From: Cycloclasticus sp.
GTDB taxonomy: Bacteria; Pseudomonadota; Gammaproteobacteria; Methylococcales; Cycloclasticaceae
DNA: 64,000 bases
Direction: 5' to 3'
NCBI GenBank assembly: GCA_002733135.1
Contig: NVUJ01000002.1
Span: 124,001 to 188,000 of the forward strand
Below, piece by piece: positions 1 to 64,000 of the stretch. The stretch's first letter is position 1; every line of letters begins with the position of its first letter. Both the position numbers and the translations under genes were made by a program. The notes under the pieces are model-generated. The model saw only the letters and a list, made by a program, of their open reading frames with translations. It did not search any database and was not told the DNA's origin.

Positions 1-2079
1 GATATTGAATCTTTAGCTGGATTACGTTCACGGCATGCTCGCTTGGAAGGTCGACTCGAATCTATTAATGTTTTACAACAAACTAATTTAGGTGATTCGC
101 GTGAGAAAGTGAGTGACTGGTTAACTCAGATGGGTTTACATGAAGCGGCTACGTTAGTTGAAAAAATTAATGTTGCGAGTGGTTGGGAGCGCGCAGTGGA
201 GATTGTGTTAGGAGCACGACTGCAAGCCATTTGTGTGGATGATGTTGACCGAGTATTAAGCCGTGTTGAGCAATTTCCTGAAGGCGAATTAATTCTATTT
301 AATGCAGGAGGTTCTGCTGTAAATGATAAAGTTTCAGACACTTCGTTGGCTAACCATGTGGCTACGGACTTTTCGTCAGTATCGATTTTGAAGAATGTGC
401 ATTTCGCGACATCAATTAAACAGGCAAGACAATTACTGTCCACTCTCGCTGAGCACGAGTCAGTCATTACTCAGGATGGCGTGTGGCTTCATTCTGATAG
501 TGTTTCGTTTAAGCATAACGATGAAAACGATAGCGTGCTAGTACTGGCCAAAGAGAAAAAAGAGTTACTTAAAACGTTACAAGAATTATCTGCTGACATT
601 TCTCAAAAAAAGCAAGCGCTAACAGTGGCACGCGTGGCGCTAACAGATTCAGAGAAGCAGGCTGATAAAGTTAGTCAGCAAGAGAGCATTTTGTTGGCGC
701 AGATGTCTGAATTAGGCATTCAGTTAAATGACAAGCAATTAAAAATAGAGCAGGCTGAGCAAAGATTAACTCAAATTATCGCCGATATCAGCCAGTGTGA
801 GTCTGATAATAAGCAGGAGACAGACAGTCTGGTTGAATGTAAAGAATTGTTGTCTCAAGCGCTAAATCAAGCGGCTCAAATTGAAATAAAACGTGAGTCG
901 CTTCAGCAGCAGCGAACTGCTAAAAAAGAATTATTAGAGGGCGCCAGAAGAGCTGCACATAGTACGCGCGAATTAACACATAGCCTGATGTTGAAGATTG
1001 AGTCCCACCGTTCTTCTCAAGCGCTTGTTACGCAAAATATACAAACTGTAAAAGAAAGAATTGTCCTCGCAAATGGAAAGGTGAAAGAGATTCAGGCGTA
1101 CATTGACAAGAGTAATGAACCATTAGATTCGCAAAAAAACGCGTTAGAAATCAGTTTAAAAAAGCATGTGGCAATCGAAGAGCAGCTTGTTAAAGCCAGG
1201 TCCGCTGCTGAAGTTACAGATCAGTTGATTAGGGAATTTGAAGCGAAGCGTCACCTAGCAGAGCAAGATGTTCAAGGAGCAAGAGAAAATATTTCATCGG
1301 CGAAGATTGACCACCAAGAAGTACTGGTGCGGAAGCAAACCTTGGTGGAGCAAATGCAAGAAACGGGCGTTGAATTAGATGAAATGCTTGTAAATTTGCC
1401 GGCAGAGGCTGAAGAGGGAGTCTGGCAGCAGAATGTTGTGAAATTAGGCGAAAAAATAAACCGTTTAGGCCCTATAAATCTGATGGCTATCGAGGAATAC
1501 GAAACACAGTCTGAAAGAAAACAGTACTTAGATAGTCAGCAATTTGATTTAACTGAAGCGCTTAAAACATTAGAATCTGCGATAGATAAAATTGATAAAG
1601 AAAGCCGGTTATTATTCAAGCAAACATTCGATAAAGTGAATGAAGGCTTTGAAAAGAGGTTCCCAAAATTATTTGGTGGCGGACATGCGTATTTGCAACA
1701 AATGGGTGACGATGTTCTTGAGTCAGGCGTGACCGTAATGGCTCGCCCCCCTGGTAAACGTAATAGTTCGATACATTTACTGTCAGGTGGTGAAAAGGCG
1801 TTAACGGCGGTGGCGCTAGTGTTTTCAATTTTCGATTTAAATCCTTCGCCGTTTTGTATGTTAGATGAGGTGGATGCACCACTTGATGAGGCGAATGTTG
1901 GTCGTTTTGGTGAATTGGTGAGAGAAATGTCTAAAAGCGTTCAGATAATTTTGATTACGCATAATAAGGCAACCATGGAAATGACCAATCAATTAGCCGG
2001 TGTAACAATGAAAGAGCCAGGCGTGTCTAGGGTGGTGACAGTTAATCTAGAGGAAGCGGCTGAGATGGCCGCCAGTTAA
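1..2079 (+). CDS. smc: Chromosome segregation protein SMC (5'-truncated by window edge; hinge, coiled coil and C-terminal ATPase head)
   Basis: Reading frame is open from base 1 (DIESLAGLRSRHARLEGRLES...), so the listed start at 43 (TTG) is internal. C-terminal signature LLSGGEKALTAVALVFSIFDLNPSPFCMLDEVDAPLDEANVGRF (ABC signature plus Walker B). Confidence 0.95.
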   Translation, partial: DIESLAGLRSRHARLEGRLESINVLQQTNLGDSREKVSDWLTQMGLHEAATLVEKINVASGWERAVEIVLGARLQAICVDDVDRVLSRVEQFPEGELILFNAGGSAVNDKVSDTSLANHVATDFSSVSILKNVHFATSIKQARQLLSTLAEHESVITQDGVWLHSDSVSFKHNDENDSVLVLAKEKKELLKTLQELSADISQKKQALTVARVALTDSEKQADKVSQQESILLAQMSELGIQLNDKQLKIEQAEQRLTQIIADISQCESDNKQETDSLVECKELLSQALNQAAQIEIKRESLQQQRTAKKELLEGARRAAHSTRELTHSLMLKIESHRSSQALVTQNIQTVKERIVLANGKVKEIQAYIDKSNEPLDSQKNALEISLKKHVAIEEQLVKARSAAEVTDQLIREFEAKRHLAEQDVQGARENISSAKIDHQEVLVRKQTLVEQMQETGVELDEMLVNLPAEAEEGVWQQNVVKLGEKINRLGPINLMAIEEYETQSERKQYLDSQQFDLTEALKTLESAIDKIDKESRLLFKQTFDKVNEGFEKRFPKLFGGGHAYLQQMGDDVLESGVTVMARPPGKRNSSIHLLSGGEKALTAVALVFSIFDLNPSPFCMLDEVDAPLDEANVGRFGELVREMSKSVQIILITHNKATMEMTNQLAGVTMKEPGVSRVVTVNLEEAAEMAAS

Positions 2080-2092
2080 ACGAACATAAGAG

Positions 2093-4803
<2,711 letters not shown>

Positions 4804-4838
4804 AAAGCTTGCCGTTAGTTTCGCAAGGCTAATTAGCA

Positions 4839-4856
4839 ATAAATAATATTATTTAT
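4839..4856. repeat. 18-bp perfect AT-only palindrome ATAAATAAT|ATTATTTAT
   Basis: Read directly in the ligA-gyrA intergenic region. Confidence 0.8.
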
Positions 4857-5035
4857 CACGCTTAAAAACATTCATCTCAAGAGGTAAACAAGGCTATCTA
4901 GAAGCGGCCTTTTTAAGGTATAATTCAGCCTTTATTGCTCATGAATTTACAGCTGGTTTTACGGCCCTATAAAAGCCGTTTATTAACTCATTCGTCGGCT
5001 TTTTAATTACTTGTTATTTGGGGAGATTCCGGCAC

Positions 5036-7627
5036 ATGGCAGAGCTCGTAAAAGAAACCATACCCGTCAATATTGAAGATGAAATGCGTCAGTCTTATTT
5101 GGACTACGCAATGAGTGTCATTGTTGGTCGGGCATTGCCAGACGTGCGTGATGGCTTAAAGCCGGTTCATCGTAGAGTGTTATATGCGATGAATGTGCTG
5201 GGTAATGATTGGAACAAGTCGTATAAAAAATCGGCGCGTATCGTCGGTGATGTGATTGGTAAATATCACCCGCACGGTGATACAGCTGTGTACGACACCA
5301 TCGTTCGCATGGCTCAGCCCTTTTCAATGCGCCATTTATTGGTGGATGGTCAGGGTAACTTTGGTTCGGTTGATGGCGATTCTGCGGCGGCGATGCGTTA
5401 TACCGAAATTAGAATGTCAAAGCTATCTCATGAGATGTTGGCAGATCTTGACAAGGAAACGGTTGATTTTAATGCCAACTACGACGAATCTGAGCATGAG
5501 CCAACTGTGTTACCTGCGCGCGTTCCATTATTGTTGATTAATGGCTCGTCAGGTATTGCTGTGGGCATGGCTACTAATATCCCGCCGCATAATTTAGCTG
5601 AAATCACGTCAGCTTGCTTACGCTTAATTGAAAACCCTGAAACATCCATTGATCAGTTGATGGAATGTATTCCGGGTCCTGATTTTCCAACAGCCGGTAT
5701 TATTAATGGCGCAGATGGTATTCGCGAGGCTTATCAAACGGGCCGAGGGAAAATTTACTTGCGTGCTAGATATCACGTTGAAGGCGAAGAAAGTTCTAAC
5801 AGCAAGTTATCTATCGTCGTCACAGAATTACCGTATCAGGTTAATAAAGCCCGCTTGCTGGAGAAAATTGCGCATTTGGTTAAAGATGCGAAATTAGAAG
5901 GCATTTCTGGTTTGCGTGACGAGTCTGATAAAGACGGCATGCGCATGGTGATTGAGCTTAAGCGTGGTGAAGTACCTGAAGTCATCATAAATAACTTATA
6001 CCAACACACGCAATTACAAAATGTGTTCGGTATTAACATGGTTGCGTTGATTGATGGCCGCCCTAAATGTTTGAATCTAAAGCAAATATTGAATGCGTTT
6101 ATTGATCACCGAAGAGAAGTGGTGACGCGTAGAACGATTTACGATCTTCGCAAAGCACGTGAACGGGCTCATAACTTAGAAGGCTTGGCTGTTGCTTTAT
6201 CGAATATTGATGAAATGATTACGATGATCAAGGCGGCCAAAACACCGGCTGAAGCTAAAGTCAGTTTATTGGCGGCATCGTGGAAGCCGGGCTTAGTTGC
6301 TGAGCTGTTATCAAAAGCAGACTCTGATCGCTCTAGGCCAGACAAGTTAGAAAATGAATATGGTTTCCTAGACGGAGCGTACCACTTATCGCCAGCGCAA
6401 GCGCAGGCAATTTTAGAGTTACGTTTGCACCGCTTGACCGGCCTTGAGCAAGATAAAATCTTGCAGGAATATAAAGACTTATTGGTTGTTATCGACGACT
6501 TGCTCGATATTCTTGGTAGTCGCGTGCGGTTGATGACGGTGATTAGTGATGAGCTTATCGCGCTGATTGAAGAATATAAAGAAGACCGCCGAACTGAAAT
6601 TGTTGATAAGTTCCTTAACTTAACCGCAGAAGATTTAATTACCGAAGAAGATATGGTGGTGACGTTATCGCATGAGGGCTATGTGAAATCTCAACCGTTA
6701 ACGTCTTATACGGCGCAACGTCGAGGCGGTAAAGGCAAAACGGCAGCCAATACAAAAGACGAAGATTTCATTGATAAGTTGTTTATCGCTAATACGCACG
6801 ACACCGTATTGTGTTTCTCAAGCAAAGGTAAAGTGTATTGGTTGCGGGTGTTTAATTTACCGGTGGCCAGCAGAATTGCCCGTGGCAAACCGATTGTTAA
6901 CTTATTGCCATTAGATAATGATGAACGCATTAACGCGATTTTACCTATTCGCGAATTCAATGAAGATGAATTTATCTTCATGGCGACTGAGGCGGGTACG
7001 GTCAAAAAGACCAACATCAAAGAATTTGAAAAACCTCGTGCTAACGGCAAAATAGCGATTGATCTACGTGATGACGATACATTAGTTGGCGTGGCGGTTA
7101 CTAACGGTCAAAAAGACGTGATGCTGTTTGCGAGTTCAGGCAAAGTAGCCAGTTTCAATGAAACAGGCGTTAGGGCGATGGGGCGGACAGCCAGTGGTGT
7201 TCGCGGTATGCGCTTAAAAGACAAAGAGCGCATTATTTCACTCATCATTTCGGAAGAAGGCACGGTGTTGACGCTGACTGAGAATGGGTACGGTAAACGT
7301 ACAAATATTGAAGAGTACCCTATTCATAAACGTGGTGGGCAGGGCGTTATTGCGATGCAAACCAGTGAACGAAACGGTGCATTGGTAGGTGCGGTATTGG
7401 TAGACGATTCAGATGAGCTGATGTTGATTACCGATGGTGGCACGTTGGTAAGAACGCGCACCAGTGAAATATCTATATTAGGCCGAAACACGCAAGGTGT
7501 ACGAGTTATTCGCCCCAGTAAAAATGAAAAAGTCATCGGTTTAGACCGAATTGCAAGCTTAGGTGACGAAGAGATGGGTGATGATGCCGATGAAGGTGAG
7601 TCACCCGATGAACAAACAACAGATTAA
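5036..7627 (+). CDS. gyrA: DNA gyrase subunit A
   Basis: [59 protein letters not shown] GyrA box; acidic tail. ATG at 5036 (MAEL) preferred over the TTG at 5018. Confidence 0.97.
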
Positions 7628-7646
7628 TCGTATTTAGGAGTTTTAG

Positions 7647-8729
7647 ATGTCCCGTGTTTATAATTTTAGTGCTGGCCCAGCGGCTGTGCCGCTAGAGGTT
7701 TTACAAAAAGCGCAAAGTGAAATGCTTAACTGGAATGATTCCGGTATGTCGGTGATGGAAATGAGCCATCGCGGCAAAGATTTTATTTCGATTGCAGAAA
7801 AGGCAGAAGCTGACGTTAGAGAGTTGATGGCAATACCAGATAATTACAAAGTGATGTTTTTACAAGGTGGTGCAACAACGCAATTCTCAATGGTGCCCAT
7901 GAACTTACTGCAAGGTAAAAGCAAAGCGTGTTACGTCAACACGGGTGCTTGGTCTAAAAAGGCGATTAAAGAAGCAAAAATCCATTGCGATGTTCAATTA
8001 TCAGCCAGTTCGGAAGATGATAATTTTACATCGATTCCAGCGGTAGAGAGTTGGGATATCGATTCTGATGCGGCTTATTTGCATTACACCAGTAACGAAA
8101 CGATTGGTGGCGTTGAGTTCCAAGACGTTCCTGATGTAGGTGGTTTAGATTTGGTGGCGGATATGTCATCAAATATCTTGTCTAGAGCGGTAGACGTGAG
8201 CAAATTTGGTGTGATTTATGCCGGTGGCCAAAAAAATATGGGCCCATCAGGTATTGCGCTGACTATTGTGCGCGATGATTTGATTGGCAATGTTAAAGCA
8301 GGCTCTCCAACGATGATGGATTATAAGAACCACGCGGATACGGGCTCTATGTTCAATACACCGGCAACATACAGCTGGTATTTGATGGGTTTGGTCTATG
8401 AGTGGATTAAGTCGAAAGGAGGCGTGGCAGGTATCGAAGCGCGTAATGTTCGTAAAGCAGAAAAACTATATGCAGCGATTGACGCTTCTGATTTTTATGC
8501 AAACCCAGTGCAAATTTCATCACGTTCAAGAATGAATATCCCGTTTACATTAGCTAATAGTGATTTAGAAGGCGGATTTTTAGCCGATGCAAAAGCAGCA
8601 GGTTTAGTGACATTAAAAGGACACCGTTCCGTTGGCGGTATGCGAGCCAGTGTTTATAATGCGATGCCTGAAGAAGGTGTCGATGCACTCATCAGTATGA
8701 TGGCTGAGTTCGAAAGAACAAAAACGTAA
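7647..8729 (+). CDS. serC: Phosphoserine aminotransferase
   Basis: MSRVYNFSAGPAAVPLEVLQKAQ...; AGGQKNMGPSG PLP-lysine region. Confidence 0.97.
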   Translation: MSRVYNFSAGPAAVPLEVLQKAQSEMLNWNDSGMSVMEMSHRGKDFISIAEKAEADVRELMAIPDNYKVMFLQGGATTQFSMVPMNLLQGKSKACYVNTGAWSKKAIKEAKIHCDVQLSASSEDDNFTSIPAVESWDIDSDAAYLHYTSNETIGGVEFQDVPDVGGLDLVADMSSNILSRAVDVSKFGVIYAGGQKNMGPSGIALTIVRDDLIGNVKAGSPTMMDYKNHADTGSMFNTPATYSWYLMGLVYEWIKSKGGVAGIEARNVRKAEKLYAAIDASDFYANPVQISSRSRMNIPFTLANSDLEGGFLADAKAAGLVTLKGHRSVGGMRASVYNAMPEEGVDALISMMAEFERTKT

Positions 8730-8757
8730 CAAATAGTTTAATAATCAAGGTCTTAAA

Positions 8758-9921
8758 ATGTATAAAGTTCAAACGTTAAATAACATTTCTGTAAAAGGTT
8801 TAGAGAAATTCCCAAGAGATAAATACGAAGTCGCGTCGGAGATGCAAAACCCAGATGCCTACATGCTCCGTTCATTAAAAATGCACGATATGGATATTCC
8901 AGCCAGTGTGTTGGCCGTTGGCCGTGCGGGTGCGGGTGTTAACAATATCCCTATTGATAAAATGAGCTCTTTAGGTATACCTGTTTTTAATGCACCGGGT
9001 GCCAATGCGAATGCAGTTAAAGAATTGGTTGTTACGGGCATGTTGTTGGCCTGTCGCAATATTTGCCAAGCGTGGGAATGTGCTAAAAACTTAGAAGGCG
9101 ATGACGAAGCAATTGCCAAAGAAGTTGAGCAAGTAAAGAAAAATTTCGTTGGCTTTGAGCTGCCAGGTAGGACACTAGGCGTGATTGGCTTGGGTGCAAT
9201 TGGTACATCTATCGCCAATACAGCGCAAGATTTAGGCATGGGTGTGGTAGGTTTTGACCCTGCTATTACGGTGGAGAGGGCTTGGCAGTTGTCATCGACT
9301 ATTCAGTCAGCTGCTACAGTGGATGAGCTGTTATCGAAATCAGATTTCGTGACAATTCACGTGCCATTTAACGAAGGAACTAAAAACTTAATCAATGCAA
9401 GCCGTATCGCTACAATGAACGATAACGCTGTGATCTTAAACTTTTCTAGAAATGGAATAGTTAACGATGAAGATGTCGTTGCAGCATTGGATTCTGGTAA
9501 GTTATATGCCTATATTTGTGACTTCCCGAGTAATTTATTAAAAAACCATCCGCGTGTTATTACCTTGCCTCACTTGGGTGCTTCTACAGCGGAAGCGGAA
9601 GAAAATTGCGCGATTATGATTGCCAATCAACTTAAAGAATTTTTAGAAAACGGCAACATTAAAAATTCAGTAAATTTCCCACAAGTGAAAATGCCACGTG
9701 CCGGCGGTTACCGCATGGCTATTGCTAATTCGAATGTACCAAATATGGTAGGTCAAATTTCCAGCATTCTGGCTGATACCGGTCATAACATATTGGATTT
9801 ATTAAATAAATCGCGTGGCGACTTGGCTTATACCTTGTTGGATGTTGATACTGAAATAACAGAAGACGTTGTTAATCAAATTAAGAATATTGATGGCGTG
9901 TTATCAGTTAGAACAATTTAG
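8758..9921 (+). CDS. serA: D-3-phosphoglycerate dehydrogenase (short form with C-terminal ACT domain)
   Basis: NAD-binding LGVIGLGAIGTSIANTAQDLGMGVVGFDP; AVGRAGAGVNNIP; LPHLGASTAEAEENCA; C-terminal ACT-like sequence. Confidence 0.92.
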   Translation: MYKVQTLNNISVKGLEKFPRDKYEVASEMQNPDAYMLRSLKMHDMDIPASVLAVGRAGAGVNNIPIDKMSSLGIPVFNAPGANANAVKELVVTGMLLACRNICQAWECAKNLEGDDEAIAKEVEQVKKNFVGFELPGRTLGVIGLGAIGTSIANTAQDLGMGVVGFDPAITVERAWQLSSTIQSAATVDELLSKSDFVTIHVPFNEGTKNLINASRIATMNDNAVILNFSRNGIVNDEDVVAALDSGKLYAYICDFPSNLLKNHPRVITLPHLGASTAEAEENCAIMIANQLKEFLENGNIKNSVNFPQVKMPRAGGYRMAIANSNVPNMVGQISSILADTGHNILDLLNKSRGDLAYTLLDVDTEITEDVVNQIKNIDGVLSVRTI

Positions 9922-9930
9922 GAAACCTGT

Positions 9931-11013
9931 ATGAGTGTTGATAATTCATTATCTGATTTACGAAAAGCAATTGATGAACTCGATAGTAAATTATTAACAC
10001 TTTTTAATCAGCGTGCGAATTTAGCTAAAGACGTTGCTACGGTTAAACTGCGCGAAGGCGAGGCAGTAGATTTTTACCGGCCAGACCGAGAAGCATTGGT
10101 ATTAAGACAGGTGAAAGAAAATAATCCTGGGCCACTGAATGGTGAAGACCTAGCGCGTGTCTATCGTGAATTGATGTCGGCTTGTTTAGCCGTTGAAAAA
10201 CCATTAACGATTGCTTTTTTGGGTCCTGAGGGAACCTTTACTCAAGAAGCGGCACTGAAACACTTTGGCCATGCAGTTAGCACATTAGAAACATCAACAA
10301 TCGCCGATATATTTCATGAGGTTGAAAATGGAGAAGCGCATTATGGCGTGGTACCAGTAGAAAACTCCACAGAAGGTGTTATTAGTCATACGCTTGATAT
10401 GTTTATGGCTTCTTCACTGCATATATGCGGTGAAGTGGCATTGAGAATTCACCACCACCTTTTGTCGCTATCAAGTTCTTTAAGCGACGTTAAGGTGGTT
10501 TATTCGCATCAACAATCGCTAGCGCAGTGCAGACAGTGGTTGACGACGCATTTACCTGGCGTTGAAACCATTGCGGTCAGTAGCAATGCTGAAGCGGCTC
10601 GTCTTGCCCAACAAGAAGGTGCTGCCGCCATCGCGGGAGAAGTGGCATCTGAGGTATACGAACTTAACAAATTAGCCAGTCATATTGAAGATGAGCAACA
10701 TAATACGACACGTTTTTTAGTGATTGGTAAACAGCAAGTTGGCCCTAGTGGCGATGATAAAACCAGCATGATGATTTCTACTAAAAATATTGCAGGAGCA
10801 TTACAAAGCGTTTTGGCGCCTTTTGCCTATGCCGGTATTAGTTTGAATAAGATCGAGTCGAGACCATCAAGACAAGCGGCTTGGGACTATGTGTTTTTTG
10901 TAGATATAGACGGACATAAAGACGACGAAAATGTTGCCGCAGTACTTCAAGAATTATTGCCGAATGTAAATTTATTGAAGGTTTTGGGTTCTTACCCTAG
11001 AGCGGTTATTTAA
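9931..11013 (+). CDS. pheA: Bifunctional chorismate mutase / prephenate dehydratase (P-protein)
   Basis: N-terminal AroQ mutase, then IAFLGPEGTFTQEAALKHFG, VPVENSTEGVISHTLD, ESRPSR ACT motif. Confidence 0.96.
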   Translation: MSVDNSLSDLRKAIDELDSKLLTLFNQRANLAKDVATVKLREGEAVDFYRPDREALVLRQVKENNPGPLNGEDLARVYRELMSACLAVEKPLTIAFLGPEGTFTQEAALKHFGHAVSTLETSTIADIFHEVENGEAHYGVVPVENSTEGVISHTLDMFMASSLHICGEVALRIHHHLLSLSSSLSDVKVVYSHQQSLAQCRQWLTTHLPGVETIAVSSNAEAARLAQQEGAAAIAGEVASEVYELNKLASHIEDEQHNTTRFLVIGKQQVGPSGDDKTSMMISTKNIAGALQSVLAPFAYAGISLNKIESRPSRQAAWDYVFFVDIDGHKDDENVAAVLQELLPNVNLLKVLGSYPRAVI

Positions 11014-11048
11014 ATCACTGTTAGTAAAGTAATTTCTTATTAAACATT

Positions 11049-12161
11049 ATGTCTTCAGTGAATCTTTTTTGTGATTTAGCTAATGAATCAATAAATGGCC
11101 TGTCTGTTTATCAGCCAGGTAAGCCAATTGATGAATTGCAAAGGGAGTTCGGCCTAAAGGATGTCATCAAGTTGGCATCGAATGAAAACCCACTTGGCCC
11201 AAGCAATTTTGTAAAAGACGTCATTAAACAAAACATTGATGAGCTGTCGCAGTACCCAGATGGTAATGGCTTTCATTTAAAAAACGCATTAGTTAAAAAG
11301 CTGGGTGTAACGGCTGACATGATTGCCTTAGGTAATGGTTCAAATGATATCTTGGACACTATTGCACGTGTGTTTTTAGAACGAGGCCGTGAAGCGATAT
11401 ATTCCGAACATGCTTTTGTTGTGTATTCAATGGCAACTCAGTCTGTCGGTGCGACAGCAAGGGTGTCTAAAGCTAAAGCATATGGCCACGATTTAGCTGC
11501 GATGAATGCATTGGTGAACGACAAAACGTCCGTCGTGTTCATCGCCAATCCAAACAATCCAACGGGGACGTGGTTAAAACCAAACAAACTGCTAGCGTTC
11601 ATCCAATCAGTGCCAAAACATGTGATTGTTGTGCTTGATGAAGCGTATTGCGAATATTTAGACCAAAGTGAATTGCCTAACACGGTCGAATGGCTTCAAC
11701 AGTATCAGAACTTAATTATTACCCGAACGTTTTCAAAAGCATATGGCTTGGCTGGTTTGAGAGTTGGATATGCCTTAAGTCACTCGGATATTGCAGACTT
11801 GTTAAATACAGTTAGGCAGCCATTTAACGTCAATTCATTGGGTTTGGTTGCTGCTCAAGCAGCATTGGGAGATGATGCGTACATTGAGAAAAGTAGAAAA
11901 TTAAATCAACAAGGGTTGCGACAATTAGAAGCTGGTTTTGATCGTTTAGGACTCAATTATATTCCTTCAGTGGCTAATTTCATCGCAGTTGATGTCGGTC
12001 AGAAGGCACTCGATATTTATCAAGAATTATTACGCGAAGGCGTCATTGTCCGCCCTATTGCGGCCTATAAAATGCCAAATCATTTAAGAGTGTCTGTGGG
12101 GTTGGAGAATGAAAATGATAAGTTTTTGCAAGCAGTTGCTAAGGTGCTAAGTAATGTTTAA
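11049..12161 (+). CDS. hisC: Histidinol-phosphate aminotransferase
   Basis: IKLASNENPLGPS, FIANPNNPTGTW, RTFSKAYGLAGLRVGYALS (PLP lysine). Confidence 0.94.
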   Translation: MSSVNLFCDLANESINGLSVYQPGKPIDELQREFGLKDVIKLASNENPLGPSNFVKDVIKQNIDELSQYPDGNGFHLKNALVKKLGVTADMIALGNGSNDILDTIARVFLERGREAIYSEHAFVVYSMATQSVGATARVSKAKAYGHDLAAMNALVNDKTSVVFIANPNNPTGTWLKPNKLLAFIQSVPKHVIVVLDEAYCEYLDQSELPNTVEWLQQYQNLIITRTFSKAYGLAGLRVGYALSHSDIADLLNTVRQPFNVNSLGLVAAQAALGDDAYIEKSRKLNQQGLRQLEAGFDRLGLNYIPSVANFIAVDVGQKALDIYQELLREGVIVRPIAAYKMPNHLRVSVGLENENDKFLQAVAKVLSNV

Positions 12162-13026
12162 TAAAATGTGTATTATTGGCGTTGGTTTAATTGGCGGTTC
12201 AATTGCAAGGTCTTCGCGGAACAATCAGCTATGTACTGAGATCGTGGGGGTGGGTAGGGAACAATCTAATTTACAAAAAGCAGTTGAGCTAGGTGTAATT
12301 GACCAATATGAGTTGTCCATTGAGGATGCGGCGAAAGATGCAGATATCGTCGTTATATGCTCACCTGTTGGCTCATTTGAGTCTATTTTTCAGGCTTTAA
12401 AGAAAAACTGGTCAGATGACTGTCTATACATTGACGTGGGTAGCACGAAGCAGAGTGTTATAGCGGCTTTAAAAAAAGTCTTTGGCAAAGTACCTAGTAA
12501 TTTCGTGCCAGCACACCCCATAGCGGGGTCTGAAAAAAATGGTGTCGAAGCGTCTACGGATTCATTATTTCAGGATAAAAGGGTCATCGTTACACCGGTC
12601 GAGCAAACCAACCAGTCTTCGTTAACTACCTGTTTAGCATGGTGGAAAAAAATGGGCGCGAGGGTGTCTGAAATGAGCCCAGAACACCACGATGAGGTGT
12701 TTGCTGCCACCAGTCATTTGCCACATGTATTGGCCTATTCTTTAGTCGAGTTATTGAAAAACAAACAAGATGAACGAGAAATTTTCGAATATGCGGCGGG
12801 TGGTTTTAAAGATTTTACGCGTATTGCATCAAGCGACCCGTCAATGTGGGCAGATATTTGCGTAGCAAATGGTTCGCAAATCGTCACTTTATTACAACAG
12901 CTAGAAAAGCAAAATCGCCAGATTTCAAATTTGATTGAGGCAGGTGATAAACAAGGCTTGCTTGATATTTTTGAATCTGCGCAAAAAGCGCGCGAGCATT
13001 TTTTAACCTTCAAAATAAATAGCTAA
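12154..13026 (+). CDS. tyrA: Prephenate dehydrogenase
   Basis: IIGVGLIGGSIARSSR Rossmann motif; HPIAGSEKNGVEAS; ATSHLPHVLAYSLV. Confidence 0.94.
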   Translation: MFNKMCIIGVGLIGGSIARSSRNNQLCTEIVGVGREQSNLQKAVELGVIDQYELSIEDAAKDADIVVICSPVGSFESIFQALKKNWSDDCLYIDVGSTKQSVIAALKKVFGKVPSNFVPAHPIAGSEKNGVEASTDSLFQDKRVIVTPVEQTNQSSLTTCLAWWKKMGARVSEMSPEHHDEVFAATSHLPHVLAYSLVELLKNKQDEREIFEYAAGGFKDFTRIASSDPSMWADICVANGSQIVTLLQQLEKQNRQISNLIEAGDKQGLLDIFESAQKAREHFLTFKINS

Positions 13027-13027
13027 T

Positions 13028-14329
13028 ATGAATACAATGATTTCTAGCCCCAGTACTGGGTTGAGAGGCACATTTCGTGTCCCTGGTGACAAGTCTATTT
13101 CACACCGTTCAGTGATGTTGGGTAGCTTGGCCGAAGGGGTGACAGAAGTCAGTGGTTTTCTAGAGGCGGAGGATGCACTGGCCACGTTAAAAACGTTTCA
13201 GAACATGGGTGTAAACATTGAACAATTAGGTGAAGGCCGGTTACGCGTTCACGGTGTCGGTTTGCACGGCTTAAAAAAGCCAATTAACGATTTATACGTT
13301 GGGAACTCTGGTACCTCCATGAGGTTGCTGTCAGGCATCTTGGCAGGCCAATCATTTGATAGTGTATTACAAGGTGATAGCTCGCTGAACAAGCGACCTA
13401 TGCGCAGAGTGTTAGACCCGCTGAGTTTAATGGGAGCTGAAGTTGAAAGTACTGAAGCGGGAACATCACCATTAAACATTAAAGGTCATCAGGCTTTAAA
13501 GGGCATTCGTTACCACATGCCAATGGGTAGTGCGCAGGTAAAGTCATGTTTATTATTAGCGGGGCTTTATGCAGAAGGTACAACAACAGTTGTTGAGCCG
13601 GCGGTAACACGAGATCATACGGAGCAAATGTTAAGAGGTTTTGGTTACGAGGTGGTCACAGAAGGTAATGTTGCTTCTTTAAAAGGCGGCGGAAGCCTAA
13701 AAGCTACATCGATTGATGTGCCAGCAGATATTTCTTCCGCTGCGTTCTTTCTAGTGGCGGCATCAATAACGCCGAATTCAGACATTACATTACAACACGT
13801 GGGTATTAATCCAACGCGAACAGGTGTTATCGATATCTTATTAAAAATGGGTGCTGATATTCAATTGTTAAATAAACGCGTGGTGGGTGGTGAAAGCGTT
13901 GCCGATATTCGCGTTAAAAGTTGTCAGTTGCAGGGTATTAACGTACCAGAGGAGCTAGTGGCATTGGCCATTGATGAGTTTCCTGTTTTATTTGTTGCAG
14001 CTGCTTACGCTAATGGTGCCACCGTTGTAACCGGAGCTGAAGAATTACGCGTTAAAGAAAGTGACCGAATTCAAACGATGGCCGAAGGTTTACAGTCATT
14101 AGGTGTAGACGCACAGGCAACACCGGATGGAATGATTATTAATGGTGGTTCAGTATCGGCCGGTGAGATTGAAAGCTTTGATGATCACCGTATAGCGATG
14201 GCTTTTGCAGTCGCGGGTTTACGAGCGGAAGGCAGTATTAAAGTTAATAATTGTGAAAATGTGAGTACCTCGTTTCCTGGATTTGTGGAGTTATCTTCGT
14301 CTTGTGGCTTTGACATACAAGCACTATGA
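13028..14329 (+). CDS. aroA: 3-phosphoshikimate 1-carboxyvinyltransferase (EPSP synthase)
   Basis: PGDKSISHRSVMLGSLAEG; LYVGNSGTSMRLLSG; EELRVKESDRI; FDDHRIAMAFAVAGL. Confidence 0.97.
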   Translation: MNTMISSPSTGLRGTFRVPGDKSISHRSVMLGSLAEGVTEVSGFLEAEDALATLKTFQNMGVNIEQLGEGRLRVHGVGLHGLKKPINDLYVGNSGTSMRLLSGILAGQSFDSVLQGDSSLNKRPMRRVLDPLSLMGAEVESTEAGTSPLNIKGHQALKGIRYHMPMGSAQVKSCLLLAGLYAEGTTTVVEPAVTRDHTEQMLRGFGYEVVTEGNVASLKGGGSLKATSIDVPADISSAAFFLVAASITPNSDITLQHVGINPTRTGVIDILLKMGADIQLLNKRVVGGESVADIRVKSCQLQGINVPEELVALAIDEFPVLFVAAAYANGATVVTGAEELRVKESDRIQTMAEGLQSLGVDAQATPDGMIINGGSVSAGEIESFDDHRIAMAFAVAGLRAEGSIKVNNCENVSTSFPGFVELSSSCGFDIQAL

Positions 14330-15009
14330 CGACAACTGACTCATTGGCACCCGTGTTAACAATAGATGGGCCAAGTGGCTCAGGGAAAGGGTCGATTTCA
14401 AAACGCGTTGCAGAACAGCTCGGTTGGCATTATTTAGATAGTGGAGCTCTGTACAGGGCGCTTGGTATTGCTGCAATTAACAACAAAGTTAGTCTTGACA
14501 ATGAAAATTTATTGGCTGAATTGGTCAATCAAGTCAGGTTGGAATTTAAAAAAACTCAGCGCGGCGATTGGGGGGTTTATCTAGACGGTGAAGAAATTCA
14601 ACAGCAATTAAAAACAGAAGAAACGGGGCGCATCGCCTCGAAAATTGCTGTTTATCCTTTGGTTAGAGGTAATTTATTAGCTAGACAACATGCATTTCAG
14701 AGGTTACCAGGTCTTGTAGCCGATGGGAGAGATATGGGCAGTGTTGTGTTTCCAGAAGCAAAGCATAAGGTTTATTTAACAGCTAGCGTTGAAGAACGAG
14801 GGAATAGGCGTTATAAGCAGTTGATTGGAAAAGGAATTAGTGCTAATCTGCGCGATGTTATTCGAGATGTAGAACAAAGAGATGAGCGAGATAAGAATCG
14901 CTTAGCTTCACCGCTAACGGTTCCTGATGGAGCAGTCTTTATAGACTCTTCATTCAATACCATTGAGGAAGTTGTTCAACTAGTCCTAAAGTCCTTGAAA
15001 AACAAATAA
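14326..15009 (+). CDS. cmk: Cytidylate kinase
   Basis: LTIDGPSGSGKGSISKRVAEQLGWHYLDSGALYRALG; DGRDMGSVVFP. Confidence 0.97.
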   Translation: MTTTDSLAPVLTIDGPSGSGKGSISKRVAEQLGWHYLDSGALYRALGIAAINNKVSLDNENLLAELVNQVRLEFKKTQRGDWGVYLDGEEIQQQLKTEETGRIASKIAVYPLVRGNLLARQHAFQRLPGLVADGRDMGSVVFPEAKHKVYLTASVEERGNRRYKQLIGKGISANLRDVIRDVEQRDERDKNRLASPLTVPDGAVFIDSSFNTIEEVVQLVLKSLKNK

Positions 15010-15037
15010 GTCTCAACAATAACGAGATGAATATGGC

Positions 15038-15069
15038 GGCTTGAGTTACGTGACTCAGGCTTTTTTTAA
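15038..15069 (+). terminator. Putative rho-independent terminator downstream of cmk
   Basis: gGCTTGAGTtacgtgACTCAGGC followed by TTTTTTT. Confidence 0.7.
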
Positions 15070-15119
15070 CTTAACCCTATAAAAGCCTCAAGTTTTTATA
15101 AAATATAGAAGAGAACATC

Positions 15120-16787
15120 ATGAGCGAAAATTTCGCAGAATTATTTGAAGAAAGTATTAAATCAACTGAACTAGTACCAGGTACATTAATTACCGGTCAA
15201 GTCGTTGATATCACAAACGACTCGGTTATTGTTAATGCAGGTTTAAAATCTGAAGGCAATGTGCCTAGATGGCAATTTGTTAGCGCAACCGGTGAGCTTG
15301 AAGTTGAAATCGGCGATGACGTCGAAGTTGTATTAGACATGGTCGAAGACGGTCTAGGAGCGACACTACTTTCGAGAGACAAAGCTAAGAAAGCGGCTGC
15401 ATGGAAATTCCTTGAGAAAGCGGCAGATGCAAAAGAAACTGTTACAGGTATCATCACGGGTAAAGTACGTGGCGGATTCACGGTTGAAGTGGGTGGTTTA
15501 AACGGCTTCTTACCCGGATCATTAGTAGACGTACGTCCCCTAAGAGACACCGATTTCTTAATGGGCAAAGACTTAGAGTTTAAAGTGATTAAACTTGATA
15601 AAAAACGTGACAACGTTGTGGTTTCACGTCGTGCAGTGTTAGAAACAGAATACAGCGCTGAGCGCGAAGAATTACTCAAAAATCTAAAAGAAGGTGCTGT
15701 TTTGAAAGGCATGGTTAAAAACCTTACTGATTACGGCGCGTTTATCGATTTGGGCGGTGTTGATGGCTTGTTACACATCACTGATATGGCTTGGAAGCGT
15801 GTTAAACATCCTTCAGAAGTGATTGAGATCGGCCAAGATATTGAAGTGGTTGTATTACGCTACGATGAAGAGAAACAACGTGTTTCTTTGGGTATGAAGC
15901 AATTGGGTGAGGATCCATGGGTGAACATCCTCGGACGTTATCCAGTAGGTTCAAGATTAACCGGTAAAGTGACAAACTTAACAGACTACGGTTGTTTTAT
16001 TGAAATTGAAGATGGCATTGAAGGTCTTGTGCATGTATCTGAAATGGATTGGACAAATAAAAACGTTAACCCAGCAAAAGTCGTATCGCTAGGTGACGAA
16101 GTTGAAGTGATGGTGCTGGAAATTGATGACACACGTCGTCGTATTTCACTAGGCATGAAGCAGTGTAAAGGTAATCCATGGGAAGACTTCTCGGCTATTC
16201 ATAAGAAGGGTGACAAACTTAAGGGTGTTATCAAATCAATTACAGATTTTGGTGTATTTATCGGTTTAGAGGGTGATATTGACGGCTTAGTACACTTGTC
16301 TGATATTTCATGGGATGAAAAAGGCGAAGAGGAACTGTTAAATTACAAAAAAGGAATGGAAATTGATACGGTTATTTTAGCGATTGATCCAGAAAGAGAA
16401 CGAATCTCACTGGGTATTAAACAGCTTGAACAAGATCCGTTCCAAGAGTTTGTGGCTGCCAACGAAAAGAACAGTGTTGTAAAAGGTATTGTGAAAGAAG
16501 TTGATGCAAAAGGTGCTGTCATTACATTAGCTGATGGTATTGAAGGCTATTTGCGTGCATCTGAATTACAACTTGATCGTGTTGATGATGCTAGAAACAT
16601 CTTGAATGAAGGCGATGAAGTTGAAGCTAAATTTATTGGTGTGGATCGTAAAAACAAAACGATTAACTTATCAATAAAAGCAAAAGATTCTGATGAAGAA
16701 AAGGCAGTGGTTAGCGATTACTCTTCGAAGAATGCAAGTTCACCTACATTGGGTGATATCTTCAAAAACACTATGGACGACAAATAA
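15120..16787 (+). CDS. rpsA: 30S ribosomal protein S1
   Basis: Six S1 repeats (e.g. [35 protein letters not shown]). Confidence 0.98.
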
Positions 16788-16801
16788 AGTCTTTGAAATA
16801 T

Positions 16802-16828
16802 GGCGGGGTTACAACCCCGCCTCATTTT
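16802..16828 (+). terminator. Putative terminator downstream of rpsA
   Basis: 9-bp stem GGCGGGGTT/AACCCCGCC followed by a T-rich tract. Confidence 0.7.
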
Positions 16829-16843
16829 ATTTAAGGTGATTAC

Positions 16844-17146
16844 GTGACAAAATCAGAATTAATAGAAAAGTTATCAGAGCAGCAAATACATTTGCCGTAT
16901 AAAGATGTTGAACTTGCTGTTAAGTGTATTCTTGCAAGCATGACTAAGGCACTGGCTACTGGTGAACGTATTGAAATTAGAGGTTTTGGGAGTTTCTCTT
17001 TACATTACCGCCCGCCAAGAGTTGGAAGAAATCCGAAAAGTGGTGAATCAGTCAATTTATCTGGGAAATATGTGCCACACTTCAAGCCAGGTAAGGAGTT
17101 AAGATTGAGGGTTGACGAGGCCAAAGATGACTTCAAGATTAGATAA
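16844..17146 (+). CDS. ihfB: Integration host factor subunit beta
   Basis: [14 protein letters not shown]...[28 protein letters not shown]...[12 protein letters not shown] start; downstream of rpsA. Confidence 0.95.
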
Positions 17147-17148
17147 TA

Positions 17149-17175
17149 AATACCCCATAATTGGGGTATTTTTTT
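17149..17175 (+). terminator. Rho-independent terminator of ihfB
   Basis: AATACCCCA/TGGGGTATT stem followed by TTTTT. Confidence 0.85.
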
Positions 17176-17268
17176 GAACTAAGAAAAATAATATTAGCAG
17201 TAAAGGCTTGTTATAATCAGGGCACATATATTTACTGATGCCCCAGTTAGCAATTCGAGAAAGTTAAT

Positions 17269-17559
17269 ATGCGATTTATTTACTTATTATTATTTATTTT
17301 TTTTCTAGCCGTAGGTTTTGTATTATCAATATTAAATTCATCGCCGATAAAAATTAATTATTATTATGGTTGGCTTGAGATGCCGCTTTCATTTGCTATT
17401 CTCAGTGTTTTTATACTCGGGCTTCTAATAGGGCTGAGTTCAAAAACTATCAGCAACCTAGTGCTTCGAAGACGTTATTCGAAGTTATCCAAAGAGGCAG
17501 CAGTGAATAAAAAAGAAGTCTCAAATTTAAGAACATACCCCGCAAAACGAATAAACTAA
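17269..17559 (+). CDS. lapA: LapA domain membrane protein (lipopolysaccharide assembly protein A)
   Basis: Two TM segments, small protein immediately upstream of lapB. Confidence 0.8.
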   Translation: MRFIYLLLFIFFLAVGFVLSILNSSPIKINYYYGWLEMPLSFAILSVFILGLLIGLSSKTISNLVLRRRYSKLSKEAAVNKKEVSNLRTYPAKRIN

Positions 17560-18696
17560 ATGATCGAATTTGCAATTATGCTGTTACCCATAGCAGCGGC
17601 CAGTGGATGGTACTTTGCATCAAGGCATTATAAAAGTACACATACAGCACCTTACAATGAGCATATTGGTTACTTTAAAGGGTTGAATCATTTGTTAAAT
17701 GAGGAGCCCGATAAGGCGATTAGTGCTTTTGTCGATTTATTAGAAGTAGATGATGACACTATAGAAATTCACTTGGCGCTTGGTACGTTGTTTCGTCAGC
17801 GCGGTGAAGTTGATAAATCTATTCGTTTACATCAAAACCTTATAGCTCGACCACAATTGAATCAACAAACACGCCTCGACGTTTTGAATGAGCTTGGATT
17901 AGACTACATGCGTGCCGGTCTGCTCGATAGGGCTGAGAATATATTTTTAGAACTCGAAAAAGAGTTTTCTCATAAAATCAATGCAGTAAGACAATTACTC
18001 TCTATTTTTCAACAAGAACATGAGTGGTTAAATGCTATTGAGTATGCCGCTAAATTAGAAGCCATAGAACATACTAAAAAGCCTACGCTTTTGTCGCATT
18101 TGTACTGTGAGCTTGCTGAGTTTAACCTAGCTAAGAAAGATTTGAATTCAGCTAAAATCCATTTAAAAAAAGCACTTAAAGCTGACCCTAAATGCGTTAG
18201 GGTGAATGTTATAAGCGCTGGAGTGTATCGACAAAATGCAGACTATAAAAATGCCTTGAAGGTCTTAATGAAGATAGAAGGGCAAAATATTAATTTTGTA
18301 TCAGTATTTATTGATTTGATAATAGATTGCTTTGATAAGTTAAATCAACCCGAGCAAAAATTTAAGTTTCTTGCGAATTTACAATCCATTAACGACTCAA
18401 CTATTGTGCTTAGTCGCTTTGTTAATGTGTTGATGGAACACAAAGGAGAAATGCAAGCCACGGCTTTTATGCGCGAAAAACTCATCAATAATCCGAATGA
18501 AAGTTACTTAAAATTATTTGCGGAATTACAAACTGAGGCTAAGGAGAATCAAGAGATTCAATTTTTGTATAACATATTGAAACAACTTGATGAAGCATCT
18601 CTCAGTTATCAATGTAAACAGTGTGGTTTTAATGCAGTTGAATTGCATTGGTGTTGTCCGAGTTGTAAACAATGGGGCACTTCGAACCCTGAATGA
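17560..18696 (+). CDS. lapB: Lipopolysaccharide assembly protein B (TPR plus rubredoxin-like C-terminus)
   Basis: N-terminal TM, TPR repeats, C-terminal YQCKQCGFNAVELHWCCPSCKQWGT metal-binding domain. Confidence 0.9.
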   Translation: MIEFAIMLLPIAAASGWYFASRHYKSTHTAPYNEHIGYFKGLNHLLNEEPDKAISAFVDLLEVDDDTIEIHLALGTLFRQRGEVDKSIRLHQNLIARPQLNQQTRLDVLNELGLDYMRAGLLDRAENIFLELEKEFSHKINAVRQLLSIFQQEHEWLNAIEYAAKLEAIEHTKKPTLLSHLYCELAEFNLAKKDLNSAKIHLKKALKADPKCVRVNVISAGVYRQNADYKNALKVLMKIEGQNINFVSVFIDLIIDCFDKLNQPEQKFKFLANLQSINDSTIVLSRFVNVLMEHKGEMQATAFMREKLINNPNESYLKLFAELQTEAKENQEIQFLYNILKQLDEASLSYQCKQCGFNAVELHWCCPSCKQWGTSNPE

Positions 18697-18908
18697 GGCA
18701 GCTCTTTTTGTGGTTTCAAATTCATTAGTAAGTTTGTAAGCATTCACTTACGCTAGATGAGACAGCGGCTTATTTACGAAAAACGTTTAATTGAGTATGG
18801 TTACATTGCTTTATTGTTTGGTTGATGACTCCTCTTCGAACGCAGTTGTCTCCTTTTCAATTTAGTTTGAAAACATGGATGATTTACTTAAATTAAATAG
18901 GGAAATTT

Positions 18909-19175
18909 ATGAAAAATTTTATACGGTTATTTATTACTTTAATTTGTTTTGGGTTTTCACTGTCTGTATTAGCGGTAAATGTTAATACTGCTACTGCTGA
19001 AGAGATTGCTAAGGAACTAAAAGGTATTGGCCCTGCTAAAGCGGGTGCCATTATCATCTATCGTGAAGAACACGGTGCATTTAAGAGTTTGAAAGAACTA
19101 ACAAATGTTAAAGGAATTGGAGCAGCAACGATTGACAAAAATCGTGAAAATATTCAATTGGATGTGAAGTTATAG
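18909..19175 (+). CDS. ComEA-family helix-hairpin-helix protein, secreted
   Basis: Signal peptide plus VNVNTATAEEIAKELKGIGPAKAGAIIIYREEHGAFKSLKELTNVKGIG. Confidence 0.88.
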   Translation: MKNFIRLFITLICFGFSLSVLAVNVNTATAEEIAKELKGIGPAKAGAIIIYREEHGAFKSLKELTNVKGIGAATIDKNRENIQLDVKL

Positions 19176-19192
19176 TCTGAAAGTTGATACGT

Positions 19193-19220
19193 AAAAGCCT
19201 TGATTATTCAGGGCTTTTTT
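19193..19220 (+). terminator. Putative terminator of the comEA-like gene
   Basis: AAAAGCCTTGA..TCAGGGCTTTTTT hairpin plus T run. Confidence 0.65.
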
Positions 19221-19232
19221 ATGCGAATGTTT

Positions 19233-21017
19233 TCAAAATTGGTTCTCACCTAAACTCATTATATTATCGCTACCAGACATAATGTTCGATAGTAAGGAGC
19301 CTGTTTCTGGTAATAGGCGTTGCATAAAGAATAGTCCGGTCTTAAGTTTCGCATCATAAAAACTATCTGGCATATCACCTTTGTCATGTAATATCTGCGC
19401 TACCATCTTGCTCCATATGTAAGCCATTGCAACCAAGCCAAACATTTTAAGGTAATCGCTTGCCGCTGCGCCAGCTTCATCAGGGTTAGCAAGGCCACGC
19501 TGAGCAATGAAGAGCGTTGCATTTTGTAGCCTTGTAAATGATTTAGCTAGTGGTTGAATATAAGCTGACATTTTTTTATCTTCCGCATGCTGCTCAAGAA
19601 AAGCAGATAAAGGGTGAAAGAAATGACGTAAATAGCGCCCCATATGTGCGGGTAGTTTTCGGCCTACTAAGTCTAATGCTTGAATGCCGTTGGTGCCTTC
19701 ATAAATTCTGCAAATTCTGGCGTCACGCAAATATTGCTCCATGCCATTTTCTCGAATGTAGCCATGCCCACCATAAACCTGAATGCCCATGCTGGTTACT
19801 GTTTCGCCAATATCGGTTAGAAAAGATTTGAATACGGGTGTTAGTAAGGAAACCAATTCATCGGCTTGTTGACGCTGTTGTGGATTGTTAGACTGATATG
19901 ACACATCAAGCTTGAACGATAACCAAGTGCTCAATGCACGTGCACCTTCAGTATAGGCCTTCATGGTGATTAGCATACGCCGAACATTGGGGTGAACAAT
20001 TAATGGGTCTGCTACTTTGTCGGGGTGTTTAATACCCGTGAGCGCACGACCTTGTAATCGTTCTTTGGCATAAACAACAGCGCCACAATACGATGTGTGA
20101 GCTAACGCTAGACCTTGGATGCCAACGTGAATACGCGCGCTATTCATCATAATAAACATCGCTTTCATGCCTTTGTTTAGTTCACCCACCAAATAACCAT
20201 TTGAATTTTCAAACTCTATGGAGCATGTCGACGAGGCCTTGATACCCATTTTATGTTCAATACCGCTACAACTGACGTGGTTTGCTTCAGCCAACGATCC
20301 CTCGGAATCAATATTGATTTTCGGCACAATAAATAAGCTGATGCCTTTAATCCCATCTGGTGCATCTGGTGTACGTGCTAGTACAAGGTGGAGGATGTTT
20401 TCCGTTAAATCGTGTTCGCCGGCAGAAATAAATATTTTACTGCCAGTAATGTCGTAACTGCCATCTTCTAATGGTAAGGCCTTAGTTCTTATAAGACCAA
20501 GATCCGTGCCGCAATGCGGCTCAGTTAGGCACATGGTGCCACTCCACTTGCCAGACACCATATTAAGTAAAAATTTTTGTTTAAGCTCGTCCGTAGCAAA
20601 TTTTTCAACCGCGTTATAAGCACCAATGGTGAGCCCCATGTATATGCTGAAAGACATGTTGCTTGAAATCATCATTTCATCAACAGCATTGGCAATGTAG
20701 TGCGGTAAACCTTGTCCACCGTGTTCTGTTTTACAGGTTAGGTTGCCCCAGCCAGCTTCAGACATCTCTTGGTAGGCTTCTTTGAATCCATCTGGGGTGG
20801 TGACTTTACCATTATCGATAGAGCAACCTTGTTCGTCGCCTGATCTGTTAAGCGGAAATAGCAGCGTCTCTGTTATTTTTCCTGCTTCCTCAAATATGGC
20901 GTCGGTCAAGTCAGGGGTCATGTCATCAAACATGGGGTTGCCGTTCAGTTCTGACGTATCTAAGAACTCGTTAATAAGGTATTTAATGTCATCTACAGGG
21001 GCTTTAAAGGTTGCCAT
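19233..21017 (-). CDS. Acyl-CoA dehydrogenase (FadE-like, with C-terminal extension)
   Basis: MCLTEPHCGTDLGLIRTKA; ISAGEHDLTENILHLVLART; YGGHGYIRENGMEQYLRDARICRIYEGTNGIQALDL. Confidence 0.92.
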   Translation of the reverse strand: MATFKAPVDDIKYLINEFLDTSELNGNPMFDDMTPDLTDAIFEEAGKITETLLFPLNRSGDEQGCSIDNGKVTTPDGFKEAYQEMSEAGWGNLTCKTEHGGQGLPHYIANAVDEMMISSNMSFSIYMGLTIGAYNAVEKFATDELKQKFLLNMVSGKWSGTMCLTEPHCGTDLGLIRTKALPLEDGSYDITGSKIFISAGEHDLTENILHLVLARTPDAPDGIKGISLFIVPKINIDSEGSLAEANHVSCSGIEHKMGIKASSTCSIEFENSNGYLVGELNKGMKAMFIMMNSARIHVGIQGLALAHTSYCGAVVYAKERLQGRALTGIKHPDKVADPLIVHPNVRRMLITMKAYTEGARALSTWLSFKLDVSYQSNNPQQRQQADELVSLLTPVFKSFLTDIGETVTSMGIQVYGGHGYIRENGMEQYLRDARICRIYEGTNGIQALDLVGRKLPAHMGRYLRHFFHPLSAFLEQHAEDKKMSAYIQPLAKSFTRLQNATLFIAQRGLANPDEAGAAASDYLKMFGLVAMAYIWSKMVAQILHDKGDMPDSFYDAKLKTGLFFMQRLLPETGSLLSNIMSGSDNIMSLGENQF

Positions 21018-21019
21018 GT

Positions 21020-23344
21020 TTAATTCCTCAACGGTTTTCCAGTTTCAAGTGTGTGTTGAACGCGACTGAGCGTTTTTTCATTTTTGATAAGTGTCATAAA
21101 GGCTTTTCGTTCAAGCGTTAGTAAGTCATCTTCGTCATGAAGCTCATCAATGTCTGTGTCGTCTCCGCTTAATATCATTGCCAGTTGGTCTGCTATGGTG
21201 CCGTCGTAAGCGGTTGCCTTACCTGATTGCACAAAGCTTGTAACGGCTAGGTTAAGTGCGGTTCTGGCCGTTGGGCCAGGCAACGTTAATTCGAGCTTTA
21301 CTGGTGGTGTATAGCCGTCCAGCAGAGCAAGTGCTTTTGCCTTTGCATCAAATAACAAGCGCTCACGATTCATGCTGATGCCGTCGGTTGGCATCATGAA
21401 TAAATCGCCTTTTGCTTCTTGCGCGGAGGTTGATACGGTTGCTGTGCTTATTAATTCAAATGCTTTGCTAATGGCAGGCATGGGGCCTTTGGCGCGTTTA
21501 GGATTTGTCATCCAACGGCTCAGCATTTCTTTACTGCCTCCCCACGCTGGAATGAGGCCAACGCCTACTTCAACCAGCCCAATATAAGATTCTGCATGCG
21601 CTTGTATGGCGTCGCAATGTAGCAGGCTTTCACAGCCGCCGCCCAATGCCATACCGGCAGGTGCGCCGACGACAGGGAAGTGCGCATGTTTAAGGGCTTT
21701 ATAAGTATCTTGTCCAGACTTCACCATGGCCTCGATTTGGGGCCAAGCGGCAACGTTCGCTGCGAATAGTGCTAAACCAATGTTGGCGCCGACAGAATAA
21801 TTACTGCCTTCGTTATACAGAACCAGTGCCTTGTAATCATTGGGAATGATGTCAACGGCGGTATCAATCATTGCAAGAATATCAGGGTCAATGGCGTTCA
21901 TTTTGCTGTGGAATTCTAGGCATAAAACGCCATCGCCAATATCCCATAAGCTCGCGGATGCGTTTTTCTTAACGGGCTGTTGCTGTAATTTGATGTCCGA
22001 TAGCAATAATATACCGTCTTCCCGCGTTAATGTTTGGTAGTCGCCAGACAGAGTTAAACATTGGCGTTGGCCATCGTGGAATCGATAGAACGTTTTACCT
22101 TTGGCAGCTGCTAAAAGCGGGGGAATGCTGAGTTGTGTTGATGCCAGTTTATCGATAAACCAATCAACGCCTATTTTGTCAATCAGTTCAAACGGACCAT
22201 ATGTCCAGTTGTAGCCCAGTTTCATCGAACGATCAATGGCCTCGATGTTATCGCCAATCTCAGGAATGAGGCCAGCAGAGTAACAGAGTGTTTTGGATAA
22301 AACTGACCATGCAAACTCACCGCCTTTATCATCAAAGCTGAGGAATTTTTGCAAGTCTTTTGCAATAGCTGGTTTTAAAGATTCAAGGCTAGGTTTAACG
22401 CTGGTTGCGTATTCGCCTGTATCAAGGTTGATGGATTCTTTAACCTTCTTGCCGCTGGTTTTGTTAATGCGATAAAAACCACCTTTACCTTTGCGGCCGG
22501 TATAGCCCTCGGCAATCATCTTAGTGACCACATCAGGGATGATGGCTTGCTCGTGAAAGGCATCGTTTTTATCTAATGAATGAACCAAGGAATCTAAAAT
22601 GTGCGGCATTAAATCAATGCCCACTAAATCGATTAAACCAAACACCCCAGTTTTGGGTATGCCCATGGGCTTACCACTAAGGGTGTCGGCTTCATCTACA
22701 CTTAACCCCAAACGCATGGTGTCGAGCATGGCGGTTTGCATCCAATAGGCGCCAATGCGGTTGGCAATAAAGCCAGGGGTGTCATTACAGTGCACAACGC
22801 CTTTACCCAACTCGTGATCGCAAAAGTGACTTAAGGTGTCAATCGCTTGTTGCTGGGTTTTTGGGCCGCTGACGATTTCTAGTAACCGCATATAGCGTGG
22901 TGGATTAAAGAAGTGAGTAATCAGAAGGTCGTTGCTAAAACTGTCGGGCAAACCGGCGGTTAAAACGGCCAAGGGCAGAGTGGATGTGTTTGACGATACA
23001 ATGCTGCCTGGCTTACGAACGGCGTCGATTTTTTTATATAAATCTTGCTTTAAATCCAAACGCTCGATAATCACTTCTATTATCCAGTCCACGTCTGCAA
23101 GTTGGTTGAGATTGTCTTCTAAATTCCCCGCTGTTATGTTTTTAGCATTGCGCTTATGCATTAATGCCGAAGGCTTGGCTTTAAGCAGTTTTTGAATGGC
23201 GCTTTGGGCAATAACGTTTCTGTTTTCCGCGTCTTTTGGCACGATATCCAATAACAATACTTTTTTACCGGCGTTGGCTATTTGGGCAGCAATACCGCTA
23301 CCCATCACGCCGGCACCGATAACAGCAACGGATTCAATACTCAT
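21020..23344 (-). CDS. 3-hydroxyacyl-CoA dehydrogenase / enoyl-CoA hydratase fusion, FadN-like domain order (HAD N-terminal, ECH C-terminal)
   Basis: N-terminal MSIESVAVIGAGVMGSGIAAQIANAGKKVLLLD; C-terminal crotonase region (GANIGLALFAAN, VVGAPAGMALGGGCESLLHCD). The ORF extends to 23392, but the MSIE start overlaps the thiolase stop. Confidence 0.9.
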   Translation of the reverse strand: MSIESVAVIGAGVMGSGIAAQIANAGKKVLLLDIVPKDAENRNVIAQSAIQKLLKAKPSALMHKRNAKNITAGNLEDNLNQLADVDWIIEVIIERLDLKQDLYKKIDAVRKPGSIVSSNTSTLPLAVLTAGLPDSFSNDLLITHFFNPPRYMRLLEIVSGPKTQQQAIDTLSHFCDHELGKGVVHCNDTPGFIANRIGAYWMQTAMLDTMRLGLSVDEADTLSGKPMGIPKTGVFGLIDLVGIDLMPHILDSLVHSLDKNDAFHEQAIIPDVVTKMIAEGYTGRKGKGGFYRINKTSGKKVKESINLDTGEYATSVKPSLESLKPAIAKDLQKFLSFDDKGGEFAWSVLSKTLCYSAGLIPEIGDNIEAIDRSMKLGYNWTYGPFELIDKIGVDWFIDKLASTQLSIPPLLAAAKGKTFYRFHDGQRQCLTLSGDYQTLTREDGILLLSDIKLQQQPVKKNASASLWDIGDGVLCLEFHSKMNAIDPDILAMIDTAVDIIPNDYKALVLYNEGSNYSVGANIGLALFAANVAAWPQIEAMVKSGQDTYKALKHAHFPVVGAPAGMALGGGCESLLHCDAIQAHAESYIGLVEVGVGLIPAWGGSKEMLSRWMTNPKRAKGPMPAISKAFELISTATVSTSAQEAKGDLFMMPTDGISMNRERLLFDAKAKALALLDGYTPPVKLELTLPGPTARTALNLAVTSFVQSGKATAYDGTIADQLAMILSGDDTDIDELHDEDDLLTLERKAFMTLIKNEKTLSRVQHTLETGKPLRN

Positions 23345-24480
23345 TAGATGGACTCCAATATCGTTGCAATGCCTTGGCCGCCACCGATGCATTGGGTGGA
23401 TAGTGCGTATTGTTTGTTTTCTCTTGAAAGTAGTGAGGCGGCCTTGCCGGTAATGCGAGCGCCGGTTGCGCCTAGCGGGTGGCCGAGTGCAATGCCGCCA
23501 CCATCAAGGTTAACTTTTTTCATTGGAATATTAAGTTCTTGAATGCAGGCAATAGATTGGCTGGCGAACGCTTCGTTTATTTCAACAATATCGATATCTT
23601 CAATAGTTAAAGACGCGCGTTCTAAGGCTTTACGCGTGGCAACAATAGGGCCAAGCCCCATCGTTTCGGGCGCGCAACCAGCAACAGCAATGCTTTTAAT
23701 GCGTGCTAACGGGGTTAAGCCGTGTGTTTTTGCATACTCTTCGCTACAAATTAAGGTAGCGGTTGCGCCATCGGTTAACGGCGAAGACGTTGCGGCTGTT
23801 ACGGTGCCTTCGGCTAGGAAAGCGGGCTTTAAGCCGGCTAAGTCTTCAATGTTCGTATTGGCTCTAATGCAACCATCGGTATCAACGATGCCCTGCTTGG
23901 TGGTGATGGGAATGATTTCATCAGCAAAATGACCTTGCTGTTGAGCGGCAGCGGCTTTTTGTTGACTGAGGATTGAAAATTCGTCTTGCTGTTCACGTGT
24001 TAATTGATATTGCTGGGCCACGTTTTCCGCTGTTTCGCCCATACTCATATAGGCAGTTGGAAGCGTTTTGAATAATTCGTGGCTTGGCATCGGGTTGTAA
24101 CCACCCATGGGGATGCGGCTCATGGATTCAACGCCGGCACAAATAAAGGCGTCGCCAGCGTTCATCTGAATAGCGCCAGCGGCCATATGAATAGCCTGCA
24201 TCGAGGAGCCGCAAAACCGGTTAACAGTAACGCCTGCAACAGATTGTGGAAGCCCTGCCATTAAAGCGGCTAAACGGGCGACATTAAAGCCTTGCTCTCC
24301 TTCTGGAAAGGCGCAACCCAGGATGACGTCCTCTATCGTATTCGGGTCTATGCCTGTTTTAGAAACAAGCCCTGCAATAACTTGTGCCGCTAAATCATCT
24401 GGCCGAACAGAGGCTAAGGCACCTTTGTGTGCAAAGGTTTGAGGGGATCGTACGTATGCGGCTATAGCAACATTTTTCAT
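23344..24480 (-). CDS. Acetyl-CoA C-acyltransferase (thiolase, FadA-like)
   Basis: MKNVAIAAYVRSPQTF; VNRFCGSSMQAIHMAAGAI active Cys; GGGIALGHPLGATGARI; STQCIGGGQGIATILE. Longer ORF start at 24492. Confidence 0.93.
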   Translation of the reverse strand: MKNVAIAAYVRSPQTFAHKGALASVRPDDLAAQVIAGLVSKTGIDPNTIEDVILGCAFPEGEQGFNVARLAALMAGLPQSVAGVTVNRFCGSSMQAIHMAAGAIQMNAGDAFICAGVESMSRIPMGGYNPMPSHELFKTLPTAYMSMGETAENVAQQYQLTREQQDEFSILSQQKAAAAQQQGHFADEIIPITTKQGIVDTDGCIRANTNIEDLAGLKPAFLAEGTVTAATSSPLTDGATATLICSEEYAKTHGLTPLARIKSIAVAGCAPETMGLGPIVATRKALERASLTIEDIDIVEINEAFASQSIACIQELNIPMKKVNLDGGGIALGHPLGATGARITGKAASLLSRENKQYALSTQCIGGGQGIATILESI

Positions 24481-24878
24481 GAGGCGCTCCATCTAATTTT
24501 AGGTTTGTTTTTGAGGGTTTCTGATGCAATGGCTTGAATCTCCCTTAATTCGTCTAGGGTTAAATCAATGTCATCTTTTTGCTTTTGTAGTTGGTCAATT
24601 CGTTGTGAGACTTTAGTGACCAATAGTTGGATTTGAGGTGATCGATCTTCGTTACTGTCGTACAAATCCAAGAACTCACGAATGTCATCTAATGAAAAGC
24701 CAATCCGCTTGCCACGAAGGATTAACGTCATGCGTGCATGGTCTTTGTAGTTGTATATTCGTCTGTTACCAACGCGTTCAGGGGTTATAAGGTGTTTTGT
24801 TTCATAGAACCGAAGCGTTCGAGAGGATACACCTAATCTGTCTGCTAACTCGGTTGCTGTGAATAAAGTGCCTTTCAT
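24477..24878 (-). CDS. MerR-family transcriptional regulator (LiuR-like), probable regulator of the beta-oxidation operon
   Basis: MKGTLFTATELADRLGVSSRTLRFYETKHLITPERVGNRRIYNYKDHARMTLILRGKRIGFSLDDIREFLDLYD. Confidence 0.9.
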   Translation of the reverse strand: MKGTLFTATELADRLGVSSRTLRFYETKHLITPERVGNRRIYNYKDHARMTLILRGKRIGFSLDDIREFLDLYDSNEDRSPQIQLLVTKVSQRIDQLQKQKDDIDLTLDELREIQAIASETLKNKPKIRWSAS

Positions 24879-24898
24879 GTTACGTAATATGCGCTTAC

Positions 24899-24914
24899 TT
24901 TACGTTAACGTCAA
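24899..24914. promoter_or_regulatory. Candidate MerR/LiuR-type operator TTTACGTTAACGTCAA
   Basis: Near-perfect palindrome with a 10-bp perfect core ACGTTAACGT, about 20 bp upstream of the MerR start codon. Confidence 0.5.
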
Positions 24915-24930
24915 CCTAAAAACAAATAAA

Positions 24931-24966
24931 AGCTAAAATCACCCCGCTCAAGATTGCGCGGGGTGG
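24931..24966 (-). terminator. Putative terminator of fadD
   Basis: On the minus strand: CACCCCGC..GCGGGGTG stem followed by ATTTTAGCTTTTATTT. Confidence 0.65.
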
Positions 24967-24982
24967 TAAGAATTAACGGTTA

Positions 24983-26644
24983 CTAAAGAGAACGAAGCTC
25001 TCGTCTTAATACTTTACCAACATTGGTTTTAGGCAGTTCTTGGATAAAGACAATTTTATCGGGTGTTTTATAGCCAGTCAGATTTTCTTTGCAGTAAGCC
25101 AGTAATGCTTCTTCGGTTAATGCATCGTCTTTTTTAACGACAAAGGCTTTAACCGCTTCGCCACGTTTTTCATCCGGAACGCCAATCACGCCACATTCCA
25201 GTACACCTTCGTGTTCGACAATTACATTTTCAATTTCATTGGGGTATACATTAAAGCCAGAGACTAAGATCATGTCTTTAATGCGGTCAACGATATAAAA
25301 GAAGCCATTGCCATCCATTTTGGCCACGTCACCGGTTTTCAACCAACCATCGTCTGTGAAAACGTTAGTGGTTTCTTCAGGTAAGTTCCAATACCCCTGC
25401 ATAACTTGCGGGCCTTTAATGCATAACTCACCGGGTTCACCATTGGTAACATCCTTGCCTTCGTCATCAATCAATTTGCAATAGGTAGAAGGGATGGGTA
25501 GGCCAATACTGCCGTTGAACTCTTTCAAATCAAGCGGGTTAATACACGCAGCGGGTGCTGTTTCGGTTAAGCCGAATGCTTCAACCAGCGTGCAACCGGT
25601 GATTTGTTTCCATTGAGCCGCAACAGCAGGTTGTACCGACATGCCGCCGCCAAGGGTTATTTTTAGGTTGGAAAAATCAATGTCTTTAAAGCCTTCTGTA
25701 TTAATCAGCGCATTAAAGAGTGTGTTGACGCCCGTCATAGCGGTAAAGGGAATACTGCTAAGTTCTTTCACAAAACCTTCGAAATCTCTTGGGTTGGTAA
25801 TGAGAATGTTTTTTGCGCCTGCTTCCATAAACACCAAGCAGTTCGCCGTTAAAGAAAAGATGTGATAAAGCGGCAGGGCGGTAATAACGATTTCTTGACC
25901 TTGGATGACGTCATTCTTAATCCATTCGGACGCCTGCAACATATTAGCGACCATGTTTTTATGCGTTAGCATGGCGCCTTTAGCGACACCGGTGGTGCCA
26001 CCGGTATATTGCAAAAAGGCAATATCATCGTGGCTAAGCGACACGGGCGTTAATGTTTGCTGTGCGCCCTCAGATAATACGGTTTTAAAGGGAATGGCAT
26101 TTGGTAATGAAAAGTCCGGTACCATTTTCTTAAGGTATTTAACGACCAAATTAATGACCATGGACTTTGGGAAATCGAGCATGTCGCCCATTTTGGTCAC
26201 GATCACGTGTTCGATATCGGTGTCTGCGATAACGTCTTCAACGATGTTGGCGAAGTTTTCCACAACAATAATCGCTTTAGCACCGGAGTCTTTTAGCTGA
26301 TGGCGTAGCTCACGTGCGGTATATAAGGGGTTGGTGTTAACAACGGTTAACCCAGCGCGTAATACGCCAAAAATGGACACAGGGTTTTGCAGTAAATTCG
26401 GCATCATAATCGCGACGCGATCGCCTTTTTTAAGCCCTAAGGTATTTTGTAAATAGGCAGCAACAGAAGTCGTCGCTTGAGCAAATTCGTTATAGCTTAA
26501 GGTTTTACCAAAGTTGCTGAAAGAAGGCTTGTCGCCGAACTCTTTAACACTCTTCTCAAAAATCTCTACAACGGAAGAATATTTATTGATATCAATATCG
26601 GTGCTAACGCCTTTTGGGTAACTGTTTAACCAAGGTCTGTCCAT
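24983..26644 (-). CDS. fadD: Long-chain-fatty-acid--CoA ligase
   Basis: AMP-binding LQYTGGTTGVAKGAMLTHKN; GWLKTGDVAKMDGNGFFYIVDRIKDMILVSGFNVYPNEIE. Confidence 0.94.
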   Translation of the reverse strand: MDRPWLNSYPKGVSTDIDINKYSSVVEIFEKSVKEFGDKPSFSNFGKTLSYNEFAQATTSVAAYLQNTLGLKKGDRVAIMMPNLLQNPVSIFGVLRAGLTVVNTNPLYTARELRHQLKDSGAKAIIVVENFANIVEDVIADTDIEHVIVTKMGDMLDFPKSMVINLVVKYLKKMVPDFSLPNAIPFKTVLSEGAQQTLTPVSLSHDDIAFLQYTGGTTGVAKGAMLTHKNMVANMLQASEWIKNDVIQGQEIVITALPLYHIFSLTANCLVFMEAGAKNILITNPRDFEGFVKELSSIPFTAMTGVNTLFNALINTEGFKDIDFSNLKITLGGGMSVQPAVAAQWKQITGCTLVEAFGLTETAPAACINPLDLKEFNGSIGLPIPSTYCKLIDDEGKDVTNGEPGELCIKGPQVMQGYWNLPEETTNVFTDDGWLKTGDVAKMDGNGFFYIVDRIKDMILVSGFNVYPNEIENVIVEHEGVLECGVIGVPDEKRGEAVKAFVVKKDDALTEEALLAYCKENLTGYKTPDKIVFIQELPKTNVGKVLRRELRSL

Positions 26645-26701
26645 AATGTTCTCCTTTGTCGATTAGACATAAAAAAGATGCTTTTGCTTAATAATCATAC
26701 A

Positions 26702-26726
26702 TAAAAAAGCCCCAGTAAAGGGGCTA
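26702..26726 (-). terminator. Putative terminator of the fadL-like gene
   Basis: AGCCCC..GGGGCT stem with T run on the minus strand. Confidence 0.7.
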
Positions 26727-26753
26727 AATTATTTAAACGTAAAACATGGTTTG

Positions 26754-28055
26754 TTACATATCCCAGCGTATTTGAGCGCTTAGGATGTCTGCGTCTGATT
26801 CATATTCTCCGCGCACAGCACTAAATCCAGCTGGGTTAATCGCTGTAACTTCAGAATTCCGGTTTATTTTTGTTTCGGGCACAAAAATGTGGGCATAACC
26901 AGTGTCGATAGATAAGCTGTCTGAGAGTTTATAACTTGCTCCAAACGTTAACCAATAGCGGTCGTTATCTGGGAATCTAGCAGAGCGCGAGGCTTGGTTT
27001 CTAGCAGCGCCTTCATCATATGCAACACCAGTGCGGAATGTCCAAGGTCCATCAGTAGTGTATGTCGCACCGAGTGAAAGGCGAATATTATCCTTTAGAA
27101 GTAGTGTTTCAGTGCTGTCATCTTTTAATGGGTTATCAAATTTAATAATTAATGCGGGTACTGAGCTCCAACCTACCCAAGTGGCATCCGCCATAACAGC
27201 CACCTTACTGCTCCATTGATGGTGAATGCTCAAAGAAGCCATTGCTGGTAAGTCTGGCTGTGCTTCAATATTAGTGTCAGCTAATACGGGAGCCACGGGA
27301 GCGGGGATATTTCTAAAATCAGCATCGCCTTCTAAATCATGCTTAATCTCTGAGCGATAAGATAGGCCAATGCGTGTACCTTCAGAAATATTGTAAAGCG
27401 CGCCAAAGTTAAAGCCATAGGATATATCGTCTGCTTCTAGCTGCGCATGCCCATCTGGAGCACCCCCTACTAGAGCGAAATCGATTTTATTGTTTAGTGT
27501 CGCTTCAATGTATTGAATGCTAACACCAAACCCTAAAGATAAATCAGGTGATATTTTCCATGCGATTGAAGGGTTTACATTAACTGTAACAATTTCAGAT
27601 TCGACGGCTTGATATTTTCCGGACCAATCACTGTCGTATTTTGTAGCTAGCCCAAAAGGTGCGTTAATGCCAACACCCACTTTAAGCTCGTCACTTAAAC
27701 TATGCACATAGTAAAAATTAGGAACAACAGCGAAGCGACCGCCATCATTAGAGCCATCTCCGCCGACTGGGGTACCATTTGTCCGAGTACTACCTTCGTC
27801 ATCAAAATCAAAGGAGGGGGCAATAAGGTGGCCACCAACGACCATTTGATTGCCTTTAATACGTGTCATCCCCGCTGGGTTAAACCAAACGGTGGATGCA
27901 TCTTCTGCTGAAGCAGCGCCACCAGCAAAGGCATTGCCTATTCCAAGAGCGCTATTTTCTGCGATTCCAAATGCTGCTGAGTAGGATATTGTTGAAACGA
28001 GTGACAAAGATGATGCGAGTGAAAAAGCTAATAACTTAGAACGTGACAATTCCAT
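26754..28055 (-). CDS. fadL: Outer membrane fatty acid transporter, FadL/OmpP1 family
   Basis: Signal peptide then AAFGIAENSALGIGNAFAGGAASAEDASTVWFNPAGMTRIKG; beta-barrel C-terminus ending in aromatic-rich sequence. Confidence 0.9.
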   Translation of the reverse strand: MELSRSKLLAFSLASSLSLVSTISYSAAFGIAENSALGIGNAFAGGAASAEDASTVWFNPAGMTRIKGNQMVVGGHLIAPSFDFDDEGSTRTNGTPVGGDGSNDGGRFAVVPNFYYVHSLSDELKVGVGINAPFGLATKYDSDWSGKYQAVESEIVTVNVNPSIAWKISPDLSLGFGVSIQYIEATLNNKIDFALVGGAPDGHAQLEADDISYGFNFGALYNISEGTRIGLSYRSEIKHDLEGDADFRNIPAPVAPVLADTNIEAQPDLPAMASLSIHHQWSSKVAVMADATWVGWSSVPALIIKFDNPLKDDSTETLLLKDNIRLSLGATYTTDGPWTFRTGVAYDEGAARNQASRSARFPDNDRYWLTFGASYKLSDSLSIDTGYAHIFVPETKINRNSEVTAINPAGFSAVRGEYESDADILSAQIRWDM

Positions 28056-28191
28056 TGATGTTCCCCTGTTGTTTATTTGTTTAATAAACTTACCCCAAAT
28101 TTAACGCCCTTTAACGTCGTTTAGCAAGTTTTTGTTGCAAAAAAACAAAATACGGGCAGTATTAACAAAACAATTTTTTAAAAGGTTAAAT

Positions 28192-28986
28192 ATGGATTCT
28201 GTGCTTATTGAAAGAAAAGGACCTGTCGGTTATTTAATAATGAATCGGCCCGCTGTACTTAATGTATTAGACAATGACATGGCGTTGAATTTAAAGGTGG
28301 CGGCTTCAGAGTTGAAAGCAGATGCGTCTATAAAGTGTGTTGTTGTAATGGGTGCGGGCGACCATTTTATGGCGGGTGGCGATATTGGTTATTTTAAAAA
28401 ACTGGTTGATCAGTTTGCTGTAGAGGGAGGCGAGGCTTATCCGAAAGATATTTTTGATAATGTCCACTCAGCCATTCGCGATATTGTTTCAATGGATAAA
28501 CCGGTGATTGCGTGTACCAAAGGTGCGGTTGCTGGGTTTGGGTTAAGCTTGATGTTAGCGTGTGATTTAGTGGTGGCGGCTGATGATTGTGTGTTCTCTG
28601 TGGCGTATTGTAAGATTGGAACGACACCCGATGGGGGCATGACATACTTTTTACCTCGCGCAGTAGGGCAGAAAAAAGCAATGGAATTGATGCTGACAGG
28701 TGATAGGTTTTCATCTGTGCAGGCATTCGAGTGGGGTATGTTGAACCGCGTTGTGCCCTGCGCTGATGCGCTTGATGTAACGGAGCAGTTAGCACAAAAG
28801 CTGTGTGCGGGCCCGACACAGGTGTTGCAGCGTTCTAAGAGATTATTAAACCAAACTTTTGATGTGAGCTTGGATGAGCAGTTAGATCAAGAGGCAAAGA
28901 ATTTTCAACAATGTATGTTGGAAAAAGATTTTACTGAAGGCGTGACTGCTTTTTATGAAAAACGAAAAGCTGAGTTTGACGCGTAA
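28192..28986 (+). CDS. Enoyl-CoA hydratase/isomerase family protein
   Basis: VLIERKGPVGYLIMNRPAVLNVLDNDM; GAGDHFMAGGDIGYF; CTKGAVAGFGLSLMLACDLVVAADDCVF. ATG at 28192 preferred over the TTG at 28132. Confidence 0.9.
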   Translation: MDSVLIERKGPVGYLIMNRPAVLNVLDNDMALNLKVAASELKADASIKCVVVMGAGDHFMAGGDIGYFKKLVDQFAVEGGEAYPKDIFDNVHSAIRDIVSMDKPVIACTKGAVAGFGLSLMLACDLVVAADDCVFSVAYCKIGTTPDGGMTYFLPRAVGQKKAMELMLTGDRFSSVQAFEWGMLNRVVPCADALDVTEQLAQKLCAGPTQVLQRSKRLLNQTFDVSLDEQLDQEAKNFQQCMLEKDFTEGVTAFYEKRKAEFDA

Positions 28987-29012
28987 AGACGATAGAAAAC
29001 TAGGGAGTTGAT

Positions 29013-29834
29013 ATGTCGGAATTAAAAGGAAAAACATTTTTTATTACAGGCTCAAGTAGGGGTATTGGTGAGGCGATTGCGTTACGTGTTGCAAAAAAAG
29101 GTGCGAACGTTGTCATCGCAGCGAAGTCTGATCAGCCGCACCCAAAGCTCCCAGGTACGATTCATACTGTGGCTAAAGCTGTAGAAGAAGCGGGTGGAAA
29201 AGCACTCGCCATCAAGCTAGATATCAGAGATGAAGACAGCGTGGCGTCAGCAATGGCTCAAGCCGCCGAACATTTTGGTGGTATTGATGTGTTAGTGAAT
29301 AACGCCAGTGCGATTAGTTTGACGGGTACAGCGGATACACCGATGAAGCGTTTTGACTTAATGATGGGCGTTAATACACGCGGCACGTTTGCCTGTTCGC
29401 AAGCGGCGCTGCCGTACTTAAAGAAAGCCGATAATCCTCATATACTCATGTTATCCCCACCATTAAATATGAAGGCTAAATGGTTTAAAAATCATACGGC
29501 CTACACAATGGCAAAATACGGAATGAGTATGTGCGTGCTAGGCATGTCGGAAGAGTTTAAAGCGGATGGCATTGCCGTTAACGCGTTATGGCCTTGTACG
29601 GTTATTGGCACCGCGGCCTTGGCGATGCTAGGTGGTTTGGTGAAACCTGAGAATTGCAGAATTCCAGATATTGTTGCTGAAGCGGCGTGCGAGGTCTTCA
29701 AAAAGGACAGTAAAACTTGCACCGGTAACTTCTTTAGTGATGAAGAGCTATTGAAAGAAAAGGGTGTTGTTGATTTTGACCAATATGCGGTCGACGCAAG
29801 CAAGTCATTACAGAAAGATTTGTTTTTAGATTAA
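29013..29834 (+). CDS. SDR-family oxidoreductase (HSDL2-like)
   Basis: GKTFFITGSSRGIGEAIALRVAKKGANVVIAAKS; LVNNASAISLTG; YTMAKYGMS catalytic motif. Confidence 0.9.
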   Translation: MSELKGKTFFITGSSRGIGEAIALRVAKKGANVVIAAKSDQPHPKLPGTIHTVAKAVEEAGGKALAIKLDIRDEDSVASAMAQAAEHFGGIDVLVNNASAISLTGTADTPMKRFDLMMGVNTRGTFACSQAALPYLKKADNPHILMLSPPLNMKAKWFKNHTAYTMAKYGMSMCVLGMSEEFKADGIAVNALWPCTVIGTAALAMLGGLVKPENCRIPDIVAEAACEVFKKDSKTCTGNFFSDEELLKEKGVVDFDQYAVDASKSLQKDLFLD

Positions 29835-29854
29835 CTAATTGAGCCAAAAAAATT

Positions 29855-31120
29855 ATGGATTTTAAAATAGCCGTTATCGGGCTTGGCTACGTGGGTTTGC
29901 CGTTATCAGTGGAGTTTGGCAAACAATATCCTACGGTTGGTTTTGATATTAATGAGTCGAGAATAGATGAACTTAATAAAGGTATTGACGCTACGTTAGA
30001 GACCTCAGCTGACGAAATTAAGAGTTCTAATCAATTGAGCTTTACACTTAATCCTGAGGAGCTCTCTGGATGTAATGTGTACATTATTACAGTGCCTACG
30101 CCAATTGATAATGGCAATAACCCAAATTTAACGCCCGTTAAAGAGGCGACAAAAACAGTGGCGTCAGTGTTATCAGTTGGCGATATTATTATTTATGAAT
30201 CCACGGTATATCCCGGTGCAACAGAGGAAGTCTGCGTGCCTATTCTTGAGAAAATATCTGGCCTTGTTTTTAATCAAGACTTTTTTTGTGGGTACAGCCC
30301 AGAACGAATTAACCCAGGTGACAAAAAGCGAACCTTAACATCTATAACTAAAGTTACTTCCGGCTCGACGCCTGAAATATTAGAAACGGTGGATACTCTA
30401 TACCAGTCCATCATTTCAGCCGGCACGCACAAAGTGAGTAGCATGAAAGTGGCTGAGGCATCCAAGGTGATTGAGAACATACAACGAGATACGAATATTG
30501 CGCTGGTTAATGAATTAGCGCTTATCTTTAATCGAATTGGAATTGATACTGAAGAAGTGTTGGAAGCCGCGGGTACCAAATGGAACTTTTTGCCGTTTAG
30601 ACCGGGATTAGTAGGTGGGCATTGCATAGGTGTCGATCCGTATTATTTGGTGCATAAGGCTGAAACACTGGGATATCACCCGCAATTAATTGCTGCTGGC
30701 CGACGAATCAATGACAATATGGGTTCGTTTGTCGTTAGCGAAGTGGTGAAATTGATGGCGTCTAAATACATTAATGTGGTGGATGCAAGAATCTTAATCA
30801 TGGGGCTGTCATTTAAAGAAAACTGTCCGGATTTAAGAAACACACGTGTTATTGAAATGGTGGGTGAGTTAGAGCAGTGTAATGCGGATGTGGATGTTTG
30901 GGACCCTTGGGTGAACGCCGAAGAGGTAAAAAAAGAATACAAACTTAATTTAATAGAGCAACCTGCGAACGCGAGTTACGACGCTATTATTATTGCTGTA
31001 TCGCATGAGCAATTTCGAGCACTTGGTGCGTCTAACATTCATGCTTTCGGAAAAACCGATCATGTGCTTTATGATATCAAGTACTTGCTGAAAGTAGGCG
31101 AGTCAGATGGGCGTTTATAG
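29855..31120 (+). CDS. Nucleotide-sugar dehydrogenase (UDP-GlcNAc/GalNAc 6-dehydrogenase, TviB/WecC type)
   Basis: KIAVIGLGYVGLPLSVEFGKQYPTVGFDI; TVPTPID; GYSPERINPGDKKRTL; GLVGGHCIGVDPYYL. Confidence 0.9.
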   Translation: MDFKIAVIGLGYVGLPLSVEFGKQYPTVGFDINESRIDELNKGIDATLETSADEIKSSNQLSFTLNPEELSGCNVYIITVPTPIDNGNNPNLTPVKEATKTVASVLSVGDIIIYESTVYPGATEEVCVPILEKISGLVFNQDFFCGYSPERINPGDKKRTLTSITKVTSGSTPEILETVDTLYQSIISAGTHKVSSMKVAEASKVIENIQRDTNIALVNELALIFNRIGIDTEEVLEAAGTKWNFLPFRPGLVGGHCIGVDPYYLVHKAETLGYHPQLIAAGRRINDNMGSFVVSEVVKLMASKYINVVDARILIMGLSFKENCPDLRNTRVIEMVGELEQCNADVDVWDPWVNAEEVKKEYKLNLIEQPANASYDAIIIAVSHEQFRALGASNIHAFGKTDHVLYDIKYLLKVGESDGRL

Positions 31121-31205
31121 CGCGCTTTAATACCCTTAATTATGTTGCAAACTCTAACGATGGGCATTAGGCTTGTCCCTCGTATCCTATTGAACATTCC
31201 AAACC

Positions 31206-33416
31206 GTGTCTAAAAAGAAAAACCCCAAAAAAGAGATGCTAGATTTAAGCGATGAAGAGCTGATCAGTAAATCACAATTGCTTAGCTTTTTGGCTGATCA
31301 AAAGCGTCCGCAAGGTTGGATAGATATCTCTTCTGGTTTAGGTGTTCAGAGTAAGAAAGAGAAAAAGTCCTTGTCACACCATTTATCAGGGATGCTGAAA
31401 TCAGGCGAGTTAATATTTAACCGAAAAGAACAATACTGTTTGGTTCAGCAGAGTGACCTTGAAGCAGGTGTGGTGATTGGCCACGCAGATGGATTTGGTT
31501 TTTTGAAACGCGATGCCGGTGGGGACGATATGTTTATACCTCCACGGGAGATGCGTGCGCTCATTAATGGTGATCGCGTTGTTGCAAGCAGGGGGAAGCT
31601 CAATCGCCAAGGCAAAATAGAAGCTCGAATAGTTGAAGTATTGGAGCGAAAAGTTAACACCGTGGTGGGCCGGTTTTTTGATGTACAGGGTGTTTTTCAC
31701 GTTGAAGCGGAAAACAAACGCATATTCCAACATATCTTCATTCCACTAGATTCAATTGCGAATGCTAAAGACGGCCAAATTGTGATGGCAAAAATCACGC
31801 ACTACCCTACATCGCGCACACAAGCGATAGGCAAGGTTGTTGAAGTGATGGGTGAACACATGGCGCCCGGCATGGAAATAGACATGGCAATTCGTTCGTA
31901 TGATTTGCCGCACGTCTGGTCTCAGTCTGTATTGAACGAGGCTGAGTGTTTTAGTGCTGAGGTTGGTGATGTTGATTTAACGGATAGAAAAGACCTGAGA
32001 AACCTACCCTTTGTTACCATCGATGGCGCCGATGCGCGAGATTTTGATGACGCTGTGTTTTGCAAAAAAACGACGAAGGGTTGGACGTTATATGTGGCTA
32101 TCGCTGATGTGGCACACTATGTAAAAACAGATAGTGCGCTAGATAAAGAAGCTTATGAGCGAGGAAATTCTGTTTACTTTCCCGAGCAAGTTATTCCCAT
32201 GTTGCCGGAAGTGCTATCAAACGGTCTATGTAGTTTGAATCCGCAAGTAGATCGTTTATGTATGGTTTGCGAAATGAAGGTGGACCAGCAAGGTGTGGTG
32301 ACGGCGTCTACCTTTTATCAAGCGGTGATGTATTCACATGCTCGGCTGACGTATGACGAAGTGGGTTCAATCTTTGAAAAAACTGCGCCTGACTTAATTA
32401 AGAAACATAAAAAACTATTGCCGGATTTGAGTGCCTTGCACGCGCTCTACGATGTGATGAAAGTGGCGGCAGAGGCGCGTGGGCAGTTGGAGTTCGATTC
32501 GTTTGAAACACGATTTGTTTTCGATAAAGCTAGAAAAATAAAAGCCATTGAGCCCGTCGTTAGGCACGATGCGCATAAACTGATTGAAGTGTTTATGATT
32601 GCCGCGAATGCATCAACAGCTGAATTTTTAGTAAACGCTAAAATGCCTAATTTATTACGTATTCACGAAGGACCGAGCGTTGATCGCTTGTTGAAATTAA
32701 GAGGTTTTCTGTCGGAGTTAGGCTTGAGCTTGGAGGGTGGGGAAAAGCCCACGCCACATCACTATAAACAGCTTATCGCTAGTATTCAAAACAGGCCTGA
32801 CTCACACTTAATTGAAACCGTTATGTTACGTTCTATGTCTCAGGCTATGTACAGCCCGGAACAGCATGGACACTTTGGTTTGGCCTTAGATTTATATGCG
32901 CATTTCACGTCACCCATAAGGCGGTATCCAGATTTACTTACGCATCGAGCCATTAAGCACGTTATCCAAGGTTCAAAGCCGAGTAAATTTAAATACTCAG
33001 ATACAGATATGGTGAGTTTTGGTGAGCATTGCTCACATTGTAATCGCCGTGCAGACGAAGCAACGCGAGACGTAGAAAACTGGCTTAAGTGTGAGTTTAT
33101 GATGGATAAAATCGGTTATGAGTTTACAGGTGTCGTGTCGTCTGTTACGTCGTTTGGTTTATTTGTGGAATTAGACGAAGTATTTATCGACGGGCTTGTT
33201 CATGTGACGGCGTTGGGTAATGATTATTATCATTTTGATGCTGCAAAGCATCGGTTACTGGGTGAAAGAACCAATCAATCATACCGCTTAGGCGATCGTT
33301 TGAAGGTGAAAGTCGTTAAGGTTAATTTAGAAGATAAGAAAATTGACTTGGCGCTTGTCGGCGCAGACATAAAACAACGGGGTGCCGTTTCTCTTAAAAA
33401 GAAGAAAAGACGGTAA
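31206..33416 (+). CDS. rnr: Ribonuclease R
   Basis: FVTIDGADARDFDDAVFC RNB motif, YFPEQVIPMLPEVLSNGLCSLNP, C-terminal S1 domain and basic tail; GTG start. Confidence 0.96.
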   Translation: MSKKKNPKKEMLDLSDEELISKSQLLSFLADQKRPQGWIDISSGLGVQSKKEKKSLSHHLSGMLKSGELIFNRKEQYCLVQQSDLEAGVVIGHADGFGFLKRDAGGDDMFIPPREMRALINGDRVVASRGKLNRQGKIEARIVEVLERKVNTVVGRFFDVQGVFHVEAENKRIFQHIFIPLDSIANAKDGQIVMAKITHYPTSRTQAIGKVVEVMGEHMAPGMEIDMAIRSYDLPHVWSQSVLNEAECFSAEVGDVDLTDRKDLRNLPFVTIDGADARDFDDAVFCKKTTKGWTLYVAIADVAHYVKTDSALDKEAYERGNSVYFPEQVIPMLPEVLSNGLCSLNPQVDRLCMVCEMKVDQQGVVTASTFYQAVMYSHARLTYDEVGSIFEKTAPDLIKKHKKLLPDLSALHALYDVMKVAAEARGQLEFDSFETRFVFDKARKIKAIEPVVRHDAHKLIEVFMIAANASTAEFLVNAKMPNLLRIHEGPSVDRLLKLRGFLSELGLSLEGGEKPTPHHYKQLIASIQNRPDSHLIETVMLRSMSQAMYSPEQHGHFGLALDLYAHFTSPIRRYPDLLTHRAIKHVIQGSKPSKFKYSDTDMVSFGEHCSHCNRRADEATRDVENWLKCEFMMDKIGYEFTGVVSSVTSFGLFVELDEVFIDGLVHVTALGNDYYHFDAAKHRLLGERTNQSYRLGDRLKVKVVKVNLEDKKIDLALVGADIKQRGAVSLKKKKRR

Positions 33417-34174
33417 TGGCAGATATTCATACAGTTTACGGGATTCATTCGGTCCAAGCGTTATTAAACGGTGGCGCTGAAAGGATTATTAATGTCTGGT
33501 TGGATGGCCAACGTAACGACGAAAAACTGCAAGATATTAAAAAGGGCATTAATAACTTAGGATTACGTATTGAGTACGCAGACAAAAAAACATTAGAAAA
33601 AATTTCTAATGGCGGTAATCACCAGGGGGTTATCGTGTCGGTTAAATTGCCGCAAGAATTTACAGAAGAAGCATTAAAAAAATCATTAAAGAACAAAGAA
33701 GGCAATGCATTTTATTTGGTGTTGGACCAAGTCACAGACCCACATAACCTAGGGGCCTGTCTACGAACAGCGTTAGCTGCTGGTGTACAGGGTATTATCG
33801 TACCCAAAGATAATGCCTGTCGCTTGAATGCGACGGTATGTAAAGTCGCTAGTGGTGCCGCAGAAATTTTACCTGTTTACCGTGTGACTAATTTAGTGAG
33901 AACGCTAAAGTGGTTAAAAGCTGAGGGTGTTTGGTTGACGGGTGCCGCAGGGGAGGTGGAGCAAACTATTTATGACGCCGATTTAAGCGGTTCGGTTGCT
34001 ATTGTGATGGGTGCTGAAGGTAGGGGTTTGAGGCAATTAACTCAGCAACATTGTGATCAGTTAGTTAAAATCCCAATGTCTGAGAAGGTTGAGAGCCTGA
34101 ATGTATCTGTTGCAACGGGCGTAATTTTGTACGAAGTTGTCAGACAAAATGCCATAAAAAGCCAACACACCTAA
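33416..34174 (+). CDS. rlmB: 23S rRNA (guanosine-2'-O-)-methyltransferase RlmB (SpoU family)
   Basis: YLVLDQVTDPHNLGACLRTA; VMGAEGRGLRQL; IPMSEKVESLNVSVATGVILYE. Confidence 0.96.
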   Translation: MADIHTVYGIHSVQALLNGGAERIINVWLDGQRNDEKLQDIKKGINNLGLRIEYADKKTLEKISNGGNHQGVIVSVKLPQEFTEEALKKSLKNKEGNAFYLVLDQVTDPHNLGACLRTALAAGVQGIIVPKDNACRLNATVCKVASGAAEILPVYRVTNLVRTLKWLKAEGVWLTGAAGEVEQTIYDADLSGSVAIVMGAEGRGLRQLTQQHCDQLVKIPMSEKVESLNVSVATGVILYEVVRQNAIKSQHT

Positions 34175-34203
34175 ACTTTAATGATATTAACCGAGATTTA
34201 AAC

Positions 34204-34737
34204 ATGCCGTCCATAACCTATATTTTACGAAAAATAGATATACTCGAATTTAATGAATACCATGCCAAAATGAACAGTGCATACGGTAACAGCATAAAGC
34301 GCCATCAAATGATTTGGCCTGGTGTGGTCGTTCTAATCGCGTTTTTTATAGTGATGTCTACAGAAAAGGCGCAAACCGGTATGTACCTACTTGTAGCAGC
34401 TTTTGTTTGGTCGTTAATGATTCCAGCATGGTTAAAAAAACGCTTTCATCAGCATGTTCTAGAGCAATTACCTGAAGAGGATATCCAGAAGGTAATAGGC
34501 GAATACAGCCTTAAAGTAACGGAAGAGGGTTTGTTGGAAACCAGCCCATCAGGCGAGGAATTGATTGACTGGAGTAGTATTATTAAAATAGAGCAGTCGA
34601 AGCACCATACTTACCTTTATATGGGCGAAAGCTCGGCAATAACTATTCCTACAGAAATGCTTTCAGAAGAAAGTGACTTTAAGGAATTTTATGACGGCGT
34701 GGTGACGGCAGTAAAGACAGCTAATGGTACAAATTAA
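34204..34737 (+). CDS. YcxB-like membrane protein of unknown function
   Basis: Two TM segments followed by a C-terminal region resembling YcxB (ETSPSGEELIDWSSIIKIEQSKHHTYLYMGESSAITIP). Confidence 0.65.
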   Translation: MPSITYILRKIDILEFNEYHAKMNSAYGNSIKRHQMIWPGVVVLIAFFIVMSTEKAQTGMYLLVAAFVWSLMIPAWLKKRFHQHVLEQLPEEDIQKVIGEYSLKVTEEGLLETSPSGEELIDWSSIIKIEQSKHHTYLYMGESSAITIPTEMLSEESDFKEFYDGVVTAVKTANGTN

Positions 34738-34858
34738 TGGCTTGATTTACAGGGTTTAAATCTGTAGAATCGCGCGTTCGAAATTGTAGCTATTTGTATA
34801 ACTACAAACCTTGCTTCACCTATAAAGATTAGGGAGGCTTAATCCATAAGGAGAAAAA

Positions 34859-35299
34859 ATGAGACATTACGAAGTTGTATTTTTGGTGCATCCGGACCAA
34901 AGCGCGCAGGTTCCTGCGATGGTTGAGCGTTATAGCGTATCTATTAAAAATGTTGGTGGTAACGTTCATCGTGTAGAAGATTGGGGCAGAAGACAGCTTG
35001 CCTACCCAATTAATAAAATTCACAAAGCACATTACACATTGATGAATATCGAGTGTGATCAAAAGGGGCTTGATGAGTTAGAGAAAGCATTTCGATTTAA
35101 TGATGCAGTGATTAGAAGCATGATTATGCGCCGTGACGAAGCTGAAACAGCTGAAACGGTATTAGTTAAATTGAAAGAAAACAAGGTTAATGCTGAAAAA
35201 AGGCCAAGTACTAAACCAGTTGAAGCACCTGCGGCAGCCGTAGTCGAAAAAACTGAAGAAGCTACCACAGAGCCTGCTGCAACAGAAGCTACAGAATAA
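34859..35299 (+). CDS. rpsF: 30S ribosomal protein S6
   Basis: [25 protein letters not shown]...[22 protein letters not shown]; long Ala/Glu-rich C-terminal tail. Confidence 0.96.
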
Positions 35300-35332
35300 A
35301 GCATCGGCATTACAATAAATTAAGGAATAAAC

Positions 35333-35569
35333 ATGGCATTTGATAAAGGTTTTAGACGTCCGCGTTACTGCAAATTTACAGCAGAAAACGTTAAAGAAAT
35401 CGATTACAAAGATTTAGATACGTTAAAAGAATATATGACAGAAACAGGAAAAATTATGCCTGCGCGTGTTACTGGTGTAAAAGCAAAGTACCAACGCCAG
35501 TTAACCGCAGCCATTAAAAGAGCTCGTTTTCTTTCATTGATTCCGTATTGCGACGCACACGAACGTTAA
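35333..35569 (+). CDS. rpsR: 30S ribosomal protein S18
   Basis: [65 protein letters not shown]. Confidence 0.97.
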
Positions 35570-35666
35570 AGCTGAATTAAGTGGATATGCTTTATTATCC
35601 ACTTCAAGGAAACTTAAGCCCTTTGGGTATAAACATTTTTTTATCGCAAAGTATCGCGGGTAGCCC

Positions 35667-36581
35667 TTGCTTATGAAGGCGTTAGCATTATTTATTATGA
35701 AGGGTGGCAGGCAAGCCACGATTGTTGTGGCAACAACGGCAATTTTGTCTTTGTTAATGCCTCCAATGGTTGTATTAAGTACCGCAGCAGTTTGTTTGGT
35801 GGGATTGCGGGAAGGTGCAGCAGATGGTTTTAGGCTCATCATTGGCGCGACGGTAGCAACGGCTTTAATTGGTTACGTTCTGCTAGGGACACCATTAGTG
35901 TCACTGAGTTATCTATGTATTATGTGGCTTCCTGCATTGTTGGTGTCGCTGGTGTTGAGAGAAACAGCTCAACTAAACAAGGCATTAGAAGGCTTGATAG
36001 TACTTGGGATGTTGGCCATTGCTGGATTTTATCTGTATATAGATAATCCAGCACAACTGTGGGCTGAAGGAATACGGGAGGTTGTTGTAAGCTTAAGCGA
36101 ACAACAAGACTTACCTGTTACTCAAACAGAGTTGCAGGAGGGCTTAGCGTTTTGGTCTCAATACGTTACGGGTGTGATTGTCGCTGGAACACTGATTAGC
36201 TTGCTAATGAGCTTGTTATTAGGAAGGTGGTGGCAAGGGTTGTTATTTAACCCAGGTGGTTTTGACGAAGAGTTTAGAAGTCTTCGCTTATTGCCGCGAG
36301 ATGGAATGCTGTTTATAGTTCTAACTGGGCTTGCGCTGTTACTAGATGGGCAGGTGTCGGAGTTATTTTGGAATTTGGATATACAAATTCTATTATTGTT
36401 TTTAATGGTAGGTATGTCGGTTGTTCACGTTATATTGAAAAATAAAAGTGGCAATCGGTTTTTGATTTTTGGTTTTTATGTAGCGGTATTTTTTGTGCCA
36501 CATTTGATGTTACCTTTAGTTGTTATTGGTTTGTCAGATGTTTGGATGAATTGGCGACAACGGTTTATAGTTAAAACCTAG
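35667..36581 (+). CDS. DUF2232-like polytopic membrane protein between rpsR and rplI
   Basis: Multiple TM segments; a membrane protein at this position is common in gammaproteobacteria. Confidence 0.7.
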   Translation: MLMKALALFIMKGGRQATIVVATTAILSLLMPPMVVLSTAAVCLVGLREGAADGFRLIIGATVATALIGYVLLGTPLVSLSYLCIMWLPALLVSLVLRETAQLNKALEGLIVLGMLAIAGFYLYIDNPAQLWAEGIREVVVSLSEQQDLPVTQTELQEGLAFWSQYVTGVIVAGTLISLLMSLLLGRWWQGLLFNPGGFDEEFRSLRLLPRDGMLFIVLTGLALLLDGQVSELFWNLDIQILLLFLMVGMSVVHVILKNKSGNRFLIFGFYVAVFFVPHLMLPLVVIGLSDVWMNWRQRFIVKT

Positions 36582-36616
36582 CGCTGGAATATTTTTAAAT
36601 ATATAGGGTAAGTAAG

Positions 36617-37066
36617 ATGGACGTTATTCTTCTAGAAAAAGTAGCAAATTTAGGTAACTTGGGTGACACAGTGTCAGTTAAACCTGGTTTTGGTCGTAAT
36701 TTTTTAGTACCTGGTGGTAAAGCCGTATTAGCGACACCTGAGCGTATTAAAGAGTTTGAAAAACGTAGAGTGGAACTTGAAAAAGTAGCTGCAGAGCGTC
36801 TAGCGCAAGCTCAAACAAAAGCTGAATCTGTTGAGAAGTTAAGCATAACTATTAGCCAACAGGCTGGTGAAGAAGGTAAATTATTTGGCTCAGTTGGTTT
36901 AGTAGACATTGTTAGCGCGTGTGCTGAAGCAGGCGTTGAACTAGAAAAAAATGAAATTAAATTATCTGAAGGCTCACTTCGCCAAACAGGTGAATTTGAA
37001 ATTCCTGTGCATTTGCATGCTGACGTAGTGACGTCTTTAAAAGTAGAAATTATTGCTGAAGATTAA
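36617..37066 (+). CDS. rplI: 50S ribosomal protein L9
   Basis: MDVILLEKVANLGNLGDTVSVKPGFGRNFLVPGGKAV. Confidence 0.97.
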   Translation: MDVILLEKVANLGNLGDTVSVKPGFGRNFLVPGGKAVLATPERIKEFEKRRVELEKVAAERLAQAQTKAESVEKLSITISQQAGEEGKLFGSVGLVDIVSACAEAGVELEKNEIKLSEGSLRQTGEFEIPVHLHADVVTSLKVEIIAED

Positions 37067-37084
37067 GTGATAGTGCTTTAATTT

Positions 37085-37118
37085 AAAGCCGGTGCATATT
37101 TGCACCGGCTTTTTTTTG
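37085..37118 (+). terminator. Rho-independent terminator of rplI
   Basis: AAAGCCGGTGCatatTTGCACCGGCTTTTTTTT. Confidence 0.9.
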
Positions 37119-37174
37119 CGAAGGGAATTCGCCTTCATGTACAATCTTACTTACTTAAGCATTATTTAAATCCC

Positions 37175-38569
37175 ATGGCAGAACCACAATTTGATTACGA
37201 CATGACAGACGGGGCGGAATTGCTGCGTCTGCCACCTCACTCGTTGCAAGCTGAGCAATCAGTTCTTGGCGGTTTAATGCTCGATAACGAATGTTGGGAT
37301 ACGGTCGCCGAAAAGGTATCTGTTGAGGATTTTTATCGTAAAGACCACAAGGTGATTTTTGAAGCCATCGGGAATTTGGCTAGTAAAGATGAACCGTTTG
37401 ATGTGATTACAATTTCAGAAGTATTAGGCCAATCTGGCGAGTTGGAGAATGCGGGCGGTTTGGCTTACTTAGGAGCTCTCGCTAACGACACACCCAGTGC
37501 GGCAAATATTGGAAGTTACGCTGATATTGTTAGGCAACGTTCAGTTAGGCGTCAATTAATTCATATTGGAAATGAAATAGCTGATTCAGGCTTTGATACT
37601 GAGGGGCGTGAAATCAATACCTTACTTGATGAAGCCGAAACTAAAGTTTTTAAAATTGCTGAACAGGGGGCAAAAGGTCAAAAGGGTTTTGAACCCATTA
37701 AAGATTTGCTCGGAAAAGCTGTAGATCGTATTACTGAATTACACGAAAACCAGAATTCGTTAACGGGTGTGAGCACAGGTTTTAAAGATTTAGATGACAT
37801 GACATCGGGACTTCAGCCGTCAGATTTAATTATCGTTGCGGGCCGACCTTCGATGGGTAAAACAAGTTTTGCAATGAATATAGCAGAAAATGTCGGTATT
37901 CAAAGTGGCTTGCCGATTGCAGTTTTTAGCATGGAGATGCCTGGCGATTCGCTTGCTATGCGTATGATGTCTTCACTCGGCCGGATTGATCAACACAAGG
38001 TGCGAACTGGCCAATTAGATGACGATGAATGGCCGCGTATGCAGTCGTCTATTAATTTATTGGCAGAAGCAAAGATATTTATTGATGATACGGCTGCGCT
38101 CAGCCCCATCGAAGTAAGGGCCCGCTCTCGTCGCTTGATGAAAGAGCACGGGCAGTTAGGCTTGATAGTATTGGACTATCTCCAGTTAATGCAATCTCCT
38201 TCTAATAGTGAAAGTCGAGTCGCAGAAATTTCTGATATATCGCGCTCTTTAAAAGCCTTAGCAAAGGAGCTGAAAGTTCCTGTAGTTGCGCTCTCGCAAT
38301 TAAATCGTAATCTTGAACAACGACCTAATAAACGACCTGTTATGTCAGATCTAAGGGAGTCGGGCAGTATTGAGCAAGATGCCGATGTGATTATCTTTAT
38401 TTATCGTGATGAGGTTTATAACGAGGATTCACCCGATAAAGGCTCTGCTGAAATTATTATTGGCAAACAGCGTAATGGGCCAATTGGCAAGTGTAGATTA
38501 ACCTTTTTGGGGCAATATACGCGTTTTGAAAACTTTGCTAATGACGCTTATATTGACGATGAGTACTAG
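37175..38569 (+). CDS. dnaB: Replicative DNA helicase DnaB
   Basis: LRLPPHSLQAEQSVLGGLMLDNECWD; IVAGRPSMGKTSFAMNIAE; LIVLDYLQLMQ. ATG at 37175 (MAEPQFDYD) preferred because the 37100 start lies inside the rplI terminator. Confidence 0.96.
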   Translation: MAEPQFDYDMTDGAELLRLPPHSLQAEQSVLGGLMLDNECWDTVAEKVSVEDFYRKDHKVIFEAIGNLASKDEPFDVITISEVLGQSGELENAGGLAYLGALANDTPSAANIGSYADIVRQRSVRRQLIHIGNEIADSGFDTEGREINTLLDEAETKVFKIAEQGAKGQKGFEPIKDLLGKAVDRITELHENQNSLTGVSTGFKDLDDMTSGLQPSDLIIVAGRPSMGKTSFAMNIAENVGIQSGLPIAVFSMEMPGDSLAMRMMSSLGRIDQHKVRTGQLDDDEWPRMQSSINLLAEAKIFIDDTAALSPIEVRARSRRLMKEHGQLGLIVLDYLQLMQSPSNSESRVAEISDISRSLKALAKELKVPVVALSQLNRNLEQRPNKRPVMSDLRESGSIEQDADVIIFIYRDEVYNEDSPDKGSAEIIIGKQRNGPIGKCRLTFLGQYTRFENFANDAYIDDEY

Positions 38570-38610
38570 TCGCCTTTTCATTTTTCTGACGTTTATATAA
38601 CGAATTTCTA

Positions 38611-39723
38611 ATGACACACAGCACAACGGTGTTTGCTCATACGCACGCCATCATAGATTTAGCCGCTCTAAAGCATAACGCCGATATCGTTCGGCAATCG
38701 GCACCTAACTCTAAAATAATGGCTGTTATTAAAGCGGATGCGTATGGTCACGGCATGTTAGAAGTTGCCAATGCGCTATCTAGCGTTGATGGTTATGCGG
38801 TAGCAAGAGTTCATGAAGCGATATCGTTACGCGAAGCGGGTATCAAAAAACCAATATTAGTACTAATGGGCTTTGCGACGAGTGATGAAGTATCGATGTT
38901 TTCGCGACATGATTTGGATGCCGTTATCCATAACGAGCATCAACTAGAGCTACTTAATTCAAGTGTTATTGCTCAACCAATATCAGTCTGGCTAAAGATT
39001 AATACCGGTATGAATAGATTAGGTGTTGATGCGCCTGAGGTTAGAAGATTAAACGACATCATGGCGCTATCAGGTAAAGTGCGTTTGCCGATTAAGCTGA
39101 TGACTCATTTGGCGTGTGCTGATGATATGAATTCAAATATGACAGAAGCCCAAATTCAATTGTTTGATCAATCTGTAGATGGCTTGGTAGGAGAGCAAAG
39201 CATTACAAATTCTGCGGGCATTATCGGTTGGAAATATGCACAGCGACAATGGGTAAGACCAGGAATAATGCTGTATGGTGGCAATCCATTTAGTAGTGGT
39301 AAAGCCGAAGAATTAGGACTTAAACCCGTGATGACACTGAAAAGCAACGTCGTTTCTCTTCGAAGCGTAAAAAAAGGACAGAGCGTTGGTTATGGTGCAA
39401 GTTGGGCCCCTAACAGAACCAGTTTAATTGCGACAATAGGGATAGGTTATGGCGATGGCTATCCACGCCATGCAGCGCATGGGACTCCTGTTGTTATTGG
39501 CGGTCAAAAAGCACCTCTTGTAGGGCGTGTTTCAATGGATTCAATTAATGTCGATGTTAGTCAATGCCGCAACATTAGTATTGGTGATGAAGCAATATTA
39601 TGGGGCGAAGGCCTGCCTATTGACGATGTCGCTGAAAACAGTGAAACAATTTCATACGAATTAATGTGCGGTATTACAGAACGCGTAAACAGAAGGTATC
39701 AGGAATCGGATAATGGTGAGTAA
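38611..39723 (+). CDS. alr: Alanine racemase
   Basis: AVIKADAYGHGMLEVANAL PLP lysine; SVGYGASW; IGIGYGDGYPR. Confidence 0.95.
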   Translation: MTHSTTVFAHTHAIIDLAALKHNADIVRQSAPNSKIMAVIKADAYGHGMLEVANALSSVDGYAVARVHEAISLREAGIKKPILVLMGFATSDEVSMFSRHDLDAVIHNEHQLELLNSSVIAQPISVWLKINTGMNRLGVDAPEVRRLNDIMALSGKVRLPIKLMTHLACADDMNSNMTEAQIQLFDQSVDGLVGEQSITNSAGIIGWKYAQRQWVRPGIMLYGGNPFSSGKAEELGLKPVMTLKSNVVSLRSVKKGQSVGYGASWAPNRTSLIATIGIGYGDGYPRHAAHGTPVVIGGQKAPLVGRVSMDSINVDVSQCRNISIGDEAILWGEGLPIDDVAENSETISYELMCGITERVNRRYQESDNGE

Positions 39724-41077
39724 GCAGAAGTTCCTATATCGTTGTAGAGAGTGCGGTGCTAATGCGCCAAAATGGTCGGGACAGTGTCAAGATTGCGGCG
39801 GATGGAATACCTTGGAAGAGTCTGTGACGTTGGGTTCTTCAAAAGCAAACCGATTTAGTGGTTACGCAGATCAAGCTAGTTCATCCGAGGTGGAGGTGCT
39901 GTCTGACGTTGAAATGGGGCGCCTCGAAAGGACGCAAAGTGGGTTAAGTGAGTTAGATAGAGTCTTAGGTGGTGGTATTGTGCCGGGATCAGCTATTTTA
40001 CTTGGCGGCGACCCTGGTATCGGTAAATCAACACTCTTATTGCAATCCATCGCTAGCCTGAGTCAAACATCAAACGTCTTGTATGTAAGTGGAGAAGAGT
40101 CGGCTCAGCAAGTCAGCATGCGTGCCAATAGGCTTCAATTATCCGTCGATAAAGTTAAAATTTTATGCGAGATAGCACTAGAAACTATATTGGCAACGGC
40201 CGAAAAACTATCTTCTGATGTAATAGTTATTGACTCGATACAAACTGTTTTTAGTGATGAGCTGCAATCAGCGCCAGGTTCTGTTGGGCAAGTAAGAGAG
40301 TGCGCCGCACGTTTAGTTCGTTTTGCAAAACGGACGAATACGACGATATTTTTGGTGGGCCATGTGACCAAAGATGGCTCTATTGCAGGGCCACGTGTCC
40401 TCGAACATATGGTGGATTCCGTTTTATATTTTGAGGGTGACTCGGGCAGTCGTTTTAGAATAATTCGTGCGATAAAAAATCGTTTTGGCGCGGTGAATGA
40501 ATTGGGTGTATTTGCAATGACCGAGAAAGGACTGCGCGAGGTATCAAATCCGTCGGCTATTTTTCTATCGCGTCATGAACAGGAAGTGCCGGGCAGTGTT
40601 GTGATGGTAACGCGTGAGGGCTCCCGACCTCTACTGGTAGAGGTGCAAGCGCTGGTTGATGAGAACCGATTAGGTACACCGCGACGTGTAACAGTTGGCA
40701 TGGACCAAAATAGGTTAGCTATGCTGTTGGCGATTTTGCACCGCCATGGCCAATGTTCGTTGTTAGATCAAGACGTGTTTGTGAATATTGTCGGCGGTTT
40801 GCGAGTGATGGAAACGGGGGGTGATTTGGCCATAGTGGTAGCTTTGTTATCTAGCTTTAAAGCAAAAAATATTCCTAAAGACTGGGTTATATTTGGTGAA
40901 CTAGGTTTGTCGGGTGAAGTCCGCCCTGTGCCGAACGGTGAGGAGCGGCTAAGAGAAGCGGCTAAACACGGTTTTAAATTTGCATTAGCACCGAAGGGAA
41001 ATATCCCAAAAGGTGGGATTGATGGGTTGGAGATTACCCCCGTGAGTGTCTTGCGTGACGCGTTGCAGTTTTTTTAA
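39713..41077 (+). CDS. radA: DNA repair protein RadA
   Basis: CRECGANAPKWSGQCQDCGGWNT zinc finger; GGDPGIGKSTLLLQ Walker A; KNRFG motif. Confidence 0.97.
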   Translation: MVSKQKFLYRCRECGANAPKWSGQCQDCGGWNTLEESVTLGSSKANRFSGYADQASSSEVEVLSDVEMGRLERTQSGLSELDRVLGGGIVPGSAILLGGDPGIGKSTLLLQSIASLSQTSNVLYVSGEESAQQVSMRANRLQLSVDKVKILCEIALETILATAEKLSSDVIVIDSIQTVFSDELQSAPGSVGQVRECAARLVRFAKRTNTTIFLVGHVTKDGSIAGPRVLEHMVDSVLYFEGDSGSRFRIIRAIKNRFGAVNELGVFAMTEKGLREVSNPSAIFLSRHEQEVPGSVVMVTREGSRPLLVEVQALVDENRLGTPRRVTVGMDQNRLAMLLAILHRHGQCSLLDQDVFVNIVGGLRVMETGGDLAIVVALLSSFKAKNIPKDWVIFGELGLSGEVRPVPNGEERLREAAKHGFKFALAPKGNIPKGGIDGLEITPVSVLRDALQFF

Positions 41078-41088
41078 AAAGCCACGTT

Positions 41089-42351
41089 TTAAGCGCTATT
41101 TTTTGGCCGGCATTTTATTAATTTAACGGCGTTATCGTCCATTTGAACAATTTCAATAGCTTGTCCAAATAATTTAAGACTCGTGCCCTGTTCAGGAATA
41201 GCCTCTAAGTGTTCAAGTATTAAACCATTTAGTGTTTTTGGGCCATTCGTGGGCAAAGACCATCTTAAGGAACGGTTGAGGTCTCTTATAGTAATATTGC
41301 CGTTGATAAACAGTGAGCCATCTGATTTTTTTTGAATGTCTGGCGAGCTATCAGAGGGGTCTGTAGTGAACTCTCCAATCACTTCTTCGAGCACATCTTG
41401 CAAGGTAATTAACCCAAGAATACTGCCGTATTCATTGACGACAATCGCTAAACGTTGTTTGTTTTGTTGAAAATTTATCAGCTGTTGATAGAGTGTTGTA
41501 TTGTTTGGAATGAAGTAAGTATTACGTTGAATAGCGGCCAATTTTTCAGGCTTAATATCATCGCTTTTGACTAAACGCAGTATATCTTTTGTTCTTATAT
41601 ATCCTTGAATGTTATCAATATTAGTTTTAAAGATAGGCAAACTTGAGTACGAGGAATTAAGAAGTTGTTTCCTTATTTCATTCGGACTGTCATCAAGGTC
41701 AATACCATGAATTTCATTAAGGGGGGTCATGATGTCTTCTACCGTGGCCTGTTCAAGATCCAAAATACCCAACAGCATTTCTTTATGTTGTTGTGGGATC
41801 ATGGAGCCAGTCTCAGTGACGATGGTACGTAGTTCCTCATGCTTCATAGGCGCTTCAAACTGATTAATAGTATGTAAGCCTAGTAATTTGAGTAGCCAGT
41901 TTGCGAGTGTGTTAATAACCCACACCAAGGGGTATAAAATCTTAAGTAGGGGCGTGTAAATAATCGATGCAAAGAACGCTAATCGTTCTGGGTGGTTGGC
42001 GGCCCATGTTTTTGGTGCCACTTCAGAGAAAACTAAGATAACGAATGTTAACAAGCCAGCGGCTATGGCGATACCTGCCTCACCATAAAGACGTAAGGCG
42101 ATAATGGTGGCAATAGAGGCGGCGAATATATTAATAAAATTATTACCGAGTAAAATCAAACCGATTAAACGATCCGGTTTTTGTAGTAATGTGTGAGCCA
42201 GCTTAGCGGTTCTATGATTGTTTTTAATAAGATGAAGTAAGCGGTAACGGTTAAGGCGCATTAAAGCGGTCTCTGAACCCGAGAAAAATGCTGATAATAG
42301 GATAAGGATGGCTAGCAATGTAAAAAGAAAGCCTAAAGAAAGATCAGTCAC
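41089..42351 (-). CDS. HlyC/CorC-family (CNNM plus CBS) transporter, YfjD-like
   Basis: N-terminal DUF21 TM domain (SAFFSGSETALMRLNRYRLLHL), CBS pair, C-terminal CorC/HlyC domain. Confidence 0.9.
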   Translation of the reverse strand: MTDLSLGFLFTLLAILILLSAFFSGSETALMRLNRYRLLHLIKNNHRTAKLAHTLLQKPDRLIGLILLGNNFINIFAASIATIIALRLYGEAGIAIAAGLLTFVILVFSEVAPKTWAANHPERLAFFASIIYTPLLKILYPLVWVINTLANWLLKLLGLHTINQFEAPMKHEELRTIVTETGSMIPQQHKEMLLGILDLEQATVEDIMTPLNEIHGIDLDDSPNEIRKQLLNSSYSSLPIFKTNIDNIQGYIRTKDILRLVKSDDIKPEKLAAIQRNTYFIPNNTTLYQQLINFQQNKQRLAIVVNEYGSILGLITLQDVLEEVIGEFTTDPSDSSPDIQKKSDGSLFINGNITIRDLNRSLRWSLPTNGPKTLNGLILEHLEAIPEQGTSLKLFGQAIEIVQMDDNAVKLIKCRPKNSA

Positions 42352-42555
42352 GATGTGCGAGTGTTGTAATAAATAATAACTACGTTCTAAAACTTGGTCG
42401 CCAAACTGTCAAGTAATAACAAGAGAAATAGGAAAGTTTGTATCTTAGTGACCTTGTTTTGCTACGTCACTAGTTAAAGACTATCACAATGATTTGAAAT
42501 TAAAAGGTTTTATATGGCAGTTATTTTTATAGGCTAAATGCCTTATAATTAACGA

Positions 42556-42789
42556 ATGAATGTAATGAATTTAATAGAACAAGGTATCGAATTAATGCTA
42601 CTTGGGATGGGGATGGTTTTTTTCATCTTGGGTTTATTGGTTATTGTTATTAAGACCGCGTCGACTTTGATTTTAAAATATGAGCCCGTTGCAAGTTTCG
42701 ATGCGAGCAAGTTGCAGGGCTCAAATAAAATAGGCGAAGATGTAGTTGAAGCAATATCTATAGCGGTTCAGCGTTATCGTTCCAAATAA
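42556..42789 (+). CDS. oadG: Oxaloacetate decarboxylase gamma subunit
   Basis: Small single-TM protein (GIELMLLGMGMVFFILGLLVIVIK) directly upstream of oadA. Confidence 0.88.
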   Translation: MNVMNLIEQGIELMLLGMGMVFFILGLLVIVIKTASTLILKYEPVASFDASKLQGSNKIGEDVVEAISIAVQRYRSK

Positions 42790-42801
42790 TTTAAAAAACT
42801 T

Positions 42802-44589
42802 ATGACAAATCCATTAAAAATTACTGACGTCGTGTTGCGCGACGCACATCAATCTTTATTTGCCACGCGTTTACGCATTGAGGACATGTTACCAATAGCT
42901 GAGAAGCTAGATAAAATTGGTTATTGGTCGCTTGAAACGTGGGGTGGAGCTACTTTTGATTCTTGTATCCGCTACCTTGGCGAAGACCCTTGGGAGCGTT
43001 TAAGGCTATTAAAAGCAGCCATGCCAAACACTCAGCAGCAGATGTTGTTGCGTGGCCAAAATCTTTTAGGCTATAGGCACTATGCGGATGATGTTGTTCG
43101 TAAATTTGTTGAACGAGCAGCCGACAATGGTATGGATGTATTCCGTATCTTTGACGCAATGAATGACGTTCGAAATCTTGATACAGCGATTAAAGCGACA
43201 ATTGAAGCGGGCAAACACGCGCAAGGCACAATTTGTTACACAAAAAGCCCTGTCCATACCTTGGATGGTTGGGTTGATATGGGTAAGAAGCTTGAAGATG
43301 CTGGCTGTCATTCAATTGCCATCAAAGATATGGCGGGTTTATTGAAACCTTATGATGCGGCGGATTTAGTTAAACGCTTAAAAAGCTCATGTGATGTGCC
43401 GATTGCATTGCACAGTCATGCAACAACAGGCATGAGTGTAGCCACGTGTTTGAAAGCGGTGGATGCGGGCTTGGATATGCTTGATACGGCAATATCTTCT
43501 ATGAGTATGACGTACGGCCATTCGCCGACAGAAACATTCATTGCGATGCTAGAAGGCACTGAACGTGCAACAGGGCTCGATATAGATGCGGTTGAAGAAA
43601 TTGCAGCTTACTTTAGAACCGTCCGCCCTAAATACGCAGAATTTGAAGGCTCACTGAAAGGCGTTGATTCTCGAATCCTGATTGCACAGGTACCGGGTGG
43701 CATGTTGACTAACCTTGAGAGCCAACTAAAACAGCAAAATGCAGGTGATAAAATTGATGAGGTATTGGCTGAAATTCCAGCTGTGCGTGAAGACTTAGGC
43801 TTCTTACCATTGGTAACACCCACATCGCAAATTGTGGGTACACAAGCGGTGATGAATATTCTGATGGGCGAGCGTTACAAGTCGCTGAGTAAAGAGACAA
43901 TTGGTGTATTAAAAGGCGAGTATGGCGCGACACCAGCGCCAGTTAATGCAGAGCTTCAAGCGAAAGTATTAGACGGTGGAGAAGCGATTACTTGCCGGCC
44001 AGCAGACCTCATTGACGATGAGCTAGATAAATTGGTTGTTGATTTAGAAGCTAAAGCAAAAGCAGAAAACTTGCAGTTGGCAGATCAGGTTATTGACGAT
44101 GTATTAACTTACGCATTATTTCCTCAAGTGGGTTTGGACTTTATTAAAAATAGAAATAACCCTGATGCATTTGAGCCCGTTCCGACGGGCGTGAAAACTG
44201 TGAGTTCGGCTGAGTTAAATACTCCAGAAAGTTATGATGTTGAAGTGAAAGGTAAGGTTTACCAAGTGACAGTGGGCGCTAGTGGTTCAATAGAAAATAT
44301 TGCACCTGCAGCAGCTACAGCAAGCGCGAAACCTGCGATGACTCAGCAACCCGTCCCGTCAGCAGATTATTGTCAAAACGACCCACTATTGTCGCCAATG
44401 GCTGGCAATATTGTAAGGATTGGTGTGGCGGCTGGTGATGACGTGCATGAAGGTGATGTGGTTATTATTCTCGAAGCGATGAAAATGGAAACTGAAATCA
44501 GAGCGCATATTGAAGGCCAAATTTCAGACGTTTTCGTAAAAGAAGGTGAGTCGGTTCCGGCAGGCGCACCATTAATTCTAATTTGTTAG
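42802..44589 (+). CDS. oadA: Oxaloacetate decarboxylase alpha subunit (carboxyltransferase plus biotinyl domain)
   Basis: [19 protein letters not shown]; biotinylation motif EAMKMETE. Confidence 0.96.
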
Positions 44590-44599
44590 GCTAAGTATA

Positions 44600-45733
44600 A
44601 TGGAAAGCGGCGTATTACAAATTTGGCAATCGACAGGCATTGCAAACTTCGAATGGGGTAATGTGTTAATGATAGGCATTGGCCTGCTGTTGATTTATTT
44701 AGCGATTGCTAAAAAGTTTGAACCCTTATTGTTACTACCCATTGGCTTTGGTGGAATATTGGCGAATATCCCTATTGCAGGTATCAGCGGGCCAGATGGA
44801 TTATTGGGTATTTTGTACCATATGGGTGTCGATACCGGCTTGTTCCCATTATTAATCTTCATGGGTGTCGGTGCGTTAACGGATTTTGGCGCATTAATTG
44901 CGATGCCGAGCTTGTTGGTTCTAGGTGCAGCTGCTCAATTTGGTATTTTTGCGACGTTAATTGGTGCCCTAGCGATGAACTTCATTCCTGGCATGGAATT
45001 TAGCTTGGCAGATGCTTCTGCCATCGCGATTATTGGCGGTGCAGATGGGCCAACGGCTATTTTCTTAGCATCCAAGCTGGCGCCAGATTTGCTCGGTGCT
45101 ATTGCGGTTGCAGCGTATTCTTATATGGCCTTGGTACCACTTATTCAGCCACCTATCATGCGGGCATTAACAACGGAGGCTGAACGAAAAGTTGAGATGA
45201 AACATCTTCGACACGTTAGTAAACAGGAAAGGATTGTTTTTCCGTTGATTATTCTAACGGTGGTTATTTTGTTTTTGCCAGCTTCTGCACCTTTAATCGG
45301 GATGTTGGCCTTCGGTAATTTGATGCGCGAAAGTGGTGTTGTCGACCGCCTTAGTTCAACGGCGCAAAATGAACTCATTAATATTGTGACTATCTTTCTT
45401 GGTTTGGCTATTGGTTCAAAATTATCAGCTGATAAATTCTTAACCGCCGAAACGCTCGGTATTTTAGTGCTTGGTATGGCCGCCTTCTCAGTGGGTACGG
45501 CTGGTGGTGTATTAATGGGAAAAGTAATGCATAAGGTAACCGGTGGCAAAGTTAACCCATTAATTGGCGCTGCGGGTGTTTCTGCGGTTCCAATGGCAGC
45601 CAGGGTGGTCAATAAAGTAGGCCAGGAGTCTAACCCGAATAACTTCTTGTTAATGCACGCGATGGGGCCCAATGTGGCTGGGGTGATTGGTTCTGCCGTA
45701 GCCGCCGGTGTGTTGCTCGCTATCGTAGGGTAA
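44600..45733 (+). CDS. oadB: Sodium ion-translocating decarboxylase beta subunit
   Basis: Polytopic; [42 protein letters not shown]. Confidence 0.95.
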
Positions 45734-45736
45734 GTT

Positions 45737-46432
45737 TTATTCGTTAGCGTTACTTTTGCGTGCGTTTATAAAGGTCACGAATAAAAAAATAACGCAGCTG
45801 CTCAGCATGATGGTAAGAACAATGATGATGTTCTGATGGCCATCCTGTTTAACGTGTAGTTCATCTAGCAGTAGATTGGTCTCTTCGTCGACTAACGCAA
45901 CAAACGCGGTAATGATTTCGTTCATTGGAATTTGATTGGGTACGGCTGTGTTAAATAATGTTTTAGCAGCACGGCTTTTTTCATCGTCCAGTAACAAATT
46001 TGCAACAAACATTTGAATGTCAGCATTTTTGCCGGTGAGTTCAAGTAATTCTTGTAGAAGCTTACCTTGTTGCTCAGTTAGTTCCACTGCTTGTAGGAAG
46101 TCTCGGTTTTTTTTAAAAATATTGGCGTGTCGAAAGAGTAATTGATGCTGCCCATCTTTAACAAAAGCATCAGTCTGGTTAAGCATTTTTAGCAGCGTAA
46201 TAGATCGATTCTGCATTGCGTGAGCCATTTGGGTTATTGCATGGCTTTTTTTCTGCATCTTAGCAATGGATAATTCTGCTTGTTGATACAACTCATTTGA
46301 TTGGCTGTTGATATAATGTAACGACCAGCCAGCGCTAAAGCAGACGGCAACAGCAAGTAATATGTATAGCTTGCGGCTGGTTTTTTTAACGGACGGGTGT
46401 GCTGGCTTCATTGACGTAAGATTAGCAGACAA
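45737..46432 (-). CDS. Membrane protein with extracytoplasmic helical sensor-like domain and no recognisable output domain
   Basis: TM1 (KLYILLAVAVCFSAGWSLHYI), about 160-aa helical region, TM2 (IIIVLTIMLSSCVIFLFVTFI), then only a few cytoplasmic residues. Confidence 0.6.
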   Translation of the reverse strand: MSANLTSMKPAHPSVKKTSRKLYILLAVAVCFSAGWSLHYINSQSNELYQQAELSIAKMQKKSHAITQMAHAMQNRSITLLKMLNQTDAFVKDGQHQLLFRHANIFKKNRDFLQAVELTEQQGKLLQELLELTGKNADIQMFVANLLLDDEKSRAAKTLFNTAVPNQIPMNEIITAFVALVDEETNLLLDELHVKQDGHQNIIIVLTIMLSSCVIFLFVTFINARKSNANE

Positions 46433-46455
46433 ATTTATTTTTACCTAGGCTTGTT

Positions 46456-46494
46456 ATGAACAGACAATTTTCCATTGCGCCAATGATGGACTAG
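46456..46494 (+). pseudogene. Stranded original 5' end of dusA (MNRQFSIAPMMD-stop)
   Basis: ATG AAC AGA CAA TTT TCC ATT GCG CCA ATG ATG GAC TAG; SIAPMMD is identical to the live DusA N-terminus (SIAPMMDWTD, 49180 ff). Confidence 0.8.
46471..46490 (+). repeat. Distal attachment-site copy (att core) of the dusA island
   Basis: TCCATTGCGCCAATGATGGA, exact 20-bp direct repeat of 49182-49201; similarity continues (CTAGACAGAC vs TTGGACTGAC). Confidence 0.85.
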
Positions 46495-46630
46495 ACAGAC
46501 TGCTTTAATTAAGCTTTCGTTTTCAATGTCTTAGCTCAACTACAAGAAAAAATGACGCGAATAGGCGTACTAGATTGTTACATAACCGTCGCATCAACCT
46601 GAATTAAAAGCTATTCCGGTTATGCTTTTT

Positions 46631-46637
46631 GTTAGCT
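46631..46637 (+). other. Predicted left boundary of cassette 1 (G^TTAGCT)
   Basis: GTTAGCT is the exact reverse complement of the R''-like box AGCTAAC (47691-47697), as expected for a cassette whose circular form rebuilds its attC. Confidence 0.55.
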
Positions 46638-46716
46638 GTAACTGAAGTTCTGGAGTATTTGGCCGAAAACAACTATACTCTGATTAAAATAACAATAGTT
46701 AACCTAAGGAAAAACA

Positions 46717-47184
46717 ATGACTTACAAAGCAATCGATATCGCAAATTGGTTTATTAGTCAATTCGACAAAGAATCAGGCGATGTAATCACTCATCTAAAG
46801 GTTCAAAAACTTCTATACTTTTCAGAGGCTTGGAGCCAAGTTCTGCTTGAAAAGGAATTGTTTCCCGAAGAAATGGAAGCATGGACTCATGGCCCTGTTG
46901 TAAGAGAAGTCTTTAATCAATTTAATAGCGCAGGCTGGCAGCCACTCAATGTTACCGAAGAAATAGTTAAATTTGATCAAGATGTTTCTAATGTGCTTTT
47001 ACAGGTATTGGAAGCTTACGGGGACATTTCAGCAAAGACACTTGAAGAAATGACTCATCAAGATCGGCCATGGAAAGATGCAAGAGGTTCTTTGCCGCTT
47101 GAGGCTAGATGTTCTGATATTATTAGCAAAAACTCTATTAAAGTATATTTCACCGAGAAATATAACGAAGCATTAAATGCCTAA
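46717..47184 (+). CDS. Panacea-domain (DUF4065, SocA/GepA-like) protein, probable antitoxin
   Basis: AIDIANWFISQFDKESGDVITHLKVQKLLYFSEAWSQVLLEKELFPEEMEAWTHGPVVREVFNQF; the KLQKLLYF...EAWxxGPV pattern is typical of DUF4065. Confidence 0.9.
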   Translation: MTYKAIDIANWFISQFDKESGDVITHLKVQKLLYFSEAWSQVLLEKELFPEEMEAWTHGPVVREVFNQFNSAGWQPLNVTEEIVKFDQDVSNVLLQVLEAYGDISAKTLEEMTHQDRPWKDARGSLPLEARCSDIISKNSIKVYFTEKYNEALNA

Positions 47185-47689
47185 AAATGCAAAAAAACGT
47201 CTTCCAAAAAATGCGATTAAAAATGAAGCTTCAGACTTATCTGTAAGAGCAAACCTTAAAGAAGTTAAAATAATAGGGCTAATTGCTAAAGAAATACAAG
47301 AAAACTCAACTCCTCTTAAATTGAATCCATATGTAGCACTGAAATATTATAAAAGCGATTGGCAGTGCTTCTCTGAATGGGAGTCTCAAGAGCTTAAAGA
47401 GTTTTCATCCTTCCTTAAAATACTCCAAAAACATAATTGGGAACAAGTATATAATACTGGTAGTAAAATTCCGAAACATGGGTTGGCGTATACTAAATAT
47501 GAAATTAATGACGTGAATTCAGAAGCTATTAGAAATAAACTAGCATTAGTAAAAAAGGAAATATCTGAAGACATTAATTTTTTTGAATTAAGAGTTAATC
47601 AAAATAAATTGAGAGTTCATGGGTTTCAATCTCAATCTGTATTTTTTCTAGTGGTTTTAGATAGAAATCACGAAGCATTTCCAATGTAA
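47177..47689 (+). CDS. Uncharacterised 170-aa protein, candidate toxin partner of the Panacea antitoxin
   Basis: Overlaps the Panacea gene by 8 bp; C-terminus FFELRVNQNKLRVHGFQSQSVFFLVVLDRNHEAFPM is loosely reminiscent of RelE-type beta-sheet cores. Confidence 0.6.
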   Translation: MPKNAKKRLPKNAIKNEASDLSVRANLKEVKIIGLIAKEIQENSTPLKLNPYVALKYYKSDWQCFSEWESQELKEFSSFLKILQKHNWEQVYNTGSKIPKHGLAYTKYEINDVNSEAIRNKLALVKKEISEDINFFELRVNQNKLRVHGFQSQSVFFLVVLDRNHEAFPM

Positions 47690-47690
47690 C

Positions 47691-47789
47691 AGCTAACAAG
47701 ACACATCCAACGGATCGCCATCAGCGTCACTTGTTTTGCTGTCGCAAAAACGCGCCACTGCTGTCAACCGCTGATGTGCGACGTTAGGC
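47691..47789 (+). repeat. attC-like recombination site of cassette 1 (about 99 bp)
   Basis: R'' AGCTAAC (47691-47697), L'' CACATC (47702-47707), L' GATGTG (47773-47778), R' GTTAGGC (47783-47789; matches GTTRRRY). Apical hairpin GCGT..TTTTGC-TGTC-GCAAAA-ACGC (47724-47753). Confidence 0.85.
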
Positions 47790-48257
47790 TGCCGCAGTAG
47801 CCCATCCATTTTTAGTTTCTTCTAGCTTCATACCATTAGAATAGGTATCTCTATTGAATTGGCCTAGCCCCTCAATCAGGCTGCGAACAGGAGAGTTATC
47901 TGTGGCATATTCATGGTAAAGCATTCTGAGTACACGCTCTGCTGGCTTAGTAATTTTTACTCTATGGTTCTCCCACCCTCTAACTGAATTTTCACTAACT
48001 CCCAACAAATCTGCCAATTGAGATTGAGGCATATCTAGTTCTTTACGTAAAAAACGAATTTCAGCTCCGCTAAGTTGAGGTTTGTTTTTAACTAGGTTTA
48101 AACCAATAGCCTTATGCAAACCATCAACATTATGAATGGCTACACCTTGACCATAAGAAGTTTCTTTAATGTTATAGCCATTACGAAGCCATATTTTGCG
48201 TAAACCACAGCTTGTGTAATGGTACATTTTCTCTTTTTTCATAGGGCTATGCTCCAA
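47784..48257 (-). CDS. HTH (XRE/HigA/MqsA-like) antitoxin
   Basis: LSGAEIRFLRKELDMPQSQLADLLGVSENSVRGWENHRVKITKPAERVLRMLYHEY; overlaps the DUF4258 gene by 11 bp. Stop codon coincides with the TTA of the cassette boundary. Internal starts at 48242 and 48227 are possible. Confidence 0.88.
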   Translation of the reverse strand: MEHSPMKKEKMYHYTSCGLRKIWLRNGYNIKETSYGQGVAIHNVDGLHKAIGLNLVKNKPQLSGAEIRFLRKELDMPQSQLADLLGVSENSVRGWENHRVKITKPAERVLRMLYHEYATDNSPVRSLIEGLGQFNRDTYSNGMKLEETKNGWATAAA

Positions 48258-48573
48258 AGACTGTAATAATTACAACAAAATTTCCTAATTCATCTTTTTC
48301 TAAAGCAGTAACGACTGCAATTATTTCTCCAGCAGACATTACCTCTATTTTCATTTCCATATTACCTTTAATGCTGAGAGCAGGACCCTCCACAATATGA
48401 CCATGAGTTAAGCATTTAAGAACTTGAGTTCTAGTGATTTTTCTAGTGCACATGCGTTTTTCAGCATGCTTAGTGAAAATAACCCTAGAACTATCCTTAG
48501 CTATTTTCTTTATGAGGTTTTTAGCCATCATAGGGGTAATATTGAAATCAATTATATTAGACTCTCTAGCCAA
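48247..48573 (-). CDS. DUF4258-domain protein, probable toxin
   Basis: SSRVIFTKHAEKRMCTRKITRTQVLKCLTHGHIVEGP...MKIEVMSAGEIIAVVTALEKDELGNFVVIITVF; upstream of and overlapping the HTH partner. Confidence 0.85.
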   Translation of the reverse strand: MARESNIIDFNITPMMAKNLIKKIAKDSSRVIFTKHAEKRMCTRKITRTQVLKCLTHGHIVEGPALSIKGNMEMKIEVMSAGEIIAVVTALEKDELGNFVVIITVFGA

Positions 48574-48733
48574 GCTTTATATCTCATGCTATCGTCATAT
48601 ACCGTTAATTATTGACGGTTTGAATGGAATATTCAAGTAATATTTTACTATTTAACTTGTTAGATGGTGATGAAAGGACTAATGAAAAGGCATAACTATA
48701 TTAAGAAAAACAGTATGTTATGGGTGGTTTTCA

Positions 48734-48759
48734 GCCTAACAAGACGCATCAAGTTGGGC
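48734..48759 (+). repeat. Partial attC-like site (R''-L'' half) at the right end of cassette 2
   Basis: GCCTAACAAGACGCATCAAG; GCCTAAC is the reverse complement of GTTAGGC at the cassette 2 start, and CTAACAAGACGCATC matches cassette 1 CTAACAAGACACATC at 14 of 15 positions. No matching 3' arm seen. Confidence 0.65.
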
Positions 48760-49047
48760 AATGTCACTATCCTTCAGTCGCAATAAATCGTATCGCTTAG
48801 ACCTTCCGGTTTTAAATTTATCTAAGTATTCAGCAATCAAATCACTAATGAATACCGGCTCAGACCTGCCGAAGACTTGCGATTCATGCAATTGCGCTTC
48901 ACGTTTACCAGCCCATGACTTAGCTAATTTATGTTGACGAAACGATTTGCTTTCTCGATGAACAATAACACCTTTTTGTTTAATCAAGATCTCAACGCGA
49001 TATGATACGCTACCGTTTTTTAGACGGCGGGTACGAATAGTAGCCAT
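48736..49047 (-). pseudogene. Truncated dusA-type tyrosine recombinase (integrase), N-terminal part only
   Basis: MATIRTRRLKNGSVSYRVEILIKQKGVIVHRESKSFRQHKLAKSWAGKREAQL...LIAEYLDKF...LRLKDSDIAQLDASC*; catalytic domain absent; adjacent to dusA. The listed ORF extends to 49101. Confidence 0.78.
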
Positions 49048-49121
49048 TTCTCTCCTTATGTAGTACGCCTTTTTTTTGGTAACGCAAATGGGCGTATTCA
49101 TAATGTATTAAACGACAAGAT

Positions 49122-50129
49122 ATGACGGTAAGTAAACAACAAGAATCCTTTAAAACAAAGGGAAAGCCTATAGGTACGCTATCCATTGCGCCAATGATGG
49201 ATTGGACTGACAAGCATTGCCGAGTTTTTCATCGTTTATTGTCGCCAAATGCATTGCTGTATACCGAAATGATCACGACGGGTGCGTTGAAGCATGGCGA
49301 TAAAGAGCGGTTTTTATCATTTAATGAAATTGAACAACCTCTCGCTTTGCAGTTAGGCGGCAGTAACCCAGCAGATATGGCGACATGCGCCGAACTTGCT
49401 GAGCATGCCGGCTTCAAAGAGGTGAATATTAATGTGGGTTGCCCAAGCGATCGTGTGCAAAATGGTCGTTTTGGAGCATGTTTAATGTCCGAGCCCGCGT
49501 TGGTTGCTGAGTGTGTTTCCGCTATGCTTGAAAAGGTTTCGATACCGATAACCATCAAAACTAGAACAGGGATTGATGACTTTGATTCGCAAGCGTTTTT
49601 GGTGGATTTCGTGGGCAAGACTGCCGAAGTAGGTTGTCGCACGTTTATAATCCATGCGCGAAAAGCAATTTTAAAAGGCTTGTCACCGAAAGAAAATAGA
49701 ACAATACCTGAACTTAATTACGATCGCGCATACACCGTTAAGAAGGAGTTCCCTGATTTAACCGTCATAGTAAATGGTGGGGTTAAGACGGTGGGTGATA
49801 TAGAACGACATTGGCAACATGTGGATGGTGTGATGATTGGGCGTGAGGCCTATCACAACCCATTCTTTTTAGCAGAAGCGGAACATCACCTTTTTTCACA
49901 ACCGTTAGTGGACAGAGTCGAGGTGTTGAATAATTATCTGCCCTATGTTGAAAGCGAATTGAGCAAAGGCGTGTCGTTGCAAAGTATTTCTAGGCACCTG
50001 TTAGGCTTATTTGCCGGACAGCCGATGGGTAAACATTGGCGCCGTTATTTAAGCGAGAATGCGCGTTTTAAACACTCTGGAACAGAGGTGTTATTAGCCG
50101 CCTTAGAGCAGATGAAACCTTACCAATAA
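49122..50129 (+). CDS. dusA: tRNA-dihydrouridine(20/20a) synthase DusA
   Basis: LSIAPMMDWTDKHCRVFHRLLSPNALLYTEMITTGA; NVGCPSDRVQNGRFGACLM; FIIHARKAILKGLSPKENR; VNGGV; DGVMIGREAYHNP. Confidence 0.96.
   Translation: MTVSKQQESFKTKGKPIGTLSIAPMMDWTDKHCRVFHRLLSPNALLYTEMITTGALKHGDKERFLSFNEIEQPLALQLGGSNPADMATCAELAEHAGFKEVNINVGCPSDRVQNGRFGACLMSEPALVAECVSAMLEKVSIPITIKTRTGIDDFDSQAFLVDFVGKTAEVGCRTFIIHARKAILKGLSPKENRTIPELNYDRAYTVKKEFPDLTVIVNGGVKTVGDIERHWQHVDGVMIGREAYHNPFFLAEAEHHLFSQPLVDRVEVLNNYLPYVESELSKGVSLQSISRHLLGLFAGQPMGKHWRRYLSENARFKHSGTEVLLAALEQMKPYQ
49182..49201 (+). repeat. dusA-proximal attachment-site copy inside the dusA ORF
   Basis: TCCATTGCGCCAATGATGGA, exact match to 46471-46490. Confidence 0.85.
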
Positions 50130-50179
50130 AGTAGCTAAAATAAACGAATAAAACGGTATACTTTGACGACTTAAAGAGC

Positions 50180-50740
50180 ATGACTGGAAACATGGAAAAA
50201 CTATATAAACAAATAATCAGCGAGATTGGTGAAGATACAAGCCGTCAGGGCCTAGTTGATACGCCTAAGCGTGCAGCTAAAGCGATGAGTTTTCTAACCA
50301 GTGGGTATCAGAAGAACCTAGATGATATTGTTAATGGCGCTGTTTTTGACTCTGATGTCGATGATATGATTATTGTTAAAAACATTGAGTTATATTCAAT
50401 GTGTGAGCACCATTTGTTGCCATTTATTGGGCAGTGTCACGTGGCCTATTTACCCAACGGGAAAGTACTAGGCTTATCGAAAGTGGCGAGAATTGTTGAT
50501 ATGTTTGCTAGACGTCTACAAATTCAAGAGCAGTTAACAACGCAAATTGCAGATTCAATTCTAGAAGTAACTGGCGCTAAAGGCGTCGCTGTTGTTGTTG
50601 AGGCGCAGCATTTATGTATGATGATGCGTGGCGTAGAAAAGCAGAATTCTCAAATGACAACCTCCAGTATGCTCGGGCAGTTTCGCACGAACTCTGAGAC
50701 ACGGGCTGAATTTTTAAGCCTCTTAAAAATGGGTCAGTAA
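50180..50740 (+). CDS. folE: GTP cyclohydrolase I
   Basis: [52 protein letters not shown]. Confidence 0.96.
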
Positions 50741-50746
50741 TTCGAC

Positions 50747-51742
50747 ATGAAAAAAACTGCTGTTTTATTGGTTAATTTAGGAACGCCAGAAGCGCCTACG
50801 GAAGAGGCTGTTCGCGAGTATTTGAAAGAGTTCTTGTGGGACCCGCGCGTTGTACAAATACCCCATTTCATATGGTGGTTTATTTTGCATGGCGTGGTGT
50901 TAAGAAAGCGCCCTGCAATATCTGCAAAAGCGTATCAAAAAATTTGGACTGACGAAGGCTCGCCTTTAATGGTGTACTCCAAGCGTATTCAACAAGCGTT
51001 ACAAGTTCACTCCGATGACAGTGAAAAGGGGAAATTTAAATATTTTTTGGCTATGCGTTATGGGCAACCATCTATTCAGTCAGTGCTCGATGAAGTGAAA
51101 GAATTTAATCCTGAAAGCCTTATTTTACTGCCACTTTATCCACAATTTGCAACGTCAAGTACGGGTACGACGTGGTATGAATTTAGGCGGGTTTATGCGC
51201 AGTGGGGTGATGATGCGCCCGTTAGTAAAACTATTATGGATTACCACGATAAAGGCGCTTATATTGAAGCATTAGCAGCAAGCGTTAAACAACACTGGGC
51301 AGATAAGGGCCGTGGTGAATGCTTGGTCATATCATTTCATGGGGTTCCGGAAAAAATGATTAGACAAGGGGACCCGTACTTAGCGCAATGCACTAAAACG
51401 GCTGAGTTATTGGTTGATGAACTAAATCTTAAGCCTTTAGAGTGGCGGCTAGTTTTCCAATCTCGATTTGGTAAGGCTAAATGGATACAGCCCTATTGCG
51501 TAGATGTCCTTGAGGGCTTGGCGGAAGAAGGCATGGAGACAATAGATGTTATTTGTCCTGGCTTTTCAGCTGATTGTTTAGAAACGCTAGAAGAAATGGC
51601 GCTGCAAAATCGAGATGTGTTTTTAGCAGCGGGCGGAGACAATTACCGATATATTCCTGCGTTAAATGATAATGCCGGTCATATTCAAATGCTTCATCAG
51701 TTAGTAGAAGACATGAGGGCTAACATCCAAAAAGCTGAATAA
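50747..51742 (+). CDS. hemH: Ferrochelatase
   Basis: AVLLVNLGTPEAPTEEAVREYLKEFLWDPRVV; SFHGVPEKMIRQGDPY; VICPGFSADCLETLEE. Confidence 0.96.
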   Translation: MKKTAVLLVNLGTPEAPTEEAVREYLKEFLWDPRVVQIPHFIWWFILHGVVLRKRPAISAKAYQKIWTDEGSPLMVYSKRIQQALQVHSDDSEKGKFKYFLAMRYGQPSIQSVLDEVKEFNPESLILLPLYPQFATSSTGTTWYEFRRVYAQWGDDAPVSKTIMDYHDKGAYIEALAASVKQHWADKGRGECLVISFHGVPEKMIRQGDPYLAQCTKTAELLVDELNLKPLEWRLVFQSRFGKAKWIQPYCVDVLEGLAEEGMETIDVICPGFSADCLETLEEMALQNRDVFLAAGGDNYRYIPALNDNAGHIQMLHQLVEDMRANIQKAE

Positions 51743-51800
51743 CGACTACATACGCTAACATAAACCACGTACCGTTTTTACCAACACAAAAGAGTATTCG

Positions 51801-52073
51801 ATGAGATTTATAATAATTAGTGTGATTTTATTACTTGCAGCAGGTTGTTCTGAAGAACAGCAAAACAGAATTTCACGTCTAGGCATCAGCTGGATGGAGG
51901 GCGACTACAAGGTGACTTTTTATGAAGGGAGTCGTAAAAAGGAGTGGATTGTACTAGATAGTAAAGTGACGTCCGAAGCTCAAAAAGGTTATTACTACTT
52001 TTGGGTAACTGATGGTGCCAAAAAGAAATATGTTCAAACACCGATAGAGCGCACAGTCATTGAGGAAATGTAG
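51801..52073 (+). CDS. Small putative lipoprotein of unknown function
   Basis: Lipobox LLLAAGC near the N-terminus; 90 aa. Confidence 0.6.
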   Translation: MRFIIISVILLLAAGCSEEQQNRISRLGISWMEGDYKVTFYEGSRKKEWIVLDSKVTSEAQKGYYYFWVTDGAKKKYVQTPIERTVIEEM

Positions 52074-52081
52074 ACTTTTAT

Positions 52082-52849
52082 ATGTGTGAATTACTAGGGA
52101 TGAGTGCGAATGCGCCCACTGACATCTGTTTTAGTTTCAGTGGGCTTATTAAACGCGGCGGAGAAACAGGCGACCATAAGGATGGTTGGGGTATAGCCTT
52201 CTATGAGGGCAAAGGGTACAGATCCTTTCATGACCCCATCGCAAGTGCGGATTCAGAAGTAGCAAAATTCATCCAAGGTTATTCAATAAAAAGCACACAG
52301 GTAATTTGCCATATCAGAAAGGCTAATAGGGGTAGAGTGTGCCTTGAAAATACGCACCCATTTTCAAGAGAGTTATGGGGCAGTACTTGGTCGTTTGCAC
52401 ATAATGGCCAGCTTAAAGGTATTAAAAATAGACCGCTAAAGGATTATCTACCCGTTGGAACAACAGACAGTGAGTACGCATTTTGTTGGGTTATGGATCA
52501 ACTTAAACAATTATTTCCAGTTAAGCCAACAAACAAAAAGAAGTTATGGAATGAAATGGAGGCGCTGTTAAAAAATGTCGCAACGCTAGGGGTTTTTAAT
52601 GTGCTAATCAGTGATGCAGACTGCTTGTTTGTTTTTTGTAGTACAAAACTTTCATGGATAACGAGACAAGCTCCCTTTGCAGATGCTCAGCTAACCGATG
52701 CGGATATTAGTGTGGACTTTAAAAAGGAAACGTCTGATAGCGACATTGTGACCGTTGTAGCTACCAATCCATTAACGTCCAACGAAGACTGGCATGTGAT
52801 GTCCAGAAACGAATTTGCGATTTTTCGTTTGGGGATAAGAACTAAATAG
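52082..52849 (+). CDS. Class II glutamine amidotransferase (YafJ-like)
   Basis: MCELLGMSANAPTDICFSFSGLIKRGGETGDHKDGWGIAFYEGKGYRSFHDP; HIRKANRGRVCLENTHPF. Confidence 0.92.
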   Translation: MCELLGMSANAPTDICFSFSGLIKRGGETGDHKDGWGIAFYEGKGYRSFHDPIASADSEVAKFIQGYSIKSTQVICHIRKANRGRVCLENTHPFSRELWGSTWSFAHNGQLKGIKNRPLKDYLPVGTTDSEYAFCWVMDQLKQLFPVKPTNKKKLWNEMEALLKNVATLGVFNVLISDADCLFVFCSTKLSWITRQAPFADAQLTDADISVDFKKETSDSDIVTVVATNPLTSNEDWHVMSRNEFAIFRLGIRTK

Positions 52850-53162
52850 TATTTGTTACTAAAACAATTTTTTTGAACGCTTATAAACCTTAAGCCGCAG
52901 ATTAAAACCGGTTCTTATACTAGTAAAATACAAAAAAAGAACTACGCTTCTTTATAGACAAGGAATAAGCTAATTTCCACTTAAAATTTATTAAGTTCTT
53001 GATAATAATTTCAACAACTTATAAATTTATTGTTGACAAAACATTAACATTGGACTTAAAGTGATTGATAAGAAAGAATAATTATTTTTAATACTCATGC
53101 AAATTGAATGATTTAATCATGAAGTATTGCTCAAGGAATAGAAAATAAAAATTAAAATTAAA

Positions 53163-55016
53163 ATGAAGAAGTTAGATAAAGCAAAAGCGCAACATATCTT
53201 AATCATTGAACATGACGAAGATCGTATGTCGGCACTCCAAAACCTTTTGTCAATTGGTGGTTATAGGAATTTAATTAGTGCGTCGAATCAGGACGAAGCA
53301 CATACACTTATCCGTTCGTTAAAAGCTAAGGTTGAAAAGATTGGCGCCATTTTATTGGCATTTGATTTGCCACAATGCGATATCTTTAAATTCAGTGAAG
53401 TGTTAACAACGTTGGATGGTCATGATGCCATTCCATTAATATTCTTAACGGATAAATCGACAAGAATTGATGAAGAATTGATGACGAGATGTCATCGTGC
53501 CAATGCGGCGACTATAATACATCAGCCTGTCGAAGGTGGTGATGTTGTGCCCATCATTGATTTAGCACTCGCGCTTAAAAGCGAACGTGATGATCGTATA
53601 GCGAATGAAGAAAAACTAGTGCGAGAGCTTTCAGAAAAACGAATTATGGAGGCTAGATTGCAGTACCTAGTCTCGCACGATGAATTAACTGGCCTGTCGA
53701 ATAGAAGCGGTCTTGAGAAAACGTTGGAATTTGCGATTTTAAGCTGTACCAACTTTAAACAACGCGGCGCATTGCTAGATATTGATTTAGACCAGTTTCA
53801 GGTGGTTAATGATATCGAAGGTCACGCGATAGGCGACCGTTTATTGATTGAAATAGCGTCATTAATTCAAAAGACCTTAGAAGAAGATGCTTTTGTTTCT
53901 CGTGTGGGCTCAAATTTATTTCAAGTTTTTCTGAGCAAAGTAACGCAAAATCAAGCGTTAGATATTGCAGAACACCTAAGGTTAACGATTGATGATTTTG
54001 ATTTTAAACCGAATGACACGGTATATAACGTTTCGGCAAGTATTGGGGTGGCGATTTTAGCGCCACTTGAACGGATTAAACAACCTAGTGAAATCATGTC
54101 ACGAGCACATCATGCCTGTTATACAGCTAAGACCTTAGGACGAAACAGGATTAGTTTATTCGAAGGTGATAATGATCATCTTACAGGTTTAAGAAATGAT
54201 GCGAAGTGGGTGCCATTAATACGCAAAGCGTTAAAAGAAGACGCTTTTCAATTGGTTTTCCAACCCGTTGTGCAAATATCAGATGGTTACGTTGCACATT
54301 ATGAAACATTACTAAGAATGGTTGGTGAGGGCGGTGAGCTGATAAGCCCAATGGATTTCATTCCTGTAGCGGAACGTATGGGTCTTATCCATCATATTGA
54401 CTTGTGGGTTGTCTCACACGCAATTGATTATATTTCGGCGTTGCCTAAAGAAAGTGAAAGCATTGCTTTCACAATAAATTTATCTAGTCACGCACTGCAA
54501 GGTGATTACTTATTACCAATATTGAAGCAAAAATTAGAAACCACGTGGATTTCACCGTCAAGAATAACGTTCGAAATTACAGAAACCGCGGCCGTTATAG
54601 ATTTCGAAAAAACGCGCAAGATGGTAACTAAGATTCGTGCATTAGGATGCCGGTTCGCTCTTGATGATTTTGGGGCGGGCTTTAGTTTGTTTAATTACAT
54701 TAAAAACTTCCCCGTTGACTATTTGAAAATTGATGGCCAATTTATCAATAACCTAGCAAATAATACATCTGACCAAGTGTTGGTTAAATCAATGATAGAT
54801 GTTGCGCATAGCTTGGGTAAAAAAGCTATTGCGGAATACGTGTCCGACCCTGAAATTTTAAATATATTAAAAGAGTTTGGTGTTGATTATGTTCAAGGGT
54901 TCTTGTTAGGGAAGCCGCAAATAGAATTATTAAACGAGCAATATATCGTCTTGAGTGATTTTAAAAGCGACCCCGTTGATATTAAAAAATTAATCACTAA
55001 AAAAAGCTATTTATGA
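53163..55016 (+). CDS. Receiver-like / GGDEF / EAL protein with degenerate REC and GGDEF domains
   Basis: REC-like N-terminus; LVSHDELTGLSNRSGL...RVGSNLFQVFL (degenerate GGDEF); YETLLRM, LDDFGAGFSLFNYIKNFPVDYLKIDGQF, QGFLLGKP (EAL). Confidence 0.92.
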   Translation: MKKLDKAKAQHILIIEHDEDRMSALQNLLSIGGYRNLISASNQDEAHTLIRSLKAKVEKIGAILLAFDLPQCDIFKFSEVLTTLDGHDAIPLIFLTDKSTRIDEELMTRCHRANAATIIHQPVEGGDVVPIIDLALALKSERDDRIANEEKLVRELSEKRIMEARLQYLVSHDELTGLSNRSGLEKTLEFAILSCTNFKQRGALLDIDLDQFQVVNDIEGHAIGDRLLIEIASLIQKTLEEDAFVSRVGSNLFQVFLSKVTQNQALDIAEHLRLTIDDFDFKPNDTVYNVSASIGVAILAPLERIKQPSEIMSRAHHACYTAKTLGRNRISLFEGDNDHLTGLRNDAKWVPLIRKALKEDAFQLVFQPVVQISDGYVAHYETLLRMVGEGGELISPMDFIPVAERMGLIHHIDLWVVSHAIDYISALPKESESIAFTINLSSHALQGDYLLPILKQKLETTWISPSRITFEITETAAVIDFEKTRKMVTKIRALGCRFALDDFGAGFSLFNYIKNFPVDYLKIDGQFINNLANNTSDQVLVKSMIDVAHSLGKKAIAEYVSDPEILNILKEFGVDYVQGFLLGKPQIELLNEQYIVLSDFKSDPVDIKKLITKKSYL

Positions 55017-55076
55017 CATGATGACTAGACACAACACGATAGCTGTTGAGTCTTTTTGTTAATCTGTTAAATCTAT

Positions 55077-57434
55077 ATGGCTAAGCCTAAACGGTCATCA
55101 AGACCGCGTAAGAAAACCTCAATAAAACGAAAAAAAAGAGCCCCTAAAAGGAGCTTTCTTAGAGGGATACTGTTCAAATCCTTTATCATGGCATGTATCG
55201 TTGGCCTTGCGTATGCCTTGTATTTAGATTTTATTGTACGTCAGCAATTCGAAGGTAAACGTTGGGAATTGCCAGCACACGTGTATGCAAACCCCGTTGA
55301 GTTGTATCAAGGTTTACCAATAGGAACTAATCAACTTAAGTCATTGCTTGATGATTTGCGCTATAAGTCAGTTGCAAACGTTTCTAGCTCGGGCTCATAC
55401 AAAATTTCTGGACTTGTGGTTACCCTTAAGACGCGTCCTTTTAACTTTTTTGATGGACAAGAAAAGTCTAAAACAATCAACATTCATTTCAATGAAAATG
55501 TTATTGCATCCATAAGGGATGTTCATTCAAATAACAATGTTGCACTTCTACGTCTAGACCCCGTTCAAGTGGGTAGTTTTTATCCAAGTCATAAAGAAGA
55601 TCGGATATTAGTAAAAATCGATGAAGTGCCTCGTACTTTAATCGATGGTTTGATAGCGATTGAGGACCGAGATTTTTACAATCATTATGGCGTGTCTCCA
55701 AAATCAATTTTAAGGGCGTTAATTGCAAATATAAAAGCGGGCGGTGTTGTTCAGGGCGGAAGCACGTTAACGCAACAGTTGGTTAAAAACTTTTTCTTAA
55801 CCTCCGAGCGGAGTCTTTGGAGAAAAGCCAAAGAAGCAGTGATGGCGCTCATTGTTGAAGTTAGGTATCAAAAAGACGACATTCTTGAGGCTTATATAAA
55901 TGAGGTGTTCTTAGGTCAAGATGGCGAGAGGTCTATAAACGGTTTTGGTATGGCCAGTGTTTTTTATTTTAATAAACCTTTGATACAGCTTAAACCTCAT
56001 CAAGTTGCTTTATTGGTTGGTTTGGTAAAAGGCCCGTCGTATTACGACCCTAGGCGCCATCCGCAACGCGCTGTTAAACGTAGGAACCTTGTATTAGACG
56101 AAATGACACGTTTAGATTTTTTGCCCGCGCAACAACGTAATATCGCAAAACGAATGAGCGCCGACATCTCACCAGTCAAACAAATCAAAAGCTCACGATT
56201 TCCTGCCTACCTTGATCTCGTTAAACGACAATTAAGTAGAGATTATAAGGAAGAAGATTTAACGTCTGAGGGGCTCAATATTTTTTCAACCTTGGATTAC
56301 AACATTCAAACGACCGCTGAAAAATTATTCAAACGTAAACTCGAAGCGCTGAATAAACAATATGGAATAGAAAAAGGAAAGCTCCAAGGTGCAATGGTCA
56401 TCACTCGCCGAGAAGGGGGCGAAATAGTTGCCGTGATTGGTGATAGGAATCCGCAGTTTAGCGGTTTTAATCGCGCCTTAGATGCTCTTAGACCCATTGG
56501 TTCATTAGTAAAACCAGCAGTATATTTGACTGCGCTTAACCAGCCATCAAGCTACACATTAACTAGTCTTATTGATGACAGCGCTATTAGCCTAAAGCAG
56601 CGATCGGGTGAACTTTGGAGACCTAATAATTATGATAAAACAGAGCATGGATTTGTACAGCTGCATACAGCGCTCGCGCATTCATATAATTTGGCAACCG
56701 TTCGATTAGGAATGGAATTAAAAGTATCCAATGTCAAAAGAACGCTTGAAGAACTGGGTATAAGAAGGCCGATTAAACCATACCCCTCTTTATTATTAGG
56801 TGCTATTGCTTTATCGCCAATTGAGGTGACTCAAATGTATCAAACGTTGGCTGGAGAAGGATTTTTTACGCACTTAAGAGCCATTCAATCGATCACCTCA
56901 AGCGATAATGTTGCACTTCAACGTTATCCTTTAACGGTGCGGCAAGTCGCAAAGCCCTCGGTTGTTTACCTCGTTAATACAGCGTTGCAAGAAGTAATGA
57001 CGAATGGTACGGGGCGATCTGCATATCGACAAATCTCCGCGGATTATAAATTGGCTGGTAAAACAGGCACCACAGACGAATTGAGAGATAGTTGGTTTGC
57101 TGGTTTTAGTGGTGATTATTTAGCCGTTGTTTGGCTTGGGCGCGATGATAATAAGCCGTCTAAACTGACGGGCGCAAGCGGCGCTCTTCAGGTATGGTCG
57201 AGTGTAATGGGTGCTATTTCTAAACAAAGCGTTCAATTAACAAAACCTGATGATATCGAATTTAGTTGGGTTGATTCAAAGGGCTTTCGTGCTAATGAGT
57301 TTTGTGTAGATGCTGTACAATATCCGTTTATAAAAGGCTCATCACCTGAACAACTATCCCCATGTGTTGGTGCTGTTGGACGAACATTAGATAAAGCGGG
57401 TAGATGGTTTGATAGCTTGATTAACAGCCATTAA
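55077..57434 (+). CDS. mrcB: Penicillin-binding protein 1B (bifunctional glycosyltransferase/transpeptidase)
   Basis: UB2H-like N-terminal region; IEDRDFYNHYGVSPKSILRALIANIKAGGVVQGGSTLTQQLVKNFFLT; transpeptidase SYNLA and KTGTT motifs. Confidence 0.95.
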   Translation: MAKPKRSSRPRKKTSIKRKKRAPKRSFLRGILFKSFIMACIVGLAYALYLDFIVRQQFEGKRWELPAHVYANPVELYQGLPIGTNQLKSLLDDLRYKSVANVSSSGSYKISGLVVTLKTRPFNFFDGQEKSKTINIHFNENVIASIRDVHSNNNVALLRLDPVQVGSFYPSHKEDRILVKIDEVPRTLIDGLIAIEDRDFYNHYGVSPKSILRALIANIKAGGVVQGGSTLTQQLVKNFFLTSERSLWRKAKEAVMALIVEVRYQKDDILEAYINEVFLGQDGERSINGFGMASVFYFNKPLIQLKPHQVALLVGLVKGPSYYDPRRHPQRAVKRRNLVLDEMTRLDFLPAQQRNIAKRMSADISPVKQIKSSRFPAYLDLVKRQLSRDYKEEDLTSEGLNIFSTLDYNIQTTAEKLFKRKLEALNKQYGIEKGKLQGAMVITRREGGEIVAVIGDRNPQFSGFNRALDALRPIGSLVKPAVYLTALNQPSSYTLTSLIDDSAISLKQRSGELWRPNNYDKTEHGFVQLHTALAHSYNLATVRLGMELKVSNVKRTLEELGIRRPIKPYPSLLLGAIALSPIEVTQMYQTLAGEGFFTHLRAIQSITSSDNVALQRYPLTVRQVAKPSVVYLVNTALQEVMTNGTGRSAYRQISADYKLAGKTGTTDELRDSWFAGFSGDYLAVVWLGRDDNKPSKLTGASGALQVWSSVMGAISKQSVQLTKPDDIEFSWVDSKGFRANEFCVDAVQYPFIKGSSPEQLSPCVGAVGRTLDKAGRWFDSLINSH

Positions 57435-57439
57435 ATGAA

Positions 57440-57955
57440 ATGAAATTAATATACCTTGCCGTGATAACACTTATGTTGTCAGCTTGCGCAGATTTATCGA
57501 TGTATAACCAGACACCTGCACCAACGGGGCAACCAGGAGAGGCATCGAGATACCCTGGAAACCAAACATCATCCGCTAAAACATATCCGATAGAAGACCC
57601 TAGCCTAGAAAAGCCTTTATACACGGCTTCTAAGCCACAAAATCCGGCTGTCATTGCGTTACTTGATGGTGCTCATCAGCAAAGCAATCAAGGCCAATTC
57701 GATTTAGCAGCGGTTAAATTAGAGCGTGCTGTTCGAATATCGCCCAGAGATGCAAGGGTTTGGTACGAGTTAGCTAAAGTCCGTGAACAGCAGAAGAAAT
57801 ATCAACTAGCCATAAGTCTCGCCAAAAAATCTAATTTATTGGCAGGTGATAATAGCAACCTTAAACGTAATAACTGGCTGTTAATTGCGCAATGTTTTGA
57901 ACGTTTGGGTAACGAAGATTCAGCAAGCAAAGCGCGTGCTAACGCAATAAGATGA
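57440..57955 (+). CDS. TPR-containing lipoprotein
   Basis: Lipobox LMLSAC; TPR-like C-terminus (QGQFDLAAVKLERAVRISPRDARVWYELAKVREQQKKYQLAISLAKKS). Confidence 0.78.
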   Translation: MKLIYLAVITLMLSACADLSMYNQTPAPTGQPGEASRYPGNQTSSAKTYPIEDPSLEKPLYTASKPQNPAVIALLDGAHQQSNQGQFDLAAVKLERAVRISPRDARVWYELAKVREQQKKYQLAISLAKKSNLLAGDNSNLKRNNWLLIAQCFERLGNEDSASKARANAIR

Positions 57956-58013
57956 TGCGCCTAATTCTGTTAACAATAATTAGACATAAAACTGACTATA
58001 CGCGGATAGTTTT

Positions 58014-59957
58014 TTGCACGATCTAGACTTAATTTTTGGTTCAGAGGGTGAACTTGTACGGCTGATAAAGGGCTTTCAGCCACGCGATGGTCAGTTGTCT
58101 ATGGCTCGCGCGATTGAGGAAACGATAGAACAGAAAACACACTTAGTGGCTGAAGCTGGTACCGGAACGGGCAAAACATTTGCTTATTTAGTCCCCGCCA
58201 TTCTGTCCGGAAAGAAAACAATCATTTCTACTGGTACGCGCAACTTACAAGATCAAATTTTTGAAAAAGATTTCCCGCTTATTCAAGAAGCTTTAAACGT
58301 CCCTGTTCGGGCAGCTGTACTTAAGGGGCGCTCAAATTATCTTTGTCTTTACCGATTAGACCAAGCTCATCAGCAAACAGCAGGGTTTGATAAGGAGTTA
58401 GAGGCGGACTTAAGTGAAATAGAGGATTGGTCTAACCGAACGATCGATGGTGATATCTCTGAGGTGACCTCAGTGGCTGAAGATTCTTTCGTGTGGCAAC
58501 AAGTAACGTCGACCGCGGACAATTGTTTAGGGCAGGAGTGTCCAATGGTTGCAGAGTGCTTTCCATTATTGGCCCGAAAAAAGGCACAAGAAGTTGACGT
58601 GCTTATTGTCAATCACCACCTACTTTGTGCTGATTGGTCGTTAAAAGACGATGGCTTTGGGCAAATATTGCCTGAAGCAGAATTGATTATCATTGACGAA
58701 GCACACCAAATAATTGATACGGCATCGAGATTCTTGGGCGTGTCAGTTAGTGCACGGCAAATTCTTTCGTTGTTAAGTGATGTTAATTCTGAACAACTCA
58801 AAATTGCGTCGGACACGCCTGCTTTAATCGACCTCACTCATGTCATCAACGAAGATATACGTGAAATGCGAAAGTTGTTACCCGAACAATCGGTTAAAGA
58901 TTCTTGGGATGAACTTGAGCGATTTAAAAATTTTGTCGTTGCTTTAGCTTGTTTAACAGACAGAATTGAACAGCTCTTTAAGGTGTTAGCCGTTGTGGCG
59001 GTGCGTTCTAAGGGCTTAGAAGCGTGTTGGAAACGCTGTGAGGATATTCTACAGCGTCTTAGATTGTTTTCTAACCAAGATCAGCAAAACTGGATTCAAT
59101 GGTTTGAAACATTTCATCGAACGTTTACTTTTTACCGTACACCCTTAGATATTTCGAAAGCATTTGCTAGTTTTGCATTTGCCAGCGAAGCAAGTTGGGT
59201 CTTCACCTCAGCCACTTTATCGGTGAATAAAAACTTTGATTTTTTCACTCGAAGACTCGGAATACAAGATGCCGAGACAGGGATGTGGGAAAGTCCATTT
59301 GATTATTTACACCAGTCATTGATGTATGTGCCTAAGGGGTTGCCGGAACCTAGAGAATACGACTATACGGCAACGATGATTGAAAAAATTATGCCAGTAC
59401 TAGAGGCAAGTGAAGGTCGAGCATTTATTTTATTTACCAGTCACCGCGCGTTGCAAGAAGCTGCAAACATCTTATTGGAACAAACAAACTTTACCTTATT
59501 GGTTCAAGGTGATTTACCAAAACAACAAATGCTTGAAACGTTTAGACAGTCAGATAATGCTGTACTTCTGGGGACTGCGAGTTTCTGGGAAGGCGTTGAT
59601 GTACGTGGCGAGGCACTTTCTTGCGTTATTATTGATAAACTACCGTTTGCGTCACCCGGAGACCCCGTCACCAAAGCTAGGCTTGATTATATGACTGCTA
59701 ATGGCCAGTCGCCGTTTTCAGAATTTCAGCTCCCTTCAGCTGCGCTAACGTTAAAACAAGGAGCTGGGCGGTTAATTCGAGACGTAGAAGATAAGGGAGT
59801 GCTAGTTTTGTGTGACCCTCGATTGTCTAGTAAAGGTTATGGCAAAGTATTTGTCAGGTCGTTGCCATCGATGCCAATTACCCAAGAGCTTAATGATGTA
59901 AAACGATTTTTTCATCGAATCAAATCGCAACAAACACACATTAAAAAATCAGCATGA
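58014..59957 (+). CDS. ATP-dependent helicase, DinG/YoaA family (XPD-like FeS helicase)
   Basis: VAEAGTGTGKTFAYLVPAILSGKK; FeS Cys (SNYLC, CLGQECPMVAEC); IIDEAHQI; TASFWEGVDVRGEALSCVIIDKLPF; TTG start inferred. Confidence 0.92.
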   Translation: MHDLDLIFGSEGELVRLIKGFQPRDGQLSMARAIEETIEQKTHLVAEAGTGTGKTFAYLVPAILSGKKTIISTGTRNLQDQIFEKDFPLIQEALNVPVRAAVLKGRSNYLCLYRLDQAHQQTAGFDKELEADLSEIEDWSNRTIDGDISEVTSVAEDSFVWQQVTSTADNCLGQECPMVAECFPLLARKKAQEVDVLIVNHHLLCADWSLKDDGFGQILPEAELIIIDEAHQIIDTASRFLGVSVSARQILSLLSDVNSEQLKIASDTPALIDLTHVINEDIREMRKLLPEQSVKDSWDELERFKNFVVALACLTDRIEQLFKVLAVVAVRSKGLEACWKRCEDILQRLRLFSNQDQQNWIQWFETFHRTFTFYRTPLDISKAFASFAFASEASWVFTSATLSVNKNFDFFTRRLGIQDAETGMWESPFDYLHQSLMYVPKGLPEPREYDYTATMIEKIMPVLEASEGRAFILFTSHRALQEAANILLEQTNFTLLVQGDLPKQQMLETFRQSDNAVLLGTASFWEGVDVRGEALSCVIIDKLPFASPGDPVTKARLDYMTANGQSPFSEFQLPSAALTLKQGAGRLIRDVEDKGVLVLCDPRLSSKGYGKVFVRSLPSMPITQELNDVKRFFHRIKSQQTHIKKSA

Positions 59958-60643
59958 AAATTTTAGCAATAGAAACAGCTACAGAGGCTTGTTCTGCTGC
60001 CTTGTTATTGGATGGCGAGTTGCTAGATCGCTTTCAAGTGGCGCCGCGCGAACACGGCAATTTAATTTTATCGATGGTTGATGAGTTATTGCAGCAGGCT
60101 GGCGTGTCGTTACAAAACTTGGATGCGTTAGCCTTTGGGCGTGGCCCAGGTTCTTTTACGGGCGTTAGGATGGCAACAGGCGTTATACAAGGGTTAGCAT
60201 TTGCTGCAAATTTACCCGTGGCACCCGTGTCAACGTTAAAGGCATTGGCACAACAAGCTATCGGTCAAGCAAACGACGGGCAAACAGTTTATGCTGTCTT
60301 GGATGCGAGAATGGCTGAGGTTTATTGGTGTGAATACATCATCGAGAATGGTCGGTTAAAAGACGTGTCGAAAGAAGCCGTTATTGCGCCCAGTACGATT
60401 AGTGCAGTACCTAGAAAAAGTGTGGTTGGTATTGGGCATGGTTGGGATACTTACCGCGACGAATTGACTCAAGTCGTTAACGCTAAGTCGTTATCAATCA
60501 TACCTAACGCGTTACCAAGAGCTAGAGAAGTTGCCCAATTAGCCGTTCAATTGATTAATAATGGTCAAACTGTTGCAGCTGAAAATGCACTGCCCGTTTA
60601 TTTACGCGATAATGTGGCAAAGAAAAAGGCGCAGCAAGGATAA
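59954..60643 (+). CDS. tsaB: tRNA threonylcarbamoyladenosine biosynthesis protein TsaB
   Basis: ILAIETATEACSAALLLDG; FGRGPGSFTGVRMATGVIQGLAFA; LDARMAEVYW. Confidence 0.95.
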   Translation: MKILAIETATEACSAALLLDGELLDRFQVAPREHGNLILSMVDELLQQAGVSLQNLDALAFGRGPGSFTGVRMATGVIQGLAFAANLPVAPVSTLKALAQQAIGQANDGQTVYAVLDARMAEVYWCEYIIENGRLKDVSKEAVIAPSTISAVPRKSVVGIGHGWDTYRDELTQVVNAKSLSIIPNALPRAREVAQLAVQLINNGQTVAAENALPVYLRDNVAKKKAQQG

Positions 60644-61278
60644 TGAGTCAGCATTTTTATATTCACCCAGATAACCCGCAACAACGGTTGATAAAGCACG
60701 TTGTCGATATCGTTAAGAGCGGTGGTGTTATCGCTTATCCTACCGACTCATCGTATGCTCTAGCGTGTCATTTAGGAGATAAGCAAGCGATTGATCGTAT
60801 TCGTCAAATACGCCAAATTGACGATAAACATAACTTTACCTTGATGTGTCGCGACCTGGCGGACATCTCGAATTATGCGCAAGTTAATAATGACACATAC
60901 CGTTTATTGAAATCTTTAACACCAGGCGCTTTTACCTTCGTACTGAAAGCAACTAAAGAAGTGCCTCGTCGTCTACAGCACCCGAAAAGAAAAACAGTGG
61001 GTATTCGAGTGCCGGACAACATTGTAGCGCAGCAGATTTTAGAAGAACTGGGTGAGCCTATGTTAACCAGCACGTTGATATTACCAGATGAAGATGAAGC
61101 ATTAGCTGATCCGTATGATATTGACGAAAGGTTAGAGAATGTTTTAGACGCCGTGGTTGATGTGGGTGTTATACCTTATAAACCAACAACAATAGTGGTA
61201 TGGGATAACGACTACCCCGAAATTGTTAGGCAGGGTAAAGGTAAGGCTGATTTCATCGCCCAAAAGGATAAGCAGTAA
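60643..61278 (+). CDS. Sua5/YciO/YrdC-family protein (YciO-like)
   Basis: VDIVKSGGVIAYPTDSSYALACHLGDKQAIDRIRQIRQIDDKHNFTLMCRDL; LTPGAFTFVLKATKEVPRRL. Confidence 0.9.
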   Translation: MSQHFYIHPDNPQQRLIKHVVDIVKSGGVIAYPTDSSYALACHLGDKQAIDRIRQIRQIDDKHNFTLMCRDLADISNYAQVNNDTYRLLKSLTPGAFTFVLKATKEVPRRLQHPKRKTVGIRVPDNIVAQQILEELGEPMLTSTLILPDEDEALADPYDIDERLENVLDAVVDVGVIPYKPTTIVVWDNDYPEIVRQGKGKADFIAQKDKQ

Positions 61279-61937
61279 TGCCAATAGATGAACTAAGCTT
61301 AGTCGGCCGAATTGCTGTATGGATCTTGCCCGTTATATTCGCAATCACCGTTCATGAGGTCGCGCACGGTTGGGTAGCCAGTAAACTGGGAGACAATACA
61401 GCAAAGAGCTTAGGGCGTTTGACCTTAAATCCAATCAGTCATATGGATTTAGTGGGAACAGTTATTGTGCCAGCGGTTTTATTATTCTTAGGTGGCTTTA
61501 TGTTTGGCTGGGCCAAGCCCGTTCCCGTTAATTGGAGTAACTTAAAAAACCCAAAACGCGACATGATTTTTGTAGCCATCGCTGGCCCTCTAGCCAATCT
61601 ATTTATGGCTATTGCTTGGGGTGTTTTAATGAAAATAGGTTATATGTTGAGCGGTACTAATGAGTTTATTGCCATGCCTTTAATTTATATGGGCTATGCG
61701 GGTATTTTTATTAATATTGTGTTGATGGTGCTTAACTTATTACCTATTTTACCGTTAGATGGGGGGCGAATTCTGGCGGGATTGTTGCCAACAAGAGCGA
61801 GTATTCAATTTAGTCAGCTAGAACGATTCGGCTTTCCCATCTTAATCGTTATAATTGCAATGGGTTGGTTGTCGAAAATATTAGGCCCACCTGTATATTT
61901 TTTACAAACTAGTATTTTCAAATTGCTAGGTATTTAG
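61278..61937 (+). CDS. Site-2 protease family (peptidase M50) membrane protein
   Basis: ITVHEVAHGWVASKLGD (HExxH) and LNLLPILPLDGGRIL. Confidence 0.93.
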   Translation: MPIDELSLVGRIAVWILPVIFAITVHEVAHGWVASKLGDNTAKSLGRLTLNPISHMDLVGTVIVPAVLLFLGGFMFGWAKPVPVNWSNLKNPKRDMIFVAIAGPLANLFMAIAWGVLMKIGYMLSGTNEFIAMPLIYMGYAGIFINIVLMVLNLLPILPLDGGRILAGLLPTRASIQFSQLERFGFPILIVIIAMGWLSKILGPPVYFLQTSIFKLLGI

Positions 61938-61945
61938 GAGGAAGT

Positions 61946-63166
61946 GTGAGTTCAGAAGTTCCTGCGCAGTATAGGCGCGTTTTATCGGGTATGAGGCCAA
62001 CAGGCCAGTTACATCTTGGCCACTATCACGGTGTGCTAAAAAACTGGGTTGAGTTACAACAAGAATATAAGTGCTATTTCTTCGTTGCGGACTGGCATGC
62101 GTTAACGACGCATTACGAAGCCCCGTCCATCATTGCTAGTAGCACTTGGGAAATGGTGATTGATTGGCTTGCAGCGGGGGTTGACCACGGCTTAGCAGAT
62201 TTATTTATTCAATCTAGTATTCCCGAGCACGCGGAACTTCATTTATTACTTTCAATGATTACACCTTTGGGTTGGTTGGAACGTGTGCCAAGTTATAAGG
62301 ACCAGCAAGAAAAATTAAAAGAAATGGATTTAGCAACCTATGGCTTTCTAGGTTATCCATTACTCCAAAGCGCAGATATTTTGATGTACAAAGCAGGCCT
62401 AGTCCCTGTAGGCGCCGATCAAGTATCACATGTTGAATTGACGCGTGAGGTGGCTAGGCGTTTTAATTATCTATATGGTCGTGAGCTGGGTTTTGAAGAG
62501 AAAGCAGAAGCAGCCATTAAGAAAATGGGTAAAAAGAACGCTAAGATGTTTAATAAGCTCAGAAGTGCCTATCAAGAAAACGGCGATCAAGAAGCATTGG
62601 GCGTAGCACAAGCATTGTTAGCAGCGCAGCAAAATATCACGGTTGGTGATGTAGAACGTTTATTTGGTTATTTAGAAGGCAGTGGGCGGGTGATTTTACC
62701 AGAACCACAAGCGTTGCTCACAAAAGCATCTAAAATGCCTGGTTTGGATGGGCAAAAAATGTCTAAGTCGTATAACAACACCATCGCACTACGTGATGCG
62801 CCTGAAGAGATCGAACAAAAAATTCGTAAAATGCCGACAGACCCGGCGCGTGTACGCCTAACAGACCCAGGTGAGCCAGAAAAATGCCCAGTATGGCAAT
62901 TTCATCAAGTGTATTCGGACGAAGGCGTGCGTGAGTGGGTGCAAGAAGGGTGTCGTTCAGCGGGGATTGGCTGTTTAGATTGTAAGCAACCGGTCATTGA
63001 TGCAGTATTACGCGAGTTGAAGCCCATGCAAGATCGCGCACAAGAATATACCGAACAACCCGATTTAGTGCGCTCAATCATTCACGAAGGTAATGAGAAA
63101 GCACGTGATGCTGCTAGAGAAACCTTGGAAGAAGTTAAGGCAGCTATGAGTATGAATTTATTATAA
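61946..63166 (+). CDS. trpS: Tryptophan--tRNA ligase
   Basis: VLSGMRPTGQLHLGHYHGVLKNWVELQ; PVGADQVSHVELTREVARRFN; GQKMSKSYNNTI (KMSKS); GTG start. Confidence 0.96.
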   Translation: MSSEVPAQYRRVLSGMRPTGQLHLGHYHGVLKNWVELQQEYKCYFFVADWHALTTHYEAPSIIASSTWEMVIDWLAAGVDHGLADLFIQSSIPEHAELHLLLSMITPLGWLERVPSYKDQQEKLKEMDLATYGFLGYPLLQSADILMYKAGLVPVGADQVSHVELTREVARRFNYLYGRELGFEEKAEAAIKKMGKKNAKMFNKLRSAYQENGDQEALGVAQALLAAQQNITVGDVERLFGYLEGSGRVILPEPQALLTKASKMPGLDGQKMSKSYNNTIALRDAPEEIEQKIRKMPTDPARVRLTDPGEPEKCPVWQFHQVYSDEGVREWVQEGCRSAGIGCLDCKQPVIDAVLRELKPMQDRAQEYTEQPDLVRSIIHEGNEKARDAARETLEEVKAAMSMNLL

Positions 63167-63197
63167 ATGGCCTGTAACGAATTAGTGAAAGGAAAAA

Positions 63198-63515
63198 ATG
63201 TCTGAGTTTAATAATGTAACAGTGGTTAAAAAAGCTAACGTATATTTCGATGGAAAAGTCGTTAGTAGAACAGTTAAATTCGAAGATGGTTCATCAAAAA
63301 CATTGGGTCTTATGATGCCAGGTGATTATAATTTCGATACCCAAGCGGCTGAAATAATGGAGATTTTGGCTGGCAGACTTGATGTGTTGTTGCCTGATAA
63401 CAGTGATTGGCAGACTATTGTTGGTGGTGAGTCTTTTAATGTACCGGCAAATTCAAACTTTCAATTAAAAATTCACCAAGCGACGGATTATTGCTGTTCT
63501 TTTATTGAAGAATGA
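63198..63515 (+). CDS. ppnP: Pyrimidine/purine nucleoside phosphorylase PpnP (DUF1255)
   Basis: [58 protein letters not shown]. Confidence 0.92.
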
Positions 63516-63625
63516 AACGTATTGTAGCTGAGTTAAGCGTAAGCTTGATTACACAGTTTGATGTGCTCTTGGTAGCATGTTGCTGTGATAGACTGAGCGT
63601 CAAACAGGAATCCTTATATTAAAAA

Positions 63626-64000
63626 ATGGACAGTACGCCAAATAATGTCGTTCCCATCCAACAGCCACTCGCTCTGGTGGATGGTAAACCTTTCCAGCAA
63701 TTACCCGACGATTTATACATACCCCCAGATGCGTTAGAAGTATTCCTAGAGACCTTTGAAGGTCCCTTAGATTTATTGTTGTATCTGATTAAAAATCAAA
63801 ATATGGATGTTCTTAATATTTCAGTATTGAAAATCACCGAGCAGTATATTGAATATATTGAAATGATGCAGAACCTCCGTATGGAGCTTGCGGCTGAATA
63901 TCTGGTGATGGCAGCGATGCTAGCTGAGATAAAATCTAAAATGTTATTACCAAGGACGGTGGAAGAATTAGAAGAAGAGGAAGACCCACGAGCAGAATTG
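63626..64000 (+). CDS. scpA: Segregation and condensation protein A (3'-truncated by window edge)
   Basis: Absent from the ORF track (no stop in window). Translation: MDSTPNNVVPIQQPLALVDGKPFQQLPDDLYIPPDALEVFLETFEGPLDLLLYLIKNQNMDVLNISVLKITEQYIEYIEMMQNLRMELAAEYLVMAAMLAEIKSKMLLP. Confidence 0.93.
   Translation, partial: MDSTPNNVVPIQQPLALVDGKPFQQLPDDLYIPPDALEVFLETFEGPLDLLLYLIKNQNMDVLNISVLKITEQYIEYIEMMQNLRMELAAEYLVMAAMLAEIKSKMLLPRTVEELEEEEDPRAEL

Follow-up and report, generated by a model that had tools for sequence, protein, structure and literature searches.

Two overlapping genes, panA and panT, lie between a pair of exact direct repeats at the dus gene of Cycloclasticus sp., in a window of 64,000 nucleotides (assembly GCA_002733135.1, contig NVUJ01000002.1, positions 124,001 to 188,000). 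The features of this region, given in window coordinates, are as follows:

46457-46495, + strand: displaced 5' end of the native dus gene, forming the left boundary; reads MNRQFSIAPMMD and then a stop codon, where sister genomes read MNRQLSVAPMMDWTD
46471-46489, + strand: left attachment repeat TCCATTGCGCCAATGATGG, an exact 19-nt direct repeat with 49182-49200
46631-46636, + strand: 5' core GTTAGC of cassette 1, seen in the sequence; the cassette begins past the G, at 46632
46632-47783, + strand: integron cassette 1 (panAT), its ends set by the attC core sites
46717-47184, + strand: panA, predicted Panacea/SocA-domain antitoxin of 155 aa, ATG start
47177-47689, + strand: panT, putative toxin of the MAG6450 family, 170 aa, ATG start, conserved domain at about residues 48-170
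47692-47789, + strand: attC of cassette 1, with R'' GCTAAC at 47692-47697 and R' GTTAGGC at 47783-47789
47784-48257, - strand: MqsA-like helix-turn-helix (HTH) protein of cassette 2, 157 aa (HTH_3 1.9e-6; phrog_5119 1.6e-45); an internal ATG may be the true start
48247-48573, - strand: DUF4258 protein of cassette 2, a putative toxin of 108 aa (PF14076, 44.2 bits against a cut-off of 25)
48734-48750, + strand: R'' arm GCCTAAC and truncated attC start of cassette 2, where CTAACAAGACRCATC is repeated (at 47693 and 48736)
48751-49047, - strand: N-terminal remnant of a phage or island integrase, found by tblastn; also matches phrog_22184 (4.5e-14)
49182-49200, + strand: right attachment repeat TCCATTGCGCCAATGATGG, an exact 19-nt repeat inside dus (49122-50129)

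An earlier note on this DNA had described two ORFs at 46717-47184 and 47177-47689, the first encoding a DUF4065/Panacea protein. Both sets of coordinates were confirmed, as was the 8-nt overlap between the 3' end of panA and the 5' end of panT, visible in the sequence and in the ORF list, and the C-terminus quoted for the 170-aa partner proved exact. PanA matches PF13274 (Panacea, DUF4065) with 65.2 bits (E = 1.3e-17; cut-off 25.7), in agreement with the earlier assignment, and also phrog_1281 (1.5e-45); it is the sole Panacea match within the genome assembly.

The same note had proposed a Panacea toxin-antitoxin (TA) pair, and had named partner homologues mostly lacking a Panacea neighbour as the observation that would speak against it. 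Homologue searches were made without Panacea as a condition and returned 26 distinct loci matching over the toxin domain, at each of which the neighbouring ORFs were scanned with PanA of 46717-47184; L003 and L004 were excluded, their matches spanning residues 25-84 only and containing in-frame stops. In 24 of the 26, the PanT homologue is immediately preceded by a Panacea gene in the same orientation. Because this linkage recurs across independent loci, 46717-47689 very probably encodes a PanA-PanT pair, a proposal to which the domain match and the gene overlap also lend weight. The panA-panT order is kept in unrelated species at toxin identities of 53-76%, a group made up of Candidatus Parabeggiatoa (two), a Chromatiaceae MAG, Thiomargarita nelsonii and a Methylobacter MAG. 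A Pontibacter plasmid is also among the loci carrying both genes, as are genomes of the same phylum, with identities in the alignment falling as low as 13-20%. At one locus (L027), a single PanT homologue is flanked by two or three Panacea genes. Searches of phage records for relatives, and of plasmids with the cassette 1 nucleotide sequence, gave no match.

The two exceptions (L099 and L104) encode a toxin-like protein of about 105 aa after a different small protein with, at most, a weak resemblance to DUF2080, and the same gene arrangement is shared by three plasmids (L107-L109). Across these five loci the two genes form a conserved pair, a protein of about 95 aa with the toxin-like protein of about 105 aa, present in genomes and on Burkholderia, Alicyclobacillus and Geminocystis plasmids. 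The tested members of the latter protein had no match in Pfam or NCBIfam.

The toxin had been called poorly characterised, which holds with respect to Pfam, where PanT has no family match, and to the PDB, where a sequence search found no significant relative. PanT nevertheless falls in the MAG6450 family, passing the cut-off of NCBIfam NF046006 (45.3 bits against 40), a model also hit by all 10 members of alignment A1, and it aligns to the C-terminal portion of NsnC from the Menshen system. It also matches phrog_8366 (5.9e-15); matches to RT_II-A and Csx19 were weak and were set aside. The MAG6450 family takes its name from a Mycoplasma agalactiae gene and has no assigned function; proteins termed 'ps3' may be Panacea-like. 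MAG6450 itself is listed as a conserved hypothetical protein, and MAG6440, a nearby locus, as 'putative prophage protein ps3' (PMC3179502). Two residues, W88 and G149, never vary across 22 PanT homologues; 21 of these keep D162, H101, R146 and H165 are each kept by 18, and 16 keep R139.

The alignment of PanT with the PADLOC profile of NsnC (PDLC03891) covers positions 191-279 (E = 9.8e-8), the overall resemblance lying at about residues 184-284 of the profile, and the same end of the profile is matched by five of eight further PanT-family members tested (E <= 0.01). Six NsnC-like proteins match the profile over positions 1-164 only and adjoin a large ATPase-like gene; their C-termini are not recognised by the PanT profile, and no NsnC carrying exactly a PanT-type domain was seen among the proteins examined. 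These profile matches would suit an NsnC built of two parts, the C-terminal one being exchangeable, and so would the words 'domain polymorphism' in the title of a Menshen paper. We tentatively suggest that the MAG6450/NsnC-C domain may be a growth-arrest effector that is swapped between three or more settings, namely Panacea TA pairs, the small TA-like pairs with an unrelated upstream protein at L099, L104 and L107-L109, and Menshen NsnC, such that the panAT cassette would be a standalone, integron-mobile counterpart of the Menshen effector with Panacea replacing NsnA/NsnB sensing. If so, one uncharacterised domain would connect a TA toxin family with the domain that delivers the output of phage defence by Menshen, and a two-gene toxicity assay could reveal the function of Menshen NsnC.

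As to how PanT might act, a RelE-like toxin had been offered in the earlier note as a guess, which gained an indirect link and failed to gain a direct one. Gp49 and YafQ are regarded as families of the RelE superfamily. In hhalign profile-profile comparisons, the PanT family aligns with a bridging family of toxin-like proteins of about 105 aa (96.3%, E = 1.6e-9), and this bridging family aligns with Gp49 (42.4%, score 28.1, 68 columns), whereas 40 column-shuffled controls reach 16.3 at most. The PanT profile compared directly with Gp49 (0.3%) or YafQ (0.1%) scores at noise level, and direct membership of PanT in RelE, YafQ or Gp49 was rejected in the absence of a Pfam or profile match. Since Gp49 compared with YafQ also scores as noise, this missing direct match is weak evidence. 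The structure prediction and fold search suggested for 47177-47689 were both run: AlphaFold, with six close sequences, returned a pLDDT of 43.6 for whole PanT and 52.4 for residues 48-170, both too poor for use, and the low-confidence model of the latter has the order helix-helix-strand-helix-strand-strand-strand, which is compatible with RelE. Foldseek with this same model (pLDDT 52.4) gave no match at E <= 0.001, only uninformative matches at E > 1, which were discarded.

If the pair is taken to be a TA system, we narrowly favour RelE-like RNA cleavage as the activity of PanT; it is the best guess because the bridging family joins PanT and, more weakly, Gp49/HigB-type RelE proteins. The strongest competing explanation is a genuine PanAT pair whose MAG6450/NsnC-C domain would adopt a separate, non-RelE effector fold, such as that of a DNase or NTP-modifying enzyme. 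PanT's lack of a direct match to any RelE-superfamily profile and its low-confidence models speak for this explanation, but the alignment of the bridging family with Gp49, above all 40 shuffled controls, argues against it, and the noise-level score between Gp49 and YafQ weakens its first point; we consider it a real though lesser possibility.

The setting of the pair, an integron cassette within a dus island, is an addition to what the earlier note had described. At 46632-47783 we found pairing R'' and R' cores, a bottom-strand hairpin and cores that match the cassette ends. The bottom strand of 47693-47790 folds as a single hairpin of -21.4 kcal/mol (z = -2.79), equalled by 1 of 200 shuffles. 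R'' of cassette 1 pairs with the cassette's own 5' core, the surrounding 5' core region pairing with 47686-47706 at 81% over 21 nt (inverted repeat I1), and R' pairs with R'' of cassette 2 (inverted repeat I2). From this architecture we infer that panAT may be mobile as a cassette, in which case Panacea modules would join the cargo moved by integron cassettes. A full-text literature search for integron and Panacea together, with poor coverage of subscription papers, found no paper. The sequence carrying the panAT homologue of the Chromatiaceae MAG (L022; 1327 bp, coverage 306) has GCCTAAC...GTTAGGC after position 1148, with a long inverted repeat, in a form that resembles an attC.

Cassette 2 carries its HTH and DUF4258 genes (47784-48573) in reverse orientation to the attC, and these probably form a second TA-like pair. 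The HTH protein scores 45.3 bits against the MqsA family model TIGR03830, under the cut-off of 61.8, and has relatives on Acinetobacter, Skermanella, Endozoicomonas and Pseudoalteromonas plasmid records. The shared attC start, CTAACAAGACRCATC or as a motif TAACAAGNCNCATC, has only two matches in the genome assembly, at 47693 and 48736. At the second of these the attC of cassette 2 ends after about 17 nt and is directly followed by integrase coding sequence, an attC/integrase junction (48734-48760) that likely arose from deletion or illegitimate recombination.

On the other side of panAT, a further attC ahead of cassette 1 was weighed and rejected: the folding of 46530-46637 does not surpass that of shuffled sequences (z = -0.73), so the stretch could be attI-like or simply island DNA. 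The stretch of about 130 nt from the left attachment repeat to cassette 1 (46501-46630) is not attC-like in folding and could be an attI remnant. Neither an integron integrase nor an attI was recognised between the island ends.

Both cassettes lie in an insert with a GC content of 0.33-0.39, against about 0.43 around it. The right repeat encodes SIAPMMDW in dus, and the SxAPMMxW motif is also present in sister dus genes; in sister genomes dus begins with MNRQLSVAPMMDWTD, and in two of these (L013 and L017) dus follows shortly after the end of oadB with no insert. By tblastn, 48736-49047 is 38-46% identical to phage proteins, several of them annotated as integrases (for example 44%, E = 1e-18). 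Islands specific to dusA integrate at dus and replace its 5' end with island sequence (PMC4482086), and two of the features that mark them are present here: direct repeats of the attachment site near the 5' end of dus, and a displaced native start. Because of the TCCATTGCGCCAATGATGG repeats, the displaced MNRQFSIAPMMD start and the insert-free sister genomes, we conclude from sequence comparison that an element inserted itself into dus and supplied a new 5' end in place of the old, and that 46471-49200 is a decayed 2.7-kb genomic island interrupting this tRNA-modification gene, with a stub of its integrase left. The present 5' end of dus (49122-49181) is island-derived. Elsewhere in the window, ARAGORN called a tRNA-Phe of 99 nt with anticodon aaa at 53998-54096 on the - strand, inside a long ORF, which is probably spurious.

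Decay of the island raises the question of whether panAT is itself a remnant, with intact ORFs whose expression or function has been lost in a dead element. The truncation of both the integrase and the second attC is consistent with this, as is the lack of a convincing sigma-70 promoter in a search upstream of panA, which weighs little; TA cassettes in chromosomal integrons normally have their own promoters (PMC11023631). Against it, panA and panT are full length, an AGGA-type ribosome-binding site lies 5' of panA, and other genera carry intact close homologues (67-76% toxin identity), so that we regard loss of function as unlikely.

Taken together, we are fairly confident in a type II-like PanAT operon, with the antitoxin first and a MAG6450-family toxin likely to act by RelE-superfamily RNA cleavage, carried as an integron cassette in the decayed dus island. 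PanA would be translated first and would bind PanT, keeping it inactive, in line with the direct complexes by which PanA-PanT pairs bind and neutralise (PMC8832971). Loss or alteration of PanA, whether by antitoxin decay or through a phage cue sensed by Panacea, would free PanT and growth would stop; a sensor role for Panacea is the hypothesis of its authors (PMC10440598). The MAG6450-family effector domain of PanT would then act, most plausibly through RelE-superfamily RNA cleavage, with R139, R146 and H165 as candidate active-site residues. Toxicity of PanT, its neutralisation by PanA and its RNase activity are predicted properties, and 8 of 25 predicted PanTs were non-toxic in E. coli (PMC8832971). 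Were PanT toxic, it might select for retention of the island DNA, a role that we put forward by inference only. We find it very improbable that PanA acts as in the type VI SocA/SocB system, as a proteolytic adaptor delivering PanT to ClpXP instead of a stoichiometric blocker: the SocA equivalog profile NF047745 does align over PanA residues 7-145, but at 63.8 bits against a cut-off of 190, and the Panacea pairs of PMC8832971 work by direct complex formation. With that score so far under the cut-off, PanA is assigned to Panacea and not to SocA proper.

Placed beside known systems, the type II-like PanAT operon shares features with several. With the dusA-associated islands (PMC4482086), the locus shares the conserved 5' part of dus as the site, a short direct repeat, a displaced 5' end and a putative integrase remnant beside dus; it differs in that it spans only about 2.7 kb, its integrase is truncated and its cargo consists of integron cassettes. 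In Menshen, an anti-phage system, the third protein is NsnC; PanT resembles its C-terminal part but lacks the NsnC N-terminal region and stands alone beside Panacea. NsnA and NsnB, and with them the three-gene NsnA-NsnB-NsnC operon, are absent from the locus, where the neighbours are oadB, a 231-aa ORF, the HTH/DUF4258 pair, the integrase stub and dus. RelE/ParE/HigB toxins (Gp49, YafQ), to which the bridging family joins PanT, have an order of secondary structure similar to that of the low-confidence PanT model, and the C-terminal pattern ElRi...R...(H), whereas PanT has a longer N-terminus, an extra predicted helix and no significant direct profile match. There is also a likeness to the PanAT systems of Kurata et al. 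(2022, PMC8832971; 2023, PMC10440598), in which a Panacea gene likewise lies upstream of, and overlaps, a small toxin gene across distant taxa. The PanAT survey, as far as its available text goes, gives 88 predicted toxin clusters, and its confirmed PanTs are of the toxSAS, MazF-like, Fic/Doc, membrane or cyclase types, none described as MAG6450-like (PMC8832971). By its sequence, panAT is a well-supported and fairly ordinary system of this already known type, and the present analysis assigns its toxin to the MAG6450 family, likens that toxin to NsnC, ties it indirectly to RelE-like toxins through the bridging family, and recognises the operon as an integron cassette within an island in dus.
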